Assembly (NCBI GenBank): GCA_003265895.1
Contig: QFBS01000001.1
Location: 124,001-188,000, forward strand
Direction of reading: 5' to 3'
Origin: Candidatus Marinamargulisbacteria bacterium SCGC AG-410-N11
Lineage (GTDB): Bacteria > Margulisbacteria > Marinamargulisbacteria > GCA-2716485 > AG-410-N11
Length of the DNA stretch: 64,000 nucleotides
Shown here: piece after piece, positions 1 to 64,000 of the stretch
How the letters are laid out: each line of letters starts with the position of its first letter
Numbering within the stretch: the stretch's first letter is position 1
Translations under genes and position numbers: made by a program
Notes under the pieces: model-generated
What the model was told of the DNA's origin: nothing
What the model saw: the letters and a program-made list of their open reading frames with translations, nothing else
Databases searched by the model: none

Positions 1-356
1 AATTAGAACCGGATGAAAAAAAAGAGTATTTAGCAGAACTAGGTTTAGAACAATCAGGTTTAGACCAACTTTCAAAAGCTTGTTTCAAATTATTAGGACT
101 ACAAACCTTTCTAACAACAGGAAAAAAAGAAACCAGAGCATGGACAATTCCGTCAGGATCGTTAGCACCTCAAGCAGCAGGTGTTATCCATACAGATTTT
201 GAAAAAGGGTTTATTCGCGCAAATATTATTAATTATTTAGATTTTATAAAAGTTGAGAATTTAAAAGTAGCCAAAGAAAAAGGATTAGTCAGACAAGAAG
301 GTCGGGACTATATTATGCAAGAAGGTGATATAGTCGAGTTTTTATTTAATGTTTAA
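1..356 (+). CDS. ychF: Ribosome-binding ATPase YchF, C-terminal part (partial)
   Basis: The window opens inside this gene; the frame begins at base 3 and about 117 codons remain before a TAA at 354-356. The residues present are the C-terminal TGS-containing domain of the Obg-family ATPase YchF/OLA1: the stretch LLGLQTFLTTGKKETRAWTI, then APQAAGVIHTDFEKGFIRA, then the closing GRDYIMQEGDIVEFLFNV are near-universal in this family. The GTPase-fold half with the ATP-binding loop lies upstream of the window. YchF binds ribosomes and is linked to stress responses. The stop overlaps the next start by 8 bases, so the two genes are translationally coupled. Identity is secure; the N-terminus is not visible. 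Confidence 0.93.
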   Translation, partial: LEPDEKKEYLAELGLEQSGLDQLSKACFKLLGLQTFLTTGKKETRAWTIPSGSLAPQAAGVIHTDFEKGFIRANIINYLDFIKVENLKVAKEKGLVRQEGRDYIMQEGDIVEFLFNV

Positions 357-1143
357 AACCTTTCTTAAAGGATGTGTAATTGGTATTGCTAATATTATAC
401 CAGGGGTTAGTGGTGGGACATTTGCAGTAATTTTAGGCGTCTATCAGTCCTTAATTAATTCTTTAGAAGAACTAATTAGTTTTAGATTTAAGAAAGAGTC
501 CATCGTCTTTTTATTATTAATTGGAATGGGTGCTATTAGCGGAGTTGTAATCTTTGCTAAATTAATCAATTATTGTATGGGTATTAATACAGCCAATACG
601 TATGCTTTATTTATTGGTTTAATAATAGGAAGTATCCCATTAATCGAAAATCGTTACAAATTAAGACATAATTTATCGTTAATAAATATAATATGCTTTT
701 GTGTAAGTTTTAGTTGTATGGTTATACTATCGTATTTACCAGAATTTAAATCACTAAGTTATGAATTAATATTAATTACGTTATCTGGGTTTATTGCTAT
801 GTCTGCTATGATAGTTCCTGGAATTAGCGGTTCACATATTCTATTAATAATAGGTACATATAACCTTATATTAAAAGCTATTTCAGAGTTTAATTTTAAA
901 TTATTAATTCCATTTATGGTAGGAGCCTTAGTTGGCGTAATAACAACTGCAAAGTCTATAAAATGGTTATTAAAGTATAAACAGTATCAAACTTATTCAT
1001 TTATCATGGGTTTAGTAGTTGGATCTATTCCGTATTTATGGTTTAAAATTGATACAATTAATAATCCTATCTTATTTATTATAATTCTTGTAGTAAGTAT
1101 AGTATCGGTTATATCTTTAGATAAACTATTAGCTAGGCAATAA
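349..1143 (+). CDS. popT: DUF368 membrane protein, probable polyprenyl-phosphate transporter (PopT family)
   Basis: 264 residues with about eight to nine hydrophobic segments. The DUF368 hallmarks are two internal copies of a glycine-proline motif, IIPGVSGGT near residue 18 and IVPGISGSH near residue 155, giving the pseudo-repeat typical of the family. Members of DUF368 have been shown to return undecaprenyl phosphate across the inner membrane for reuse in peptidoglycan and surface-polymer synthesis; assignment of that role here is by family. The ATG overlaps the end of ychF. The gene ends 7 bases before a convergent peptidase gene. The uppS gene elsewhere in the window makes the same lipid carrier. 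No truncation seen. Confidence 0.85.
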   Translation: MFKTFLKGCVIGIANIIPGVSGGTFAVILGVYQSLINSLEELISFRFKKESIVFLLLIGMGAISGVVIFAKLINYCMGINTANTYALFIGLIIGSIPLIENRYKLRHNLSLINIICFCVSFSCMVILSYLPEFKSLSYELILITLSGFIAMSAMIVPGISGSHILLIIGTYNLILKAISEFNFKLLIPFMVGALVGVITTAKSIKWLLKYKQYQTYSFIMGLVVGSIPYLWFKIDTINNPILFIIILVVSIVSVISLDKLLARQ

Positions 1144-1155
1144 TAACTTATTATT
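1139..1155. repeat. AT-only palindrome across a convergent gene junction
   Basis: AATAATAA, a central C, then TTATTATT. It contains the TAA of the DUF368 gene in its left arm and the reversed stop of the M16 peptidase gene in its right arm. Part of the symmetry is automatic, because two convergent TAA stops are complementary. It has no GC stem or U-run, so it is not a classical intrinsic terminator. Confidence 0.4.
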
Positions 1156-3781
1156 TACTAACAACTTTAGTATTTTTTAAAACTTTTTGTAAGAATGTAA
1201 ATTCTTGAGGGTTTTTAAAGTATTGCTGCGCGGTTTTTCGAATATCGTCTTTAGAAATAGAGTCAATATCTTTTGTAATCGATAAATAGTGGTCAAATCC
1301 TCTACCATATAATTCATCGGCAGCTGTAATGATAGCTAAGTTTTCTAAACTAGAAATACGATCTTTATAATAAAACTTTACTTGTGATTTAGCTAAAGAA
1401 AATTCTTTATCCGTAATAGATTCATATTTTACTGATTGAATATGATCTAAGATAATGGATTTAACCCGTTCTACTTTGTCAGCACTCGTTAATGCATAAA
1501 TAAAGAAGTAACCTTGATCAATACCTGTTCTATTCATAGCATGAACGACATATACTAACCCCTCACCTCTAAGCTGAGTATGTAATCTACCTCCTGGGTA
1601 GTTCATACCTGATAGTACAGCATCTAAAATATCAATTTTAAGGTTATCTTCAACCTGATTTAGTTTTGTCGTATCAAAACCTAATAATAATACAGCTACA
1701 TCTTGTTTTATGGGCAGTTCATATGAATTTGCCGATGCATGTATATCGGTTTGAATAGGTAACGAGGGTAATTCATTCTTGGAAGATTTTAATGTACCAA
1801 ATGTACTTTCAATTTTACTTAAGACCTGATCTTGATTAAAATCACCAAAAATTGAAATAACCATATTTTGTGGGTTTTTTAATGATTTAAAATAATCCAT
1901 AATAGACTCACGAGTTAAGTTTTTAATAGTGTCTTTTTCACCTAACTTGCTAAGTCCATAAGGATGTTGTTTAAAAAAAGTCTTTTTAAAATGATAAACA
2001 GAATGGCTATACCAATCATCTGATCGTTGATCAATCCACTTTAATGTTTTACGTTTTGCCTCTTCGATATCTTTATCATTAAATACTGGATTTAAAAAAG
2101 TATCACTAAAAATAGGAAATAAATTCATAAAATCTTCAGATAAACATTGCAGGGCATAATAATATGTATTATTACCAACAGTACCACCCATATTAGCCCC
2201 ATGATCGTCAATAATTTTAGAAATAGCCTCATTAGTATATAACGCAGATTGTTTATCCATTGTTTCTGCTATAATACTTCCAACACCATTTATATCGTCT
2301 GTTTCTCCTCTAATTCCACCTAAAACCATTACTTGTGCCAACGTTTTAGGAATTGACTTGTCAGGGTATAGCAGAACTCTTACACCATTGGAAAGTTCTA
2401 TTTTTTCCGGTTTTTTAATAACAATATTGTTTGTCACAGACGAGATATTTTCATTATCTTTTGTTTTAGGTTTTAAAACAGTTGTAATTAATTTAGACTC
2501 ATCAAAATATTGTTGACTAACTCGTATAAGATCTTTTTTAGTTACTTGTTTAAAGTTTTTAGCATAGGTGTCATAAAAATCTATACTTTGGCCATAAAGA
2601 TACCCTAATCCAACACGACTAACTTTTGAATCAATATCCGTAATTGATAAAATATCATCCGATATCTTTTGCTTTTTCGCTCGAACTATTCTAGAATCTT
2701 CGATATCACCCGACTTAAATTTATTTAATAACTTAAAAACTTCCTTTTTTATTAAAGGAATATTATCATAGTCTGTTTCAAATGAAATACTAAAATAACC
2801 TCTAGTATAAGGCGGAGTGAACGAACTAGAACTAACAGAGTAAGCTAATTTTTTATCTTCAACAAAGTGCTTTTCAAAAATGGAATCATTGCCATTACTT
2901 ATAATAAAATCTATTAAGTCTAATGGATATAAGTCTGCTGAAAATAAATCTATAGTGGAAAACCTCATATTAAAGTATGTGACGTTTAAATTTCCTGACT
3001 TTTCCATATGACGAGTTGTAAAAGGTTTAGGTTCTAAATAAACAACAGGGTTAGTATCGGCTTGATATGGATGTAAAGCAAACGTTTGATCTATAATCGG
3101 TTTAACTTGTGATTTAGAAAGAGGTCCGCCAATTACTAATATCATATTACTAGGAACGTATTTTTCCTTGTAGTAAGATTCGATAGCCTCTTTTGTTACA
3201 GATTTAAAATTTTCTAAATACCCAATAACAGGAAACTTTAAAGGAAAAAATTGATAAAAGTTTCGTTGACAAAGCTGATAAAACTCTCGATCAACATTAG
3301 CTAAGTTTTTTTCTATCTCTTTTATGATAACATTTCGTTCTCGCGTATATTCAGATTCATTAAATGTACAATGAAATAGCCATTCATTCATGGTTTTTAG
3401 TGTTGATTCAATATGTTCAGGAGTAGTATTGATATAGTAACAAGTATGATCAGTTGTTGTATATGCGTTTGTGGCGCCACCTAACGTTGCAATTAAATCT
3501 TGATAATAGCTTTCAGGATGAAATTCGGTTGATCCTCCAGAAACAATATGTTCTAAATAATGCGACATCCCATAACCTAAAAAGTCACCTTCATCAATAG
3601 ATCCTGTCTTAACGTAAGCCTTTACACTAACGGTCGACGCTGTAGGGTCTTCTAAAATAAAGACATTTAAGCCATTATTTAGAGAAAGTTTTGAAACATT
3701 GGATGATCCTATCACTAATGCACCTGCTAGAACTATAAAAAAATAAAATAAAAAAAATTTAAATCGCAAAAATATATACAT
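1151..3781 (-). CDS. M16 (insulinase/pitrilysin) family zinc metallopeptidase, two-domain
   Basis: 876 residues. An N-terminal hydrophobic segment (about residues 9-25) looks like a signal peptide or anchor, so the enzyme probably acts outside the cytoplasm. The inverted zinc motif HxxEH is present as HYLEH at residues 74-78, followed by the downstream glutamate region RNVIIKEIEKN near 150. The second half repeats the M16 fold (GVRVLLYPDKSIPKTLAQVMVLGG onward) but lacks HxxEH, as expected for the inactive half of a fused clam-shell peptidase of the PqqL/YmxG type. Substrate unknown; M16 enzymes usually degrade short peptides. It is transcribed alone, divergent from cmoA, and its start is supported by the signal-like N-terminus. 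Confidence 0.88.
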   Translation of the reverse strand: MYIFLRFKFFLFYFFIVLAGALVIGSSNVSKLSLNNGLNVFILEDPTASTVSVKAYVKTGSIDEGDFLGYGMSHYLEHIVSGGSTEFHPESYYQDLIATLGGATNAYTTTDHTCYYINTTPEHIESTLKTMNEWLFHCTFNESEYTRERNVIIKEIEKNLANVDREFYQLCQRNFYQFFPLKFPVIGYLENFKSVTKEAIESYYKEKYVPSNMILVIGGPLSKSQVKPIIDQTFALHPYQADTNPVVYLEPKPFTTRHMEKSGNLNVTYFNMRFSTIDLFSADLYPLDLIDFIISNGNDSIFEKHFVEDKKLAYSVSSSSFTPPYTRGYFSISFETDYDNIPLIKKEVFKLLNKFKSGDIEDSRIVRAKKQKISDDILSITDIDSKVSRVGLGYLYGQSIDFYDTYAKNFKQVTKKDLIRVSQQYFDESKLITTVLKPKTKDNENISSVTNNIVIKKPEKIELSNGVRVLLYPDKSIPKTLAQVMVLGGIRGETDDINGVGSIIAETMDKQSALYTNEAISKIIDDHGANMGGTVGNNTYYYALQCLSEDFMNLFPIFSDTFLNPVFNDKDIEEAKRKTLKWIDQRSDDWYSHSVYHFKKTFFKQHPYGLSKLGEKDTIKNLTRESIMDYFKSLKNPQNMVISIFGDFNQDQVLSKIESTFGTLKSSKNELPSLPIQTDIHASANSYELPIKQDVAVLLLGFDTTKLNQVEDNLKIDILDAVLSGMNYPGGRLHTQLRGEGLVYVVHAMNRTGIDQGYFFIYALTSADKVERVKSIILDHIQSVKYESITDKEFSLAKSQVKFYYKDRISSLENLAIITAADELYGRGFDHYLSITKDIDSISKDDIRKTAQQYFKNPQEFTFLQKVLKNTKVVSK

Positions 3782-3830
3782 GATTTCACTCTTAAAATTT
3801 ATAATAATTATATTATAATATCATAATAAT

Positions 3831-3877
3831 TTGTATCTTAAAAAAAATAATATTCAAAGTAGATATTTTAGATACAA
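3831..3877. promoter_or_regulatory. Inverted repeat in divergent promoter region
   Basis: TTGTATCT at 3831-3838 is repeated inverted as AGATACAA at 3870-3877, 31 bases apart, in the 120-base gap between the divergent M16 peptidase and cmoA genes. It could be an operator pair or chance in AT-rich DNA. No convincing -35/-10 pair could be assigned. Confidence 0.2.
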
Positions 3878-3901
3878 GTAAAATGTGATAAACTTTGCAA
3901 A

Positions 3902-4609
3902 ATGAAAGATACAGTTTATTTAAAAAAGAAAACAAAAATATCATCGTTTAAATTTAATCAAGAAGTAACCAACGTATTTGATGATATGTTAGTCAGAAGT
4001 GTCCCTCTATATGAAGTAATTCATAAATCAATAATAAACATAATAAAAAAAGTTTATTTTTCAAATTGTAAAATATTAGATTTAGGTTGTTCAAATGGGA
4101 AACTCTTTTCAGTTTTATTATCTGAACAATTAAATGTGAAGTATATTGGCGTTGATAGCAGCCCTTTTATGATTAAAGAGGCACTAGGTCGATATAATGA
4201 TAAAAATTGCCAGTTTATAACAAAAAACATTGATCAAGATTTTAAAATGGAGAATATTGATATTGTTGTTGCAAATTTAACGATACAATTTATCCAACCG
4301 GAAATAAGGCAACAATTAATTAAGAATTTATATCATTCACTAAATAAAAATAGCTATTTAATAATTGTAGAGAAAGAGATATGTGAAAATAATGACTTGG
4401 CGGCGTTATTTACCGAAATTTATCATGACTTTAAAAAGCAACATGGATACTCCGACCTCGAAATTCAGCAAAAAATAAAAGCACTGAAAAATATTTTAAT
4501 TCCTTTTACAGCGCAACAAAATATTGATTTATTAAAAAATGCTGGATTTGAAAAGATAAATCCGTTTATTAGATGGTTTAATTTTTCAGGATATATTGCA
4601 AAAAAATAA
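3902..4609 (+). CDS. cmoA: Carboxy-SAM synthase (CmoA-like SAM-dependent enzyme)
   Basis: 235 residues, the usual CmoA length (about 245). The class I methyltransferase SAM loop is ILDLGCSNGK (residues 59-68). The family-typical N-terminal block F-N-x-x-V-x-x-V-F-x-D-M-x-x-R-S-V-P-x-Y is near residues 18-38, and the later block HHDFK..GYS-x-LEI-x-Q-K appears as YHDFKKQHGYSDLEIQQK. CmoA makes carboxy-S-adenosyl-methionine from SAM and prephenate, used by CmoB to modify wobble uridine 34 of tRNAs; cmoB is not in the window. It is 22 bases upstream of the ATP synthase genes and may share their transcript. A related small-molecule methyltransferase remains possible, but the motif match is good. 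Confidence 0.75.
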   Translation: MKDTVYLKKKTKISSFKFNQEVTNVFDDMLVRSVPLYEVIHKSIINIIKKVYFSNCKILDLGCSNGKLFSVLLSEQLNVKYIGVDSSPFMIKEALGRYNDKNCQFITKNIDQDFKMENIDIVVANLTIQFIQPEIRQQLIKNLYHSLNKNSYLIIVEKEICENNDLAALFTEIYHDFKKQHGYSDLEIQQKIKALKNILIPFTAQQNIDLLKNAGFEKINPFIRWFNFSGYIAKK

Positions 4610-4631
4610 TTAATGTAATTTAATGTAAACT

Positions 4632-4868
4632 ATGAGCAAAAAAAATAAATCAAAATACGGCGATGTTTCAAAGTACTTGTCTTTAATAGCTAAGATTAGT
4701 ACGTATATGGTAAGTTCTATTATTCTCTTTTTTATGGTAGGTTTATACCTTGATAAAAAATTACATTCAAAGGGTATATTTATGATACTAGGTGTATTTA
4801 TAGGACTAGGTTTTGGTTTTTTCTTTGTATACAAACAAATTATGAAGTTAGATAGTGAAGATAAATAA
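4632..4868 (+). CDS. atpZ: AtpZ/AtpI-like small membrane protein of the ATP synthase operon
   Basis: 78 residues with two transmembrane helices (about 16-39 and 48-68) separated by a short charged loop, LDKKLHSKG. This two-helix hairpin with the GxxxDKKL-type turn is typical of the AtpZ/AtpI accessory family (COG5336), found at the head of atp operons. AtpZ with AtpI is reported to help c-ring assembly and Mg/Ca handling. It directly precedes an AtpI-like gene (4 bases apart). The antisense ORF on the other strand is a shadow. Confidence 0.75.
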   Translation: MSKKNKSKYGDVSKYLSLIAKISTYMVSSIILFFMVGLYLDKKLHSKGIFMILGVFIGLGFGFFFVYKQIMKLDSEDK

Positions 4869-4871
4869 CGG

Positions 4872-5279
4872 ATGTTTAAAAATAAACTACCAAAATCGTT
4901 AACATTAATTCAATATCATGTGGTTAAATGTGTCTTAATTGCATGGTGCTTTTTTTCTGTAGTTGCCTTATTTATCAATAAATTTTGGATTTTGTCTGCA
5001 TTATTAGGGGCTATTACGAGTTTTATTATTTTTAATCAATTAATGAATTCGCAATTTTCTATTTTACAAAATAAAAAAAATTCGTTATTCTTTATCCATT
5101 ATTTATCGAGATTAGCTATTTATGCAATTCCGATAATAATATTTTTTTGTTTTAAGGAAAAGTTAAATTTAATAGTAATCGTATTGTTTTTATTTAGTTT
5201 TCAAGTCAGTTACATTGTATTTGAATTAACTAAAAATATTAAAAGATATAAAAGGCGTAAATTAAAATGGAAGAATTAG
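4872..5279 (+). CDS. atpI: AtpI-like ATP synthase accessory membrane protein
   Basis: 135 residues with four predicted transmembrane helices (near 17-35, 38-60, 73-93, 97-113), then a basic tail ending KRYKRRKLKWKN. Size, topology and position directly before atpB match the AtpI/subunit I family, which assists assembly of the c ring and is not part of the final enzyme. Sequence conservation in this family is poor, so position carries much of the call. Its 3' end overlaps the atpB start by 13 bases. Confidence 0.7.
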   Translation: MFKNKLPKSLTLIQYHVVKCVLIAWCFFSVVALFINKFWILSALLGAITSFIIFNQLMNSQFSILQNKKNSLFFIHYLSRLAIYAIPIIIFFCFKEKLNLIVIVLFLFSFQVSYIVFELTKNIKRYKRRKLKWKN

Positions 5280-6121
5280 GAAAAGTTTCGTTAACAGAGT
5301 TTACTTTATTTGGTCAGGTGATTTCGGTAAACTTAACTACATTTGTTATGACTTGGGTTGTAATGGGGTTGTTTTTGCTTTTAGCTTGGATGGCAACTAG
5401 AAAGTTATCATTTATTCCAGGTAGAATTCAAAATATATTTGAGTTAATTTTTGACTTCCTCAAGGATATAACAGTAAGCACATTAGGGCAAAAAGATGGT
5501 ATGAAATATTACCCATTTATTCTTACATTATTTTTATTTATTTTATTATCGAACTGGATTGGGATTATACCTAATATTTTTAAAATATTAGGAACTTTTA
5601 TAGCCGTAATTCATAGTTTTTTTGGTGATACAGTTCAGATAACGATGCAAGGTTTAACAGGTATCGTTGCAACAGTACCGGAGACTATTTGGTACAGTGC
5701 TTTAATAAATGCGCCAGGTATAGAGGAGCCAACTAAATCTATTAATACAGATTTAGCATTAGCTATTATGGTTTTTCTAGCAGTACAAGCTTATGGAATT
5801 AAAAATAAAGGTGTAGTTAAATATATTCGTAATTTTGTAGATGATCCATTTCCAATGAAAGGACCACTGATTATTTTCTTTTTTATTAATCCTTTCTTTT
5901 ATCTTAATTTAATCGGAATGGTAGCTAATGTAGTGTCTCATTCATTTAGGTTGTTTGGTAATATTTTTGGCGGCGGAATGATTATTGTCATAGTATCTAG
6001 TTTATTAAATTACTTTTTAGTTCCAGTTGGATTGTTTGCATTTTTTGGATTGTTTGCAGGGCTTGTTCAAGCTTTTGTATTTGCAATGTTAGCTGTAACC
6101 TATATTCAACAACAACAATAG
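5267..6121 (+). CDS. atpB: F-type ATP synthase subunit a
   Basis: 284 residues, membrane. The essential stator arginine is in SHSFRLFGNIF, R228, which faces the c-ring carboxylates and drives ion release. Other family marks are FELIFDFLKDI near residue 58, SNWIGIIPN near 95 and the C-terminal LVQAFVFAMLAVTYIQ. The usual AGE/AGH after RLFGN is replaced by GGG (residues 235-237), and residues 105-165 form a longer than usual loop between helices. Together with the c subunits it forms the two ion half-channels. The overlap with atpI and the 9-base gap to c3 fit a single operon. Confidence 0.96.
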   Translation: MEELGKVSLTEFTLFGQVISVNLTTFVMTWVVMGLFLLLAWMATRKLSFIPGRIQNIFELIFDFLKDITVSTLGQKDGMKYYPFILTLFLFILLSNWIGIIPNIFKILGTFIAVIHSFFGDTVQITMQGLTGIVATVPETIWYSALINAPGIEEPTKSINTDLALAIMVFLAVQAYGIKNKGVVKYIRNFVDDPFPMKGPLIIFFFINPFFYLNLIGMVANVVSHSFRLFGNIFGGGMIIVIVSSLLNYFLVPVGLFAFFGLFAGLVQAFVFAMLAVTYIQQQQ

Positions 6122-6130
6122 GAGAATATC

Positions 6131-6838
6131 ATGGAATTTGTTAAGATTTGTGCGGTTTTAGGAAGTGGTTTTGCAATGGGCTTAGGGGCTATAGGGTCTG
6201 CTGTTGGAGAAGGTATGATTGCGATGAAGGCGGTTCAGTCACTAGGTCGTCAACCATCAGCTTCATCAAAAATAGTTAGGATAATGGTTATTTCTCAAGC
6301 AGTTACTGAAACAGCAGCTGTATTTGCTCTTGTTATTTCTTTATTATTAATGTTTAAATCTGGAGATTTTTCATATATCAAAGGATTTACATTCTTAGCT
6401 GCTGGGATTGCTGTGGGTTTTGGTTCCATAGGGGCAGGATTAGGTGCCGGTTTGCCCGGAAGCTCTGCAATGGAAGGTATTGGTAAGCAGCCAGAGAATT
6501 CGGATGTTTTAACAATCCAAATGATTATTGGCCAGGCAGTAACTCAGACATCAACAATTTTTGCTTTAACAGTAGCATTAATTTTGATAATGTTAGATCC
6601 AGAGCCGAGTAATCTTAAGGTGTTTGCTATATTAGGGGCAGGGTTTGCAATGGGATTTGGAGCCATTGGACCTGGTATTGGTGATGGATTAGTTGCAAAA
6701 CATGCTAATAAAGCAGTAGCAAGAAATCCAAAACATATGGGATTATTAACAAGAACTATGATTATTGGACAAGCCATTACAGAGACTACAGATATCTATG
6801 CAATGGTGGTATCATTAATCTTAATTTTTGTAGTATAA
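6131..6838 (+). CDS. Triple-hairpin ATP synthase c subunit (three fused c domains, middle one lacking the carboxylate)
   Basis: 235 residues made of three consecutive c-subunit hairpins, each with a glycine-rich helix 1, a polar loop (GRQP, GKQP, ARNP) and a helix 2. Hairpin 1 is about residues 1-78, hairpin 2 about 81-158 and hairpin 3 about 161-235. Helix 2 carries the ion-binding glutamate in hairpins 1 (E60) and 3 (E218), but hairpin 2 has glutamine, Q139 (CAG at 6545-6547). The helix-1 acidic residue follows the same pattern: E27, A106, D185. F-type bacteria normally have only the single-hairpin form. Here the triple form sits 9 bases after atpB and 31 before a standard atpE, so a mixed rotor ring is the natural inference. 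Known parallels are duplicated or triplicated V/A-type K subunits and the two-hairpin c1 of Acetobacterium woodii. No frameshift seen. Confidence 0.93.
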   Translation: MEFVKICAVLGSGFAMGLGAIGSAVGEGMIAMKAVQSLGRQPSASSKIVRIMVISQAVTETAAVFALVISLLLMFKSGDFSYIKGFTFLAAGIAVGFGSIGAGLGAGLPGSSAMEGIGKQPENSDVLTIQMIIGQAVTQTSTIFALTVALILIMLDPEPSNLKVFAILGAGFAMGFGAIGPGIGDGLVAKHANKAVARNPKHMGLLTRTMIIGQAITETTDIYAMVVSLILIFVV

Positions 6839-6869
6839 ATAAAATAAAAAATTTTAGGAGGAAAATAAA

Positions 6870-7121
6870 ATGGACGGAATTACAGGAGCTGAATTAATTA
6901 AAGGGTTAGCTTTTTTAGCTGCGGGGATATCAATGGGATTTGGAGCAGTAGGACCAGGTATTGGTGAAGGATTTGTTGGCGGTAAGGCATGCGAGTCAAT
7001 TGGAAAAAGACCAGATGAAGCTAACTTAATTACTAAAACAATGATTATTGGACAAGCTATTTCTGAGACAACAGGTATCTATGCACTAGTAGTTGCTTTG
7101 ATTTTAATATTTGTTGTTTAA
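6870..7121 (+). CDS. atpE: F-type ATP synthase subunit c (single hairpin)
   Basis: 83 residues, the usual size. Helix 1 is AAGISMGFGAVGPGIGEGF with an acidic E33, the loop is GKRP (residues 45-48), and helix 2 is MIIGQAISETTGIYALVVA with the ion-binding E66. It has a strong Shine-Dalgarno (TTAGGAGG, 9 bases before the ATG), better than that of the triple-c gene, which would suit a subunit needed in many copies. By hand alignment about 44 of 74 positions are identical to hairpin 3 of the upstream protein. Whether the coupling ion is H+ or Na+ cannot be settled: the E-T-T after the helix-2 acid resembles the sodium-type E-S-T, but the helix-1 glutamine of the classical Na+ site is a glutamate here. 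Confidence 0.97.
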   Translation: MDGITGAELIKGLAFLAAGISMGFGAVGPGIGEGFVGGKACESIGKRPDEANLITKTMIIGQAISETTGIYALVVALILIFVV

Positions 7122-7159
7122 TAATTTATTTATAATTAACGTTTTATAGGAGAAATATA

Positions 7160-7645
7160 GTGATTTCAATAAATTTATGGGAAATTAGCTTTCAGATAAT
7201 TAATTTTACAATTCTGTTATGGTTAATCAATAAATTTTTAGTAATACCAATGAATACTTTTTTAGATAAAAGGGCTAATAGTATTAAGGATGATATTGAA
7301 ACAGCCGAAGAGAATTTAAGAAAATCTGAAGATTTAGTAAAAGAAAATAAAGAACTATTAAAGCAGGCTAGATTAGAAGCTAAACAAATAAGAGAAACAA
7401 CTGAAAATGCATCAAAAAATGATCGAGTACAAATGCTAACACAGGCAAAAGAAGAGTCTAAACGTGTTTTAGAACAAGCTCAGAAAGAAATTGGATTAAG
7501 TGTAAGTCGAGCTAAAAAAGAGCTTTTATCCGAAATTGGAGATCTATCAGTTATGTTATCTGAACGCATTTTAAGCCGAACGATTAGTGAAAATGATAAG
7601 CAAACGTTCGTCAAAGAATCATTAAAAAAGTTGCCTCTATCATGA
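7160..7645 (+). CDS. atpF: F-type ATP synthase subunit b
   Basis: 161 residues. A single N-terminal membrane helix (about 8-28) is followed by a long charged coiled coil (about 35-140) rich in Lys and Glu, the peripheral stalk. It begins with GTG at 7160, preceded by TAGGAG at 5 bases spacing, and the next in-frame ATG would cut into the membrane helix. It overlaps the delta gene by 4 bases (ATGA). Only one b gene is seen, so the stalk is presumably a homodimer. Confidence 0.93.
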   Translation: MISINLWEISFQIINFTILLWLINKFLVIPMNTFLDKRANSIKDDIETAEENLRKSEDLVKENKELLKQARLEAKQIRETTENASKNDRVQMLTQAKEESKRVLEQAQKEIGLSVSRAKKELLSEIGDLSVMLSERILSRTISENDKQTFVKESLKKLPLS

Positions 7646-8175
7646 AAAAAGCAATTTTATCCAAACGATATGCTAAAGCTTATTTTGATTGTCTAGATGA
7701 AAGTAGTTATGAACAAGATATTCTAACTGCTCAGCGGATAATCAATCAGTTTACTTCAAATAAAGATTTTTTAATCTTTTTAAAACAAAGTAACGTTAAC
7801 TTTGATTCAAAAAAAGAAGTGGTTAGTAAAATTATTAAATCATTTGAAGGTAATCGATTAATGATAAATTTCTTTTTAGTATTAATTAAAAAAAATAGAT
7901 TAGATTTATTAAGTATTATATCTCAAGATTTCGATAAAATGATATTAGAAAAAAAGAATAGTATTAAAGTTACAGTCGAATCATCCTCCAACTTAGATAT
8001 AAATGAAAAGGAAAAAATTGAATCGTTTATAAAAAATGAATATAAAAAAGAATTGGTTATTAATTACACTCAAGACTCAAACATGTTAGCTGGATTTAAA
8101 GCAACTGTTGAGAACAGAAAATACATTTCAACGGTCGAAAATCTGTTAGAAAAATTTAAGTTGTCTTTAAATTAA
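7642..8175 (+). CDS. atpH: F-type ATP synthase subunit delta
   Basis: 177 residues. It starts with the family opening [12 protein letters not shown] and ends with the C-terminal block [22 protein letters not shown], corresponding to the usual G-x-x-I-x-I-x-D-x-x-x-D-x-S segment, here with N and K in place of the common acidic residues. It links the b stalk to the top of the F1 head. The start overlaps atpF by 4 bases. Poor conservation is normal for delta; position supports the call. Confidence 0.93.
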
Positions 8176-8194
8176 TTATAGAAGGGAAATAAAG

Positions 8195-9706
8195 ATGAAA
8201 GTTAAACCTGAAGAAATAACATCTATTATCCAGAATGAAATTCGAAACTTTGAAATTAAAGTGGATGTTCAAGAAACTGGACAAGTATTACAGGTGGGAG
8301 ATGGAATTGCCAGAATTTATGGCTTAGAAAACGCAATGGCGGGAGAAATGATAAAATTTAGTAGCAATGTTTATGGAGTTGTTCTAAATTTAGAAGAAGA
8401 AAACGTCGGATGTGTTATTTTAGGTAATGGTGAGTCAATAAAAGAAGGCGATACTGTGGAACGAACAGGTCGAATTATGGATGTTCCTGTTGGTGATGAA
8501 TTACTTGGACGTGTCGTAGATCCACTTGGAAATCCCTTAGACGGTGCAGGGCCTATCGAAACAACAAAGAGAAAACCAATTGAACGAATTGCGGCTGGTG
8601 TATGTGATAGACAACCAGTTAAGGAACCACTTCAAACTGGTATTAAATGTATTGATACTATGATACCAATAGGTAGAGGACAAAGAGAGTTAATTATTGG
8701 AGATAGAAAAACAGGTAAAACAGCTATTGCAATAGATACCATTATAAATCAAAAAAATTCAGACGTAATTTGTGTTTATGTAGCAATTGGTCAAAAAAAG
8801 TCTACAGTATCTAAAGTAGTACAAACATTAAAAGATCATGGTGTAATGGACAAAACAATTATAGTTTCAGCAACAGCTTCAGATTCTGCTACATTACAGT
8901 ACTTAGCACCCTATTCTGGTTGTGCTTTCGGTGAAGAATTTATGGACAATGGAAAACATGTCTTAGTTATTTACGATGATTTATCAAAGCATGCTGTTGC
9001 GTACAGGCAGTTATCACTACTTTTAAGAAGACCACCTGGAAGAGAAGCTTATCCTGGGGATGTATTTTATTTACATTCTAGATTATTAGAACGAGCATTA
9101 AAATATTCTGATGAAAAAGGTGGTGGATCTTTAACTGCTTTGCCGATTATTGAAACACAAGCAGGCGATGTATCTGCATATATTCCAACTAACGTAATTT
9201 CAATTACAGATGGACAAATTTATTTGGAGTCTAATCTATTTAATGCTGGAATTAAACCTGCTGTAAATCCAGGGATATCTGTATCAAGGGTAGGTGGAAG
9301 CGCACAAATTAAGGCTACTAAAAAAGTATCTGGTAGATTAAGATTAGATTTATCTCAATATTGGGAAATTGAAGCTTTTTCTCAATTTGGTTCTGATTTA
9401 GATAAAGCGACAATAGCTCAACTTGAAAGAGGAAAGCGATTAATCGAAATTTTAAAACAAGATCAGTACAACCCTTTAAGAATTTCATTACAAATTGCAA
9501 TTGTTTATGCAACGGTTAACGGTCTACTTGATGAAGTACCAGTTAACAAAGTAAGTGAATTCGAAAAAGAGTTACAATCAATATTATCAACACAGTATTC
9601 TGATATTTTAACGAAAATTGAAACAGAAAAAGAATTATCTAAAGAAATAACTGAAAAATTAGATAAAGCGATATCAGATTGTCAAAAACTATTTATTGAG
9701 AACTAA
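8195..9706 (+). CDS. atpA: F-type ATP synthase subunit alpha
   Basis: 503 residues, standard length. The P-loop is GDRKTGKTA (around residues 169-177), followed by the alpha-specific block [15 protein letters not shown]. The family segment [20 protein letters not shown] is present near 355-375. Alpha carries the non-catalytic nucleotide sites of the F1 head. The Shine-Dalgarno is GAAGGG before the ATG. It lies between delta and gamma in the canonical order. Confidence 0.98.
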
Positions 9707-9712
9707 TTTACG

Positions 9713-10570
9713 ATGTCTAAATTAAAAGAATTTAAAGTAAGAATTGATTCAGTTAAAAAAACACGTAAAATGACGCAAGCCATGAAGATGGTTGCTGCTG
9801 CTAAATTTAAAAGAGCTTCTGAAAAAGCTATAAAATTTAGATCATATCAAAGTCATTTTGAAGATCTTGTAAAATTGGTTCAAAAGAGTGATATTGATTT
9901 ACCCATACTAAAAAAGAATTCGAGCAAAAATCCACTTAACATTGCTATTGTAATTTCAAGTGATAGAGGTTTATGTGGCGGCTTTAATTCTAATGTTCTT
10001 AAGTTTGCATTTAATAAACTAAATGGTAACACTAAAACAGATTTATATATTTATGGTAGAAAAGCAATTCAATTTTTTAAAACAAAGCCATGGCCAATTC
10101 AAAAAAAAGAAGAAGGTTTTACAGGTAGATTAACACTCGAAAATATCAAAAAAGAATTAGAACCGTTAGTTGATAAATATATAGCTGGAGAAATTAATTC
10201 AATCAAAATTTATTATAATGAATTTGGAACTGCTCTATCTAGTAAATTAATGGAAAAACAAATATTGCCAATTGAAAATTCAGATACTGATAGTGTTAAT
10301 TTAGAAAAGGATGATTTCTTTTTAGAACCATCTCCGGAAGCAATTAGTAAAAAAGTTGTAAATGAGTATTTAGTTAATACATTATATTCTGCTTTTTTAG
10401 AAAGTAATGCAGCTGAACAAGGTGCTAGAATGGCAGCAATGGATTCTGCTACAAATAATGCAGGTGAGATGATTCAAGCATTAACCCTATTATATAATCG
10501 ACAACGGCAAGCAATAATTACAACAGAATTATCTGAAATTGTTGCTGGTGGTGAGGCATTATTACAATAA
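9713..10570 (+). CDS. atpG: F-type ATP synthase subunit gamma
   Basis: 285 residues. The N-terminal rotor helix is KEFKVRIDSVKKTRKMTQAM, then AAKFKRA; the middle has the conserved SSDRGLCGGFNSNV; the C-terminal helix has ARMAAMDSATNNAGEMI and LYNRQRQAIITTEL-EIVAG. These are the two coiled-coil ends of the central shaft and the Rossmann-like middle. It starts 6 bases after atpA. Confidence 0.97.
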   Translation: MSKLKEFKVRIDSVKKTRKMTQAMKMVAAAKFKRASEKAIKFRSYQSHFEDLVKLVQKSDIDLPILKKNSSKNPLNIAIVISSDRGLCGGFNSNVLKFAFNKLNGNTKTDLYIYGRKAIQFFKTKPWPIQKKEEGFTGRLTLENIKKELEPLVDKYIAGEINSIKIYYNEFGTALSSKLMEKQILPIENSDTDSVNLEKDDFFLEPSPEAISKKVVNEYLVNTLYSAFLESNAAEQGARMAAMDSATNNAGEMIQALTLLYNRQRQAIITTELSEIVAGGEALLQ

Positions 10571-10576
10571 AATTAA

Positions 10577-12389
<1,813 letters not shown>

Positions 12390-12398
<9 letters not shown>

Positions 12399-12410
12399 AA
12401 CTTATTTTAA
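12390..12410. repeat. AT-only inverted repeat across the atpC convergent junction
   Basis: TTAAAATA at 12390-12397 and TATTTTAA at 12403-12410 with a 5-base loop. It spans the atpC stop and the stop of the opposing gene. A run of seven G follows rather than a U-run, so it does not look like a classical terminator. Confidence 0.4.
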
Positions 12411-13343
12411 GGGGGGGATTCTCTTTAAATATCCATTAAATTCAGTTACAAAAATTTCAAAGTTTTGTTTTTTCCAACCTGTTCCATAGATAGAACTATA
12501 ATTATTATTAGAATGTATGTTATTCAGATTAATAAAGTTCTTTCTTAAAGTTTGTTTGAAAACAGCAAGTTCACGTTTAATTATTGCCGATTTAGTAAAC
12601 AAATTCTTATTATCTGCAATGATTGGAATTATCTTATTGAAAGAAACATATACATCTTTAAATAAAATAAAAGAAAGAGAACTTAACGTTTGAAGAATCA
12701 GTTTTAATGTATGAGAAGGTAATTTTAATAATAAAGTCGATTTAAAAATTGAATTAATGATTTTAGCCGAGTTAGCAACAGCTGTCTTGAATAAGGGTAA
12801 CTCTTCTGGGGCTGGCGATCTATTAATTAAAACTTGATTAACAATAACAATCGACTTGCAAACTTCACAAATACCATCGATGGGTAAATGATATAATTTA
12901 GGAGCATTTTTTAAATCTTTTAGAATAATGAAAAAAGATTTAAGTAATAAGCTTTGAAGTTCAGCTGGATGAACTTGCTTAGTAGCACTTAGTAGTAACG
13001 AAATAATTTGTTGTTTTTTTTTAATATTATTTTTCTCAAAAGAATCTACGAGATCTTCTATAAATTGTATTTGTATTTCGGTTTTTTCACTATATTTTAT
13101 GGCGTCTAATATTTGCTTAATATTGGAATCATCTTCTTTTTTATGGTCTTCTAGATCTATATTTAATGCGGTTACATCAAATTTAGCTTGTGAGTCTAAA
13201 AAAGGAATGGATGCGTTTGGGTCAGTATTTTCTTCAATAACTGGTTCTGGCTTTTTATCTTCTTTTTTAGATTCCTCTTTATTTTCTTCTTGCTTTCGTC
13301 TTCTTTGAGGTCTATTTATATTAGGTTGAACACGTCTAATCAT
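12402..13343 (-). CDS. Uncharacterised protein with disordered basic/acidic N-terminus
   Basis: 313 residues, family not recognised. Residues 1-40 are highly charged and Arg/Lys/Glu rich (RRRKQEENKEESKKEDKK), most likely disordered. From about 75 on it is predicted mainly helical with Leu/Ile-rich amphipathic stretches. One CxxC (GICEVCKS, near residue 160) is visible, but no catalytic motif, signal peptide or membrane helix. It is the last gene downstream of yraN in the minus-strand group, after an 86-base gap, and faces the end of the atp operon. Scaffold or regulatory roles are possible; I assign none. Confidence 0.7.
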   Translation of the reverse strand: MIRRVQPNINRPQRRRKQEENKEESKKEDKKPEPVIEENTDPNASIPFLDSQAKFDVTALNIDLEDHKKEDDSNIKQILDAIKYSEKTEIQIQFIEDLVDSFEKNNIKKKQQIISLLLSATKQVHPAELQSLLLKSFFIILKDLKNAPKLYHLPIDGICEVCKSIVIVNQVLINRSPAPEELPLFKTAVANSAKIINSIFKSTLLLKLPSHTLKLILQTLSSLSFILFKDVYVSFNKIIPIIADNKNLFTKSAIIKRELAVFKQTLRKNFINLNNIHSNNNYSSIYGTGWKKQNFEIFVTEFNGYLKRIPPLK

Positions 13344-13429
13344 ATATTTCCTTAAATAATCAAACTGATTTGTAATTAAAGATTATTAAAATTTTAACAA
13401 TTTTTCAAGTTAAAATTAAAGTTTAATAT

Positions 13430-13768
13430 TTAAAAGCAATTTAATAAATGATATTTTATTAAATTATTTTGGATTAAAATAACATCAAATCTTATATCTT
13501 CATATTTTAATTCTTTTAATTCTAAATAATACTGAGCAGTAGTTCTAATTTTTATTTGTTTAGTTTTATTTATAGACTCAGCTGCATACATTATATTATA
13601 TCGTGTACTTTTTACTTCGACAAAAACTATTGTATTGTTTATTTGACTAATAATATCTATTTCACCATATTTGGAATAAAAATTATGGTCTAAAATAATA
13701 TAGTTTAGGTTTTGAAGAAATTGAATAGCTTTTTGTTCCGATAATTGTCCAAATTGTTTATGATTCAC
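13430..13768 (-). CDS. yraN: YraN/UPF0102 family putative endonuclease-fold protein
   Basis: 112 residues. The restriction-endonuclease-like core is intact: GEIDIISQINNTIVFVEVKS gives the acidic residue, beta strand and E-x-K catalytic pattern (around residues 35-53), and GQLSEQKAIQFL is the usual N-terminal helix. YraN proteins often sit next to rnhB, as here: the genes overlap by 11 bases. A role in DNA repair or uptake is suspected for the family, but the substrate is not established. Confidence 0.88.
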   Translation of the reverse strand: MNHKQFGQLSEQKAIQFLQNLNYIILDHNFYSKYGEIDIISQINNTIVFVEVKSTRYNIMYAAESINKTKQIKIRTTAQYYLELKELKYEDIRFDVILIQNNLIKYHLLNCF

Positions 13769-14342
13769 AAAAAAGTGTTTGTTGAATAGTTAGATTAAAA
13801 CTTCTACGATGATTTTCAGTTATCCCTAATTTATGAATTTCTTGGTAGTGTTTTTTTGTTCCATAGCCTTTATGTGAGTCAAATGAATAACCTTTATAAA
13901 TACTCATATAAGAGTTCATAATAGAATCTCTTGTAATTTTTGCAATGATAGATGCCGCTGAGATTTGATTAATGTATTGATCTCCTTTTACAATACTTTG
14001 AATATTAAATTGTTTCAAATTTGGAATTTTATTTCCATCTACAAGGATTTTAGCATTTTTAGGAGGGTTTAAATCTAATATTGCTTTTTTCATTGCTTTT
14101 AATGATGCTTGTAAAATATTTATTTTATCTATTTCTTTTGATTGAATAATTCCAATACCAATTAAACATGTTTTATTGATTAAATCATATAGCTTCTTTC
14201 TAGCAGATGGTGATAATGCCTTAGAGTCTTTAAATTGTAGCGACTTGGAGGATTTGTTAATAATAACAGCAGAAGCTACTACAGGGCCCGCTAAGGCTCC
14301 TCTACCTGCTTCATCAACCCCTACAACGATGGATGGCTCCAT
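13758..14342 (-). CDS. rnhB: Ribonuclease HII
   Basis: 194 residues. The active site opens with VVGVDEAGRGALAGPVVASA (catalytic D and E, then the G-R-G that reads the RNA-DNA junction). KILVDGNKIP carries the next aspartate, and SIIAKITRDSIM and YSFDSHKGYGTKKH are present. It removes RNA, including single ribonucleotides, from DNA duplexes. It starts 3 bases from the fabF stop and is part of the rpmF-plsX-fab operon on the minus strand. Confidence 0.96.
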   Translation of the reverse strand: MEPSIVVGVDEAGRGALAGPVVASAVIINKSSKSLQFKDSKALSPSARKKLYDLINKTCLIGIGIIQSKEIDKINILQASLKAMKKAILDLNPPKNAKILVDGNKIPNLKQFNIQSIVKGDQYINQISAASIIAKITRDSIMNSYMSIYKGYSFDSHKGYGTKKHYQEIHKLGITENHRRSFNLTIQQTLFCES

Positions 14343-14345
14343 TGA

Positions 14346-15575
14346 TTAATACTTTTTTAATGCTATAACCGCGTTGTGTCCACCAAAACCAAACGAACTA
14401 GATAATGTACAATTTACTGTCCGTTCTATTGCCTTGTTCGGTGTGTAGTTTAAATCACAGTCCGGATCTTTAACTTCTTGGTTTATTGTGGGGGCAATAA
14501 TTCCTGTATTAATTGATTGACAACAAGCAATTAGTTCAATAGCACCTGCTGCTCCTAATAAATGACCTGTCATACCTTTTGTAGAGCTAACATTTAATGA
14601 GTCAGCATGATCCTTGAATACATCTCTAATAGCTGCTGTTTCATTTTTATCATTTAAACTAGTTGAGGTTCCATGTGCATTAATATAATCAATATCTTCT
14701 AAATTTAAGTTAGCTTCGGCCATTGCCAGTTGTAAGGCTCTAGCTCCACCTTCACCTTGAGGCGCAGGCGCAGTAATATGATAAGCATCTCCTGTGCTTC
14801 CACAGCCAACAACTTCAGCATAAATATTAGCTTTTCTTTTAAGTGCATGTTCTAATTCTTCTAGTATTAAAATACCAGCACCTTCTCCCATAACAAACCC
14901 ATCTCGATTCATATCAAATGGACGAGAAGCATTTTTAGGATTTTCATTATTTGTAGATAAAGATCTAGCAGCGCAAAAACTACCTAAACCTAAAGGAGAT
15001 ATTGCTGATTCGGCACCTCCGCAAATCATAGCCGTAGCATGATTTTGCTGAATAAGTCTAAACGAGTTAATAACAGAGTGAGCAGATGAAGCACATGCCG
15101 AAACAGAACAAGAATTTGGACCTTTCGCTCCGTGACGAATAGCAACACTACCTGATGCCATATCTGTAATCATCATAGGTACAGTAAAAGGGCTTATTTT
15201 TGAGGGCCCTCTTTCTTTTAGAAGAATAGCCATTTTTTCTAAAATTTCAATGCCTCCTATGCCAGATCCTATTTCAACGCCCACTGAATGAGCTATTGGT
15301 TTAATATCTATGCCAGAGTTTATAATAGCTTCTTCTGCAGCTGCTACAGCAAATTTTATAAATAATGATGTTCGACGGTCTTCTTTTTTATCAAAATATT
15401 TTAGAGAGTCAAAGTTATCAACTGTCGCTGCAATTTTGGTTGTAAAGTCAGTAACATCAAACCTACTTATTAAATCTACACCACATGTACCATTAATTAA
15501 TGATTCCCAATATGATTGAACGCTATTCCCAACAGGGGTTATAGCACCCATTCCTGTTATAACTACTCTATTCAT
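14346..15575 (-). CDS. fabF: Beta-ketoacyl-ACP synthase II
   Basis: 409 residues, full length. Cys-His-His catalytic triad: the active-site cysteine in VSACASSAHSV (near residue 164), the histidine in INAHGTSTSLND (near 302) and the second in GHLLGAAGA (near 339). The C-terminus SSFGFGGHNAVI is typical. It elongates acyl chains on ACP in type II fatty acid synthesis. It follows acpP by 8 bases. fabD and fabH, often in such clusters, are absent here and must lie elsewhere or be replaced. Confidence 0.97.
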   Translation of the reverse strand: MNRVVITGMGAITPVGNSVQSYWESLINGTCGVDLISRFDVTDFTTKIAATVDNFDSLKYFDKKEDRRTSLFIKFAVAAAEEAIINSGIDIKPIAHSVGVEIGSGIGGIEILEKMAILLKERGPSKISPFTVPMMITDMASGSVAIRHGAKGPNSCSVSACASSAHSVINSFRLIQQNHATAMICGGAESAISPLGLGSFCAARSLSTNNENPKNASRPFDMNRDGFVMGEGAGILILEELEHALKRKANIYAEVVGCGSTGDAYHITAPAPQGEGGARALQLAMAEANLNLEDIDYINAHGTSTSLNDKNETAAIRDVFKDHADSLNVSSTKGMTGHLLGAAGAIELIACCQSINTGIIAPTINQEVKDPDCDLNYTPNKAIERTVNCTLSSSFGFGGHNAVIALKKY

Positions 15576-15583
15576 GAGTAAAA

Positions 15584-15829
15584 CTAATTATTACTTAAAA
15601 TATAGTCAACAGTCTTTTTAACAGTTGTTAACTTTTCAGCTTCTTCATCTGCAATTTCAGTACCAAATTCTTCTTCTAGAGCCATAACTAGTTCAACAGT
15701 ATCTAATGAGTCTGCTCCTAAATCATCAGTATACGAAGCTTCTAAATTTACTTCGTCTTCACTAACACCTAGTTGTTGAACAATTACGTTTTTTACTTTT
15801 GAAAATACTTCCGTTTCATTTAATGTCAT
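15584..15829 (-). CDS. acpP: Acyl carrier protein
   Basis: 81 residues from the ATG at 15829, which has a textbook Shine-Dalgarno (AGGAGG, 7 bases upstream). An earlier in-frame start at 15868 would add 13 residues that overlap fabG and do not fit the family. The phosphopantetheine site is [19 protein letters not shown], serine in D-S-L. The protein is strongly acidic, as expected. It sits between fabG and fabF, its enzymes. Confidence 0.97.
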
Positions 15830-15845
15830 TTTTTTTCCTCCTGTT

Positions 15846-16583
15846 TTATGAAATTCCACCATCAACACTGATTACTTTCCCAGTCAGATAACTAGAGCCA
15901 GATGAAGCTAAAAACCCAACTGTCTCTGAGATTTCTTCTGGTTTTCCCAGTCTTCCTAATGGAATTGTTTTTATTATATTATTAATATATTCTTCTGGTA
16001 AAGATTTAACCATATCTGTTTCAATAAATCCAGGAGCAATTGCATTGCATGTAATATTTTTAATACCAACTTCTTTTGCAATAGACTTGGTAAAGCCGAT
16101 AATTCCAGCTTTGGATGCAGCATAATTTGATTGACCTGGATTTCCAATTACACCAACAACCGATGTTACATTGATAATTCGTCCATATTTTTGTTTTATC
16201 ATATATCTAATAACCGACTTTGTCATTTTAAAAACAGAAGATAAATTAGTAGATATAACTGACTCCCAGTCCTCTTCTGACATTCTCATTAAAAGTTTAT
16301 CAGCTGTAATTCCTGCATTATTAATCAATATATCAATTTTTCCGAATGTTTTAATAGTTTGATCTGTTAATTGTTTAATAGCATCTAAGTCGTTAATATC
16401 TAATGATACACCAAGTGTTTTAACCTTGTATGTTTTTTCTATCTCATTAGCAACTTCATTTACTAAGTCTTGATTTCTTGCACATAAAACAACATTTGCT
16501 CCCATTGATGCTAGATGTTTAGCTATCGAAAGTCCAATCCCTCGTGATGATCCTGTTACAATAGCAACTTGTTCTTTTAACAT
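15846..16583 (-). CDS. fabG: 3-oxoacyl-ACP reductase
   Basis: 245 residues, short-chain dehydrogenase. NADPH-binding TGSSRGIG at residues 10-17, NNAG at about 89-92, and the catalytic tetrad N / S (VTSVVG) / YxxxK (NYAASKAG, near 152-156). The C-terminus [13 protein letters not shown] is the FabG type. It reduces the beta-keto group in each elongation round. Flanking plsX and acpP support FabG over other SDR functions. Confidence 0.96.
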
Positions 16584-16601
16584 ATTTGTAATCCTTTGTT
16601 T

Positions 16602-17636
16602 TTAATTTGTTACAGTATCTGTATTTTCAGTTTTTATTTGGTCCGCATTTAATTCAATTGAATCAGTAATACGAGTTAATAAATTATTTTTTTTGCTAAA
16701 GTAAGCAGTTTTGATTGCATTCTTCAACGCAATTTCACTAGCATGCCCATGAGCAATAATACTAATTCCATTTACCCCTAGTAAAGGAGCTCCCCCATAT
16801 TCATCGTAGTCAAACTTTTTTTTGAATTTTCTCAATACAGGGCTAAAAAGTATTGTTCCGATTAGAGCAAATATTGATTTTTTTGCTTCTTGTTTAAAAA
16901 AGTTTGCAATTAAACTCATGAGACCTTCAGAAAACTTTAATAAATTATTACCAATAAATCCATCACATACGATAACGTCTGTATTTCCCTGAAGTATTTC
17001 TTTAGCTTCTATATTACCTGTAAACGGTAATGATGAATTTTTAAGCATTGCATGCGTAGCTAATGTTACAGCGTTACCTTTATCTTCTTCTTCTCCAATA
17101 TTTAATAGGCCAATAGATGGCTCTTTGATATTAAGCATCGTTTGAGCTAAAAAGTATCCCATTATTGAAAATTGAAATAAATGACTTGGTTTGCAATCTA
17201 CATTAGAACCCATGTCCACCATTACAAACGGTTTTTTTATAGAGGGTAAAATACATGCTAAACAAGGACGTTCTACGTGTTTAGTACGCCCTAGAATAAA
17301 CGTAGATGCTGTTAAAACAGCTCCTGTATTGCCAGCAGAAACAAACCCATCGCATTCGTTATTTTTTACTAACTCTAATCCAACATGAATAGATGAGTTT
17401 TTCTTTTTTCGAAATGCTTTAGAGGGGGATTCTGACATGTCTATTGCTTCATTAGCATTAGTGACTACAATCTGTGCTGTTTTTGGGTAATTTTTTTCAA
17501 TATGGTCATTAATTAATGTTTCATTACCTATTAAATAAATTGTAATAGGTAATTCCTTAATAGCTAAAAAAGCAGCTTTAATAGGAACATCAATACCATG
17601 ATCCCCACCCATGACATCTAATGCTATTTTAATCAA
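16602..17636 (-). CDS. plsX: Phosphate acyltransferase PlsX
   Basis: 344 residues. It begins IKIALDVMGGDHGIDVPIKAA, the family opening, and has SAGNTGAVLTAS, GSNVDCKPSHL, NIGEEEDKGN and CDGFIGNNLLKFSEG. It converts acyl-ACP to acyl-phosphate for phospholipid synthesis at the membrane surface. Gene order rpmF-plsX-fabG-acpP-fabF is widespread; fabH and fabD between plsX and fabG are missing. Confidence 0.96.
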   Translation of the reverse strand: MIKIALDVMGGDHGIDVPIKAAFLAIKELPITIYLIGNETLINDHIEKNYPKTAQIVVTNANEAIDMSESPSKAFRKKKNSSIHVGLELVKNNECDGFVSAGNTGAVLTASTFILGRTKHVERPCLACILPSIKKPFVMVDMGSNVDCKPSHLFQFSIMGYFLAQTMLNIKEPSIGLLNIGEEEDKGNAVTLATHAMLKNSSLPFTGNIEAKEILQGNTDVIVCDGFIGNNLLKFSEGLMSLIANFFKQEAKKSIFALIGTILFSPVLRKFKKKFDYDEYGGAPLLGVNGISIIAHGHASEIALKNAIKTAYFSKKNNLLTRITDSIELNADQIKTENTDTVTN

Positions 17637-17640
17637 AAAA

Positions 17641-17862
17641 TTAAGATTCCTTTTCTGAGTTTTCCGTTTCTAATTCTTTTTTCTTAACTTTAATTGTTAA
17701 TACTGGATTACCTTTATAATAACCACAATATTGACAAGCTGAATGCGCTCTAATTTTTTGTCCACATTGTGTACATGTCGTTAAATTTGGTAGCGTTACC
17801 TTCCAATTAGATCGACGAGTACGCTTTCTAGATTTAGAGTGTCTTTTCTTTGGAACTGCCAT
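17641..17862 (-). CDS. rpmF: 50S ribosomal protein L32
   Basis: 73 residues. The opening AVPKKRHSKSRKRTRRSNW is the L32 signature. It is the zinc-binding form with two CxxC pairs, CTQC and CQYC, spaced as in other Zn+ L32. It is the first gene of the minus-strand lipid operon, 4 bases from plsX, a classic pairing that ties ribosome and membrane synthesis. The C-terminal tail is lysine- and glutamate-rich. Confidence 0.96.
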   Translation of the reverse strand: MAVPKKRHSKSRKRTRRSNWKVTLPNLTTCTQCGQKIRAHSACQYCGYYKGNPVLTIKVKKKELETENSEKES

Positions 17863-18107
17863 TTTTTGCCTTTCTAAATATTAATAAGAGATATTAATGA
17901 TAGTGTAACTAGTCTTAAAAAGTCAATATTTTCTATGTTGTTAATAAATTATAGTAAAATAGCTAAATATTTAAAGGAAGTACCATTTTGTAGAGATTTG
18001 TATGCGGTCGTAAATTTAGGGGTAAATGTTTACAAAAATGTATTTATATTTAGTTTGAAAGTAAAATTATAGTTGTAAAGTTTCCTTACATATGATAATT
18101 TTTTGTT

Positions 18108-19685
18108 ATGTCTGTAAAAACGTTTAATAATAAAGAACTAGACAATCAAAGTATATCGATTAATGTTTCAGAAGAGTCTAAGCAATTTACGTTGTTGCAT
18201 GAGATTAATACAATTTTGACATCGTCATTAAACCTTAAAGATACTCTAAGTCGATTATTTGATACTTTAGATGAAAATATGAATCTTAAAAAAGCGGTGT
18301 TAACTCTGACTAACCCTTATACATCCGAGTTGAGAATAGAGGTTGCGTATGGGATAACTGAAAAAGAATTGCATCATGCTTCTTTTGAAAATTGGAAAAA
18401 GATTAATGAAGAAGTATTATCAACTGAAAAAGCTAAAATAGTTGAAATGCTAGATGATAAAGATCCATTACTAGGGGAAAGTGAAAAAAGCGTAGAGGAG
18501 TCCTTTATTTGCTTGCCGTTAACATTAGGTAAAGAGAAAATAGGAACCTTGAGCATCAAAACTCTATTTGAAAATAGAGAAACATTATATCAAAATGTTA
18601 GGTTGTTATCTATTGTTACATTAATGTTAAGTCAAGAGGTTAAGTTGAAGAGGCTTATGGAAACAGAAAAAGCTGTTTTAAGGTCTGAGAACATTAAATT
18701 AAAAGATGAATTAACAAAAAAGTATAATATTCATAATATGATTGGTAAGAGTAGTGAGATGTATCACGTTTATGAAAATATTAAACAAGTAGCTAACTCT
18801 ACAGCCACGGTTTTAATCAGGGGAGAGAGTGGTACGGGAAAGGAATTAGTATCTCATGCCATTCATTATAATAGTTCTAGAAAAGATAGTGTATTTATAA
18901 GAATTAATTGTGGAGCAATTCCAGAAAGTTTAATTGAGTCAGAATTGTTTGGTTATGAGAAAGGTGCATTTACAGATGCTCATCATCAAAAGATTGGTAA
19001 ATTTGAAGCATCGAGTAACGGAACTATTTTTTTAGATGAAATAGGGGAGTTATCTCCTGCAATGCAGGTTAAATTATTAAGAGTTTTGCAAGAGAAAGAA
19101 GTAACTAGAATTGGTGGTATTCAGCCTATAAAAGTTAATCTGAGAGTAATTACTGCAACAAATAAGGATTTAGAGACAGCTGTTAAAAATAATGAATTTA
19201 GAGAAGACTTATATTATCGGTTAAACGTTTTTCCAATTTTTATTCCGTCATTAAGAGAGAGAAAGGCTGATATTGTTCTATTAGCAGAGCATTTTCTAGA
19301 AAAATATTCAAAAGAAAATGAAAAAAATATTAATCGTATTTCATCAAAAGCTATTGATTTATTAACTAATTATCATTGGCCAGGTAATGTCAGAGAATTA
19401 GAGAATTGTATGGAGCGATGTGTTATCGTATGTGACTCAAAAACAATACAGGCCTCTCATTTACCACCAACTTTACAAAAGAATGAAATTGAAATAACAG
19501 TATCAGATAAGAATCTTTCGTTCCAAGAAATTGTACAAAATTTTGAAGCTGAGTTAATAAAAGACGCATTGAAAAATACGAATGGAAATAAAGCTAAGGC
19601 TGCCAGATATCTTAAAACAACACAACGAATTATTGGATATAAAATTAAGCAATATAATATAGAAGGCGATTTTCAAGAAGAATAG
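18108..19685 (+). CDS. NifA-like sigma-54-dependent transcriptional activator (GAF-AAA+-HTH)
   Basis: 525 residues. Residues about 25-185 form a GAF sensor domain. The AAA+ domain runs from about 205 to 440: Walker A GESGTGKE, the sigma-54 contact loop ESELFGYEKGAFTDA, Walker B GTIFLDEIGEL and the arginine finger region FREDLYYRLNVFPI. A Fis-type helix-turn-helix ends the protein (NTNGNKAKAARYLKTTQRII), with the NifA-like closing GYKIKQYNI. Such proteins open promoters bound by RpoN. No nif genes or other obvious target lie nearby; its flanking genes are unrelated and it is transcribed alone after a 245-base leader. No Shine-Dalgarno precedes the ATG. The effector is unknown. Confidence 0.92.
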   Translation: MSVKTFNNKELDNQSISINVSEESKQFTLLHEINTILTSSLNLKDTLSRLFDTLDENMNLKKAVLTLTNPYTSELRIEVAYGITEKELHHASFENWKKINEEVLSTEKAKIVEMLDDKDPLLGESEKSVEESFICLPLTLGKEKIGTLSIKTLFENRETLYQNVRLLSIVTLMLSQEVKLKRLMETEKAVLRSENIKLKDELTKKYNIHNMIGKSSEMYHVYENIKQVANSTATVLIRGESGTGKELVSHAIHYNSSRKDSVFIRINCGAIPESLIESELFGYEKGAFTDAHHQKIGKFEASSNGTIFLDEIGELSPAMQVKLLRVLQEKEVTRIGGIQPIKVNLRVITATNKDLETAVKNNEFREDLYYRLNVFPIFIPSLRERKADIVLLAEHFLEKYSKENEKNINRISSKAIDLLTNYHWPGNVRELENCMERCVIVCDSKTIQASHLPPTLQKNEIEITVSDKNLSFQEIVQNFEAELIKDALKNTNGNKAKAARYLKTTQRIIGYKIKQYNIEGDFQEE

Positions 19686-19686
19686 T

Positions 19687-21330
<1,644 letters not shown>

Positions 21331-21350
21331 TTAAAACATATATTATAGCG

Positions 21351-21968
21351 CTAAATACTGATGATTGCACTATAATTTCTTTTTTTTGTTTGATTTTCAT
21401 TTCTATAAGAAAAAAATAAGTCATTTTGACAGCATGTACAAAGGTTTGATAGATATAAGTCAATAGTTTTTAAGTTAAATATTGATTCAAGCTGATTTAA
21501 ATTCTCTCGAATTAAATGAAAAGTTTCTTTGGTTGAATAATCAATTTCATAGCAAGAATTACAAATTGCAGGTCCAAACCAAATAGAAAAAGAGTCACAT
21601 AGATTATAATGACAAAATAAATAATTAAACACTTTGAATGTTAAGTTAGACAGAGTGCTTTTTCTACCTGCATGAATAGCACCGACAAAGCCTGATGGAT
21701 GATAAAATAAAATAGGAAGACAGTCCGCAGAGCGAACAACTAAAAGGTGTTGTTTTTGATTAGTAATAATAGCATCAACATTGTTAATGATTGATGTTTG
21801 ATTAATATCTGAAATTATTTGGAAGTTAGAGCCATGTGGTTGCTCCATAGAGATAGTTGTTACATTGTGTAATGCATTTCTTTTAAGAAGCGAGGAGAGT
21901 GAGTGTTGTTTTGTTGTTGAAAATGATAAAACATTTGAATTCGGAATCACCGAGTTTAAAAGTGTCAT
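21351..21968 (-). CDS. pgeF: YfiH/PgeF family purine-nucleoside phosphorylase / peptidoglycan editing factor
   Basis: 205 residues, a little shorter than the usual 240. The zinc site residues are present: the histidine in QPHGSNFQII, the cysteine in VVRSADCLPILFYH and the histidine in GAIHAGRKS. The last two come from the family motif TADCLP..HAGWRG, here with RKS for the usual WRG. Family members remove wrongly incorporated amino acids from peptidoglycan precursors or act as copper-independent nucleoside phosphorylase-like enzymes. It overlaps dprA by 4 bases. Confidence 0.87.
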   Translation of the reverse strand: MTLLNSVIPNSNVLSFSTTKQHSLSSLLKRNALHNVTTISMEQPHGSNFQIISDINQTSIINNVDAIITNQKQHLLVVRSADCLPILFYHPSGFVGAIHAGRKSTLSNLTFKVFNYLFCHYNLCDSFSIWFGPAICNSCYEIDYSTKETFHLIRENLNQLESIFNLKTIDLYLSNLCTCCQNDLFFSYRNENQTKKRNYSAIISI

Positions 21969-23065
21969 ATTGTTAAAATATAGGACTTGCCTGGAAGTTC
22001 TTTAAGATAACCTTTAAGTTCAAACAAAGATAAGAATTGTAATATTTCTTGAATTGATAGATTGGATTCGTTACAGATACTATCTAAGCTAATTGGTTGA
22101 TCAGAAAAAATGGACAGAAACGCTTCTTCTGTCGAAGTTAGATTAGTAGATAAGTTATTCTTAATTATTGAATTAGGAGAAGTTGGATTAACTTTTTGTA
22201 AATCTGGAAAATCTTCTAAGATATCATGTGCACTTGTTACCATTTTAGCGCCATCTTTTAATAACCGGTGAGATCCTTCAGTATTAGAGTTAAAAATATT
22301 GCCAGGTATTGCATAAACTTCTCTATAGTAATCCAGTGCTAAATTTGCTGTAATCAAAGACCCACTTTTTTTAGATGCCTCGCTAATAAGGACACCGGTG
22401 GCTAGCCCGGCAACAATTCTATTACGAAAAGGAAAATGAAACGGTAGAGACTTACAGTTAGGAGGAAATTCAGAAATTAATAGGCCTGAGTCAGCAATTT
22501 TATTTTGAAGAGACATATTACATGATGGATAGTAGTGTAATAGACCTGTTCCAATAACAGCAATAGTTGGAAATCCATAATCAATAGACGTTTGATGGGC
22601 ACAAGAGTCAATACCACTAGCAAGGCCCGATGTTATAATAAAATGCTCCAAAATAGGAACGATAATATGTTGAGTGGCTTGAATAGCGTAATCAGATGGT
22701 TTTCTTGGGCCTACAACTGAAAGTTGTTTGAAATTAGCTAATTCGATATTTCCTTTGTAAAAAAATAAAGGAGGAGGATCATCTATTTCTTTTAACATCA
22801 TTGGGTATTCCTTATCTTCGATATAGCAAACTTTAATTTGATGAGAATGTAATAATTTATGATAGGAGGTAATACAAAAAGACTGTATTTTTTTTTGCAA
22901 TATATCAGGTTTATTAGCCGCTGTTTTCTTTTCAAACGGTAATAAATGTAAGTTATTAATTAATTCTAAAGATGATGAAAAATGATTTTTACAAAAAGAA
23001 ATTAATCGAGGGTTAAAATAAAATAGAAAGTTTAAAAGTAAAAAAAAATCGTTATTTGAAGTCAA
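21965..23065 (-). CDS. dprA: DNA processing protein DprA/Smf
   Basis: 366 residues. The Rossmann-fold core reads LSVVGPRKPSDYAI, TSGLASGIDSCAHQ, AVIGTGLLHYYPSCN and FPFRNRIVAGLA, then REVYAIPGNI. A C-terminal winged-helix-like domain follows (about 300-366). DprA loads RecA on incoming single-stranded DNA during natural transformation; comEC and other uptake genes are not in this window. It overlaps dxr by 14 bases and pgeF by 4. Confidence 0.95.
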   Translation of the reverse strand: MTSNNDFFLLLNFLFYFNPRLISFCKNHFSSSLELINNLHLLPFEKKTAANKPDILQKKIQSFCITSYHKLLHSHQIKVCYIEDKEYPMMLKEIDDPPPLFFYKGNIELANFKQLSVVGPRKPSDYAIQATQHIIVPILEHFIITSGLASGIDSCAHQTSIDYGFPTIAVIGTGLLHYYPSCNMSLQNKIADSGLLISEFPPNCKSLPFHFPFRNRIVAGLATGVLISEASKKSGSLITANLALDYYREVYAIPGNIFNSNTEGSHRLLKDGAKMVTSAHDILEDFPDLQKVNPTSPNSIIKNNLSTNLTSTEEAFLSIFSDQPISLDSICNESNLSIQEILQFLSLFELKGYLKELPGKSYILTI

Positions 23066-24209
23066 TTAGTACCCTTTGTTTTGTTTCAAGATCTAATTGA
23101 ATAATATCTTCAATTGATAAATTAAAGCTATGGTTAGTATTTTCAATAGTATTAACAATAGTTTTATGAATATCTAAGAAAGATATTTTAGAGTCTAAAA
23201 AGAGCTGAACAGCTGATTCATTGGCTGCATTCATAACAACAGGGTAAGATCCTCCTTTTATTCCCATATCATAGGCAAGGTTTAATAATGGTGAAGTCTG
23301 TGGATTTGGTTTTGAAAATGCTAGAGAAGAAATTTTAGTTAAGTCTAATTTAGGCCATGAATTTTGGAGTTTATCAGGGTAGGTTAATACATATTGAATT
23401 GGAAATCTCATATCAGGAGGACCCATTTGAGCTAAAACATTACCATCTTTAAACTCAACTAAACTATGAATAATACTCTGAGGATGAACAACAACTTTAA
23501 TATTTGAAAACGGAATATCAAATAAATGATGAGCTTCAATAACTTCTAACCCTTTATTCATTAATGTCGCAGAATCTATACTAATTTTAGATCCCATGCT
23601 CCAGTTTGGGTGTTTAAGTGCCTCTTGAACTGTGACCGTTTTTAAATCATCAAAAGTGTAATCCCTAAAAGGACCACCTGATGCGGTTAAAATTAAATTA
23701 GAAACTAAATTATTATTTTCATTAACAGACGCTAAACATTGTTTGATTGCTGCATGCTCTGAATCGATAGGTAAAATGGGGACATTATTTTCTTTAGCAA
23801 GCTTCATGATAATAGTACCAGCCGAAACTAAAACCTCTTTGCAGGCTAATCCTATTGGAGACTTGTTTTTAATTGCTAAAAAGGTAGGTAATATTGCAGA
23901 TGTACCAGCAATAGCAACCACTAGTAAATCAACCGATTCTTTTGCAATCGTACAAAGGCCATCCATACCAAAAAATAGTTGGGTATTTAATTGATTATCG
24001 TTTAGAAATGATTGTAAATTTTCATGATCTTTTTGATTTTCAATCACTGCAAAAGCAGGTGAGAATTCTAAAATTTGTTTTTTTAATAGTTCAATATTTG
24101 ATTTTGCAGATAGTGAAATAACTTGAAACTGTTCAGGATAAAGACGAATAACATCTAGCGTTTGTTGACCAATCGAACCTGTAGAACCTAAAATTGATAT
24201 TTTTTTCAT
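23052..24209 (-). CDS. dxr: 1-deoxy-D-xylulose 5-phosphate reductoisomerase
   Basis: 385 residues. NADPH-binding ILGSTGSIGQQTLDVI at the start; metal and substrate residues in LPIDSEHAAIKQCL, SGGPFRDY, HPNWSMGSKISIDSATLMNKGLEVIEAHHLF and VVHPQSIIHSLVEF. It makes MEP, the committed step of the non-mevalonate isoprenoid pathway that feeds the uppS product. It overlaps cdsA by 4 bases. The usual downstream neighbour rseP is not here but in the divergent group at 28802. Confidence 0.97.
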   Translation of the reverse strand: MKKISILGSTGSIGQQTLDVIRLYPEQFQVISLSAKSNIELLKKQILEFSPAFAVIENQKDHENLQSFLNDNQLNTQLFFGMDGLCTIAKESVDLLVVAIAGTSAILPTFLAIKNKSPIGLACKEVLVSAGTIIMKLAKENNVPILPIDSEHAAIKQCLASVNENNNLVSNLILTASGGPFRDYTFDDLKTVTVQEALKHPNWSMGSKISIDSATLMNKGLEVIEAHHLFDIPFSNIKVVVHPQSIIHSLVEFKDGNVLAQMGPPDMRFPIQYVLTYPDKLQNSWPKLDLTKISSLAFSKPNPQTSPLLNLAYDMGIKGGSYPVVMNAANESAVQLFLDSKISFLDIHKTIVNTIENTNHSFNLSIEDIIQLDLETKQRVLIDFK

Positions 24210-25003
24210 ATTAATTTAAATATAATAAAACAAATTAAAGGAAGAGAAAAGATGTAACTATCCAATCGATCTAATATACCCCCATGACCAGGTAACAGTT
24301 GAGAAGAATCTTTTTTATTAGTAGTTCGTTTGATTAAAGACTCATAAATATCTCCAAATTGCCCCGTAATCGATAATAAGACACTGCAACTCGCTAAGAA
24401 AATCCAAGAATAAGAACTGTAAAAAGAAATGATAATACTGAGAATAAGAGCACTAAAAATACCACCTAATGATCCTTCAATAGTCTTATTTGGACTAATT
24501 GATGAAAGTGATCGTTTGCCCATTAACTTTCCAGTAAAATATGCAAAGGTATCATTAAAACTTAAGTTTAATACAATAAAGATTAGTAAGAAAAGACCAT
24601 TGTCATGGACTCTTATAAAATAAAAAAGGATTGGTAAGCAACAACTTATATAAATAACTTTTAAAAAGTGGAAAATAGGATTTTGATTAAAAAATATTTT
24701 TTTAGAAAAAAGTTCAATTAAGCAAACGACACCAAATAGTAAACTAAAAATAATAAATATAGTTTGCAAATAAAAATAAGAATTATATAACTTAAAGTAA
24801 GTAATAAAATAAAAAATAAAGATTAAAAAAATATTAAAATAAAAAGAACTGGGAAATTTTTTCTCATATAAACTAATATGGTACTCATAGCAGATTAAAA
24901 CGCTAATAAAGAAAAGACTCGTAAATAGCCATAAGTTTCCAAGATAAAATATCACAGAGACTAATAGAGTTAAAAAAAAGCCCGTAATTAATCGTTTAAG
25001 AAT
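24206..25003 (-). CDS. cdsA: Phosphatidate cytidylyltransferase, probable ATT start
   Basis: About eight membrane helices; the C-terminal signature is GQFGDIYESLIKRTTNKKDSSQLLPGHGGILDRLDSYIFSLP, the CdsA metal and CTP site. It makes CDP-diacylglycerol. The first standard start codon in frame is a GTG at 24955 without a ribosome site, but the frame stays open upstream and encodes NILKRLITGFFLTLLVSV, which matches the normal CdsA N-terminus. The only sensible start there is ATT at 25003-25001, nine bases after GGAGG inside the end of uppS. That gives 265 residues. I therefore chose 25003; GTG 24955 (249 residues) is the fallback. Confidence 0.93.
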   Translation of the reverse strand: MLKRLITGFFLTLLVSVIFYLGNLWLFTSLFFISVLICYEYHISLYEKKFPSSFYFNIFLIFIFYFITYFKLYNSYFYLQTIFIIFSLLFGVVCLIELFSKKIFFNQNPIFHFLKVIYISCCLPILFYFIRVHDNGLFLLIFIVLNLSFNDTFAYFTGKLMGKRSLSSISPNKTIEGSLGGIFSALILSIIISFYSSYSWIFLASCSVLLSITGQFGDIYESLIKRTTNKKDSSQLLPGHGGILDRLDSYIFSLPLICFIIFKLI

Positions 25004-25005
25004 GT

Positions 25006-25710
25006 TTAATGTCCTCCAAAGCGACGATCACGGTTATTAAACTGATTAATAACATCATCTAAATGTTCATTTTTAAAATCTGGCCAAAGAGTATCTACAA
25101 AAAATAATTCACTATAGGATAGTTGCCAAAGTAAAAAATTACTTAACCGTTGCTCCCCACTTGTTCTAATCATTATATCAGGGTCCGGAATAGTTTTAGT
25201 AAGTAAGTAATCATTAAATAAAGATTCATCCATAATTAAATTTGGATTTTTTTGAAAATCTTGAGCATAATTTTGGCATGCATGGATAATTTCATTTCGA
25301 GAACCGTAGTTAAATAGCAAATTTAATTGAATACCATCATTTTGTGAAGTTTTTGCTTCTAAACGATCAAAAGATTTTTGAAGAGTTTTTGATAAGGTAG
25401 ATCGATTGCCAATAACGAGAACTTTAACATTATTTTTCATAAAGTTAGATATTTCTATTTCAATTTGAGAAAAAATTAAATTTATTAAAAAAGATACTTC
25501 TACTTTAGAGCGATTCCAGTTTTCAGTTGAAAAAGCATATGCGGAAACATGCTTAACTCCAATTTTTTGGCAATAAGTAACAATGTTACGCAATGATTCG
25601 ACACCTTTTTTATGCCCAAAAGTTCTTGGTTTGTTTTGATGCTGTGCCCACCTGCCATTACCATCCATAATAAAGGCTATATGATTAGGTATTTTAACTG
25701 AAGAAGACAT
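25006..25710 (-). CDS. uppS: Undecaprenyl diphosphate synthase (cis-prenyltransferase)
   Basis: 234 residues. The catalytic aspartate is in IAFIMDGNGRWAQ, followed by GHKKGVESL, then YAFSTENWNRSK-EV-FL and the C-terminal PDIMIRTSGEQRLSNFLLWQLSYSE. It makes the C55 lipid carrier for peptidoglycan and O-polymers. It is 7 bases downstream of frr and carries the ribosome site of cdsA in its last codons. Confidence 0.97.
   Translation of the reverse strand: MSSSVKIPNHIAFIMDGNGRWAQHQNKPRTFGHKKGVESLRNIVTYCQKIGVKHVSAYAFSTENWNRSKVEVSFLINLIFSQIEIEISNFMKNNVKVLVIGNRSTLSKTLQKSFDRLEAKTSQNDGIQLNLLFNYGSRNEIIHACQNYAQDFQKNPNLIMDESLFNDYLLTKTIPDPDIMIRTSGEQRLSNFLLWQLSYSELFFVDTLWPDFKNEHLDDVINQFNNRDRRFGGH
25013..25017 (-). 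promoter_or_regulatory. Strong ribosome binding site deciding the cdsA start
   Basis: GGAGG on the minus strand, formed by the last glycine codons of uppS. The next nine bases lead to ATT at 25003. There is no comparable site before the GTG at 24955, so this site argues for initiation on a non-standard ATT codon, with translation coupled to uppS termination. Confidence 0.6.
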
Positions 25711-25717
25711 TTGTTTA

Positions 25718-26260
25718 TTATATTATAAGTATTTCTTTTTCTTTGTCAGAAGATAATGAGTCAATTAGATTGCAATTTTTATCAGTTATATCTTGAACAG
25801 ATTTTTGTTGTTTAATAGATTCATCTTCTGATATTTCTTTGTTTTTTTCTTGTTGTTTAATTTTATCAATTTGATCTCGTCTAATATTTCGAACAGCAAC
25901 CTTAGAATCTTCAGTATATGATTTGATTAATCGAACAAGCTCTTTTCGACGATCTTCTGTTAGTTCTGGCAGTCGGATACGTATAATATTTCCATCTACT
26001 TGAGGGTTTAGATTTAAATTAGAAGTAATGATTGCCTTTTCAATATTTTTAATTGAGTTATTGTCAAAAACATTGAGTTGAAATAACATTGGCTCAGGTG
26101 TAGAAATGGAGGATAGTTGTGTAAGCGGAACATATGAGCCAAAGTATTCCACTTGAATGTTTTTTAACATATCAGGATTAGCACGATTTGTCCTAACTGA
26201 GCTAAATTGCTTTTTTGCAGACTCTACAGCTTTATCCATTTTTGAGTTTAAGTTATCCAT
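25718..26260 (-). CDS. frr: Ribosome recycling factor
   Basis: 180 residues. SSVRTNRANPDML near the start, then VEYFGSYVPLTQLSSISTPEP and the long C-terminal helix with IRIRLPELTEDRRKELV and VAVRNIRRDQIDKIK. It splits post-termination ribosomes with EF-G. Preceded by GGAG, and follows pyrH as in most bacteria. Confidence 0.97.
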   Translation of the reverse strand: MDNLNSKMDKAVESAKKQFSSVRTNRANPDMLKNIQVEYFGSYVPLTQLSSISTPEPMLFQLNVFDNNSIKNIEKAIITSNLNLNPQVDGNIIRIRLPELTEDRRKELVRLIKSYTEDSKVAVRNIRRDQIDKIKQQEKNKEISEDESIKQQKSVQDITDKNCNLIDSLSSDKEKEILII

Positions 26261-26289
26261 TTTTTCTCCTTAACTAAAATATTTTAATG

Positions 26290-26997
26290 TTATGAAATTC
26301 GAGTTCCAACTAACTTGCCTGACAAAATGTTAAATAAATTATTAGGTGTATTTAAATTAAATACATAAATAGGGATGGCATTATCCATGCTTAATGACAA
26401 AGCTGTCGTATCCATAACTTTTAATTTTTTATTAATAACATCTAAATAGCTAATATCAGAAAATAAAGTAGCCGATGAATTTGTTTGAGGGTCAGAGTCA
26501 TACACACCATCTACCTTAGTTGCTTTTAAAATAGCATCAGCCCTAATTTCTGCTGCGCGTAATGCTGCTGTTGTATCTGTAGTAAAATAAGGGTTTCCTG
26601 TTCCTCCAGCAAAAATAACGACTCTCTTTTTTTCTAAGTGACGAATAGCTTTACTTAATATAAACGGTTCAGCTACTTCTTTCATTTCAATAGCTGTTTG
26701 AACTCGAGTTTCAACATTTAATTTACTTAGAGCATCTTTTAATGCTAAAGCATTCATAATTGTAGCTAACATTCCAGTATAATCAGCAGTTACTCTATCC
26801 ATCCCATTAGCTTCAGCAGCAATACCCCTAAATATATTTCCACCACCAATAACGATCCCGCATTCAATATTTAATTTTAAACAGTTTTGTATTTCTTTTG
26901 CTAAAAAATTTAAAAATTGAGGATCTATACCATATTCTCTGGATCCTTTAAAAGCTTCACCACTTAACTTTAATAAAACACGATTATATTTACTCAT
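26290..26997 (-). CDS. pyrH: UMP kinase
   Basis: About 235 residues from the ATG at 26997 (MSKYNRVLLKLSGEAFKGS), which aligns with the family start. Upstream in-frame starts at 27003 (ATG) and 27018 (TTG) are possible but add non-conserved residues, and none has a good Shine-Dalgarno. Motifs: GIVIGGGNIFRG, DRVTADYTGMLATIMNALAL, FAGGTGNPYFTTDTTAALRA and KVDGVYDSDP. It phosphorylates UMP to UDP. It heads the minus-strand group pyrH-frr-uppS-cdsA-dxr-dprA-pgeF-pyrG; rpsB and tsf, its usual upstream partners, are absent. Confidence 0.96.
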   Translation of the reverse strand: MSKYNRVLLKLSGEAFKGSREYGIDPQFLNFLAKEIQNCLKLNIECGIVIGGGNIFRGIAAEANGMDRVTADYTGMLATIMNALALKDALSKLNVETRVQTAIEMKEVAEPFILSKAIRHLEKKRVVIFAGGTGNPYFTTDTTAALRAAEIRADAILKATKVDGVYDSDPQTNSSATLFSDISYLDVINKKLKVMDTTALSLSMDNAIPIYVFNLNTPNNLFNILSGKLVGTRIS

Positions 26998-27086
26998 AAA
27001 CATGTGTAAGTTTAACAAATAATAAAAGAAAAGGAAACATTAAATTAAAATAAATAAGTCAAAAATAAAAAAAATAAGTATAATAT

Positions 27087-27121
27087 TTTAGCTTAAAGTT
27101 TTTGCATTTAAATAAGCTAAA
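27087..27121. promoter_or_regulatory. 9-bp inverted repeat in divergent pyrH / methyltransferase promoter region
   Basis: TTTAGCTTA at 27087-27095 and TAAGCTAAA at 27113-27121 are perfect inverted copies, 17 bases apart, in the gap between two divergent transcription units. It may be an operator or an mRNA leader hairpin. The core resembles the TTAGCTAA palindromes at 46883 and 46939. Confidence 0.3.
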
Positions 27122-27211
27122 CTGATATTATATTAACTATACTTTCAGGGGTAAATATTAAAAACGTTTTTATCTATTGAGTTAAAGAAGTTTTGGAGTG
27201 TGAAATTTAAA

Positions 27212-28789
27212 ATGGGAAACTATATTGATTTAGAAAATAAAGTAAGCTTATCAAATTCATGTATTTGGAAATTACAACAAGATTATTTTAAAAAATTAGG
27301 GAAGTCAGCTTGGGAGGGACAGGTTCCTTTTTATGTGACAAGTAATACAAAATTTAGCTTTTCTATAGCAAATATAGTTTTTAATTATTTGCTAGAGTTA
27401 ATTAGTAAAAATAAAGTTAATATTGATGAACCATTATATATATTAGAATTTGGTAGCGGATTAGCAAAATTTGGTTTTCATTTTATGACAAAACTTGCAG
27501 AATTAAAAGATACACATAATTTAAGTCATATTCAAACACCTTATATTTTAACAGATTTACCAGAAGAAAATATGCGTTTTTGGGAGAGCAATAAGCAACT
27601 AAAACCATTTTTAGATAATAAACAGTGCGATTTTGCAAAGATAAATATTGAAAACTTTTCAAATATTGAAACGGTTAAACATAATTTTATTATTGATAAT
27701 AATACTATTAAAAACCCTTTAATTGTTCTATGTAATTATTTAATAGATTCAGTTCCTCATGATTGCTTTAAGATTTCAAACAATCAAATAAATGAGGTTT
27801 TAGTATCTACTCAAATAAAAGAAGATTACAAAAATAAAACAATTGATCATCTTAATCAATTAAAATTTGAATTTTCATTTAAGGAAATAAATAACGATCA
27901 TTATGAAGATCCCATATTAAATGATATTTTAAATAATTATAAAGAGACTATCTATGATAGCCATATTTTGATACCAACTTCAGGTATTAAAATTTTAAAA
28001 ACTATTTTAAATAAATTTTCAAAAAATACATTATTAGTTGTGAGTGATAAAGGCTGGTCAAACAAAAAATTTATCGACCAACAAGGAGAACCACACATAG
28101 CTTTTCATGGAAGTTTCTCGTTAATGGTAAACTTTGATACTCTAAAACAATATACTGAAAGTATTGGAGGAAGCTCTGTCATAACCAGTACGGGATTAAG
28201 TGGTTTGAAGACCGGTTTATTCCATTTATCAGAAAATTTGAATTTGTTTTCAAAAACTATTACATCATTTAATTCCTACTTAAATGCAACAACAGATGAT
28301 TTTTTAACAATTAAAAATAGCATGTTAGCTAATATAGACTCGTTAAGTGCGAATGTAATTTTAAGTCTTTTAAAATATTCAGAGTGGGATGAAAAAATCT
28401 TTTCTTCTGTTTCAAAACGCTTAGAAAAAGTGCTTCCAAATGAACCTATGAATATTAAACTAGAGTTTATTAATTATTTACCAAATATTGAAAAAAATAT
28501 TTTTGAAGTTAATCTAAATAACAGTATAACCTATTTAGATTTAGGAAACATTTATTATTCATTAGCGGAGTATAAAAAAGCAAAAGAAATGTTTAATTAT
28601 TATAACGAACGAAATAGTACTGATTGGGCATCTTTTCATAATTTAGGATTAGCACTTTTTTATTTAAGAGAATATGATCAAGCAATGTCTACATTTAAAA
28701 CAGCTCTTAATTTAAAGGCTGACTCAGAAATTTCTCAGGAATGGGTCGATTATATTAAAACAGAATATTTAGAAGTTAATTCAAAATAA
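27212..28789 (+). CDS. SAM-dependent methyltransferase-like protein with C-terminal TPR repeats
   Basis: About 525 residues from the ATG at 27212; a GTG at 27200 would add four residues but is too close to the GGAG at 27195. The N-terminal half has a methyltransferase-like core: YILEFGSGLAKFGFHF (near 80-95) for SAM binding, YILTDLPEENMRFW for the acidic strand and LIVLCNYLIDSVPHDCF later, an arrangement reminiscent of the MidA/NDUFAF7 fold. Residues about 445-525 contain two TPR motifs (YLDLGNIYYSLAEYKKAKEMF, FHNLGLALFYLREYDQAMSTF). The target is unknown. It precedes rseP by 12 bases and probably heads that operon. Confidence 0.72.
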   Translation: MGNYIDLENKVSLSNSCIWKLQQDYFKKLGKSAWEGQVPFYVTSNTKFSFSIANIVFNYLLELISKNKVNIDEPLYILEFGSGLAKFGFHFMTKLAELKDTHNLSHIQTPYILTDLPEENMRFWESNKQLKPFLDNKQCDFAKINIENFSNIETVKHNFIIDNNTIKNPLIVLCNYLIDSVPHDCFKISNNQINEVLVSTQIKEDYKNKTIDHLNQLKFEFSFKEINNDHYEDPILNDILNNYKETIYDSHILIPTSGIKILKTILNKFSKNTLLVVSDKGWSNKKFIDQQGEPHIAFHGSFSLMVNFDTLKQYTESIGGSSVITSTGLSGLKTGLFHLSENLNLFSKTITSFNSYLNATTDDFLTIKNSMLANIDSLSANVILSLLKYSEWDEKIFSSVSKRLEKVLPNEPMNIKLEFINYLPNIEKNIFEVNLNNSITYLDLGNIYYSLAEYKKAKEMFNYYNERNSTDWASFHNLGLALFYLREYDQAMSTFKTALNLKADSEISQEWVDYIKTEYLEVNSK

Positions 28790-28801
28790 TAAAATAATAA
28801 A

Positions 28802-29863
28802 ATGAGTATATTAATAATTATTATAATGTTGGCAATTCTAATTGTAGTACATGAATTTGGCCATTTGATAGCTGCAAAATATGCAGGTATTGGTGTTATT
28901 GAGTTTAGTATAGGGATGGGGCCAAAACTGTTTTCAAAAGAATTTAAAAATACGATATATTCATTAAGATTACTTCCAATAGGTGGTTATGTTAAACTCG
29001 CCGGGTTAGATGATGAAAATGTATCAGATGATATAAACTATCGTAAAAAAAGCATATTTCATCGGTTTTTAACTATTTCAGGGGGATCCTTTATGAATTT
29101 TATTTTAGGGATTTTAATTTTATTTTCTTTGTCGTATGTTTTATCTGGGGTAATTAAGCTAGATATACAGTCCGTTATTCCTGGATCACCTGCAGAAAAA
29201 TTTGGATTATTAAGAGGAGATAAGATTGTATCGGTTAATAGTCAGCCGTTAAAGTATTTTGATTATCATATTAAACAATCTGCAAATAAAGAAGTATTTA
29301 TTTCATTAATCAGAAATAATCAAAATATGACAGTAAGGGTTGTTCCTGAAAAAAATACCGAAACAAACATGGGGTTTATAGGCGTTAAGTTAAATTCAGA
29401 TTTTCATAAATTTCAATTCTTTGATTCAATTAAGACAACTATTCATTCTTTTAACTTTCAAATTAAATCCACGTTTACTTTTTTTAAGTTATTAATCCAA
29501 AAAAAAATGAGTGTTAATGAGATGTCAGGGCCAATTGGAATTATTCAGTTTTCAAAATTTGGTTTGGATCAGAATGAAATTAAGTTAATAACTAAAATTA
29601 AGTTTTTATTAGAAATTATGGGAATTATTAGTATTAGCTTAGGTATTATCAATCTGCTTCCATTTCCTGTTTTAGATGGAGGACATTTATTATTTTTAGT
29701 TATTGAATTTTTAAGAAATAAACCATTAAGTAAAAATATAGAGAATTCAATAATGACAGCTGGCGTAGTCTGTTTAATAATGTTAACTTGTTTTATTACG
29801 TTTAATGATATTAAAAATTGGGATAATAGAGCTCAAAAATACCAAGAGTCTAGCAACAGATGA
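28802..29863 (+). CDS. rseP: RseP-type site-2 membrane metalloprotease (M50)
   Basis: 353 residues. Zinc site HEFGH (residues 18-22) in the first membrane helix, one PDZ domain (about 115-190) and the third ligand in NLLPFPVLDGGHLLF (near 285-299). It cleaves membrane-embedded substrates, in other diderms anti-sigma factors and signal-peptide remnants. It carries only one PDZ domain, as in Gram-positive RasP, rather than the two of E. coli RseP. In most genomes it follows dxr; here it is on the opposite strand, about 4.6 kb away, leading ftsEX. Confidence 0.94.
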   Translation: MSILIIIIMLAILIVVHEFGHLIAAKYAGIGVIEFSIGMGPKLFSKEFKNTIYSLRLLPIGGYVKLAGLDDENVSDDINYRKKSIFHRFLTISGGSFMNFILGILILFSLSYVLSGVIKLDIQSVIPGSPAEKFGLLRGDKIVSVNSQPLKYFDYHIKQSANKEVFISLIRNNQNMTVRVVPEKNTETNMGFIGVKLNSDFHKFQFFDSIKTTIHSFNFQIKSTFTFFKLLIQKKMSVNEMSGPIGIIQFSKFGLDQNEIKLITKIKFLLEIMGIISISLGIINLLPFPVLDGGHLLFLVIEFLRNKPLSKNIENSIMTAGVVCLIMLTCFITFNDIKNWDNRAQKYQESSNR

Positions 29864-30540
29864 TTAAATTAAAAAATATTTCAAAATATTATCAATCAAA
29901 TAGTTTAATTTTAAATAATATTAACTTAACAATTAATAAGGGCGAATTTGTATACTTAGTCGGTCCTTCAGGAGCGGGAAAGTCAACAATTTTAAATTTA
30001 TTATTAAAAATAGAAGAACCTACAAGTGGAGAATTATTTATTGATGGTGTTTCGTTATTAAGACTCAAAGATAGTAAAATACCATATCTGCGTCGAAATA
30101 TTGGTGTTATTTTTCAAGACTTTAAATTATTACCTAAGCGAACCGTATTTGAAAATATTGCATTTGCATTAAGGTTTTATAATTACTCTAGGTCTCGAAT
30201 TAGACGGCAAGTGTATCAAGTTTTAGATCTAGTTGGGTTAACTACAAAATTAGATTGTTACCCTACAGAATTATCAGGAGGAGAGCAACAAAGAATTTGT
30301 ATTGCAAGAGCAATTGTCAATAACCCTCAAATACTATTAGCCGATGAGCCAACTGGGAGTTTAGATCCTGAAACATCATGGGAAATTATGACATTATTAA
30401 GTAAGATTAATATGCGCGATACTACTGTTATTGTTGCAACTCATAATCGAGGAATTGTGGATGATATTAGAAAGCGAGTTATTTCAATAAATAAAGGCGC
30501 TATAGCAAGAGATGAAGAACAAGGAAGTTATAATTCATGA
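29860..30540 (+). CDS. ftsE: Cell division ATP-binding protein FtsE
   Basis: 226 residues. ABC ATPase: Walker A GPSGAGKST (about 35-43), Q-loop FQDFKLLP, signature LSGGEQQR, Walker B ILLADEPTG and the H-loop VATHNRG. It overlaps rseP and ftsX by 4 bases each. Pairing with the ftsX-type gene makes FtsE certain rather than another ABC subunit. With FtsX it transmits ATP hydrolysis across the membrane to activate cell-wall hydrolases. Confidence 0.96.
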   Translation: MIKLKNISKYYQSNSLILNNINLTINKGEFVYLVGPSGAGKSTILNLLLKIEEPTSGELFIDGVSLLRLKDSKIPYLRRNIGVIFQDFKLLPKRTVFENIAFALRFYNYSRSRIRRQVYQVLDLVGLTTKLDCYPTELSGGEQQRICIARAIVNNPQILLADEPTGSLDPETSWEIMTLLSKINMRDTTVIVATHNRGIVDDIRKRVISINKGAIARDEEQGSYNS

Positions 30541-31436
30541 ATTCTCTATTCTTTTATATTTCAGAAGCGGTTATTGGAATGAAAAGATCGATTGTAATGA
30601 TGTTGATTTCTGTTATTACAATAACAATATCCTTGTTTATTTTTGGCGTATTTTTACTAATTTCTTTAAATCTTAATAATATAGCAAATTCAATTAATTC
30701 AAATTTAGAAATAAAAGTATTTTTAAAAGAAACAGTAACTAAAACAGAAAGAAGTAAGTTTAAACAAGCAATTTTAAAATTAGATCATGTAAAAAAAGTT
30801 AATTATACTAGTAAAAATATAGCATGGAAAAAGTTTGTAAAAGAGTATCCTCACTTAAATTTAGATAATCTTTTTGAAAATAGTCCGTTACCAAATTCGT
30901 TTACGATTGGCTTAGATAATAATCAATATATCTTAAATGTAGTATCAAACTTAAAAACGTTTAAATCGTGGGTAGAAAAAGTTAGTTATGGAGGAATAAT
31001 TGCTGAAAGAATGCAAAAATTTTCATATTATATTAAAATCCTTGGTTTAATCTTAGTAATCATTTTAACAATCGCAACATTGTTTATTGTTGTAAATACC
31101 ATAAGGTTAACAATAATTAATCGACAAAATGAAATTAATATCATGCAATTAGTAGGTGCAACAAATAATTTTATTAAAGGCCCATTTATCATAGAGGGGA
31201 TTTTAATTGGTATTTTAGGATCTTTAGGAGCTGTGATTTTCTTGAAGATAGCTTATACTTTTTTAATCATAAAATGTAACAAAATATTACCCTATATTCC
31301 TATTGTACAAAATAAATTGGAAATTAATATTATATTAGTAAGTGTGATATTATTAGGAATTATATTAGGAATTTTAGGGGCTTTGTTATCTCTATCAAAG
31401 GCTCTAAAAAGGTATAGTTTTAATAAAGTTAAATAA
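30537..31436 (+). CDS. ftsX: Cell division protein FtsX
   Basis: 299 residues. The first membrane helix is at about 20-45, the large extracellular loop runs from about 50 to 165, then there are three more helices (near 172-195, 222-245 and 265-290). The ending LLSLSKALKRYSF and NEINIMQLVGATNNFIKGPFIIEG are FtsX-typical. It overlaps ftsE by 4 bases. No EnvC- or PcsB-like hydrolase activator is encoded next to it; a parvulin follows instead. Confidence 0.94.
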   Translation: MNSLFFYISEAVIGMKRSIVMMLISVITITISLFIFGVFLLISLNLNNIANSINSNLEIKVFLKETVTKTERSKFKQAILKLDHVKKVNYTSKNIAWKKFVKEYPHLNLDNLFENSPLPNSFTIGLDNNQYILNVVSNLKTFKSWVEKVSYGGIIAERMQKFSYYIKILGLILVIILTIATLFIVVNTIRLTIINRQNEINIMQLVGATNNFIKGPFIIEGILIGILGSLGAVIFLKIAYTFLIIKCNKILPYIPIVQNKLEINIILVSVILLGIILGILGALLSLSKALKRYSFNKVK

Positions 31437-31463
31437 TAAATTAGAATTTAGAAGGAGATTAAA

Positions 31464-32942
31464 ATGTTATCATTTATTAGAAATAATGTAGCTTTAATTG
31501 GTTGGATTATAATTATTTTTTTCAGTGGCACTTTATTTACAACAAGTGTTTTTTTTGGGAAAAATTACAATGAAAATAAAGAAAGTAAGAATATTTCTGA
31601 ACTATTAACGCAGTCTGCAGCAACTTATGGAAATAAAGTATTTATTAGTAATCAACAATTTAGATCAATTGTAAATTATTACGATAATCAAAGAAATAAA
31701 ATGCATCCTCAAAATATCGAGTTAGCTAAATATCAACAATTTTTAGCTCTATCAAATCAAGCTATTATCCAATCATTTGCTCGAGAATCAGATTATAAAA
31801 TTAATCAAAAAGAAATTGATGTAGAATTAGATCAAATTCTTATTAGCCAAAATTTAAAAGACAAGAAAGAACTTAAATCAAAATTAAAAGAAAACAATAT
31901 CCAATATAAGCAATTTATAAATTCAATAAAAAATTCAATAAAACAAGATAAGTTTATTGAAGATTTGCAATCTAACATACATGTGTCTAATAGTGATGTT
32001 GAAAATAAATATACTGAATTAAAAATAAGTCATATTCTATTAGAAGTTAATGATTCTAAGTTAGCACCATCGCAAAATATTTTAGCAAATGAGGTTTATA
32101 AAAAAGTAAGAAAAGGCGGGAACTTTTCTAAATTAGCCATTAAATATTCTGATGATCCAAGTGTGAAAAATAATAAAGGAAATTTAGGTTGGGTAAGTTA
32201 TGGTCAGACAGTGCCAGACTTTCAAGATGTAGCATATACATTAGAAGAAGATGAAGTATCAAAACCCTTTTTAACAGAGTTTGGTTATCACATTGTTAAA
32301 TTAAATAAAAAACGCTCAAAAGTAAAACCAAAAGATTTTAATTTAGAAAATGAAAAAGAAACTATGTTAAAAGAAAAGAAAGAGTTAGCTATTCAAGAGT
32401 TTTTAACTAAATTTGTTAAAAGTAATAAATTAGAAATATTTGATGATGAATTAAACGCAATTCATGCTAAAGTAAATCGGAATTTAGAATTAGCATTAGG
32501 TTTTTATCAAAAAATAATTTCTAAAAACCCAAATGACCCATTACCAAACTTTTATTTAGCTCAAATATTCTTATTTCAGAAAAAGAATGATTTAGCATTG
32601 CAAGAATTAGAAAAAGGAGATATTAAGGCCGAATTATCTCCAAATTTAGATTTTAAGGAAATACATTATGAATTATATAAAATTTATAAAAATAAGAAAT
32701 TAAAAGCCAACGCAATCAATCAATTAGATAAAATATATGCATTAACTGATAATGATATTAGTACATTAAAGGATTTAAAAGAAAAATACGATGATATGAA
32801 AAAAGATGATATGAAAAAAGAAATTGAAAAAAAGATAGTTGAAATTGAAACAAAATTAAAAGAAGAAAAAAAGAAAAAAGAAGTTAGTAACGCTGAAGAA
32901 GCTAAAAATAAAGAATTAATTTCAAAAAAAGTTGATGATTAA
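31464..32942 (+). CDS. Periplasmic parvulin peptidyl-prolyl isomerase with C-terminal TPR/coiled coil
   Basis: 492 residues. N-terminal signal anchor (about 10-30), a SurA-N-like helical chaperone region (about 45-185), then a parvulin domain at about 190-285 (ISHILLEVN, FSKLAIKYSDDPSVKNNKGNLGWVS, FGYHIVKL). After it come TPR-like helices (about 330-430) and a Lys/Glu-rich tail. It probably folds or chaperones outer-membrane or secreted proteins. Shine-Dalgarno GAAGGAG precedes the ATG. It follows ftsX by 27 bases. The tail holds a tandem 15-base duplication (32790-32819). Confidence 0.88.
   Translation: MLSFIRNNVALIGWIIIIFFSGTLFTTSVFFGKNYNENKESKNISELLTQSAATYGNKVFISNQQFRSIVNYYDNQRNKMHPQNIELAKYQQFLALSNQAIIQSFARESDYKINQKEIDVELDQILISQNLKDKKELKSKLKENNIQYKQFINSIKNSIKQDKFIEDLQSNIHVSNSDVENKYTELKISHILLEVNDSKLAPSQNILANEVYKKVRKGGNFSKLAIKYSDDPSVKNNKGNLGWVSYGQTVPDFQDVAYTLEEDEVSKPFLTEFGYHIVKLNKKRSKVKPKDFNLENEKETMLKEKKELAIQEFLTKFVKSNKLEIFDDELNAIHAKVNRNLELALGFYQKIISKNPNDPLPNFYLAQIFLFQKKNDLALQELEKGDIKAELSPNLDFKEIHYELYKIYKNKKLKANAINQLDKIYALTDNDISTLKDLKEKYDDMKKDDMKKEIEKKIVEIETKLKEEKKKKEVSNAEEAKNKELISKKVDD
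32790..32819 (+). repeat. Tandem 15-base in-frame repeat in the parvulin gene
   Basis: GATGATATGAAAAAA occurs twice back to back and encodes DDMKK twice. It is a small in-frame tandem duplication in a charged, likely disordered tail. Because it is a multiple of three, gain or loss of copies would keep the frame. Confidence 0.85.
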
Positions 32943-35900
32943 AATTTAATTGCAGTCCAACTTGTAATAGTTTGACTATCAGAAGACGAAATTTGATTAT
33001 CACTATTTAGTCCGGTACCCCAAACAGAACCATCTTGTTTTAGGATCAGGCTATGGTATTTACCTGTTGCAATTAATGTTGCATTATCAAATACTTTTAC
33101 CCAAGTAGTTTGATTAATAGTATTATTAGTACCTAGTTGCCCAGAATGGTTTTGACCAAATCCCCAAACTGAGCCATCTGATTTTATAGCTAGTGCATGA
33201 TTTGATCCAGCCGAAAAGTCGATAACATTATCTAATACCTTGGTCCAACTTAAAATCTTTTCAGAACCTAGCGGGTTACCTACAATCCATAGCGAGTTAT
33301 CTTTTAAAGCTAAACAAAAATATTTCCCTGAATCAATTCGTTGAACATCATTTAATACATTAGTCCATGTTTCTTGACGTTCTAAATCTTGAGTTCCTAG
33401 TTGACCATTTAAATTATCGCCAACCACCCATAAAGAGCCATCTTTTTTAAGAGCATAAGAATGCAAATGACCAAGTTTTACAGATTGAATATTTTCAAAC
33501 GATTTAGTCCAAATATCTTTATTTTCAGTAGAATTTAAACCTAATTGAAAGTTACTGTTTTGACCAATTGCATATAAATTACCGTTTTGATCAACGTACA
33601 TACTATGATAAAAACTACTATCAATCGTTTGAATATTAGATTTAACATATTTCCAATTAGGTTTCATATTATCAATAGCCGAGTTTACGTTATCATCTGT
33701 ATTACTCGGCGTGGAGTAACCAATTTGATCAAAGCGATTTTCACCACTTCCCCAAGCAATATTATTATTATCTATTAAATAAGTATGAAAATCAGAAGTC
33801 GTTATAAATTTAATATCATTACTGATTAATTGCCATTGCTTATCAACAATTAAATCACCAAGCTGTTTACTAGAAACTGTTCCGGAACCCCATAATTCTT
33901 GATTAGATTTTATGGTAAAGCTATTATTATAATCTGCAAAAATAGAGTTGATATAATTTGTGTAAAAATGAATAGGTTTTGATAGATTACCTGATGTATC
34001 AACCGTATAAATAGCATAATAATAGCCACTTTGATAATCTAGATTGTTATCTTCATAAATTAAATCATTTGAAATTAAATCTTTTGAATTAAGAATAATA
34101 TTAGATGGAATATTACCTGGAATATCTTTTGTTTTAGTAATAAGTGAATGGCTGAAATCACTATCTGAAGGATGATTCCAGTAAAGTGTTATTTTATCAT
34201 TATTAAAAATACCATGAAACATTGTTGGATTTTTTGGAGGCGTTTTATCTTCTGATTTGAAGGTATTAGTTAAAACCTTTTCCGAAATTAAATCATTTTT
34301 ATCTTTCGAATATAACATATAGTGATAGTTAGAGCCATTTAACTCAATAGTATCTACAAATGATTCATCAAGGCCCTCGTAAATAATAGTACCAGAAGGA
34401 TGAATAGAAAATATATCATTTATTTTTCGGCTAATAATAACAGAATTAAGGTCATTATCAGAGGGTAATGACCAACTCAAAATTAATTTATTATTATCTG
34501 TAACAGATACATTAAATATATTGGGTAATGAAGGTGGAATTTCATCTGTAGTAATAAAATTAGCTGTTGATATTTTAGAAAATATATTTTCATTTAAATC
34601 TTTTGTAAACAGTGAATAGTAATAAGTAGATCCATCAAAGAGAATTGTTGTATCGGTAAAGCTATCTTGATTTGTACTCGCAATTTGTATTCCATCAGTT
34701 ATACTATTAATTGGAAACTTTGAACGATTTATAAAGTTTTGAAAGGAATCAATCGTTGGATTTTTCCAAGTTAATTTAATGGAATTATCTAATTTAGATA
34801 ATTTGAAATTAGTAAGGGGCTCTATTATTTTTAAACTAGATTTAATATTGATTTCTATAGAAGCTTGGTTAGATTCATTGCCATTAATATCTCTTACAAC
34901 CAAGGTATAATTAAACGTAGATCCATTCTTTTCATTTTGGGAAACTTGAGTAATCAATTTGCCACTACTAATCGTCGTTAATTCGTTACTAGAATGATCA
35001 TTTTTTATAATTAATATATCTTTAATATCATCGTCCAATGGGTTAATCCAATTAACAGTTAATGTGCTTTCTGTTTCGCTAATCGGTGTTATCGAATATG
35101 TAATATTAGATACAGGATTTGGAGGTATACGATCTAAAGAAGTTACTTCATGATAAATTGGAGAAGAGTAGGCTAAATCGTTATTATAAGCGGTTAATTC
35201 ATATTCATATGTAATTTGAGAGTTACTGATGTTAGAGTCTTCATATTGTGATGGAGATAAAAGCCCATCAAAAATTGTAACAAAAGTATCATTATTCTGT
35301 TCTTTATTTTTTCGTTTAATTAAAATACCTTTAAGGTTTGTATCATTTGGGTTATTCCATTTAAGTATTATATTATCTTTATTTATTGAAGATTCAATAT
35401 TTGAAACAGAGTTTATTGACGATAAAGGTTGTTGTATTAAAAAGTTAATAGATGCTACTTCAGATTTATTATTAGCTAAGTCTTTCGAATAAATATAATA
35501 GTAGTAATGATTGTTGGTTGGAGCTAAGTCCTTAAAGCTTGATAGTGATCCATTATATATTGCTAAACTCTCATCAAAGGTACTCAAGGGTTGCAACGCT
35601 TTAAATAATAGTACCTTAGAAAAGTCATCAACAGGGTTATTCCATGTTAGTTCAATTGAACTTAATTTTAAATTATAGCTAAACAATGACGGCTTTTTTG
35701 GTGGATAAGTATCCGTTATTATTACTTTTTGTGAATATTTATCAAGTATTTTGGAATCATTATCAAGCATAAATAAGGTATAAATATAAGAAGAAAATAA
35801 CGTTACGTTTAAATCTTTAGCCATTAAAAGAGAATGATTGATTTTTTGACCATCTACTAGTGTATTGGGAGTAACTAACTTGTTTTCTAGCGACCTTCTT

Positions 35901-36178
35901 AATTCATAAGTAACTTTTTCGGAAGTTGGATTATCCCAACTAATAGTAGCAAACCCTTTATCTGATGAAATTGTAAATTCTTTAATATTTTGGGAAAAAT
36001 TAGAGTTCCCATTTGTTTTATTATCAGGTTGATCACTGGATGTATTTGTATTAGATACGTTGGAGCCTTGTTCTGAATCTGTTTTTCCAAGTTTAGAAGC
36101 TTTACCACAGCCAGTAATAAGAAAAATAACAAGAGATAAAGTAGTAATAAAAGCAAATAATTGATTATTAACTCTCAT
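32939..36178 (-). CDS. Large lipoprotein with FN3-like repeats and C-terminal RCC1-type propeller
   Basis: 1079 residues. Signal peptide with lipobox LITGC, lipidated cysteine C24, then a low-complexity Ser/Asn linker. Seven FN3-like modules follow, each marked by a W-x-x-P (ISWDNP, LTWNNP, LKWNNP, VNWINP, LTWKNP, LSWSLP, LYWNHP). From about residue 750 on there are several RCC1-type repeats of about 50 residues built on HSLxLKxDGSVWGxGxNxxxQLG, likely a partial seven-blade propeller. Probably a cell-surface adhesion or polymer-binding protein; function not assignable. Its stop shares TTAA with the convergent parvulin gene. Its size and repeats set it apart from the housekeeping neighbours. 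Confidence 0.88.
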   Translation of the reverse strand: MRVNNQLFAFITTLSLVIFLITGCGKASKLGKTDSEQGSNVSNTNTSSDQPDNKTNGNSNFSQNIKEFTISSDKGFATISWDNPTSEKVTYELRRSLENKLVTPNTLVDGQKINHSLLMAKDLNVTLFSSYIYTLFMLDNDSKILDKYSQKVIITDTYPPKKPSLFSYNLKLSSIELTWNNPVDDFSKVLLFKALQPLSTFDESLAIYNGSLSSFKDLAPTNNHYYYYIYSKDLANNKSEVASINFLIQQPLSSINSVSNIESSINKDNIILKWNNPNDTNLKGILIKRKNKEQNNDTFVTIFDGLLSPSQYEDSNISNSQITYEYELTAYNNDLAYSSPIYHEVTSLDRIPPNPVSNITYSITPISETESTLTVNWINPLDDDIKDILIIKNDHSSNELTTISSGKLITQVSQNEKNGSTFNYTLVVRDINGNESNQASIEINIKSSLKIIEPLTNFKLSKLDNSIKLTWKNPTIDSFQNFINRSKFPINSITDGIQIASTNQDSFTDTTILFDGSTYYYSLFTKDLNENIFSKISTANFITTDEIPPSLPNIFNVSVTDNNKLILSWSLPSDNDLNSVIISRKINDIFSIHPSGTIIYEGLDESFVDTIELNGSNYHYMLYSKDKNDLISEKVLTNTFKSEDKTPPKNPTMFHGIFNNDKITLYWNHPSDSDFSHSLITKTKDIPGNIPSNIILNSKDLISNDLIYEDNNLDYQSGYYYAIYTVDTSGNLSKPIHFYTNYINSIFADYNNSFTIKSNQELWGSGTVSSKQLGDLIVDKQWQLISNDIKFITTSDFHTYLIDNNNIAWGSGENRFDQIGYSTPSNTDDNVNSAIDNMKPNWKYVKSNIQTIDSSFYHSMYVDQNGNLYAIGQNSNFQLGLNSTENKDIWTKSFENIQSVKLGHLHSYALKKDGSLWVVGDNLNGQLGTQDLERQETWTNVLNDVQRIDSGKYFCLALKDNSLWIVGNPLGSEKILSWTKVLDNVIDFSAGSNHALAIKSDGSVWGFGQNHSGQLGTNNTINQTTWVKVFDNATLIATGKYHSLILKQDGSVWGTGLNSDNQISSSDSQTITSWTAIKF

Positions 36179-36184
36179 AAAATA

Positions 36185-36982
36185 TTACAAAAGGTTAAAA
36201 GAGCTACCTTCTTTTGCAAATTCACAAGAATTAAAATTTGATTGAGCAATAATTTCGAGTTCATCTAGTGTAGCATCATTTTTTTCATGATCATGGTGAA
36301 AAAATAATAAATGTTTAACAGCAGCTTTATTTGCAATTTTAATAGCTTCTTCCCAAGTAGAGTGGCCCCATCCAATTTTATTTTTATATTCAGTATTAGT
36401 ATACATTGAGTCATATAAAAGGATATCTGCTTTATCACTTAATTCAAGAACATTTATATCTAGAGAATCATTAAAATGTTCAGTATCGGTTACATAAGCT
36501 ATTTTTTTATCTAAATATTCTATAGAGTACCCAATAGTATAGCTAGGGTGATTTAACCTCTTAGTTGTAATCACAACTTTTCCAATTTTTAATGACGTAT
36601 CTTGTTTAATAGAATGAAAAAATAAAGATGCTGGTATTTGGTTCATTGAAATAGGGAATAGCTCAGGTATTGTAATTGTAGAAAAAATCTTTTTGGGATC
36701 GTTTGGTCCATAAATATGAATTTCACAGTTTGAGTCAAAAAGTTTTTTAAAAAATAAGAATCCCTGAATGTGATCCCAGTGATAATGCGTAAAGAATAAA
36801 TGAATTTTATTTATTGAGTTACCATTAAAGTTTTTTATTCCACTACCTGCATCAAGAATAATTAATTCTTCAGATGTAGATATGGAAATACAAGATGTAT
36901 TCCCACCATATTTAGAAAAGTTAACACCTGTAGTAGGAATACTACCACGGCAACCTAATATATTTAGTTCAAACTTACTCAT
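36185..36982 (-). CDS. MBL-fold metal-dependent hydrolase (RNase Z/PhnP-like)
   Basis: 265 residues. Metallo-beta-lactamase motif HYHWDH (near residues 86-91), with further ligands in ITTKRLNHPSYTIGY, AYVTDTEH and FFHHDHEKND. The start LNILGCRGSIPTTG resembles the phosphodiesterase branch (PhnP, cyclic-phosphate hydrolases, COG1235). The substrate is unknown. It lies 9 bases from the SulP/cNMP gene and 6 from the lipoprotein. A nucleotide phosphodiesterase role beside a cNMP-binding protein is tempting, but only an inference. Confidence 0.85.
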   Translation of the reverse strand: MSKFELNILGCRGSIPTTGVNFSKYGGNTSCISISTSEELIILDAGSGIKNFNGNSINKIHLFFTHYHWDHIQGFLFFKKLFDSNCEIHIYGPNDPKKIFSTITIPELFPISMNQIPASLFFHSIKQDTSLKIGKVVITTKRLNHPSYTIGYSIEYLDKKIAYVTDTEHFNDSLDINVLELSDKADILLYDSMYTNTEYKNKIGWGHSTWEEAIKIANKAAVKHLLFFHHDHEKNDATLDELEIIAQSNFNSCEFAKEGSSFNLL

Positions 36983-36991
36983 GAATGAACG

Positions 36992-39187
36992 TTACATTTC
37001 TGAAAGAATAGCATTAGAATGCGAGAGCCTATCAGATAATAGACATGCTACAAACTTATGAAATATAGCTGCAATATTTGGATGTTCAATTTTCATTTTC
37101 TCTAAATTAGATGCACTAAGAATGTAAAAAGAGCAATCTGTATCAGATCGAAAAGAAGCAGATCTAATTTCGTTTCTATAGACACCCATCTCACCCACTA
37201 CGCTACCTTCCTCTACTTTTGCTAATCGTTTTGTTTTACCGTCAATAAGTTCTAAATAAATAGAAGCTTGTCCTTTTTCTAAAATATAAATACAGTCTGA
37301 AGCATCTCCTTGATGAAATAACCATTCATCTTTTTGACAATTTCGTTTTTCTAAATAATTTTGAAATTGGTTTACAACATTCTGATCCGAGAACCAAAAC
37401 ATTAATCTATCATTTATGGTTTGAGGTTTTAAACTTTCTGAGTTTATTTCATTTAAAAGCTCATTTTCACAATGCTCTAAACTTAAGTCTAAGTCAGAAT
37501 AAAAATCATATGAATCACTAGGAATTGATTGATTAATTGCTCCAGAGTTTTGAAAGTGACCTTTGATAGAGTCACTCATATTTGAAAATAAGAGCTTAGA
37601 ATTATATGTATTATTTAATTTAATTATTTTAGATAAACTATGAAATGCTGATGAGTCTAATCCGTTTACTAATTTAAAGTCTAAAATGATATGAGTAGGA
37701 GTAACTAATGATGTATCTGTAATCCTTTTCTTGATCGTTTGATAAAGACCATGAGCAGTACCAAAGAAAATATAACCTTGAAGAACGATAATATAAGTTT
37801 TGTTTCCATGTTCGGAAAGAATATCTTGTTTATCTAAACTTCGAGCTACATTACTTCGTTTTGAGCTACCTGAAAAAATATGCTTAACAATACTAATTCT
37901 CATATATTGAATAACAAATAATAGCGCAGATAATACTAAACCTAATAATACGCCATATAAGAAGTTTGAGAAAATAATCGTTATAAAAATAAGTAAAATA
38001 ATACAATATTCAATTAAGTTTAAACGAAACCAAGATGAAAATAACCATTCAATCATAAGGCCAAAGCCAAAGAACATTAATAAGCCTCCTAGTATTGGCT
38101 TAGGAAAAAAGCTAACAACTTCAGATATCGAAAGGATAGCAACCAGTAAACAAATAAGTACACAAATCAGTCCTCCTAAACGTGAACGTGAACCTGATTG
38201 AAAATTTATTTTGGTAAAGGGTAATGAATGATGAGCAACCACACAACACATTAAACCACTAAAAATATTTCCTATGCCAGACCACTTAAGGTCTTTATCT
38301 AAATCAATTTCAGTATCTACAGCAGATTCAACCCCAGCTATAGTTAATAAAATAGAAATGATAGTAACTGCCAAAATAACTAGTATTGTGCTAAAGTTTG
38401 AAAGTAAAATATCCCATCTAACATTAGAAAAATTTAGATGATTCGTCCAAACTTCATTATTAGAAAAAGACGACATTACCCAACCTAAATTAGCTGCATC
38501 AATATTTTGAAAATCTGCATAATAAAAAAAACCATAAAATCCAGCAATTGCAACAATAATAGAAACTGGTAGGAATAAATAATGTTTAATATAGCGACTT
38601 AAAATAATAAGAATAAGAGCAAATATAACGCCAGGAATAACATGTTGAAGAGTTGCAGGGTTAAAAAGACCGTCAAATTGATTTTCAATTGGTAATGAAG
38701 TTCTTCTCATAACATTTATAGACCCTGAAACTAACAGCCATCCAACGCTAGCTAAAAAGCCACCCATAACTGGATAGGGGATAAATCGGCCAAGTTTCCC
38801 TAACTTAAAAGTTCCCATTAAATAAAAAATAACACCTGTAATTAATGAAATTAAAAATATCGACATTAGAACAGTAGGAAGAATATCATCTACAGGTATA
38901 TTGGTACTTACAATTTTTTGAGCTAATACAGCAATAAGCGCAGCAGGTACAATTGCTGCTGTTGAAATTGTACTAGTATAAGTACCTCCTATTAAAAGTA
39001 ATAGACCTACAATAATAGAGGATAAAAAAGTTAATGCTAACCCAGTAGGAAAAGCCGCTGAAAGTTTATCTCCTGAAAAAATAAACGTTGCTACGCAAAT
39101 ATTAATAGAAATAGTTAATACAGCAGTAATTATACCCGATGTTACATTGCTGAAAATTGAATGTATTCTTTTTGATTCCCCACTCAT
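36992..39187 (-). CDS. SulP-family anion transporter with STAS and cyclic-nucleotide-binding domains
   Basis: 731 residues. About 10-12 membrane helices (residues 15-430) with SulP features, then a STAS domain (about 465-560) with GLDSSAFHSL, the site that is phosphorylated in anti-sigma antagonists. A cNMP-binding domain (about 600-720) follows, including the cassette GEMGVYRNEIRSASF with its glutamate and arginine. The substrate could be sulfate, bicarbonate or another anion. The cNMP domain suggests gating by cAMP or a related messenger. Strong Shine-Dalgarno AAGGAG. It is followed by the MBL hydrolase. Confidence 0.9.
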   Translation of the reverse strand: MSGESKRIHSIFSNVTSGIITAVLTISINICVATFIFSGDKLSAAFPTGLALTFLSSIIVGLLLLIGGTYTSTISTAAIVPAALIAVLAQKIVSTNIPVDDILPTVLMSIFLISLITGVIFYLMGTFKLGKLGRFIPYPVMGGFLASVGWLLVSGSINVMRRTSLPIENQFDGLFNPATLQHVIPGVIFALILIILSRYIKHYLFLPVSIIVAIAGFYGFFYYADFQNIDAANLGWVMSSFSNNEVWTNHLNFSNVRWDILLSNFSTILVILAVTIISILLTIAGVESAVDTEIDLDKDLKWSGIGNIFSGLMCCVVAHHSLPFTKINFQSGSRSRLGGLICVLICLLVAILSISEVVSFFPKPILGGLLMFFGFGLMIEWLFSSWFRLNLIEYCIILLIFITIIFSNFLYGVLLGLVLSALLFVIQYMRISIVKHIFSGSSKRSNVARSLDKQDILSEHGNKTYIIVLQGYIFFGTAHGLYQTIKKRITDTSLVTPTHIILDFKLVNGLDSSAFHSLSKIIKLNNTYNSKLLFSNMSDSIKGHFQNSGAINQSIPSDSYDFYSDLDLSLEHCENELLNEINSESLKPQTINDRLMFWFSDQNVVNQFQNYLEKRNCQKDEWLFHQGDASDCIYILEKGQASIYLELIDGKTKRLAKVEEGSVVGEMGVYRNEIRSASFRSDTDCSFYILSASNLEKMKIEHPNIAAIFHKFVACLLSDRLSHSNAILSEM

Positions 39188-39329
39188 TTTTATCTCCTTA
39201 GTACATAAAGAATTTTATTATTTTTTCAAATAAAAATACAGGTTAATTTTTTTATAATATCATAATAAAATCTTAAACTAAAATAAAACTATTTAAATAT
39301 TAATTCTGAAAAAAAATAACGATGAAACT

Positions 39330-40127
39330 TTAATCGATAATAATAAAAGGTTTAATATGTTCAAATAGGGTAAATAACTCTTTAGTACTTAATGTTTCTC
39401 CTCGTTTTCGTCCAATATCATCTATAATAGAGAGATTTTGGAAGTCTTTTTTTAATGAAATATAGGGGTTTTTCTTTAAGGCTACTAAAATAGTTTTACG
39501 ACGTCCCCAAAATAATCCTTTAACAATTTTAAAGAAAGGTGAATGCTGAGTTAAATGATAAAGAGTTTTTTCCCGAGGTACTAACTTAATAATTGAAGAA
39601 TCAACTTTTGGTTTTGGAGAAAAGCAATTTTTTGATACATGGAAAAGAAGAGATGGATTTAAAAAAACATGAGAAAAAATTGTTAACGGTGTATATAAAC
39701 TTTGACCTGGAGATGCAATAATTTTTAAGGCAAATTCTTTTTGAACCATTAAAATAGCATATTTAAATAAAGACTTATGTGCTATTAGTTGTTTAATAAT
39801 TTGACTAGATAAATAATACGGTATATTCGCAATAAGCTTACAGGGTATTGATAAAAAATCAGAATAATTAATATTTCTGATATCTTGATTAATAAATCTA
39901 ACATTATCCATACCTTTTAAAGCAGACTGGGTACGTTGGATGCATTCTGGATCAATTTCAATAATGATAAGTTTTTTAGCTCTAGCTGCGATTGCTTTTG
40001 ATAAAATACCATCCCCACACCCAATTTCTACAACGGTATCATCTTCAGAAATTTCTGAACAATTAATAATTTTGTTAAGAATATTGTGATCTGTTAAAAA
40101 GACTTGCCCTAATTTAGGTTTTTTCAT
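39330..40127 (-). CDS. rsmA: 16S rRNA (adenine1518/1519-N6)-dimethyltransferase
   Basis: 265 residues. It begins KKPKLGQVFLTDHNILNKI and has the SAM loop VVEIGCGDGILSKAI, ANIPYYLSSQII (the catalytic NIPY) and VQKEFALKII. Dimethylates the two adenines in the 3' hairpin of 16S rRNA. It overlaps pdxA by 4 bases, a common pairing (pdxA-ksgA). The 142-base stretch between it and the sulP gene shows no feature I can name. Confidence 0.96.
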   Translation of the reverse strand: MKKPKLGQVFLTDHNILNKIINCSEISEDDTVVEIGCGDGILSKAIAARAKKLIIIEIDPECIQRTQSALKGMDNVRFINQDIRNINYSDFLSIPCKLIANIPYYLSSQIIKQLIAHKSLFKYAILMVQKEFALKIIASPGQSLYTPLTIFSHVFLNPSLLFHVSKNCFSPKPKVDSSIIKLVPREKTLYHLTQHSPFFKIVKGLFWGRRKTILVALKKNPYISLKKDFQNLSIIDDIGRKRGETLSTKELFTLFEHIKPFIIID

Positions 40128-41110
40128 AATGAAAAAGATAAATGAAATAATATTGATTCGATCATAGATTTTGAAGATGGTTTTTGTTGATAAGCGATAT
40201 CAAACGCCGTTCCATGGTCTGGAGATGTGCGTAAGAATGGTAAGCCAACAGTTACATTAACAGCATCATTAAATCCAATCAACTTAATAGGTATTAAGGC
40301 TTGATCATGATATAAAGAAATAATGATATCAAATTCGTTTTGGTAAGCTCGCCGATAAAGCGTATCTGCGCTAAACGGTCCGAGTATGTTAATATTTGAC
40401 TGATTATTCCATTTTGTAAGAAGTGGACTTAATATCGTACCTTCTTCACTACCAAAAAGACCTGATTCACTAGCATGAGGATTTAGCGCACTTAATGCTA
40501 TTTTAGGGGACTTAATACCAAGTATATTGCTAAATTTAATCGAATTTTTAAAGGATGTAAATAAATATGATTCTGTGAGATAGTCAATAACGCGATTAAA
40601 CGGAATATGAATACTATTTAATACAGTTTTAAGTTTTGGTGTGTAAAAGGCCATAGAGACATCTTTGGACGAGGTTAAGTGTTTTAAAATCGTAGTATGA
40701 CCAGTATATTTTAAATTAGCCAAACTTAGAGACTCTTTGCAAATGGGAGCTGTAACAAGTCCTGAAAGATTAAACTTTTTCAGATCTTCAGTAGCTCTTT
40801 GAATAAATTGGAATGATAACAGGCCATTATCTTTATTTGGAGATCCTATATGGATATTCGTAAGAGAAGAGCCTATATCAACAAAAAAAATAGTCGAATT
40901 ATCGTGAAGTATATTTTCAGAAAGACTGTTAACTATAGTAAACTTTTTTTTCCAATGTTTTAAACTTGAGATGTTAAAGATAGAGGAAGTTCCATATATT
41001 ATAGGTTGAAAATGGTCGTTATTTTTCAACTCAGAAATAGCGTTAAACGTAATTTCTGGGCCAATTCCGCCAATATCTCCTAACGTAATTGCTATTTTTT
41101 TTATACTCAA
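40124..41110 (-). CDS. pdxA: 4-hydroxythreonine-4-phosphate dehydrogenase
   Basis: 328 residues. The start IAITLGDIGGIGPEI is the family opening (usually GDPAGIGPE; here D-I-G-G). Metal-binding histidines lie in KYTGHTTILKHL, in ALNPHASESGLFG and in SLYHDQALIPIK; the end has RTSPDHGTAFDIA. It makes the amino-acetone partner for pyridoxal phosphate synthesis with PdxJ; pdxJ is not in the window. It overlaps rsmA by 4 bases. Confidence 0.96.
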   Translation of the reverse strand: MSIKKIAITLGDIGGIGPEITFNAISELKNNDHFQPIIYGTSSIFNISSLKHWKKKFTIVNSLSENILHDNSTIFFVDIGSSLTNIHIGSPNKDNGLLSFQFIQRATEDLKKFNLSGLVTAPICKESLSLANLKYTGHTTILKHLTSSKDVSMAFYTPKLKTVLNSIHIPFNRVIDYLTESYLFTSFKNSIKFSNILGIKSPKIALSALNPHASESGLFGSEEGTILSPLLTKWNNQSNINILGPFSADTLYRRAYQNEFDIIISLYHDQALIPIKLIGFNDAVNVTVGLPFLRTSPDHGTAFDIAYQQKPSSKSMIESILFHLSFSL

Positions 41111-41125
41111 TATAAATCCTTTAAG

Positions 41126-41761
41126 TTAAATGCAAGAAACCTTATGAATACCCTTAAATGATAAAAGTTTTTTTAAAAATAAATGATGAATGACACGACT
41201 AGAGTCATAACTCATTATAATTGTAAACGTATTTGTTTTCGTTAGCTGTTTATCAACAATAGGCAGTTGAAAGACATTTAAAAGGTGATCAATTTTTTCG
41301 ATCAAAGAAAAAGCTGAAAATTCAATATAGATACAATATCGGTGAGAGAATTTGTTGTTTAGTTGATTCCAAATAGTGATAAAAATAAATAACAAAAGAA
41401 CAAAGGTAACGCTAAACAACGTATAATTAAGCCCGATCAACAGACCATTAATAGCAGATAGTAAGAAAGACATATTTAAATGAATTGAAAATTGTTTTTG
41501 AAACTGAAATAAAATTAAAGCACTCATAAATAAACAAAAGCCAATAATAATAGCAGGAAGCACGATTGTAGATTTAAAACTAGACGTATAAAATATAGAT
41601 ACGGGAACCGAAATAAGAAGAGATACTAAACCACAATATAAGATATTTTTTACACCAATTAATTTTCTATTGGTATATCCAATAATAAGGCCTAATATGG
41701 TAGTCAGTATACATTGAATAAAAAAGTCAATGTAAGAAATAAAGTTTAAAAATATTTCCAT
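41126..41761 (-). CDS. MgtC/SapB-like membrane protein (divergent)
   Basis: 211 residues. The N-terminal 130 residues hold about four to five hydrophobic helices, with the pattern ILTTILGLIIGYTNRKLIGVKNILYCGLVS matching the MgtC region G-x-x-I-G-x-x-R-x-x-x-G-x-R-T, though the charged residues are poorly kept. A soluble C-terminal region of about 75 residues could be the ACT-like cytoplasmic domain of that family. MgtC proteins have been tied to magnesium and acid stress. The match is weak; a generic membrane protein is possible. Downstream of the M32 peptidase in the same strand group, 15 bases before pdxA. Confidence 0.5.
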   Translation of the reverse strand: MEIFLNFISYIDFFIQCILTTILGLIIGYTNRKLIGVKNILYCGLVSLLISVPVSIFYTSSFKSTIVLPAIIIGFCLFMSALILFQFQKQFSIHLNMSFLLSAINGLLIGLNYTLFSVTFVLLLFIFITIWNQLNNKFSHRYCIYIEFSAFSLIEKIDHLLNVFQLPIVDKQLTKTNTFTIIMSYDSSRVIHHLFLKKLLSFKGIHKVSCI

Positions 41762-41803
41762 TAGTAAATTATATCAAGGTAACTATTAAATCGTATAGAT
41801 TTT

Positions 41804-43327
41804 TTATAAGGCGGAATTATAGATGTCACTATATTTGTTTTTTAAATAATTAATAAATGGTGAAATATTTACAGGTTCTCCTTGTATACTTTCAATAAGT
41901 TCAAGTGATCGTTTTTGACGACCAACAGAGTGTATATTTGTTTGTAGCCACTGTCTTAACAGTGTAAAGTCACCATCTTGAATGTTTTTATCTAAAGATT
42001 GAATTTCTTCAGAAGCTTTTTCAAAAATAATAGCACCATAAATATTACCTAGAGTATAAGTTGGAAAGTAACCAAATAACCCAGACGCCCAATGGACATC
42101 TTGTAAAAGACCTTCTTTTAGCGAGTCAGGCGTAATACCTAGATAGTCATGATATGTTTGGTTCCATAAATCAGGTAAGTCATCAACGCTAATAGATTCA
42201 TTTATAATTTTCTTTTCAATTTCATATCGAATAAGGACATGTAAATTATACGTTATTTCATCAGACTGTACGCGAATAGGTTGTGCTTTAACATGATTAA
42301 TAGATTGGTAAAAATGGTCTACATTATAATCTCCTAATTGATCAGGAAATAACCCCTGTATCTTCTGATAATGACCCTGCCAAAAAGATTTGCTTTTTCC
42401 AATATGATTTTCCCACAAACGGGACTGGCTTTCATGCACACCAAGAGAGCAATATCTCCCAAAAGGAGTTCCATACCATTGTTGGTCTATTCCTTGTTCA
42501 TAAAGAGCATGTCCACCTTCATGTAAAGTACTCGTAAATCCTTCTAAAAGGTCGTTACTTTTAAATCGTGTAGTTAATCTGACATCAGTTGGATGGAAGT
42601 CTGTAGTAAAAGGGTGTGTAGATAAGTCAATTCTTCCACAGTTAAAATTAAAACCTATTTTATTAAGTAATTGAATCGATAATTCTTGTTGTTTTCCTAA
42701 GTCAAAAGAGGAATTTGAGAAGTTAATAGTGTCAATAGACTTTAAGTTTGAAATTTTAGAAAATATATCTAAAATCTGACTTTTTAGGTCTTTAAATATT
42801 GGATCAAGTTGAGATTGTGTCATGCCTGGCTCGTAAAGATCTAGCAAAACATCATAAGGGGAAATGTCTGGATTGATAAACTGAGCTTTTTGCTTAGAAA
42901 AAGATATAATTCGTTCTAAATATGGCTTAAAAATAGAGTAGTCATTTTTGTTATATGCTTCTTCCCAGTAATATTGCGATTCTGATTTAAGTTGTGCAAA
43001 TTCAGCTACAAATTCTGTTGGTAGGGAATTTGCAATTTTCCAATCTCTATAAATTTCTTTAAGTAGTCGCTTTTGTGATGATTCAAGAGAATCGTTATAA
43101 ATTTCTCCAGTTTCCAAGTTTAAAAAAGTTTCAAGAGATTCAATTAATTGAGGAGATTTGTAAAAGTCTTGGATAATACAAGATAATAATTTAATTTGAT
43201 TAGATCGAGATTGGATACTGCCCTTAGGCATATAAGTTTCTTGATCCCAGCGTAATACAGATTCAATACTTATTAAAGTACCAATACTTCTTACAATATT
43301 TAATAAATTTTGAAATGATTCAGACAT
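41804..43327 (-). CDS. M32-family carboxypeptidase (Taq type)
   Basis: 507 residues, full family length. Zinc motif HEGGH (HExxH) in STLHEGGHALYEQG near residues 268-272. The family blocks IDLSTHPFTTDFHPTDVRLTTR, GVHESQSRLWEN and DEITYNLHVLIRYEIEK are all present. It removes C-terminal residues from peptides in the cytoplasm; no signal peptide. It is the first gene of the minus-strand group and divergent to the aconitase gene. Confidence 0.95.
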   Translation of the reverse strand: MSESFQNLLNIVRSIGTLISIESVLRWDQETYMPKGSIQSRSNQIKLLSCIIQDFYKSPQLIESLETFLNLETGEIYNDSLESSQKRLLKEIYRDWKIANSLPTEFVAEFAQLKSESQYYWEEAYNKNDYSIFKPYLERIISFSKQKAQFINPDISPYDVLLDLYEPGMTQSQLDPIFKDLKSQILDIFSKISNLKSIDTINFSNSSFDLGKQQELSIQLLNKIGFNFNCGRIDLSTHPFTTDFHPTDVRLTTRFKSNDLLEGFTSTLHEGGHALYEQGIDQQWYGTPFGRYCSLGVHESQSRLWENHIGKSKSFWQGHYQKIQGLFPDQLGDYNVDHFYQSINHVKAQPIRVQSDEITYNLHVLIRYEIEKKIINESISVDDLPDLWNQTYHDYLGITPDSLKEGLLQDVHWASGLFGYFPTYTLGNIYGAIIFEKASEEIQSLDKNIQDGDFTLLRQWLQTNIHSVGRQKRSLELIESIQGEPVNISPFINYLKNKYSDIYNSAL

Positions 43328-43505
43328 AAACTAATTCTACAGCGATATTGAAATTTTAACAATATATTATTAGAGTAATTATTCAAACATAAGAAAAATC
43401 AAATTTAAGATGTTTAATATAATTTAGATATGGGGATGTTATATAATATTAATAAACCAGTAAGATAATAAAGCTTAAAATGGACAAAAAATTTAGGAGA
43501 AGACA

Positions 43506-45758
43506 TTGATATTTGACATTAAATTAATAAGAGAATTTTATTCAGAATTTGAAAATAAAATGAATGCTATAAAAAAAACAATTAATCGTCCGTTAACACT
43601 AACAGAAAAGGTATTGTTTTCACATTTAGCAAGTTCTTTAAATAATTTTGAACGAGGAAAGGATTATGTTAATTTTTACCCAGATCGAGTTGCCATGCAG
43701 GATGCTACTGCGCAAATGGCTTTACTCCAATTTTTGCAAGCAGGAAGAAGTCAATCAGCAGTTCCGGCAACAGTTCATTGCGATCATTTAATTCAAGCAG
43801 AAATAGGAGCTATTAAAGATTTAGATAATGCTAAGAAGGCAAATAAAGAGGTTTATGACTTTTTAGAGTCAGTGTGTCAAAAATATGACATTGGATTTTG
43901 GAAGCCAGGGGCAGGTATTATTCATCAGGTAATTTTGGAAAACTATGCTTTTCCAGGAGGATTAATGATAGGTACGGACTCACATACAGTGAACGCTGGT
44001 GGGTTAGGAATGGTTGCAATTGGCGTGGGAGGAGCGGATGCTGTAGATGTAATGGTAGGGTTACCTTGGGAATTAAAGTTTCCTAAAATAATTGGCGTTG
44101 AATTAACTGGAAAGTTATCTGGATGGACATCTCCTAAAGATATTATTTTAAAGTTAGCAGGAATATTAACTGTAAAGGGTGGAACGGACTGTATTATAGA
44201 GTATTTTGGAGATGGTACAAAGTATATTTCCTGTACAGGAAAGGGGACAATTTGTAATATGGGCGCAGAAATTGGCGCGACAACATCAATTTTTCCTTAT
44301 GATGAAAAAATGGCGAAATATTTAATATCAACAAACAGGGAAGAGGTTGCTAAATTAGCAAATCAAAATCAATCTCATTTGCAGGCAGATCCCGAAGTAT
44401 TGGCAAACCCTGGCAATTATTTTGACCAAATTATAAAAATAAATTTATCTGAATTAGAGCCTCATATTAATGGTCCATTTACACCAGATAAAGCATGGCC
44501 TTTATCACAGTTTGCTCAGGCTGTTAAAAAGTATGGTTACCCAGAAGATATGGAAGTTGGTCTAATCGGGTCTTGTACTAATTCATCTTATGAAGATTTA
44601 GATAGAGCAGCATCGATTGCTAGACAAGCTATTGAGAAAGATCTAAAAGTTAAATCAGAGTTTACAATAACTCCTGGATCTGAGTTAGTTAGGTACACTG
44701 TAGAGCGAGATGGTCAATTGGATTTATTTGAAAAAATAGGAGGCGTTGTATTAGCAAACGCATGTGGACCATGTATTGGGCAGTGGAAGCGACATAGAAA
44801 AGAGGGCGAGAAAAACTCCATAATTACCTCGTTTAATCGAAATTTTGCAAAAAGAAATGATGGGAACCCTTTAACTCATGCCTTTGTAGCATCTCCAGAA
44901 ATAGTAACCGCTTTTGTTTTATCTGGGAAGTTAACATTTAATCCAGAAACTGATTATTTAATAAATGAAAATGGTGAAAAGGTAAGACTGGAGCCTCCAA
45001 CAGGAGAAGAACTTCCTAAAGATGGTTTTGAGGTAGAGGATTTAGGCTATATAGAGCCAAATAAAAGTTCTGAACAGATTGATATAAAAGTTAATCAGTC
45101 ATCGGATAGATTGCAGTTATTAACACCTTTTGAAAAATTTGATGCTGATTTGTTTTGTAATTTGAAACTTTTAATAAAAGTAGATGGTAAGTGTACTACC
45201 GATCATATATCAATGGCGGGGCCTTGGTTAAAATATAGAGGGCATTTAGAAAATATTTCTCAGAATCTTTTAATTGGAGCTATCAATAAATTTAATGGAA
45301 AAACCAATTCGGTAAGAAATCAGTTGGATGATAATTATGGAGAGGTTCCTGTTGTTGCAAAGGCTTATAAGGAGTCTGGTATTGGAAGTATCGTAATTGG
45401 AGATGAGAATTATGGAGAAGGGTCATCACGAGAGCATGCTGCAATGGAGCCTAGATTTTTAGGTGTTAGAGCTGTAATTGTAAAGTCGTTCGCTAGAATT
45501 CATGAGACGAACTTAAAGAAACAAGGTGTTCTAGCCTGTACATTTAAAAATAAAGAAGATTATTCAAAAATTTTAGAATCGGATAATTTTGAAATTAAGG
45601 GTTTAAGTGAATTTTGTCCAAATTCAGAACTAATATTAATAGCAAATCATGAAAATGGCGAGGTTTCAAAAATTCCACTTATGCATACGTATAATAAAAC
45701 GCAGATAGATTGGTTTTATTCTGGATCAGCATTAAACTTAATTAGAGAATCAAATTAG
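43506..45758 (+). CDS. acn: Aconitate hydratase (mitochondrial-type AcnA)
   Basis: 750 residues. Start is TTG at 43506 with Shine-Dalgarno AGGAGA 5-6 bases before it; the next ATG is 18 codons in. The three 4Fe-4S cysteines are in [12 protein letters not shown] and [11 protein letters not shown]. Substrate residues lie in [14 protein letters not shown] and the swivel domain [18 protein letters not shown]. The short linker and overall size match the mitochondrial-like branch rather than long bacterial AcnA/IRP or AcnB. It implies at least part of a TCA cycle; other TCA genes are not in the window. The 178-base upstream gap has a TATAAT-like box at 43442. Confidence 0.96.
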
Positions 45759-46873
45759 ATAGGTTCAAGTATAAAAATTTGTTGTTGCAATTCTTGATAG
45801 ATATCTTTTGCATAAGCTTGACTATCGTGACGTTTTGATTCGATTTTACTTAAATTATTTTTTAATAAGACAATTAAATTATTATTAAGAGAAACGTGGC
45901 TTTCTTTAGTGATTATTGTCATAACTTTTTCAATAGGAAAACCAGCTCTAGAGGTAGTCGCTTCTTTTAATTCAGTAAATAAATCTGCAACGTGGATAAT
46001 TTGAGATTCAATGGAAAACTGAGTATACTTTTTTTCTTTATTAGAGTTAGATGTAGATGCCCAAAGAAGAATGTCTTGGAACCCTTCAAGGTGTTTTAAT
46101 ATTTTAAATGTATAAAATGAAAAATCTAATTCATTATTTTTAATTGGGGCAATCGTTTTTCCTATATTATGAAGTAGTGCTGATATAAATATTTTTTTGC
46201 AATGAGCTTCATCAATGCCATATAATGAAGCGATATCAAAGGCAACAAAAGCAGAGCCAAATGAGTGAATAAATAAATAAGGCTTTTGAATTCCAATGAA
46301 TTTAATAATAAAGTTAGAGAAAGAATAAATCTCATTAAATGAAAATTTGATTTTTTCCCAAGTAATTTTAGAGTAAATAGTTGTTTCAATATCAGATAGT
46401 TCAGATTTGTTATTATTTGAAATAATATCAAGTTGATGTAGTAGTGAGGTGTTATTGAGTGACCTTTTATTTGAAGACGGTAGGTTTTCAAGTTGAATAC
46501 AGTAATGGTATATGTCTGGAATTGAGTTAATGCATTTTTGGAGAGATGGGTCCGAATTGTTATTGATAAATGTTACTATTTCCTCAAATGGTAAAAAGAG
46601 GTCTGTTAGAATTGGAATAATGAAAGAATTTGTTGAGATGTCATCATAAATGTAATCAGAGCATTGATTTTTCGGGACTAGTAACGTTAAGACATATAAA
46701 AGAGAGTAGGAGCATAATATAGATTGTTTATTAATTGAGATATTATTAATCTGTGCTAACTTCCATAAATAATAAGTCACTTTAAGTATAATATTTGAGT
46801 GTTTTGGATGAGAAATCTCAGTGATTTCAAAAATACAAAAAATTAAGTTTATGATATAAATGTTATTGTTCAT
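45755..46873 (-). CDS. Degenerate HD-GYP-like protein (tandem HD halves, motif lost)
   Basis: 372 residues. The C-terminal half resembles [23 protein letters not shown] (H203), then the HD box as ALLHNIGKT, where the metal aspartate is N236, and [11 protein letters not shown] (about 292-302) as the usual A-R-I-L-x-V-A-D-x-F-D-x-L. No GYP motif or second histidine pair is visible. The N-terminal 70 residues have a similar helix pattern starting at H25, so the protein may be a duplication. It is probably not a c-di-GMP phosphodiesterase; it could bind a nucleotide or a partner. It overlaps the aconitase stop by 4 bases. Confidence 0.7.
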
Positions 46874-46882
46874 AATAATATG

Positions 46883-46946
46883 TTAGCTAACTAGCTTTGT
46901 TAATGGTTAATTTATATTTAATACAATTTTATTCTAAGTTAGCTAA
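46883..46946. promoter_or_regulatory. Two TTAGCTAA palindromes in the divergent region before gltX
   Basis: TTAGCTAA occurs at 46883-46890 (inside the 10-base palindrome GTTAGCTAAC) and again at 46939-46946, starts 56 bases apart. They lie in the 218-base gap between the divergent HD-like gene and gltX. A dimeric regulator site is plausible, as is chance in AT-rich sequence. A 25-codon ORF at 46995-47072 upstream of gltX lacks a ribosome site. Confidence 0.25.
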
Positions 46947-47091
46947 TTATTATAGTCAAATATAAATTAAGGAAACAATTTTAAAGTTTTTAAGATGTCA
47001 TTTCTAGATAGAGTTACTATTAATAGTTTAACGCAGGAGACTATTTATGATAGGATGATTCTAAAATTTTAATGTCAGAAAGGAAGTTTTT

Positions 47092-48552
47092 ATGGTTAGG
47101 GTAAGATTTGCTCCATCTCCAACAGGGAATTTGCATATTGGGACACTTAGAACAGCATTATTTAATTGGTTGTTTGCAAAGGCTAATAAAGGAGTCTTTG
47201 TTTTACGAATAGAAGATACTGATTTAGAGCGATCAAGGTCTGAGTATGAAACAAATATTTTACAGGGATTAAAATGGTTTGGCATCACCATTGATGAGGG
47301 GCCTAACGCTGGCGGATTATTAGGGCCTTATCGTCAATCCGAGAGAATTAAAGATGGAACATATACCCAATATGCAATGCAATTAATAAAAGAGAAAAAA
47401 GCCTATTTTTGTTTTTGCACTGATGAAGAGTTAAATAAAGAAAGAGAATTTGCAAAAAGTAAAAATGTTCCTTATGTATATTCACGGAAAGCACTTAAGT
47501 TGACTCAAAAAGAAGTCGAGCAAAAATTAGCAGATAAGCAACCGTATACAATACGTTTTAAAATGCCCGATAATGAAGAAATTAAGTTTAATGATCAAAT
47601 TAGAGGTGAGATTTCGTTTAAAAGTGAATTAATATCAGATTTTGTAATTATCAAATCAGATGGTAGCCCATCGTATAATTTTGCAGCAGTAATTGATGAT
47701 ATGTTGATGGAAATTACTCATATTATTAGAGGAGAAGATCATATCTCAAATACTCCTAGACAAATTGCAATTTATAATAGTTTGGGTAAGAGTCGACCAG
47801 AATTTGCGCATATGCCAATGATATTAGGACCTGATAGATCTAAATTGTCAAAAAGACACGGAGCTACAAGTATTACAGACTATAGAGATACAGGCTTACT
47901 AAATCAAGCTTGTTTTAATTATTTATCGTTGTTAGGGTGGTCGCCAGAAGATAATCAAGAGTTTTTTACAAGAGAAGAGTTAGCTGAAAAGTTTAAAATT
48001 AGTCGCATTGGTAAAAGTAACGCTATTTTTGATATTAAGAAACTTCATTGGATGAATGGACAATATATTAGAAAGTTATCCCCAGGAGAATTAAAGGATA
48101 GCGTATATCCATTTATTAGCGATAAGCATAAGGAACAACTAAACAAATATGATCTAAATATTCAAGAAAGTTTAATTTATTCAGTAAAAGATAACTTAGT
48201 AACTCTTCAAGATATCAATGACTACATTGCCGTTTATTTTGAAACTGATGAAAAGTATATGAGTAATTTAGAAACGTTTGATAAAGAAAAATTGCAAAAT
48301 GATAAAGCCGTTATTGAAAGTTTTATTAACAATATTGAACCGTTAAATAATAATTTAAAAGTTGCAGATATAGATCAGGCATTGAATAAGGTTATGGCGG
48401 TTACTGGAAATGGGAAAGGAAAAGTTTATAAACCTATAAGAATTGCAACAAGTGCTCAAAATTCAGGTCCTCATATTACAGATTTATTAAGTATATTTGG
48501 AAAAGAGAAGTTAGAAAAGCGACTTACCAACTTTTTAGATTACATAAGATAA
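47092..48552 (+). CDS. gltX: Glutamyl-tRNA synthetase
   Basis: 486 residues. HIGH-type motif PTGNLHIGTLRTALFNWLF (residues 10-28) and KMSKS-type motif DRSKLSKRHGATSI (near 240-253). The zinc-binding subdomain is reduced, with CFC in its place. The ending has PIRIATSAQNSGPHITDLLSIFGK. It charges tRNA-Glu; whether it also charges tRNA-Gln cannot be told from the sequence, and gatCAB is not in the window. Shine-Dalgarno AAAGGAAG before the ATG. It starts a plus-strand run with nnrD and a kinase-like gene. Confidence 0.97.
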   Translation: MVRVRFAPSPTGNLHIGTLRTALFNWLFAKANKGVFVLRIEDTDLERSRSEYETNILQGLKWFGITIDEGPNAGGLLGPYRQSERIKDGTYTQYAMQLIKEKKAYFCFCTDEELNKEREFAKSKNVPYVYSRKALKLTQKEVEQKLADKQPYTIRFKMPDNEEIKFNDQIRGEISFKSELISDFVIIKSDGSPSYNFAAVIDDMLMEITHIIRGEDHISNTPRQIAIYNSLGKSRPEFAHMPMILGPDRSKLSKRHGATSITDYRDTGLLNQACFNYLSLLGWSPEDNQEFFTREELAEKFKISRIGKSNAIFDIKKLHWMNGQYIRKLSPGELKDSVYPFISDKHKEQLNKYDLNIQESLIYSVKDNLVTLQDINDYIAVYFETDEKYMSNLETFDKEKLQNDKAVIESFINNIEPLNNNLKVADIDQALNKVMAVTGNGKGKVYKPIRIATSAQNSGPHITDLLSIFGKEKLEKRLTNFLDYIR

Positions 48553-48554
48553 GA

Positions 48555-49445
48555 ATGGCTCTGAGTACTTATAATATTGATAAACACAACTTAATTCCAA
48601 ATCGTAATAATCTTACCCATAAAGGACGTTGCGGAAAATTAGCTATTTTAGCAGGGTCTTTGTCAATGATTGGCGCCGCTATCTTAGCTGCAAAGGCAGC
48701 ATATCGATCAGGTGTTGGAATCGTTTATTTATTTACTATAGATACGGCAGTCCCTATGTTAAATATGATGTATCCGGAGGTTGTCGTTTTTTCTTTAAAG
48801 TCAAAAAATGGTTTTGTTTCTGATATAGCTCTAGATGAAATATTAAGCAAATTAAACACTTTAAATATTAATGCTTTAGTGATTGGCCCAGGATTAGGTA
48901 TAAATCAAGAGGTTAAAAGTCTAGTAACACAGTTGTTGACAAAGATAGAAAAAAAAATACCGATAATTATTGATGCAGATGGATTAAAAGTTCTTAATAT
49001 TAACGATGTTGTTAACTGTTCAAATATAATTTTAACGCCTCATCCTAAAGAGTTTGATATATTATTTAAAACAAACGTAGCGAAAGTAAAAAATTATGAT
49101 GAAGATAGATTAAATATTATAAAAAGTATAGTGAAAAATTTGAATTGTGTCATTATTTTAAAAGGGTTTCATACGTTAGTTGCAAATAATCTATATTGTT
49201 ATCAAAATAGAACAGGGAATAGTGGTATGGCGACAGCCGGTTCAGGCGATGTTTTAAGTGGTGTTCTCGGGAGCTTTGTCGCACAAAGAAATGATCTATA
49301 TCATAATGCAGTATCATCAGTTTATATTCATGGCTTAGCCGGAGATGCGAGCTATCAAGAAAAAGGGATCGGTCTTATTGCGTCAGATATAGTAGACTCT
49401 TTACCAAAAGCTATAAAAAATATAAATAATCAATCAGTATTATGA
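48555..49445 (+). CDS. nnrD: ADP/ATP-dependent NAD(P)H-hydrate dehydratase
   Basis: 296 residues, ribokinase-like fold. Motifs: HKGRCGKLAILAGS and GAAILAAKAAYRSGVG, then LVIGPGLG, IIIDADGLKVLN, ILTPHPKEFDIL and GNSGMATAGSGDVLSGVLG. This is the C-terminal half of the usual bifunctional Nnr; the N-terminal epimerase (YjeF-N) is absent, so any epimerase must be encoded elsewhere. It repairs damaged NAD(P)H. It starts 2 bases after gltX and overlaps the next gene by 4 bases. Confidence 0.93.
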   Translation: MALSTYNIDKHNLIPNRNNLTHKGRCGKLAILAGSLSMIGAAILAAKAAYRSGVGIVYLFTIDTAVPMLNMMYPEVVVFSLKSKNGFVSDIALDEILSKLNTLNINALVIGPGLGINQEVKSLVTQLLTKIEKKIPIIIDADGLKVLNINDVVNCSNIILTPHPKEFDILFKTNVAKVKNYDEDRLNIIKSIVKNLNCVIILKGFHTLVANNLYCYQNRTGNSGMATAGSGDVLSGVLGSFVAQRNDLYHNAVSSVYIHGLAGDASYQEKGIGLIASDIVDSLPKAIKNINNQSVL

Positions 49446-50494
49446 TGAGTTTTTCTAAAAATATTGAAGAAATAAATAAGATTGATAATAAAGATGCTAT
49501 TGTTAATTTTTATCGTAGTCATCAATGGCCGATAAATAAAGATCTAATTTTTTTAGAATTTAAATATATTAAAAAGCTAATTAATAATACGTTAGAAAAG
49601 AGTAAAGAATTAGCCTTGCCGAATTTGGGGTTTGACCCTTTATCGGATCTAGATTTAATATCATTTTTAACTAATCCAAAGCAGTTTTCTTTAAAATTAA
49701 ATAAAATTAAAGGAAAAGGTATTTTTTATGGTTTAGATCATGTTAGTCTAAGACAAAACTTACTAAACAGACTACCTATTCAACTTAAAAATAGAATAAT
49801 ATATCAAAAATTAAAATTTAATAATTTAGATGAAAAAATAGTTCAGTTATCAAATATCCAGCATATAAAAAGTTGTGAAGATATAGGAATGGGGCATTCC
49901 GTGTATAGAGTAATAGGAAAAAAAATGAGTTTTGTAGTGAAAAGAGTCGATCATATAAACCAAGAATTTTATAATAAAATTTTAAGCATTTTAGAGATGC
50001 CTTTTCATAATGTTTTTACAGTAAATACTAATCATGGGCGGTGGGAGGTTTCTGATAATTTAGGAGATATAACTCTAACCAAGTTTTGTTTGGAGAGTAA
50101 TGAACTGAGTCCAGCTATAGTTAAGCAGTTAGCTCGTCATGCTTGTTTAGGAGATGTATTTGGACGAGGAGATCGTCATTCAGAGAATTATATGGTTAAA
50201 GATAATGTTATATATTCTATTGATAATGCGTTTTTATTTTATAAAAATAATAATCAATGGGTCGAGCGATATATACAAGGCTGTCAGTCTGAGATTTCGA
50301 TTGTTTGCAATTTGTTTAATGAAATAAACTGTTTTAAAGAAAATTTAAATATTTTTTTAGAAGAATATAAAGTTCAATATCAAAGAATAAAGCAACGACA
50401 ATCTATGATAGTCGAATGGATGAAGTGTTGGTTTGAAAATAGTATCGAGCGTGAAAATAATATTCGTTACATAAAAAAAACACCTACTAGATAA
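49442..50494 (+). CDS. PI3/4-kinase-like protein (atypical kinase)
   Basis: 350 residues. The N-terminal 140 residues are helical and of unknown type. From about 145 on a kinase fold is visible: glycine-rich GMGHSVYRVIG (149-159), a candidate ATP lysine in SFVVKRVDH (K167), then the catalytic loop FGRGDRHSENYMV with D244, H246 and N249, and the metal site IYSIDNAFLF (D261). GDRHxxN followed by an I-D-x-x-F strand is the signature of phosphatidylinositol 3/4-kinase-like enzymes. The substrate could be lipid or protein. It overlaps nnrD; a start at 49445 is equally possible. The frame ends in KKTPTR next to an A8 run, and another frame continues, so the true protein may be longer. Confidence 0.72.
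   Translation: MMSFSKNIEEINKIDNKDAIVNFYRSHQWPINKDLIFLEFKYIKKLINNTLEKSKELALPNLGFDPLSDLDLISFLTNPKQFSLKLNKIKGKGIFYGLDHVSLRQNLLNRLPIQLKNRIIYQKLKFNNLDEKIVQLSNIQHIKSCEDIGMGHSVYRVIGKKMSFVVKRVDHINQEFYNKILSILEMPFHNVFTVNTNHGRWEVSDNLGDITLTKFCLESNELSPAIVKQLARHACLGDVFGRGDRHSENYMVKDNVIYSIDNAFLFYKNNNQWVERYIQGCQSEISIVCNLFNEINCFKENLNIFLEEYKVQYQRIKQRQSMIVEWMKCWFENSIERENNIRYIKKTPTR
50473..50480 (+). other. A8 run at the end of the kinase-like ORF, candidate slippage site
   Basis: Eight adenines just before the stop of the kinase-like gene. The +1 frame opens at 50475 (after a TAA at 50472-50474) and runs without a stop to 50801. Omitting one A in the run would join the two frames into a protein of about 455 residues. 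It may be transcriptional slippage, programmed frameshifting, a true mutation or an assembly error. Confidence 0.4.
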
Positions 50495-50543
50495 TAAATT
50501 TGTAGATCGACAACATAATATTTATGTAAAGTCACTAAAGGTA

Positions 50544-50801
50544 ATGATTGAACGAAATGCCTATAAAATAAAACTAGAAGATATTGTGGCAAGTAACCCA
50601 AGTATATTAAAAAATAGTTTATTAAATATGTATTACTTAGCAGGTAAAAACCGATTAACAAGCTTTTTTCTGTTGGACTATTTTGATAGACTTGAGTTAC
50701 TGAATATTCTTGATAAAAACTTTAAAAACAAACAAAAGCATAGCAAATTAAATGAAAAAGTTACCCTTTTTCAAAACGAAATTGCAAAAATAAGTTATTA
50801 A
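50544..50801 (+). CDS. Small hypothetical ORF, possibly the shifted C-terminus of the kinase-like protein
   Basis: 85 residues from the ATG at 50544, with no useful ribosome site (AAAGG is only two bases away). The reading frame is open upstream to 50475, overlapping the kinase-like gene in a different frame. The residues (IKLEDIVASNPSILKNSLLNMYYLAGKNRLTSFFLL) are helical, with Lys/Asn/Leu composition like the rest of the genome, so it looks coded. No family recognised. It ends 1 base before the purC stop on the opposite strand. Confidence 0.5.
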   Translation: MIERNAYKIKLEDIVASNPSILKNSLLNMYYLAGKNRLTSFFLLDYFDRLELLNILDKNFKNKQKHSKLNEKVTLFQNEIAKISY

Positions 50802-50817
50802 TTTATTTAATTAATAA
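50795..50817. repeat. AT-only inverted repeat across a convergent junction
   Basis: TTATTAATT at 50795-50803 and AATTAATAA at 50809-50817, nine perfect pairs with a five-base loop. It spans the stops of the small ORF and of purC. Similar palindromes occur at 1139-1155 and 12390-12410. Part of the symmetry follows from two facing TAA stops. Confidence 0.45.
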
Positions 50818-51690
50818 ATCTGATACTTCTAAATATTTTTGAGATGTTTTGTTAATTATTTCATCTGGAATAGTTGGAATCGGAGGTTTTTGATCCCAAT
50901 TAGTACTCGCTAAATAATCTCGAACAATTTGTTTGTCAAAACTTGGAGGCGATATTCCAGGCTGATATTCAGAAATAGGCCAAAAACGAGAAGAGTCAGG
51001 GGTTAGTACTTCGTCAATTAAAATAACATCATCATTAAGTTTACCAAATTCAAATTTAGTATCGGCTAAAATAATGCCACGGTTTTTAGCGTATTCAACA
51101 CCTTTTTTATAAATTTCAATACTTTTTTTAGAAAGATATTGTGTTAATTTTTTTCCAACTAAAGATTCCATTTTTTCAATCGTAATATTTTCATCATGAC
51201 CTGAAGATGCTTTAAATGCAGGCGTAAAAATTGGCTCAGGTAAAGGATCTGCTAATTTTAAATTAGGAGGCAACTTAATTCCACAAACAGTACCAGATTG
51301 TTGATATTCTTTCCATCCTGATCCTACAATATATCCTCTTACAACACATTCAATTTCAATAAGTTCAGTTTTTTTAACTAACATAGATCGACCAGCTAGA
51401 ATATCTTTATATGGTGACAAAATAGACGGAAAGTCTTCAACATTAGTAGATATTAAGTGGTTTGGAGTGATATCTGATAGGTAATTAAACCAAAATTCAG
51501 AAACCTGAGTTAAAACTTGACCTTTATTAGGAATTCCATTTGGTAAAACATAGTCAAAAGCAGAAACACGATCAGATGCAACAATTAATAGTTGGTCTCC
51601 TAAATCAAAAACACTTCTCACTTTTCCTTTTTTAAAAAGTGGTACATTTGGTAAATCAATATCAATAACGATTTGAGATGTATTAATCAT
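50803..51690 (-). CDS. purC: Phosphoribosylaminoimidazole-succinocarboxamide (SAICAR) synthase
   Basis: 295 residues, the longer PurC form. KKGKVRSVFDLGDQLLIVASDRVSAFDYVLPNGIPNKG at the start, then ECVVRGYIVGSGWKEYQ, SSGHDENI and ILADTKFEFG, VLIDEVLTPDSSRFW. It joins aspartate to CAIR in purine synthesis. Other pur genes in the window are purQ and a PurS-like gene near 58 kb. Shine-Dalgarno AAGGAG is visible before the ATG. Confidence 0.97.
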   Translation of the reverse strand: MINTSQIVIDIDLPNVPLFKKGKVRSVFDLGDQLLIVASDRVSAFDYVLPNGIPNKGQVLTQVSEFWFNYLSDITPNHLISTNVEDFPSILSPYKDILAGRSMLVKKTELIEIECVVRGYIVGSGWKEYQQSGTVCGIKLPPNLKLADPLPEPIFTPAFKASSGHDENITIEKMESLVGKKLTQYLSKKSIEIYKKGVEYAKNRGIILADTKFEFGKLNDDVILIDEVLTPDSSRFWPISEYQPGISPPSFDKQIVRDYLASTNWDQKPPIPTIPDEIINKTSQKYLEVSDLLIK

Positions 51691-51713
51691 AAAATAACTC
51701 CTTATATTATAAT

Positions 51714-53195
51714 TTATTTGTTAAATAAGCCATTTAAGACTTTCCTAGAACAGTCTATCAGAATTTTAGCCTTTCTTGAAGACATAGACTCGGCATAAAT
51801 ACGAATAACAGGTTCGGTTCCAGATAGTCTGAAGAGCACCCAGCTAGATTCTGATACATAAATTTTAATCCCATCTGTTTTATCTAGCAATTTAATTGGC
51901 TTAAAATAATTTAAAAGAGAATCGTTAAGAGATACATTATCTATCCAGTTTAATAATATGTTTTTTTGACTAGAATCATAATGATAGGATGTTTCTAAAA
52001 ATATATAATGTCCATATTTTTCATATATATCTTGCAAAAGTTTTGAAAGTGGCTTTTTAAATATAGAAATAGCTACTAAAATTAAAATTGCAGGTAAAAA
52101 GCCACATTTTTCATATGTATGATTTGAAATACTAATACCTCCGGATGATTCAACGCCAATGCATAGAGATTGATTGGAATTAGCAGAGAGAAAAAAATCT
52201 GAAAAAAACTTGAATCCAATTTTGGTTTCTTCGTGTGACAATGAATGTTTTTTTGCAATAGATTTTAATATTCCTGAAGAAGCAACCGTTGTAGCTACCG
52301 TTGATAATGGTAATTTTAAATGTAAAAGTAATTCTATAATGATACAAGCTGTTTCTTCTGGTTTTAAATAGCGACCAGTTTCATCAATAAGAATATGACG
52401 ATCTCCGTCAGGATCATTTGAAACTCCAAGATCAAACTTATCTTCTTTGATTTTTGAGATTAACGTATTTAAGCTAGGATAGTCAGTAGGGTTTGGTGAC
52501 TTATCTCCAAAATTAGATAATGCTTTTGAGTGGATAATTTTTGATTTAGAAATAGATAATGTGTCAATAGCTGCTTGCCAAGTTTCAGAACAAGCGCCAT
52601 GTTTAGTATCTATAATTAAATTTAAATTAGAAATTAAGTAATTAGATTTTTTGTTATCTAAAAACATATCTTTTAAGTAGTTATGCATATAATAAGCAAA
52701 TTGAGGAGCTAAATCAACTTTTTTAAAGGTTCCTTTTAATGTAGAAAACATTGGGACCTTTTGATTATTAAAATAGTCATTTGCTTTTTGCTCAATAAAA
52801 GAGGTTATTTTTAGATTAGCTGGTGCCCCATAATGGTCATTAAACTTAATCCCATTATAATTAGGAGGGTTATGTGATGCCGTTAAAACTAATCCTCCAT
52901 CAAGCTTTTGATCTAGAATAAACCAAGATAATACAGGGGTAGGAGTATATGTATTACAAAAATAAATATTTATACCTAATTCCCTTAAAAGTTGAACTAG
53001 GTGGTGTGTAAAAGAACCCTTTGTAAGTAATGGGTCATTACCTTGTCGACAATCATAAGCAATGGCTATACTAGGAGTTTTAATTAGAATAGAATTAAAA
53101 TACTCTTTCAAGGCATAGCATATTACAGATAAGTAATGATTTGTAAAACTCTCATTGATAATACCTCGGTAACCAGATGTGCCAAATTTAATCAT
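51714..53195 (-). CDS. Phosphoglucomutase/phosphomannomutase family protein
   Basis: About 493 residues from the ATG at 53195 (MIKFGTSGYRGIINESF), the family start. An open frame extends to 53243 but would run through the tRNA-Leu gene, so it is rejected. Catalytic serine in TASHNPPNYNGIKF, metal loop VSNDPDGDRHILID and the phosphate-binding end FRLSGTEPVIRIYAES. Alpha-D-phosphohexomutase superfamily; glucose, mannose or glucosamine phosphate cannot be told apart by eye. It begins 16 bases downstream of tRNA-Leu, so the two are probably co-transcribed. Confidence 0.93.
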   Translation of the reverse strand: MIKFGTSGYRGIINESFTNHYLSVICYALKEYFNSILIKTPSIAIAYDCRQGNDPLLTKGSFTHHLVQLLRELGINIYFCNTYTPTPVLSWFILDQKLDGGLVLTASHNPPNYNGIKFNDHYGAPANLKITSFIEQKANDYFNNQKVPMFSTLKGTFKKVDLAPQFAYYMHNYLKDMFLDNKKSNYLISNLNLIIDTKHGACSETWQAAIDTLSISKSKIIHSKALSNFGDKSPNPTDYPSLNTLISKIKEDKFDLGVSNDPDGDRHILIDETGRYLKPEETACIIIELLLHLKLPLSTVATTVASSGILKSIAKKHSLSHEETKIGFKFFSDFFLSANSNQSLCIGVESSGGISISNHTYEKCGFLPAILILVAISIFKKPLSKLLQDIYEKYGHYIFLETSYHYDSSQKNILLNWIDNVSLNDSLLNYFKPIKLLDKTDGIKIYVSESSWVLFRLSGTEPVIRIYAESMSSRKAKILIDCSRKVLNGLFNK

Positions 53196-53211
53196 ATATT
53201 TATTTTCTTTT

Positions 53212-53298
53212 TGGTGCCGAGGACAGGACTTGAACCTGCACAAAGTTGCCTTTACTAGCCCCTCAAGCTAGCGTGTCTACCAATTCCACCACCTCGGC
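53212..53298 (-). tRNA. tRNA-Leu (anticodon GAG)
   Basis: 87 nt including an encoded CCA. Acceptor GCCGAGG pairs with CCTCGGC; discriminator A. The anticodon stem CTAGC/GCTAG holds the loop TTGAGGG with GAG in the anticodon place. The long variable arm is that of a type II leucine tRNA, and the T loop is GGTTCAAGTCC. It reads CTC and CTT codons. Confidence 0.97.
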
Positions 53299-53419
53299 AA
53301 AATATTTAATCATAATAATATAACATGAATTAAGTAGTAGTCGCAAAATAGCGTAAAGATACAAATAAAAGTAACTTACTAAATTAGTATATTTCTTGAT
53401 AAATAAAAAAATATAAGAC

Positions 53420-54277
53420 ATGATATTTAATATGATAAAGGTAAAAAAAAATCATCAAATAGATAAGATGCTTAAAAAAAATAACAATTTAAAAAAGCCT
53501 TTGGTTATGGGAATTGTAAACATTACTCCTGATTCATTTAGTGATGGGGGGCATTTTTTTAGTGTTGATAAAGCATTGAGTCATACAGAGCAACTCATAA
53601 AAGATGGCGTTGATATTATAGATGTTGGCGCGGAGTCTACAAGACCTGGTTCAAATTCTATTGAACTAAAAGAAGAAATCAGTCGCTTGGAACCATTTTT
53701 AAAGAAATATAAACAGTATTTTGATAATTCTTTGTCAATAGATACAACAAAGGCGATGGTAGCAGAGCTAGGGTTACATTATGGTGCTGATATCATTAAT
53801 GATATATCCGCTATGACAAATGACCCAAACATGGCGAATATAATAAGCCGAGAGAAATGTTCGGTAGTTTTAATGCATATGCAAAATAAACCAAAAAATA
53901 TGCAAGAAAATCCTTCTTATAGTAATGTTATAAAAGACATCATTAGCTGGTTAAAGCAACGAATAGATTTTGCTAAAAAAAATAATATAGATTCAATCAT
54001 TATTGATCCTGGAATTGGATTTGGAAAAACAGATCAAAATAATATTGAAATTATAAAGGGTATTGATCAATTTATAGATTTAGGGTATCCTTGCCTTGTT
54101 GGAACATCTAATAAGTCATTTTTAGGCAATATTACAGGTTCTAAGGTTAATGAGCGATTAACCGAGACTTTAGCAGTAAATATTAAGCTACTTTTACAAG
54201 GGGTACAAATAATTCGAGTTCATAACGTAAAAGAACACGTTAAAGCTCTAAAGATTTTATCGGAGGTAGGGGCGTAA
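53420..54277 (+). CDS. folP: Dihydropteroate synthase
   Basis: 285 residues. VMGIVNITPDSFSDGGHF (near 30-47), DVGAESTRPGS (pterin and phosphate loop) and IIIDPGIGFGKT are all present. It joins p-aminobenzoate to the pterin. The first ATG gives a 29-residue Lys/Asn-rich N-terminal extension before the conserved core; starts at 53432 and 53468 are also possible. Directly followed by folK. Confidence 0.96.
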   Translation: MIFNMIKVKKNHQIDKMLKKNNNLKKPLVMGIVNITPDSFSDGGHFFSVDKALSHTEQLIKDGVDIIDVGAESTRPGSNSIELKEEISRLEPFLKKYKQYFDNSLSIDTTKAMVAELGLHYGADIINDISAMTNDPNMANIISREKCSVVLMHMQNKPKNMQENPSYSNVIKDIISWLKQRIDFAKKNNIDSIIIDPGIGFGKTDQNNIEIIKGIDQFIDLGYPCLVGTSNKSFLGNITGSKVNERLTETLAVNIKLLLQGVQIIRVHNVKEHVKALKILSEVGA

Positions 54278-54278
54278 A

Positions 54279-54767
54279 GTGATAAATACAGTTTATCTTT
54301 CATTAGGAAGTAACATAGGCAACAGAAAAGAAAATATTTTAAATGCTGTCAAACATTTAAATAAAAATAATTTAATTGAAGTTGAGAATTTGGCCACGAT
54401 AATAGAAACAAAATCTCAATCAAATAATAGTCAGCCTAATTACTTAAACACTGCTTGTAAAATTAAAACATTATTAACACCCTTAGAGTTACTTAGCGAG
54501 ACCCAAAAAGTAGAGATTAAATTAGGTCGAAAATCAAAAGGTCAAGGAGATCCTAGAACTATTGATATTGATATCATTTTTTATGAAGATCAAATAATCA
54601 TTGAAAATCATTTAACAATTCCTCATCCATTAGCCCACTTAAGAGATTTTGTTTTAATTCCTATGAATGAAATCGAGCAAACTTTCATTCATCCTATTTT
54701 ACAAGAACCAATTTATAAACTTTATGATCAAGTTGTTAAACCAGAAAATATCAGTATCCCAGCTTAA
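54279..54767 (+). CDS. folK: 2-amino-4-hydroxy-6-hydroxymethyldihydropteridine pyrophosphokinase
   Basis: 162 residues. Starts with GTG at 54279 after GGAGG (11 bases upstream). VYLSLGSNIGNRKENI opens it, then QPNYLNTACKI, ELGRK-type KLGRKSKGQGDPRTIDIDIIFY and PHPLAHLRDFVLIP. Transfers pyrophosphate to the pterin before the folP step. One base after folP; its end overlaps the tsaE start by 44 bases if that ATG is right. Confidence 0.96.
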   Translation: MINTVYLSLGSNIGNRKENILNAVKHLNKNNLIEVENLATIIETKSQSNNSQPNYLNTACKIKTLLTPLELLSETQKVEIKLGRKSKGQGDPRTIDIDIIFYEDQIIIENHLTIPHPLAHLRDFVLIPMNEIEQTFIHPILQEPIYKLYDQVVKPENISIPA

Positions 54768-55164
54768 GTTAGCGTCTTTTGTAAAGCAATTTTCTTCGTT
54801 AATTAGTAGCGGGGATATTGTTTTATTTAACGGCAATATGGGGTGTGGTAAAACAACCTTTATCATTGAACTTTTAAAGTTATATAACTATCAAAATGTT
54901 TCTTCGCCAACATTTTCTTTGGTAAATAAATATAATGCTGATATCGAGTTTTATCATTTAGACTTATATCGATTAGAGACAATGGAAGATTTATTTTCAA
55001 TTGATATAGATTATTATTTTGAGTTGAAAGATAGTATAGTACTAATTGAATGGGCTGAAAAACTTAAGGACTATTTGCCTGAAAATTTTATTAAGGTAGA
55101 ATTAGAGTATTGTAATGAAGATACTCGTTTAATAACAGTTAACAAAAATAGTTCTATCAAATAG
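54724..55164 (+). CDS. tsaE: tRNA threonylcarbamoyladenosine biosynthesis protein TsaE
   Basis: About 146 residues from the ATG at 54724. The P-loop is FNGNMGCGKTTFI; other TsaE blocks are SSPTFSLVNKY, FYHLDLYRLE and VLIEWAEKL. It is the ATPase that supports the TsaBD complex making t6A37 of ANN-reading tRNAs. An upstream in-frame ATG at 54667 would deepen the overlap with folK and is not needed by the family. Last gene of folP-folK-tsaE. Confidence 0.94.
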   Translation: MIKLLNQKISVSQLKLASFVKQFSSLISSGDIVLFNGNMGCGKTTFIIELLKLYNYQNVSSPTFSLVNKYNADIEFYHLDLYRLETMEDLFSIDIDYYFELKDSIVLIEWAEKLKDYLPENFIKVELEYCNEDTRLITVNKNSSIK

Positions 55165-55235
55165 ATTTTAATTTCAACAGTCTTATCAAAATGCGTTGTT
55201 TAAAAGTTATAAGGTACTGAATAAATAATACATAC

Positions 55236-56126
55236 TTATGAATTAGCTTTATATTGATATAATCTAAGTTTTGCACTTTTAGCTCTAGAATTTAATTGAA
55301 GTTCTTCTTTTGATGACGTGATAACTTTTTTAGTAAATGAACTAAAGGATTGCTTGTTTTTTTTGAAGAATCGTTTAACAATTCGGTCTTCAATTGAATG
55401 AAATGATAAAATAGCAATTTTAGCTTGAGTGGATAAAATAGTAGTTAATTGTTCTAGAAATAAATTTAGTTCACCTAATTCATTATTAGTTTCAATTCGT
55501 AGAGCTTGAAATACTTGAGAACAAGTTTTAATAAACTTTCGACGGTTATTATTAAAGCGATAACTTTGTTTGATTAATTCGATAAGTTGAAAGGTTGTGG
55601 ATATAGTATGTTTTTTTCGATAATTGATAATATTTTGAGATAAAATTTTATTTTGAAATAGTTCTCCAAAGTTATAGAAAATATCGGAAAGATCTTTGAT
55701 TGTATATGTATTGAGTATTTTTTTTGCGGTAAGACTATTCGTTAAATTCATTCTCATATCTAGCGGTTGATCTTGTAAGAAGGTGAAACCTCGTTCTGAT
55801 AAGTCAATATGGTATGAAGAGATGCCTAAGTCTAATAAGACAAAATCGACTAATATTTTTTGTTTTTTTAAGAACTCTAAGCCCTCTGAGTATGACATAT
55901 GATAGATTTTTAATGATATATTATCTTTAAATTTGTTTTGGCAAAAATTAAAAGCATAGTGATCTTGGTCAAAGCCATAATAGTGTCCTTTGCTAATAAG
56001 AGGAAGTATTTGTGACGCATGCCCGCCAAATCCAATGGTTCCATCAAAAATAATTGTATTAGGTTTAGGATCTAAAAAAGATATTATTTCTTGAGCCATG
56101 ATAGGAATATGAATAGATTGTTCCAT
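55236..56126 (-). CDS. rsmH: 16S rRNA (cytosine1402-N4)-methyltransferase
   Basis: 296 residues. It starts HIPIMAQEIISFL, with SAM loop FDGTIGFGGHASQIL, then LDLGISSYHIDLSERGFTFLQDQPLDMRMN, VFQALRIETNNELGEL and AILSFHSIEDRIVKRFFK. It usually heads the dcw cluster (mraZ-mraW-ftsL), but here it stands alone, facing tsaE and divergent from the lptA-like gene. The dcw genes are not in this window. Confidence 0.97.
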   Translation of the reverse strand: MEQSIHIPIMAQEIISFLDPKPNTIIFDGTIGFGGHASQILPLISKGHYYGFDQDHYAFNFCQNKFKDNISLKIYHMSYSEGLEFLKKQKILVDFVLLDLGISSYHIDLSERGFTFLQDQPLDMRMNLTNSLTAKKILNTYTIKDLSDIFYNFGELFQNKILSQNIINYRKKHTISTTFQLIELIKQSYRFNNNRRKFIKTCSQVFQALRIETNNELGELNLFLEQLTTILSTQAKIAILSFHSIEDRIVKRFFKKNKQSFSSFTKKVITSSKEELQLNSRAKSAKLRLYQYKANS

Positions 56127-56224
56127 AAAAATATTAAGCCTTATTTTTAGTAATTACTTCACAAAATAGTATTATTTATTTAATATTGAAATATAAAATA
56201 TAAATGTAATTGAGAAAAGGTTAA

Positions 56225-56776
56225 ATGTCCAACTTTTTAAAAGTATTAATTATGATAATCTGCGTTAATTTAATAGTAATTCCCTTGATAGGGGAGGAAT
56301 TAGTATTAAGGTCCGATCAATTAGAGGTCGAATTAATTGATGATATGAAAAAAGGTGTTGCATCAGGGAACGTTACAATTACGTTTAAAGATATTGTAGT
56401 ATCTAGCCCAAGAGCAAATTACAAATATACAGATAAAAGCAAAGAAATACATTTGTTTGAAGGTGTAAAAATTAAACAAAAGGATATTACAGTAACTTGT
56501 AAAGAAGTGTATGCATATGGACATAAAAAAAAGTTAGTTTTAAAAAAAGAAGTCTTATTTAATTATGATAATATTAATATTATTTCTGAAAAAGCTGATT
56601 ATGATATGCAAAAGCAAAATATAACATTTTTAGGAACTCCAATGATTAAACAGGGAGAAGACTTTATTCAATCAGATTTTATATCAGTTAATTTAAAAAC
56701 AAAAAAAGTATTATCCAAAGGAAATACAAAGCTAAAGGTCTCCACTGAAAAATTGAAAATATTAGATAAAAATTAA
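56225..56776 (+). CDS. LptA/OstA-like periplasmic LPS transport protein
   Basis: 183 residues. Signal peptide about 1-24 (MSNFLKVLIMIICVNLIVIP). The mature part has LptA-style beta-strand repeats: LRSDQLEVELIDDMKKGVASGNVTITFKDI, later SEKADYDMQKQNITFLGTPMIKQG. Such beta-jellyroll proteins bridge LPS from inner to outer membrane. With the LptC-like gene at 60663 it indicates an LPS-bearing diderm. lptB, lptFG and lptD are not in the window. Shine-Dalgarno AAAAGG. Confidence 0.75.
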   Translation: MSNFLKVLIMIICVNLIVIPLIGEELVLRSDQLEVELIDDMKKGVASGNVTITFKDIVVSSPRANYKYTDKSKEIHLFEGVKIKQKDITVTCKEVYAYGHKKKLVLKKEVLFNYDNINIISEKADYDMQKQNITFLGTPMIKQGEDFIQSDFISVNLKTKKVLSKGNTKLKVSTEKLKILDKN

Positions 56777-56872
56777 AATATTTTATGTTTTCTGGCCATA
56801 TCCTAGGAAAATTTAAACAAACATTATATAATTATTAAATAAAGTACTTGGTTATTTAAAAAAGGAATACGA

Positions 56873-57853
56873 ATGCCGAAAGAAGAAACCGTAGTTAAGA
56901 AAGAAAAACAAAAGCCTGAATTTGGAGAGGACTTTGATGTAGTTATTATTGGCGCTGGACCAGCAGGTATGTCAGCGGCTCTTTGTTCGTGTAGAGCTAA
57001 ATTAAAAGTACTTATTTTAGATTCCGCTTTACCAGGAGGCGAGGCTTCTACTGCATACAAAGTTTGGAATTATATTGGATTTCCTGATGGTATTCTAGGA
57101 GAAAACTTAGCTAAAAAAATGGAAGATCATTTAAATAATTATGATATTTCATATTCATGTGAAAAAGTTGAAGATATTATAAATATTAGTAGTTCCATTA
57201 AAACAATTAAAACAGATTTAGAAAATGAATATAATTGTAAAGCAGTAATCGTTTGTTCTGGATTAGAACCAAAAGAAATTGATAAGCCTTTTGAGAAGCA
57301 GTTTCTAGGGCGCGGTATTTCTTATTATGCACAGTGTGATGGCGAATACTACCAAGGAAAAACAGTAGCTGTGTTTGGAAGCGGAAATTGTGCAAGTTAT
57401 GCATCAGACTATTTAGCTGAGTTTGTTGAAAAACTCTATCTAATTAATCCTAAAGATTACCTTAAAGCTGTTAGTTCATTAAAAGAAAAAGTAATGAATA
57501 ATTCCGTAATTGACATTATTTGGGATACTGAAATTGATGATGTTTTTGGTATAGATAAAGTTGAAAAAATTAAGTTGTTAAGCAATAAGACAGGGCAAAG
57601 TACATGGCTAGATGTAAGCTGTGTTTTTGTATATGTGGGAAGACAGCCTTCTAAAGATATCATTAGTATAGAATTTGAAGTTGATGAAGCCGGTTTTATT
57701 TTAACGGATGAATACATGAGAACGAATATCCCAGGAGTATATGCTGCAGGCGATATAAGATCAAAGCAAATAAGACAAATAGCAACGGCTGTTTCAGATG
57801 GAATGATTGCCGCTGTTAATGTAGAAAAAGATATTATAAGAGTTCGTAGATAA
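56873..57853 (+). CDS. Thioredoxin-reductase-like flavoprotein lacking the CxxC
   Basis: 326 residues, the TrxR length. FAD site FDVVIIGAGPAGMSAAL (residues 21-37), later VYAAGDIR. NAD(P)H domain VAVFGSGNCASYASDYL in the middle. The redox motif CATC between the domains reads Y-A-Q-C (152-155, in ISYYAQCDGEYY), so the first cysteine is replaced by tyrosine and no disulfide can form in this site. It may be a ferredoxin/flavodoxin-NADP reductase-like enzyme or another reductase. The first 18 residues are charged and extra. Followed directly by purQ. Confidence 0.85.
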   Translation: MPKEETVVKKEKQKPEFGEDFDVVIIGAGPAGMSAALCSCRAKLKVLILDSALPGGEASTAYKVWNYIGFPDGILGENLAKKMEDHLNNYDISYSCEKVEDIINISSSIKTIKTDLENEYNCKAVIVCSGLEPKEIDKPFEKQFLGRGISYYAQCDGEYYQGKTVAVFGSGNCASYASDYLAEFVEKLYLINPKDYLKAVSSLKEKVMNNSVIDIIWDTEIDDVFGIDKVEKIKLLSNKTGQSTWLDVSCVFVYVGRQPSKDIISIEFEVDEAGFILTDEYMRTNIPGVYAAGDIRSKQIRQIATAVSDGMIAAVNVEKDIIRVRR

Positions 57854-58677
57854 TGTCTAAAGTTGCGATTATTCAATTCCCTGGAAGTAACTGTGAATAC
57901 GAAACTGCTAAGTTTGTAGAAAGTTGTAATATAGAGGCTGATATAATTAGATGGAATTGCTCATCCAAGGAATTTCATCGATATAGTGCATATGTTTTAC
58001 CAGGAGGGTTTTCTTATCAAGATAGAGTAAGAGCTGGAGTAATGGCTACTAAATTGCCTATTATGAAGGAATTAGAATTAGCAGCGGCAGAAAATAAACC
58101 TGTTTTAGGAATTTGTAATGGATGTCAGATATTAGCCGAAGCTGGATTAGTTCCAAATTTAGGGGGCGAAAATAAGATTGAAATGGCATTAGCTCCAAAT
58201 ATGTCTAACGATAAGCCTAAAGGATTTATTTGTGATTGGGTATACGTTAAAATAAAAAATCCAGAAAACTGTGTGTTTACATCAATGTTTACATCAGAAG
58301 ATATTTTGCCGATTCAAGTTAATCACGGAGAAGGTAACTTTATTATAGAAGAATCTAAAAAAGAATTAATTAGTCAACTAACGATGATTCAGTATTGTGA
58401 TAAAGATGGAAATATTGTACCTAGCAATAATGTGAATCCAAATGGAAGTTTTCAAAATATTGCAGGTCTTGGTTCAAAACAAGGTAATATTTTAGCCATT
58501 ATGCCACATCCTGAGCGAGCTATTTTTTCAAGTCAAATTCCTGGCTGGATAGATAGTAAATGGGTGTCTCATAAAAATCATTCGTTTAGTAACGGAGATG
58601 TTACTTTAGGGCCATGGAAAAAAATGATTCAATCGTTAAGTTACTTTTTAGAAAATAGTAAGGTGCTTCAAACATGA
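57853..58677 (+). CDS. purQ: Phosphoribosylformylglycinamidine synthase, glutaminase subunit
   Basis: 274 residues. Starts with SKVAIIQFPGSNCEYET, then YVLPGGFSYQDRVRAG; nucleophile cysteine in LGICNGCQIL and the His-Glu pair in IMPHPERAIF. It supplies ammonia to PurL for FGAM. Start and the preceding stop overlap by one base (TAATG). It overlaps the next gene, a PurS-like protein, by 4 bases. purL itself is not in the window. Confidence 0.96.
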   Translation: MSKVAIIQFPGSNCEYETAKFVESCNIEADIIRWNCSSKEFHRYSAYVLPGGFSYQDRVRAGVMATKLPIMKELELAAAENKPVLGICNGCQILAEAGLVPNLGGENKIEMALAPNMSNDKPKGFICDWVYVKIKNPENCVFTSMFTSEDILPIQVNHGEGNFIIEESKKELISQLTMIQYCDKDGNIVPSNNVNPNGSFQNIAGLGSKQGNILAIMPHPERAIFSSQIPGWIDSKWVSHKNHSFSNGDVTLGPWKKMIQSLSYFLENSKVLQT

Positions 58678-59210
58678 TTAAATTACGTTTATTTAGTTTT
58701 TTAACATATGTAGACTTAGAGTGCATTTCTGCAAAGGAAGCTATTATTCAACAGCTTAAAGTAGAGTCATTAGATTCAATTAAAAAGTATAATATGTTTG
58801 AAATTCAGTTAGATGTAGAAACACGAAAAGTGGCTGAAGATTATTTGAATAAGATTATTGGTTCTTCTTATTATTTATTAAACTCAAACAAGGAATCTTA
58901 TTATATAAATAATATAGAATTAAAACACAAAGAATATTTAGATAACACTTTTTTTGTTAAAGTAAATAAATTGATAGCTAATGATGAACAAAAGATTTTA
59001 GGAAATATAAAAAACAAGCTTCATGTTCCGATTGCTAGATTAAATAAATCAATAGTATGGGAACTAAAATTTAAAAATAATGACCTGTCAAAAGAAGAAA
59101 TAACTAACAAGATAATTAACACAACAAATAGGAACGAAGGGTTATTAGTGAATCCTTTATTTGAGCGGTTTTCTTTTTTAGAGAGTAATTCCATATATAA
59201 TGCCGCCTAA
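58674..59210 (+). CDS. purS: Probable PurS, two domains fused (tandem PurS)
   Basis: 178 residues, twice the normal PurS (about 80-85). The C-terminal half fits PurS by pattern: FFVKVNKLIANDEQKILGNI then ARLNKSIVWELKFKNN then NEGLLVNPLFERFSFLE, like the family K-x-x-L-x-D-P-x-G, G-K and L-L-A-N-P-V-I-E-x-Y. The N-terminal half repeats it weakly (IKKYNMFEIQLDVETRKVAEDYLNKI, SSYYLLNSNKESYYI). Position after purQ with a 4-base overlap is that of purS in Bacillus-type operons, where PurS, PurQ and small PurL form the FGAM synthase. Duplication would mimic the PurS dimer. Similarity is weak, so I hold this as an inference. Confidence 0.5.
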   Translation: MIKLRLFSFLTYVDLECISAKEAIIQQLKVESLDSIKKYNMFEIQLDVETRKVAEDYLNKIIGSSYYLLNSNKESYYINNIELKHKEYLDNTFFVKVNKLIANDEQKILGNIKNKLHVPIARLNKSIVWELKFKNNDLSKEEITNKIINTTNRNEGLLVNPLFERFSFLESNSIYNAA

Positions 59211-60063
59211 TGAAAAGCCTGAAATTAGTTTTATCATTGTTAATTACAATGGCGAAGCTTTTATTCAACAATGCTTTAATTCAATATTAAGCCAAAAAAT
59301 ATCAGTTCCTTACGAAGTAATTGTTGTTGATAATAATTCTAGTGATAATTCAGTTGAATTAATCAAGACTTTTTCATCTTTTAAAATTTTAGTTAATAAA
59401 GAAAACTTAGGTTTTACAAAGGCTAATAATCAAGCAGTCAAAATAGCACAAGGAAATTATATTTTCCTTTTAAATAATGATACCGTATTATATGAAAATG
59501 CTTTAGAAGTATTATATCAATCAATAAGGTCCATTGATAATGTGGGTGCCATTGCTCCTAAGTTATTAAACGAAGATTTGTCGTTACAAGTAGCTGGGAG
59601 TTTTTTTGGGAGAATTCAATATATGACAAAGAATCCCAAAAAAGTAGGTTTTTTATCGTGTTGTGCTATGTTAATAAGAAAAGATTACTTTATTAAAATT
59701 GGTATGTTTGATGAAGCATTCTTTTTTTATAATGACGATATTGATTTAAGTAAGCGAATTTTAAAGTCCGGAAAGCTATTAATTTATGAACCCAATTCAA
59801 AGGTTATTCATTTTGGAGGATTATCTACAAAATTCCGCAAAATTGAGTCTGTAGTTGCCGGTTATAAAGGAGGGTTATATTTATGCTTTAAACATTATCC
59901 TTTATTTGTTTTTTGGGTTTACAGGTGTCTATTATGTTTAGATTGTATAATTAGAATTTCTATATATTATTTGTTAAATTTAATAAATAAAAAATATAAT
60001 AAACATTTCAAAGGTTTTTCTGAGATTTTAAAGTTTTGTATGAAAGAGAAGTTTATAAAATGA
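59200..60063 (+). CDS. Family 2 glycosyltransferase (rhamnosyltransferase-like)
   Basis: 287 residues. GT-A fold: SFIIVNYNGEAFIQQCFNSI, VIVVDNNSSDNSVELI, then FTKANNQAVKIAQGNYIFLLNNDT with the nucleotide-sugar acidic site (N-N-D). Later GMFDEAFFFYNDDIDLSKRI fits WbbL-type rhamnosyl or glycosyl transferases that work on lipid-linked sugars. A C-terminal hydrophobic stretch (about 232-262) may be membrane-associated. Donor sugar unknown. The start overlaps the PurS-like gene by 11 bases. Confidence 0.88.
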   Translation: MPPNEKPEISFIIVNYNGEAFIQQCFNSILSQKISVPYEVIVVDNNSSDNSVELIKTFSSFKILVNKENLGFTKANNQAVKIAQGNYIFLLNNDTVLYENALEVLYQSIRSIDNVGAIAPKLLNEDLSLQVAGSFFGRIQYMTKNPKKVGFLSCCAMLIRKDYFIKIGMFDEAFFFYNDDIDLSKRILKSGKLLIYEPNSKVIHFGGLSTKFRKIESVVAGYKGGLYLCFKHYPLFVFWVYRCLLCLDCIIRISIYYLLNLINKKYNKHFKGFSEILKFCMKEKFIK

Positions 60064-60656
60064 ATAGAAAAATATTAATTGTTTTAATGTTAATTTTTTA
60101 TCAGTCATATATAGGTGCTCATGAATTGACACTTTCTCAAAGAAAAGAAATAAAGGATTATAAAAAAAAATATGAAGAAAAAGTATCCTCTAATGAAGCA
60201 AAATTTGACTTAGCGATTTGTTACGCATATTCAGGATTGATTCAAAAAGGTTGGGATCTTTTAAAGACAATTCCAAAAGAGCATGCTGATGATGTTTTAA
60301 GAAAATATGAGCTGTTGATTTCAAAACAGCCTAATAAATGGAAATATCATTTTAAATTAGGTTTTGCTCATTATTTTAAAAATAGAAAAAAAGAAGCCAT
60401 CTTATCATTTGAAAAAGCCTTGCAATTAGAGCCTAATCACCCATGGATATTAGGTTTTATTGCATTAGTATATGGTGATTTAGGTAGTATTGATAAATCG
60501 ATAGATATTTGTAAACGATCTTTACAAATAGAGTATAATGCACCAGGAATACATTTTTTACTTGGAGAGGCTTATCGAAGAAAAGGTAAATACTTTGCTT
60601 TTGCAAAAGAAATGTTAATTGTTAGCTCTATTAAAGCTAGTGAAGATCATCACTAA
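60060..60656 (+). CDS. Secreted TPR-repeat protein
   Basis: About 198 residues from the ATG at 60060, which overlaps the preceding stop as ATGA and begins a clear signal peptide (MNRKILIVLMLIFYQSYIGA). An earlier start at 60036 would add eight residues before it. The mature part contains four TPR-like units (ARFDLAICYAYSGLIQKGWDLL-type, HFKLGFAHYFKNRKKEAILSF, ILGFIALVYGDLGSIDKSIDI, HFLLGEAYRRKGKYFAFAKEM). Likely a periplasmic scaffold. It sits between glycosyltransferase and LptC-like genes, hinting at the envelope. Confidence 0.75.
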   Translation: MNRKILIVLMLIFYQSYIGAHELTLSQRKEIKDYKKKYEEKVSSNEAKFDLAICYAYSGLIQKGWDLLKTIPKEHADDVLRKYELLISKQPNKWKYHFKLGFAHYFKNRKKEAILSFEKALQLEPNHPWILGFIALVYGDLGSIDKSIDICKRSLQIEYNAPGIHFLLGEAYRRKGKYFAFAKEMLIVSSIKASEDHH

Positions 60657-60662
60657 AATAAA

Positions 60663-61199
60663 ATGAAGAAAAGTATTATAGTTTTAATTTGCTTATTAGG
60701 GTTAATTATATTTGTGATTTTAAAAAAGCCAATTGAGCAATATAGTTCTAATAATCAAGAAAATATACCAGACTACTCTTTTGATAACATTGTATTAACT
60801 CAATTTAATGATCAAAATATGGAAATAACCATAAGTTCAAAAAAGGCAGATATTTTTAAAGAAAAAGAAATGATATTTTTAGATGATGTTTCAGGAAATA
60901 TAAAAATATTAGAAAAAAAAGTACTAACCTTTATTGCTAAAACGTCTCAATGTAGTTTAAATCATTCTAATTTAATACTAAATAAGTCAGAATTAACTTA
61001 TTTTAAAACAACGCACCCATTAAAGTTTAATAGCAATTACTTGAATTGGAACTTGAATGAAAAATCATTTATAGGTAAAAGTAATATTTTAATAACTCAA
61101 AATAATATTAAAATATTAGGAGATTATTTTGAGTTTAACATGAAGAAAAATAAATTATTAATTAAAAAAGGAGCCGAGATCCATGTCGAAATTAATTAA
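60663..61199 (+). CDS. LptC-like protein (single-pass, OstA-like periplasmic domain)
   Basis: 178 residues. N-terminal membrane anchor (about 4-21) followed by a beta-rich domain with LptC-like pattern: LTQFNDQNMEITISSKKADIFKEKEMIFLDDVSG, then ILGDYFEFNMKKNKLLIKKG at the end, as in LptC/OstA (D-x-G-x-x-x-W-x-L-x-A-x-x-A-x-Y type). In diderms LptC links LptBFG to LptA. No lptB next to it. The stop overlaps the next start by 17 bases. Confidence 0.65.
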   Translation: MKKSIIVLICLLGLIIFVILKKPIEQYSSNNQENIPDYSFDNIVLTQFNDQNMEITISSKKADIFKEKEMIFLDDVSGNIKILEKKVLTFIAKTSQCSLNHSNLILNKSELTYFKTTHPLKFNSNYLNWNLNEKSFIGKSNILITQNNIKILGDYFEFNMKKNKLLIKKGAEIHVEIN

Positions 61200-61917
61200 T
61201 AAGTCGATACAAAAAGTTACAATTGAACAATTTGTATCATCTCAAACAAAGTTATCAAGAAGAAAAATTTTTGAATTAATCAAAAGTAAAAAAATTAAAG
61301 TTAATAATAAAATTGTAAACGGAATCACCCAAAAGATAAATAGCAGTCTAGATAAAGTACTCGTTAATGGAAAAATTATCGAACAACGATACCAATTAGT
61401 TTATTATAAATTTAACAAGCCTAAAAATGTGATAACAACTTTATCAGATCCTAAAGGAAGACGGACGATTGCAGATTTTTTGAAGAGTATAAAAGAGCCA
61501 GTAATCCCTGTAGGAAGATTAGATCGAAATACATTGGGCTTAATTTTATTAACCAATGATGGTCATTTTTGTAATAAAATAGCTCACCCTAGTTTTCTTA
61601 TAAAGAAAACCTATTCTGTTGGATTAGATAAAGAAATCAAAAGCGAACTATTAAATCAAATAAAGCAAGGTATTATTTTAGAAGATGGCCCCATACTACC
61701 TGATTTGATAGAAAAAACTGGAAAAAAAAGGCTTATAATCACAATTTCAGAAGGTCGAAATAGAGTGATTCGACGTCTTTTTGAAAGTTTAGGAGCAGAG
61801 GTTACCTTTTTAAAGAGAGAGTCTATAGGCCCTATAGAAATTGGTAGTCTTAAAGTTGGAGAGATTGAGCCATTAACAAAAAAAGAGTTATTAGCAATTA
61901 ATAGAAGCTTTAAATAA
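61183..61917 (+). CDS. RsuA/RluB/RluE-family pseudouridine synthase
   Basis: 244 residues. S4 RNA-binding domain at about 12-65 (EQFVSSQTKLSRRKIFELIKSKKIKVN). Catalytic aspartate in PVGRLDRNTLGLILLTNDG (near 110). The end SEGRNRVIRRLFESLGAEVTFLKRESIGPIEIG is the family C-terminus. Acts on 16S or 23S rRNA; the exact target is not visible. It overlaps the LptC-like gene by 17 bases. The following tRNA-Met is 77 bases downstream. Confidence 0.93.
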   Translation: MSKLINKSIQKVTIEQFVSSQTKLSRRKIFELIKSKKIKVNNKIVNGITQKINSSLDKVLVNGKIIEQRYQLVYYKFNKPKNVITTLSDPKGRRTIADFLKSIKEPVIPVGRLDRNTLGLILLTNDGHFCNKIAHPSFLIKKTYSVGLDKEIKSELLNQIKQGIILEDGPILPDLIEKTGKKRLIITISEGRNRVIRRLFESLGAEVTFLKRESIGPIEIGSLKVGEIEPLTKKELLAINRSFK

Positions 61918-61994
61918 GAATAAAATAGCAGAGTATCGGATAGATTTATTGACATAGTTGATAACATATTATACATTAAAAAGGTTGATTTTAA

Positions 61995-62071
61995 GGCGGC
62001 GTAGCTCAGTTGGTTAGAGCACACGGCTCATACCCGTGGCGTCACTGGTTCAACTCCAGTCGCCGCTACCA
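61995..62071 (+). tRNA. tRNA-Met (anticodon CAT)
   Basis: 77 nt including an encoded CCA. Acceptor GGCGGCG pairs with CGCCGCT with a G1-U72 wobble at the end. D arm GCTCAGTTGGTTAGAGC, anticodon stem CACGG/CCGTG with loop CTCATAC, T arm ACTGG-TTCAACT-CCAGT. The anticodon stem lacks the three G-C pairs of an initiator, so it is elongator Met; a lysidine-modified Ile tRNA (CAT) cannot be excluded. Confidence 0.95.
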
Positions 62072-62094
62072 ATTTTGTAAAAAGGATTTAATTT

Positions 62095-64000
62095 ATGACA
62101 AAAAAAAGGGTTTTTCTTTCCGTTGCTTTATTTATTTTATTCTTGGTAACGTCGTTCATTATTAAGACACTATATCCAGATTTATTATGGTTTGCGTCCT
62201 TTAATGTGGAGTCTATTTGGTGGGTTTCGATTAAGGCTCAATGGACCATGTTTTTAATTGGTTTTTTAATAGCCTTTCTTGTTTTAGGATCTAATTATTT
62301 TGTAACAATGAAGATTGCAAAAAAAATTAGTAATGATGATGGAGAGCCAATACAGACTCGATTTGAGTTTGTTAATCAATTTATTCGTCAATTATTTCAG
62401 CAAAAAACAACCACAACTTTACCTCAAAAAGCTTATAATATTTTATTGTTTTTAGGAGTAATTATAATTTCAATTTTCTTTGCATTAGTTGCAAAAGGAA
62501 ACTGGGAAAATATTTATTTATTCTTAAATAAGGTAAGCTATGGAACCTCTGATCCTTTATTTAATAAGGACATATCCTTTTATTTCTTTAATTTACCAAT
62601 GTACAGTTTAGCCCTAAATTGGATACAATTTTTAGGCGTTGTTTGTTTAGGGTCGTCTATATGGATCTATATGACAAAGAACCTTTTTAAAGTTTTGTTT
62701 TCAAAAAGTAAGAATAGTAAAAATATTAAAACACATGTATTAGTCTTATTAAGTTTTATTTTTTTACTAACTGGTTTAACTCAGTGGTTAAGTATTTATG
62801 ATATTTTGTATATGGATACAGGCGCTGTTGTTGGTGCCGGATACAGTGATTTTTATGCTTATTTACCAATGAAAAAAATATTTGCAATTGCATTAATATT
62901 TCAGTCTCTTTTATTTTTTATTTGGGCATTTTATTCATCTACTCAAATTCCATTTTATTTTTTAGGCATATTAGTTTTAATTTATATTTTAGGGCTTAAA
63001 GTATATCCAGGCTTAATTCAATCCTATTACGTTAAAACAAACGAACAAGTAAGAGAGCAGCCTTTTATAGAAAATAGTATAAAATTCACTAAACTAGGTT
63101 ATAATTTAGATAAAATTGTTGAAGAACAGTTTCCTGTGAAAAATAACTTAACAATTCAAGATATTCAGAAAAATAAAGATACAATAAATAATATTCGGTT
63201 ATGGAATAAAGAACCATTAAAGCAAACATTTAGTCAATTACAAGAGATAAGATTATACTATGAATTTTTTAACATTGATGTCGATCGTTATGAAATAAAT
63301 AACTCGACGCAGCAAGTTATGTTATCTCCGCGAGAATTAGATATTAATGATCTTCCACCTAGAGCAAAGACTTGGGAAAATAAACATTTATTCTATACGC
63401 ATGGTTATGGTGTTTGTGTATCTCCTGTAAATGAAATAAGTAAGGAAGGATTGCCAAAGTTTTTTATAAAAGATATTCCTCCCAAATCAAATAATTTTGA
63501 TATTAAAGTAACTAGGCCTGAAATTTATTTTGGAGAGATTACAAATGAGTATGCAATCGTAAATACCGATAAATATGAGTTCGACTATCCAAAAGGTGAT
63601 GAAAATGTTACTGTTCAGTACCAAGGAAAGGGAGGAATTAAACTAGACTCTCTATTTAAGAAATTAGTTTTTTCTTGGAAGTTTGGAGATTTTAAAATTT
63701 TAATTAGCCCTTACATTAAGAATAAAAGTAAAGTCATGTATGATAGAACAATTAGGGAAATTGTAAATAAAATTACTCCTTTCTTGCATTTTGATGCAGA
63801 TCCATACTTAACAATTACTAACGAAGGAAGATTAGTATGGTTTTTAGACGGTTATACAATTTCATCAAAGTTTCCTTATTCCGAAAAATATAATCAATAT
63901 GTTAATTATATACGAAACTCAGTAAAGGTAACGGTTGATGCCTATAACGGAGAAGTTAATTACTATATTATGGATAAAAAAGATCCAATAATAAATGCCT
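62095..64000 (+). CDS. UPF0182 family membrane protein (partial, runs off the window)
   Basis: At least 635 residues from the ATG at 62095 (GGATTTA just upstream); the frame is still open at the window end, so the C-terminus is missing. The N-terminal 320 residues contain six to seven hydrophobic helices, with the UPF0182/COG1615 hallmark DPLFNKDISFYFFNLPMYS near residue 158 and LYPDLLWFASFNVESIWW at about 24. The large extracytoplasmic domain begins after it (ENSIKFTKLGYNLDKI, then LWNKEPLKQTFSQLQEIRLYYEFF). Function unknown. It follows tRNA-Met by 23 bases. Confidence 0.9.
   Translation, partial: MTKKRVFLSVALFILFLVTSFIIKTLYPDLLWFASFNVESIWWVSIKAQWTMFLIGFLIAFLVLGSNYFVTMKIAKKISNDDGEPIQTRFEFVNQFIRQLFQQKTTTTLPQKAYNILLFLGVIIISIFFALVAKGNWENIYLFLNKVSYGTSDPLFNKDISFYFFNLPMYSLALNWIQFLGVVCLGSSIWIYMTKNLFKVLFSKSKNSKNIKTHVLVLLSFIFLLTGLTQWLSIYDILYMDTGAVVGAGYSDFYAYLPMKKIFAIALIFQSLLFFIWAFYSSTQIPFYFLGILVLIYILGLKVYPGLIQSYYVKTNEQVREQPFIENSIKFTKLGYNLDKIVEEQFPVKNNLTIQDIQKNKDTINNIRLWNKEPLKQTFSQLQEIRLYYEFFNIDVDRYEINNSTQQVMLSPRELDINDLPPRAKTWENKHLFYTHGYGVCVSPVNEISKEGLPKFFIKDIPPKSNNFDIKVTRPEIYFGEITNEYAIVNTDKYEFDYPKGDENVTVQYQGKGGIKLDSLFKKLVFSWKFGDFKILISPYIKNKSKVMYDRTIREIVNKITPFLHFDADPYLTITNEGRLVWFLDGYTISSKFPYSEKYNQYVNYIRNSVKVTVDAYNGEVNYYIMDKKDPIINA

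What the first reader, a model, noticed from the sequence alone, without database searches (positions are those of the whole stretch)
6131..6838. F-type ATP synthase with a triple-hairpin c subunit, one hairpin lacking the carboxylate
The protein is three fused c hairpins in an otherwise ordinary F-type atp operon, directly before a standard atpE. Helix-2 acids are E60, Q139 and E218. A ring containing such a unit has fewer ion-binding sites than hairpins, which would lower the ion-to-ATP ratio and favour ATP hydrolysis or pumping, or ATP synthesis only at high driving force. Fused c forms are known from V/A-type enzymes and from Acetobacterium c1, but a triple unit beside a monomer in an F-type bacterial operon is unusual as far as I know.
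Basis: partly seen in the sequence, partly recalled or inferred. Interest (0 to 1): 0.8.

Follow-up and report, generated by a model that had tools for sequence, protein, structure and literature searches.

The report
Sodium ATP-synthase rotor with ion-free segments
A marine bacterium's only detected rotary ATP synthase carries a rotor protein made of three fused copies, the middle one unable to hold an ion, and related rotor proteins with up to six fused copies occur beside a normal copy in dozens of bacteria from several phyla, suggesting that these motors repeatedly changed how many ions they spend per ATP.

Summary
ORF 6131-6838 (235 aa) is three ATP-synt_C hairpins in one frame (E60, Q139, E218) in a complete F1Fo operon with delta, directly before a monomeric Na+-type atpE. 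It is not an assembly error: 13 further genomes of the phylum (Margulisbacteria) encode a triple, always between atpB and atpE, with Q in hairpin 2 every time. The neutral hairpin is under purifying selection comparable to its neighbours. One scan of species genomes found F-type c proteins with 3, 4, 5 or 6 fused hairpins beside a monomer in Desulfobacterota, Cloacimonadota, Planctomycetota and others. Three rules emerge: internal hairpins carry Q; whenever the helix-2 acid is lost the helix-1 acid is lost too (169/169); Tyr70/Thr67 of a hairpin tracks whether the NEXT hairpin is acidic, and the last hairpin keeps Tyr even when neutral itself. This is the interface pattern expected if the fused unit sits in the ring before an acid-bearing subunit. 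The kind is known (Acetobacterium woodii c1, double hairpin), but that duplication looks independent. In this lineage it is the only rotary ATPase found and co-occurs with Na+-NQR and usually a haem-copper oxidase. Ring stoichiometry and ion/ATP ratio remain unmeasured.

The parts
6131..6838 (+). Triple-hairpin c subunit (235 aa), fused F-type proteolipid
   Evidence: Three PF00137 stretches in one ORF; AlphaFold2 pLDDT 93.6, pTM 0.86; best PDB match 4bem_J, A. woodii c1
6131..6364 (+). Hairpin 1: acids E27 (helix 1) and E60 (helix 2), then T61 A62 .. F65
6365..6601 (+). Hairpin 2, site-less: A106 in helix 1 and Q139 in helix 2, then T140 S141 .. F144
   Evidence: Q in hairpin 2 in all 14 triples of the phylum; dN/dS as low as the other hairpins
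6602..6835 (+). Hairpin 3: D185 (helix 1) and E218 (helix 2), then T219 T220 D221 .. Y223
6870..7121 (+). Monomeric atpE (83 aa), Na+-type: E33, E66, T67, T68, Y71
   Evidence: PF00137; helix-1 E conserved in 72 of 73 non-Margulisbacteria partner monomers, Q in the other
5267..6121 (+). atpB, stator a subunit with conserved arginine in SFRLFGNIFGG
   Evidence: PF00119; alignment of a subunits
4632..4868 (+). ATPase_gene1 family small membrane protein
   Evidence: PF09527
4872..5279 (+). AtpI-like protein (match below Pfam cut-off)
   Evidence: PF03899 E 7e-4
7160..7645 (+). atpF, subunit b
   Evidence: PF00430
7642..8175 (+). atpH, subunit delta
   Evidence: PF00213
8195..9706 (+). atpA, subunit alpha
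   Evidence: PF00006/PF00306
9713..10570 (+). atpG, subunit gamma (named from operon position and sequence)
   Evidence: ORF; not run against Pfam
10595..12007 (+). atpD, F-type beta
   Evidence: TIGR01039 over cut-off
11997..12398 (+). atpC, subunit epsilon
   Evidence: PF02823

Best explanation
The protein is a structural rotor subunit of a Na+-coupled F1Fo ATP synthase. It co-assembles with the atpE monomer into one mixed c ring. Hairpins 1 and 3 and every monomer each contribute an ion site; hairpin 2 is a permanently neutral spacer that has lost both acids of the two-carboxylate site. Each copy of the triple therefore removes one ion per turn, so the ring spends fewer Na+ per ATP than its hairpin number implies. 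Each site is shared by two neighbours: the acids of hairpin n pair with Ser/Thr66, Thr67 and Tyr70 of hairpin n-1, and the last hairpin of the fused unit completes the site of the next subunit. In this lineage the enzyme most likely works mainly as an ATP synthase fed by Na+-NQR respiration, where a strong gradient makes a low ion cost per ATP affordable. Shown by sequence: architecture, conservation, purifying selection, the acid-loss rule, the neighbour rule, absence of another c gene in the best genomes. Inferred: presence in the ring, copy number, Na+ rather than H+, lowered ion/ATP ratio, direction.
For: Intact ORF, operon place and three PF00137 hairpins. Same gene order a-c3-c1-b in 13 other genomes of the phylum. 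Neutral Q hairpin as constrained as acid hairpins, omega about 0.007-0.012 in close pairs and 0.065 for window versus G004. Helix-1 acid absent in 169 of 169 hairpins without the helix-2 acid, present in 139 of 154 with it. Tyr70: 0 of 163 when the next hairpin is neutral, 41 of 71 when it is acidic, weak dependence on its own acid; last hairpin has Tyr in 87 of 89 including 26 of 28 neutral ones; survives thinning to 14 proteins below 50% identity, 4/0/5/27. E. hirae and I. tartaricus sites are shared this way, acid and Gln from one hairpin and Thr64/Ser66 from the other (PMC2359735). Na+-type monomer in hybrid loci versus H+-type c (I/V32, mostly E-A, no Thr at 67 in most) in single-c loci of the phylum. 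Exactly 4 PF00137 hairpins in 8 class genomes, 81-94% complete. Nqr operon, COX1; NqrB/RnfD family with the triple 11/13 versus 3/14 without, p 0.002 uncorrected for kinship. C. aceticum, with a c1 of the same E-then-Q kind, was re-examined as a Na+-dependent ATP synthase (PMC7911925).
Against: No protein data. A single E56Q hairpin in the fused c10 ring of Bacillus PS3 abolished ATP synthesis (Mitome 2004 as cited in PMC8809890), so tolerance of a neutral hairpin cannot be assumed. In this lineage hairpin 3 is acidic although hairpin 2 carries Ser/Phe rather than Thr67/Tyr70, and it has D185 and D221, so its site is atypical and may not bind Na+ normally. Counts are over related sequences found with a triple-based query. 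Some triple genomes (G004, G013) show no NqrB/RnfD hit and some (G005, G012, G017) no COX1 hit.
Confidence: 0.75

Rival explanations
1. Ring-size or assembly device: the fused unit is in the ring in one copy as a nucleus that fixes hairpin number or the a-ring contact, and the change in ion/ATP ratio is a side effect. The neutral hairpins serve as a docking or parking position.
For: Always beside atpE and nearly always directly upstream of it, one gene copy; units with no acid at all exist in L043, L083 and L088, which supply no sites yet persist; strong constraint on neutral hairpins.
Against: Hairpin number varies 3-6 between relatives, which a fixed-size nucleus would not predict; two acids are kept in most triples.
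Confidence: 0.3
2. ATP-driven Na+ pump: fewer sites per turn tune the enzyme for hydrolysis and export of Na+ at high membrane potential, as in V-ATPases.
For: V-ATPase rings use site-less hairpins; Desulfonema magnum (L061) and bin239 (L054) have a further c gene elsewhere, leaving this enzyme free for another task there.
Against: In Marinamargulisbacteria no other PF00137 gene was found and Na+-NQR and oxidase are present (PMC6349859).
Confidence: 0.15
3. Regulatory or accessory c-like protein outside the rotor ring.
For: None direct; presence in the ring has not been measured.
Against: The last hairpin keeps Thr67/Tyr70 even when it is neutral itself, as expected if an acid-bearing subunit follows it; AlphaFold model has successive c hairpins matching ring subunits.
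Confidence: 0.05
4. Assembly error joining three genes.
For: None.
Against: Independent assemblies of many genera have the same intact ORF, and isolate genomes of Desulfobacterota have 3-5 hairpin forms.
Confidence: 0.002

Closest known systems
Acetobacterium woodii c1 in the F/V hybrid c ring (PDB 4bem; Matthies 2014; C. aceticum c1, PMC7911925)
   Same: Fused c beside monomeric c in an F1Fo operon, acid in the first hairpin and Q in the second, Na+ motif; best sequence (E 5e-25) and fold match
   Different: Two hairpins, not three to six; helix-1 residue is Q, not E; its hairpins group with A. woodii c2 and not with these (100/98 support), so a separate duplication; described from anaerobic acetogens, whereas this lineage mostly has a haem-copper oxidase
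Triple-hairpin c of Methanocaldococcus and 13-hairpin c of Methanopyrus (A-type, PMC2359735)
   Same: More than two hairpins fused in one rotor protein
   Different: Archaeal A-type enzymes; the Methanopyrus hairpins all keep their ligands; here a bacterial F-type operon with delta and a separate monomer
V-ATPase c/K subunits (Enterococcus hirae NtpK, PDB 2bl2)
   Same: Site-less hairpins alternate with sites; site shared by consecutive hairpins
   Different: V-type operon, and in E. hirae the acid (E139) is in hairpin 2; here hairpin 1 is acidic
Fusobacterium nucleatum c ring with two-carboxylate Na+ site (PDB 3zk1)
   Same: Glu in helix 1 plus Glu in helix 2 and Ser/Thr, Thr, Tyr in monomer
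   Different: Single-hairpin homomeric ring

Membership tests
F-type c subunit (ATP-synt_C, PF00137) | Two-helix hairpin matching PF00137, in an F1Fo operon | tested here: met
   Three stretches over cut-off, operon with delta and F-type beta
Hybrid F/V rotor (A. woodii type) | Multi-hairpin c and monomer c genes in one F1Fo operon | tested here: met
Hybrid F/V rotor (A. woodii type) | A hairpin without the active carboxylate | tested here: met
   Q139; Q in all 14 triples of the phylum
Hybrid F/V rotor (A. woodii type) | Na+ ligand set | tested here: met
   Monomer E33/E66/T67/T68/Y71; ion specificity itself not measurable here
Hybrid F/V rotor (A. woodii type) | Exactly two hairpins, common descent with A. 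woodii c1 | tested here: not met
   Three hairpins; A. woodii hairpins form their own supported group (short alignment)
Hybrid F/V rotor (A. woodii type) | Both c forms present in one ring | not testable with these tools
   Indirect support only from the neighbour rule
N-ATPase | Operon atpDCQRBEFAG without delta | tested here: not met
   delta present, standard order
V/A-type ATPase | V/A-type catalytic and stator genes | tested here: not met
   F-type beta equivalog TIGR01039, delta, b, a

The most novel reading that the evidence does not exclude
F-type rotors work with large permanently neutral sectors: fused units whose hairpins carry one acid in six (five neutral hairpins in a row, L080, L104) or none at all (L043, L083, L088) sit in the ring beside Na+-type monomers, so evolution sets the ion/ATP gear ratio by adding neutral hairpins, and the F-type motor can cross wide site-free arcs that the single E56Q result in Bacillus PS3 would not lead one to expect.
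Probability: 0.4. Interest if true: 0.88.

Novelty: new variant of a known kind. Interest (0 to 1): 0.72.

Why it matters
The number of ion sites on the c ring sets the cost of ATP. A natural series of F-type rotor proteins with 3 to 6 hairpins and 0 to 3 sites, next to highly conserved monomers and in culturable species (for example Desulfonema magnum, Desulfatibacillum alkenivorans, Desulfacinum), makes it possible to test how many neutral positions a rotary motor tolerates and whether bacteria tune the ion/ATP ratio by rotor composition. It also extends hybrid F-type rotors to a marine lineage that appears to respire oxygen.

Tried and rejected
Assembly error: rejected. N-ATPase or V-type operon: rejected. 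Shared origin with A. woodii c1: not supported by the hairpin tree, though 75 columns for 132 rows is weak and the bootstrap had not converged. Single origin of all multi-hairpin proteins: undecided; middle hairpins of different phyla group together (99/89) but may be drawn together by shared Q/Pro/Phe residues. Oxaloacetate decarboxylase as the Na+ source: not found in the window's genome, in one triple genome only. Membrane pyrophosphatases: present in nearly all relatives with or without the triple, so not informative. Matthies 2014 and Brandt and Mueller 2015 are not held, so I could not check whether F-type c proteins with more than two hairpins were already listed; full-text searches found no such report.

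Full report
Observation. The ORF at 6131-6838 is real, intact and in frame, with E60, Q139 and E218 exactly as reported. PF00137 matches it three times and atpE once; these four are the only PF00137 hairpins found in the window's genome, which is 1.5 Mb and about 56% complete. Pfam and NCBIfam confirm a normal F1Fo set including delta and an F-type beta; gamma was named from position. AlphaFold2 gives three consecutive hairpins (pLDDT 93.6, pTM 0.86), and the best match in the PDB by sequence and fold is A. woodii c1, 4bem_J.

Who has it. Searching relatives and the whole phylum (74 genomes), 14 genomes including the window's encode a triple and two a double hairpin, always a-cN-c1-b. Named close relatives are Candidatus Marinamargulisbacteria and UBP8 MAGs, so the window belongs to Margulisbacteria. 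In eight class genomes 81-94% complete, exactly four PF00137 hairpins are found, so this is the only rotary ATPase detected; in another class of the phylum (G028, G036) there is a further c gene, and their triple has lost the acid of hairpin 3 as well. Among the non-Margulisbacteria loci there are 23 three-, 36 four-, 7 five- and 3 six-hairpin proteins, next to a monomer; hosts are mainly Desulfobacterota, with Cloacimonadota, Planctomycetota and others, and include isolates. In an even draw of 118 Desulfobacterota genomes, 9 (the centre included) have one. A six-hairpin protein is predicted to fold as six hairpins (pLDDT 87.4, pTM 0.87).

Three sequence rules. (1) Internal hairpins carry Q at the helix-2 acid position: 129 of 142; hairpin 1 is acidic in 82 of 88. 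(2) If the helix-2 acid is gone, so is the helix-1 acid: 169 of 169, against 15 of 154 where the helix-2 acid is present. Random drift after loss of one residue would not be expected to give this; it looks like selection for a fully neutral spacer. (3) Tyr70 and Thr67 of a hairpin depend on the next hairpin: Tyr never occurs before a neutral hairpin (0 of 163) and occurs in 41 of 71 before an acidic one, whereas its own acid matters little; the last hairpin has Tyr in 87 of 89 proteins, also when neutral. The rule holds in middle hairpins alone and after thinning to 25 or 14 proteins. This is the geometry of known Na+ sites, where acid and helix-1 ligand come from one hairpin and the hydroxyl from its neighbour (PMC2359735). 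It implies that an acid-bearing subunit follows the fused unit, as it would in a mixed ring. The Marinamargulisbacteria triple departs in one point: hairpin 2 has S141 and F144 although hairpin 3 is acidic, and hairpin 3 has D185 and D221; its third site may be unusual.

Selection and ion. Between close relatives, dN/dS of the neutral hairpin (about 0.007-0.012) is in the range of hairpins 1, 3 and the monomer. Synonymous sites are near saturation in several pairs, so only the low dN is safe. Monomers of hybrid loci have the two-carboxylate Na+ motif; c subunits of single-c loci in the same phylum look H+-type. Their a subunits also differ near the conserved stator arginine: RLFGNxxGG in hybrid loci, mostly RLFANxxAGH in single-c loci. 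The window's genome has a complete nqrABCDEF operon and a haem-copper oxidase, as published for a Marinamargulisbacterium (PMC6349859). The NqrB/RnfD family is found in 11 of 13 triple genomes of the class and 3 of 14 others; relatedness and incompleteness weaken this.

Mechanism and energetics. With k triples and m monomers a ring has 3k+m hairpins and 2k+m acids, so the ion cost per ATP is (2k+m)/3 instead of (3k+m)/3. For example, 11 hairpins with one triple give 10 sites, and with three triples 8 sites. These are illustrations; k and m are unknown. A. woodii, with one such hybrid ring, is quoted at 3.3 ions per ATP (PMC5662883). A lower cost gives more ATP per ion but needs a larger gradient, which a respiring Na+-NQR organism may have. 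That neutral hairpins are tolerated is not trivial: one E56Q in a fused c10 ring of Bacillus PS3 abolished ATP synthesis (PMC8809890).

Known or new. Hybrid F-type rotors with a double-hairpin c1 are known from A. woodii and C. aceticum (PMC7911925). From memory, a 2015 survey (Brandt and Mueller) listed a dozen anaerobic species with one F- and one V-type c gene in an operon; the paper is not held and may overlap with the Desulfobacterota found here. I found no report of F-type c proteins with three or more hairpins. A. woodii c1 hairpins group with A. woodii c2, so fusion and acid loss seem to have arisen more than once. I therefore call this a new variant of a known kind.

Limits. All evidence is sequence and prediction. 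The relatives were collected with a triple-based query, counts are over related proteins, and most genomes are MAGs.

Noticed in passing
L043:7947-8705, L083:7767-8720, L088:4024-4773: Three-hairpin F-type c proteins with no acid at all in any hairpin (S, Q, Q), beside a Na+-type monomer; the two checked chromosomes also have further c genes elsewhere.
   Followed up: partly
L080:6187-7647, L104:7992-9443: Six-hairpin F-type c proteins in which only hairpin 1 keeps the acid, five neutral hairpins in a row.
   Followed up: partly
window 5267-6121 and a subunits of relatives: a subunits of hybrid-rotor loci read RLFGNxxGG after the stator arginine, single-c loci of the phylum mostly RLFANxxAGH; possibly an adaptation to neutral hairpins or to Na+.
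   Followed up: partly
hairpin 3 of the triple, window 6602-6835: D185 and D221 near E218 are conserved in most Marinamargulisbacteria triples (Gly68 of ordinary sites replaced by Asp); the site may have a different ion preference.
   Followed up: no
G000:C5:21725-23914 and G000:C50:28881-30875: Two membrane pyrophosphatase genes of very different family scores in the same genome, common in relatives.
   Followed up: no
window 32939-36178 (-): 1079-aa protein with RCC1-like repeats.
   Followed up: no
window 36992-39187 (-): SulP-type transporter with STAS and a cyclic-nucleotide-binding domain in one protein.
   Followed up: no

Follow-up and report, generated by a model that had tools for sequence, protein, structure and literature searches.

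A kinase family with a predicted PI3K/PIKK fold, inherited alongside gltX and nnrD in Candidatus Marinamargulisbacteria

Kinases of the PI3K type are listed as eukaryote-specific in a survey of the microbial kinome (PMC1821047), and the phosphatidylinositol kinases of Legionella and Rickettsia are effectors directed at the host (PMC9758233, PMC7298712). For the LanM enzyme CylM, the catalytic set consists of K274, D347, H349, N352 and D364 (PMC4550811), an arrangement that is the same in the kinase family described here. Translation is slowed by HipA kinases, which modify GltX by phosphorylation of a conserved serine, Ser239 in the E. coli enzyme (PMC8262856, PMC9758233). Candidatus Marinamargulisbacteria are little-known aquatic bacteria in which, as described below, an enzyme with the predicted shape of animal and fungal signalling kinases such as PI3K and TOR is inherited together with the gene for charging tRNA-Glu. 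The family was unreported in the excerpts covered by a limited literature search, where the texts on Marinamargulisbacteria and kinases concerned metabolic kinases.

The DNA analyzed, hereafter the window, is a stretch of 64,000 nucleotides from Candidatus Marinamargulisbacteria bacterium SCGC AG-410-N11. An open reading frame on its + strand (49442-50494, 350 aa) codes for the motifs GRGDRHSENY and IYSIDNAF, which a first-pass annotation had read as the catalytic loop and metal site of a PI3/4-kinase-like enzyme. The features of the locus are as follows.

47092..48552, + strand: gltX, which we take from its sequence to encode glutamyl-tRNA synthetase; it opens the conserved string gltX-(nnrD)-kinase (family 1, in 16/20 loci)
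48555..49445, + strand: nnrD, ADP-dependent NAD(P)H-hydrate dehydratase (PF01256 E 2.6e-57, TIGR00196 E 7.7e-67; family 3, in 13/20 loci)
49442..50494, + strand: predicted PI3K-fold kinase, N-terminal 350 aa, every catalytic residue included (Pfam, conservation, AlphaFold2, VIA)
49724..49768, + strand: family motif with consensus LYGxxHxxxRRxLxN at residues 95-109, ahead of the N-lobe strands, with R104 and N109 invariant (alignment)
49880..49906, + strand: glycine-rich putative ATP loop (residues 147-155, DIGMGHSVY), flanked by the predicted strands 144-147 and 155-158 (alignment, AlphaFold2)
49940..49942, + strand: K167, putative ATP lysine, invariant in 18/18 and part of the predicted strand 163-168 (alignment, AlphaFold2)
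50162..50191, + strand: catalytic loop GRGDRHSENY, residues 241-250, with D244, H246 and N249 invariant (alignment)
50222..50224, + strand: D261, putative metal aspartate, 12 residues past N249 (alignment)
50473..50480, + strand: A8 run, site of a reading-frame change in the kinase gene (frame comparison with relatives)
50475..50801, + strand: continuation of the gene in another frame, coding for the conserved C-terminal helices (NMYYLAGKNRLTSFFLLD; blastp to relatives best E 6e-13; family profile positions 307-389, E 3.2e-17)

The window protein scores below the curated cut-off of PF00454 (PI3_PI4_kinase; 18.8 bits, E 0.0017, cut-off 27.1; Pfam), and a single-sequence search against PDB chains gave no match at E<=10, so that the motif reading needed a test at the level of the family. 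In an alignment of 18 members (A1, from which L033, truncated by a contig end, and L039, with a frame change between N249 and D261, were left out), K167, D244, R245, H246, N249 and D261 are invariant throughout, and hence the kinase motifs are not a chance resemblance. The full set of invariant columns comprises R104, N109, D147, G149, K167, A234, D238, D244, R245, H246, N249, Y250, D261, W273, Y277, E284 and Y309, the spacing between N249 and D261 is 12 residues in 17 of the 18 members and 13 in one, and the family form of the ATP loop, DIGMGxSVY, lies ahead of the lysine strand. By sequence, the family can be aligned to Vps34 and Mec1 over the catalytic loop and the metal aspartate, and no segment but this catalytic one aligns to PI3K/PIKK. 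Searched against PDB sequences, the profile of A1 found Vps34 as its best match (E 5.6e-4), and all 37 matches of profile A3 at E<=0.05 were PI3K or ATM. Both motifs, GRGDRHSENY at residues 241-250 and IYSIDNAF behind it, thus fit the reading proposed for them, being invariant in 18/18 and aligned to Vps34 and Mec1, and K167, proposed as the ATP lysine, is likewise invariant and falls into a predicted strand. A GDDLRQD motif and DFG are features of PI3/4-kinases; neither a GDDLRQD-type motif after the lysine nor DFG occurs in the motif table of the 18 members. NCBIfam gave one weak, unrelated match for the window kinase, and matches to CesA, ATG17, Med31 and 6-pyr-pter were discarded as weak.

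The AlphaFold2 model of the window protein (15 sequences, pLDDT 83) is a bilobal kinase, and that of a full-length relative of 439 aa (L044) reached a pLDDT of 91.5. For both models alike, the best 50 rows listed by VIA-align were all PI3K, PI4K or mTOR. The window model superimposed on Vps34 (2x6j) with Z 14.1 and an rmsd of 3.9 over 235 residues, on PI4K-III-beta (6gl3) with Z 14.0 and 3.5 over 230 residues, and on mTOR (9ed4) with Z 13.6 and 3.8 over 229 residues; for the L044 relative, PI4K-III-beta (6gl3) gave Z 15.9 with an rmsd of 3.7 over 250 residues. Foldseek placed PI3K, Vps34 and TOR on ranks 1-44 for full-length L044 (best E 3.3e-7). For the truncated window model it returned RIOK2 and APH first, with APH(3') among the first matches, LicM2 at rank 30 and no PI3K among the best 50 matches listed. 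Giant-virus PI3-kinases were the best among the matches listed against viral models (E 7e-7), again a PI3K fold. HipA was absent among the structural matches listed by VIA-align and Foldseek, and CylM among those listed by VIA-align. The first-pass annotation had named a bilobal fold and D244, N249 and D261 as active-site residues: the predicted fold is bilobal and nearest to PI3K/PI4K/mTOR, and the three residues, invariant in 18/18, are placed in the putative active site together with K167 by sequence alignment, conservation and DSSP rather than by measured distances. It is very probable that the family consists of catalytically competent kinases of the PI3K/PIKK fold. Since its scores lie under the PF00454 cut-off, it is filed as a new family that shares this fold and not as a PI3/4-kinase, and no place among the lipid kinases proper is claimed for it.

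Vps34, PI4K-III-beta and the class I PI3Ks (PF00454) share with the family the bilobal fold, the DRHxxN loop and the metal aspartate. The family differs from them in its low identity (9-16% in the rows listed), a PF00454 score short of the cut-off, the lack of a GDDLRQD-like motif, a metal D that is not followed by FG and an acidic activation loop, and its 380-460 aa leave no room for the C2 and helical domains of PI3Ks. The PIKKs (mTOR, Mec1/ATR, ATM) are alike in fold, as in the match to mTOR 9ed4, and the catalytic segment aligns with that of Mec1 (VDLDCLF versus IDVSFLF, E 8e-4), but the family, at this length, has no HEAT/FAT/FATC architecture. With HipA and HipT the family has the D-x-H-x-x-N arrangement in common, and the target of HipA, GltX, is the product of the gene linked to the kinase here (PMC8262856); there is, however, no detectable sequence relation (hhalign E 0.39 to K-12 HipA), no HipA family is among those listed for the 18 members, and a toxin-antitoxin module there stands against class-wide chromosomal inheritance here. 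The effector kinases LepB, LegA5, MavQ, OpiA and Risk1 show that a PI3/PI4-kinase-type active site exists in bacteria (PMC7298712, PMC9758233), but they are set apart, by their descriptions and not by sequence comparison, from the native operon and class-wide vertical inheritance found here.

The end of the gene at position 50494, as first annotated, is not borne out. Intact relatives are about 380-460 aa long and continue for some 80-100 residues past the end of the window frame, with a conserved motif, MYYLADxDRxSxFFLxE, in this C-terminal extension. The corresponding part of the window lies out of frame behind the A8 run (50475-50801, of which the listed frame 50544-50801 is a part), and in the family profile search the window kinase appears as two separate matches, one per half, with all catalytic residues in the first and the conserved C-terminal helices in the second. 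By comparison with these relatives, the frame 49442-50494 covers no more than the initial four fifths of the kinase gene, which extends past 50494. The A8 run is one of 38 runs of A or T of at least 8 nt in the window, and the frame change possibly reflects an assembly or amplification error, a true mutation or transcriptional slippage. Due to this frame change, the kinase product of the window genome may be truncated or depend on slippage; no second copy was seen in this genome, which is listed as 56% complete. A split kinase was also observed in a second member of the class (G023, L039 8150-9400), in which the break lies between N249 and D261 and has no long homopolymer.

When 95 related genomes were searched with the protein, 20 had a match, all of them in the class of the window, Candidatus Marinamargulisbacteria. 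The profile search covered 74 genomes of the phylum at E<=10 and recovered the same 20, that is 20/27 genomes of the class and 0/47 outside it; among class genomes at least 90% complete the kinase is present in 5/6. Four of the seven class genomes lacking a match (G006, G009, G020, G022) also lack a match for gltX, and in G002 gltX is cut at a contig end. Since G008 and G012 possess gltX but have a kinase match neither behind it nor at any other place in the genome, the kinase is not essential to the class. Beyond the phylum, 309 genomes yielded three matches at E<=0.01. The match in G323 was dropped, being a 38-aa open frame with an internal stop, and that in G074 (L088, E 0.0036) lies inside a 1191-aa frame. 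The third, in G099, is by sequence a convincing distant relative from another phylum, the only one among the 309 genomes (494 aa, hhalign E 4.9e-19 over 303 columns).

L084 7300-8784, - strand: G099 relative, directly upstream of trpF-trpB-trpA (gene names from sequence)

No relative of the kinase was found by tblastn in plasmids and phages or among 140 pattern matches in viral contigs, PADLOC gave no match, and PHROGs gave nothing for the window protein and three weak, unnamed matches for L044. For PF00454 itself, 9 of the 383 genomes sampled have a match over the cut-off, none of them from Marinamargulisbacteria; hence such domains are uncommon, yet not unique, in bacteria. The initial description of these kinases as uncommon in free-living bacteria and better known as effectors stands as to rarity and as to the known bacterial cases, but a free-living habit is not assured, given that one of the Marinamargulisbacteria, Candidatus Ruthmannia eludens, lives as a symbiont inside the cells of a placozoan (PMC6784892).

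The kinase gene begins inside the stop codon of nnrD, with an overlap of 4 nt (ATGA). Its codon use ranks 24th among the 37 genes of the window, its GC3 (0.19) equals the mean of the 36 others (0.19), and composition and codon use agree with the neighboring genes, so that the overlap and native codon use noted in the first-pass annotation are both confirmed; the housekeeping context noted there extends across the class. According to clustering of open reading frames, the next same-strand gene upstream of the kinase is nnrD (13 loci) or gltX (7 loci) in 20/20 loci, and nnrD is missing beside the kinase in 7/20. The upstream gap ranges from -131 to +10 nt in 19/20 loci, in which the overlaps are over-counted by taking the first possible start codon, and is 862 nt in the exception, L021. 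Since nnrD without a visible gltX lies upstream in 4/20 loci (L025, L033, L035, L039), the tie is not to gltX alone. Distances between kinases correlate with those for gltX (r 0.911, 16 loci, 0/2000 permutations) and with those for acnA (0.842, 13 loci), and less with those for nnrD (0.610, 11 loci). In three congeneric pairs, dN/dS was 0.08, 0.10 and 0.09 for the kinase and 0.13, 0.08 and 0.07 for gltX. The constant gene order, co-evolution with gltX and low dN/dS indicate that the kinase gene is native and not mobile, is under purifying selection and is inherited vertically across the class. Being native, vertically inherited and intact in its active site, the family provides a point of comparison in bacteria for the PI3K/PIKK fold.

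From the family, predicted fold, invariant residues, gene order and selection computed here, we infer the phosphorylation activity and its target. The gene product would be a soluble kinase of the PI3K/PI4K/PIKK fold that is competent for catalysis, belonging to an old family inherited vertically within Marinamargulisbacteria and made, as overlap and shared strand suggest, from the gltX-nnrD transcript. By analogy with PI3K and CylM, Mg-ATP would be bound between the lobes via the DIGMGxSVY loop, K167, N249 and D261, and D244 and H246 of the DRHxxN loop would transfer the phosphate. The substrate would most likely be a bacterial cytosolic protein or metabolite and not phosphatidylinositol, with the co-encoded GltX as first candidate. 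As a whole, a PI3K/PIKK-fold cytosolic kinase of a bacterial target is the explanation that we favor with moderate confidence; for its part, a cytosolic substrate other than inositol compounds is fairly probable. No membrane segment was found in the kinase (highest 19-residue Kyte-Doolittle mean 1.39). Phosphoinositide kinases carry a basic activation loop for inositol lipid headgroups. The loop of the 18 members is not basic (net charge -4 to +1, mean -2.1), and inositol-1-phosphate synthase (PF01658) occurs in only 1/27 class genomes, G008 (L090), which lacks the kinase, and in 0/20 kinase-bearing genomes, a count from incomplete genomes that is compatible with imported inositol. For both reasons, a phosphoinositide substrate is unlikely.

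The choice of GltX as candidate stems from gene position and a functional parallel with HipA, and not from sequence kinship; that GltX itself is the substrate is improbable, although it may serve as a starting point. The motif KLSKR is present in 16/16 GltX proteins of kinase loci. As this loop is general to GltX, its presence is no pointer to the kinase. Should GltX nevertheless be the target, the kinase would act as a standing regulator that does the job of HipA toxins with a TOR-like fold. The more far-reaching idea, that a kinase of PI3K/PIKK descent phosphorylates the GltX of its own operon, ties translation to supply and has been kept for the age of the whole class, near Cyanobacteria, is quite improbable; if true, the family would be a bacterial outgroup to the eukaryotic PI3K/PIKK kinases. 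As the kinase is small and expressible, its substrate can be searched for directly, starting with the GltX and NnrD encoded beside it.

Among other explanations, a small-molecule kinase of cofactor or amino-acid metabolism, similar to APH or choline-kinase-like enzymes and acting with NnrD or the glutamate/glutamyl-tRNA pool, fares best. It would suit the constant neighborhood of metabolic genes, the position of the sole convincing relative outside the phylum next to trpF-trpB-trpA, the acidic, compact activation loop and the APH(3') matches of the window model; yet the fuller model, L044, comes closest to PI3K/PIKK, enzymes known to act on lipids and proteins, and no metabolic domain is fused to the kinase, and we regard this explanation as rather unlikely. 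An exported phosphoinositide kinase acting on host lipids, as Legionella LepB, LegA5 and MavQ or Rickettsia Risk1 do, is very unlikely: the PI3K/PI4K-like fold and catalytic residues would fit it, as would the intracellular life of Candidatus Ruthmannia eludens in the same class (PMC6784892), but the conserved, often overlapping position behind nnrD or gltX, the vertical inheritance across the class and the non-basic activation loop argue against it, and the class-wide operon favors a cytosolic role. Divergent kinase folds are known to be reused for other transfers. For the present family, such reuse (AMPylation as in SelO, glutamylation as in SidJ) or a role as pseudokinase scaffold is highly improbable, since the canonical kinase residues are kept in 18/18 members, even though glutamylation is conceivable for a kinase linked to a glutamate gene.

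The LanM dehydratase domain (CylM, LicM2; DUF4135) resembles the family in its lipid-kinase-like fold and in a DxHxxN motif followed by D after 12 residues, the spacing of Asn352 and Asp364 in CylM (PMC4550811). Profile matches are weak: DUF4135 matched 9/18 members (best E 1e-4), and hhalign to three LanM dehydratase halves gave E 8.8e-4 over 111 columns spanning the ATP lysine, DxHxxN and D. A LanM-like peptide kinase or dehydratase devoid of a cyclase is nonetheless very unlikely, since all 10/18 members scanned singly stay under the DUF4135 cut-off of 29 (best 22.0 bits, for the protein that also gave the E of 1e-4), the family has no cyclase, LANC_like occurs in 0/27 class genomes, which makes a lanthipeptide role unlikely, no LanC domain is among the families listed for the 18 members, and family grouping of the 20 loci gave no noticeable precursor or transporter cluster. 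As a separate observation, a member of the phylum outside the class (G049, L113) has a frame of 999 aa that encodes a LanM-type protein with full DUF4135.

Three further genes of the window deserve mention. At 6131-6838 on the + strand, an otherwise ordinary-looking atp operon contains an ATP synthase subunit c of 235 aa in which three c-subunit hairpins are fused into one chain (three PF00137 matches, E 6e-44). The gene at 27200-28789 (+ strand) encodes a Methyltransf_28 domain fused to a C-terminal TPR, and that at 32939-36178 (- strand) a 1079-aa protein whose lipoprotein-like N-terminus is followed by unusual, eukaryote-like RCC1 repeats (PF25390 E 2.7e-46).
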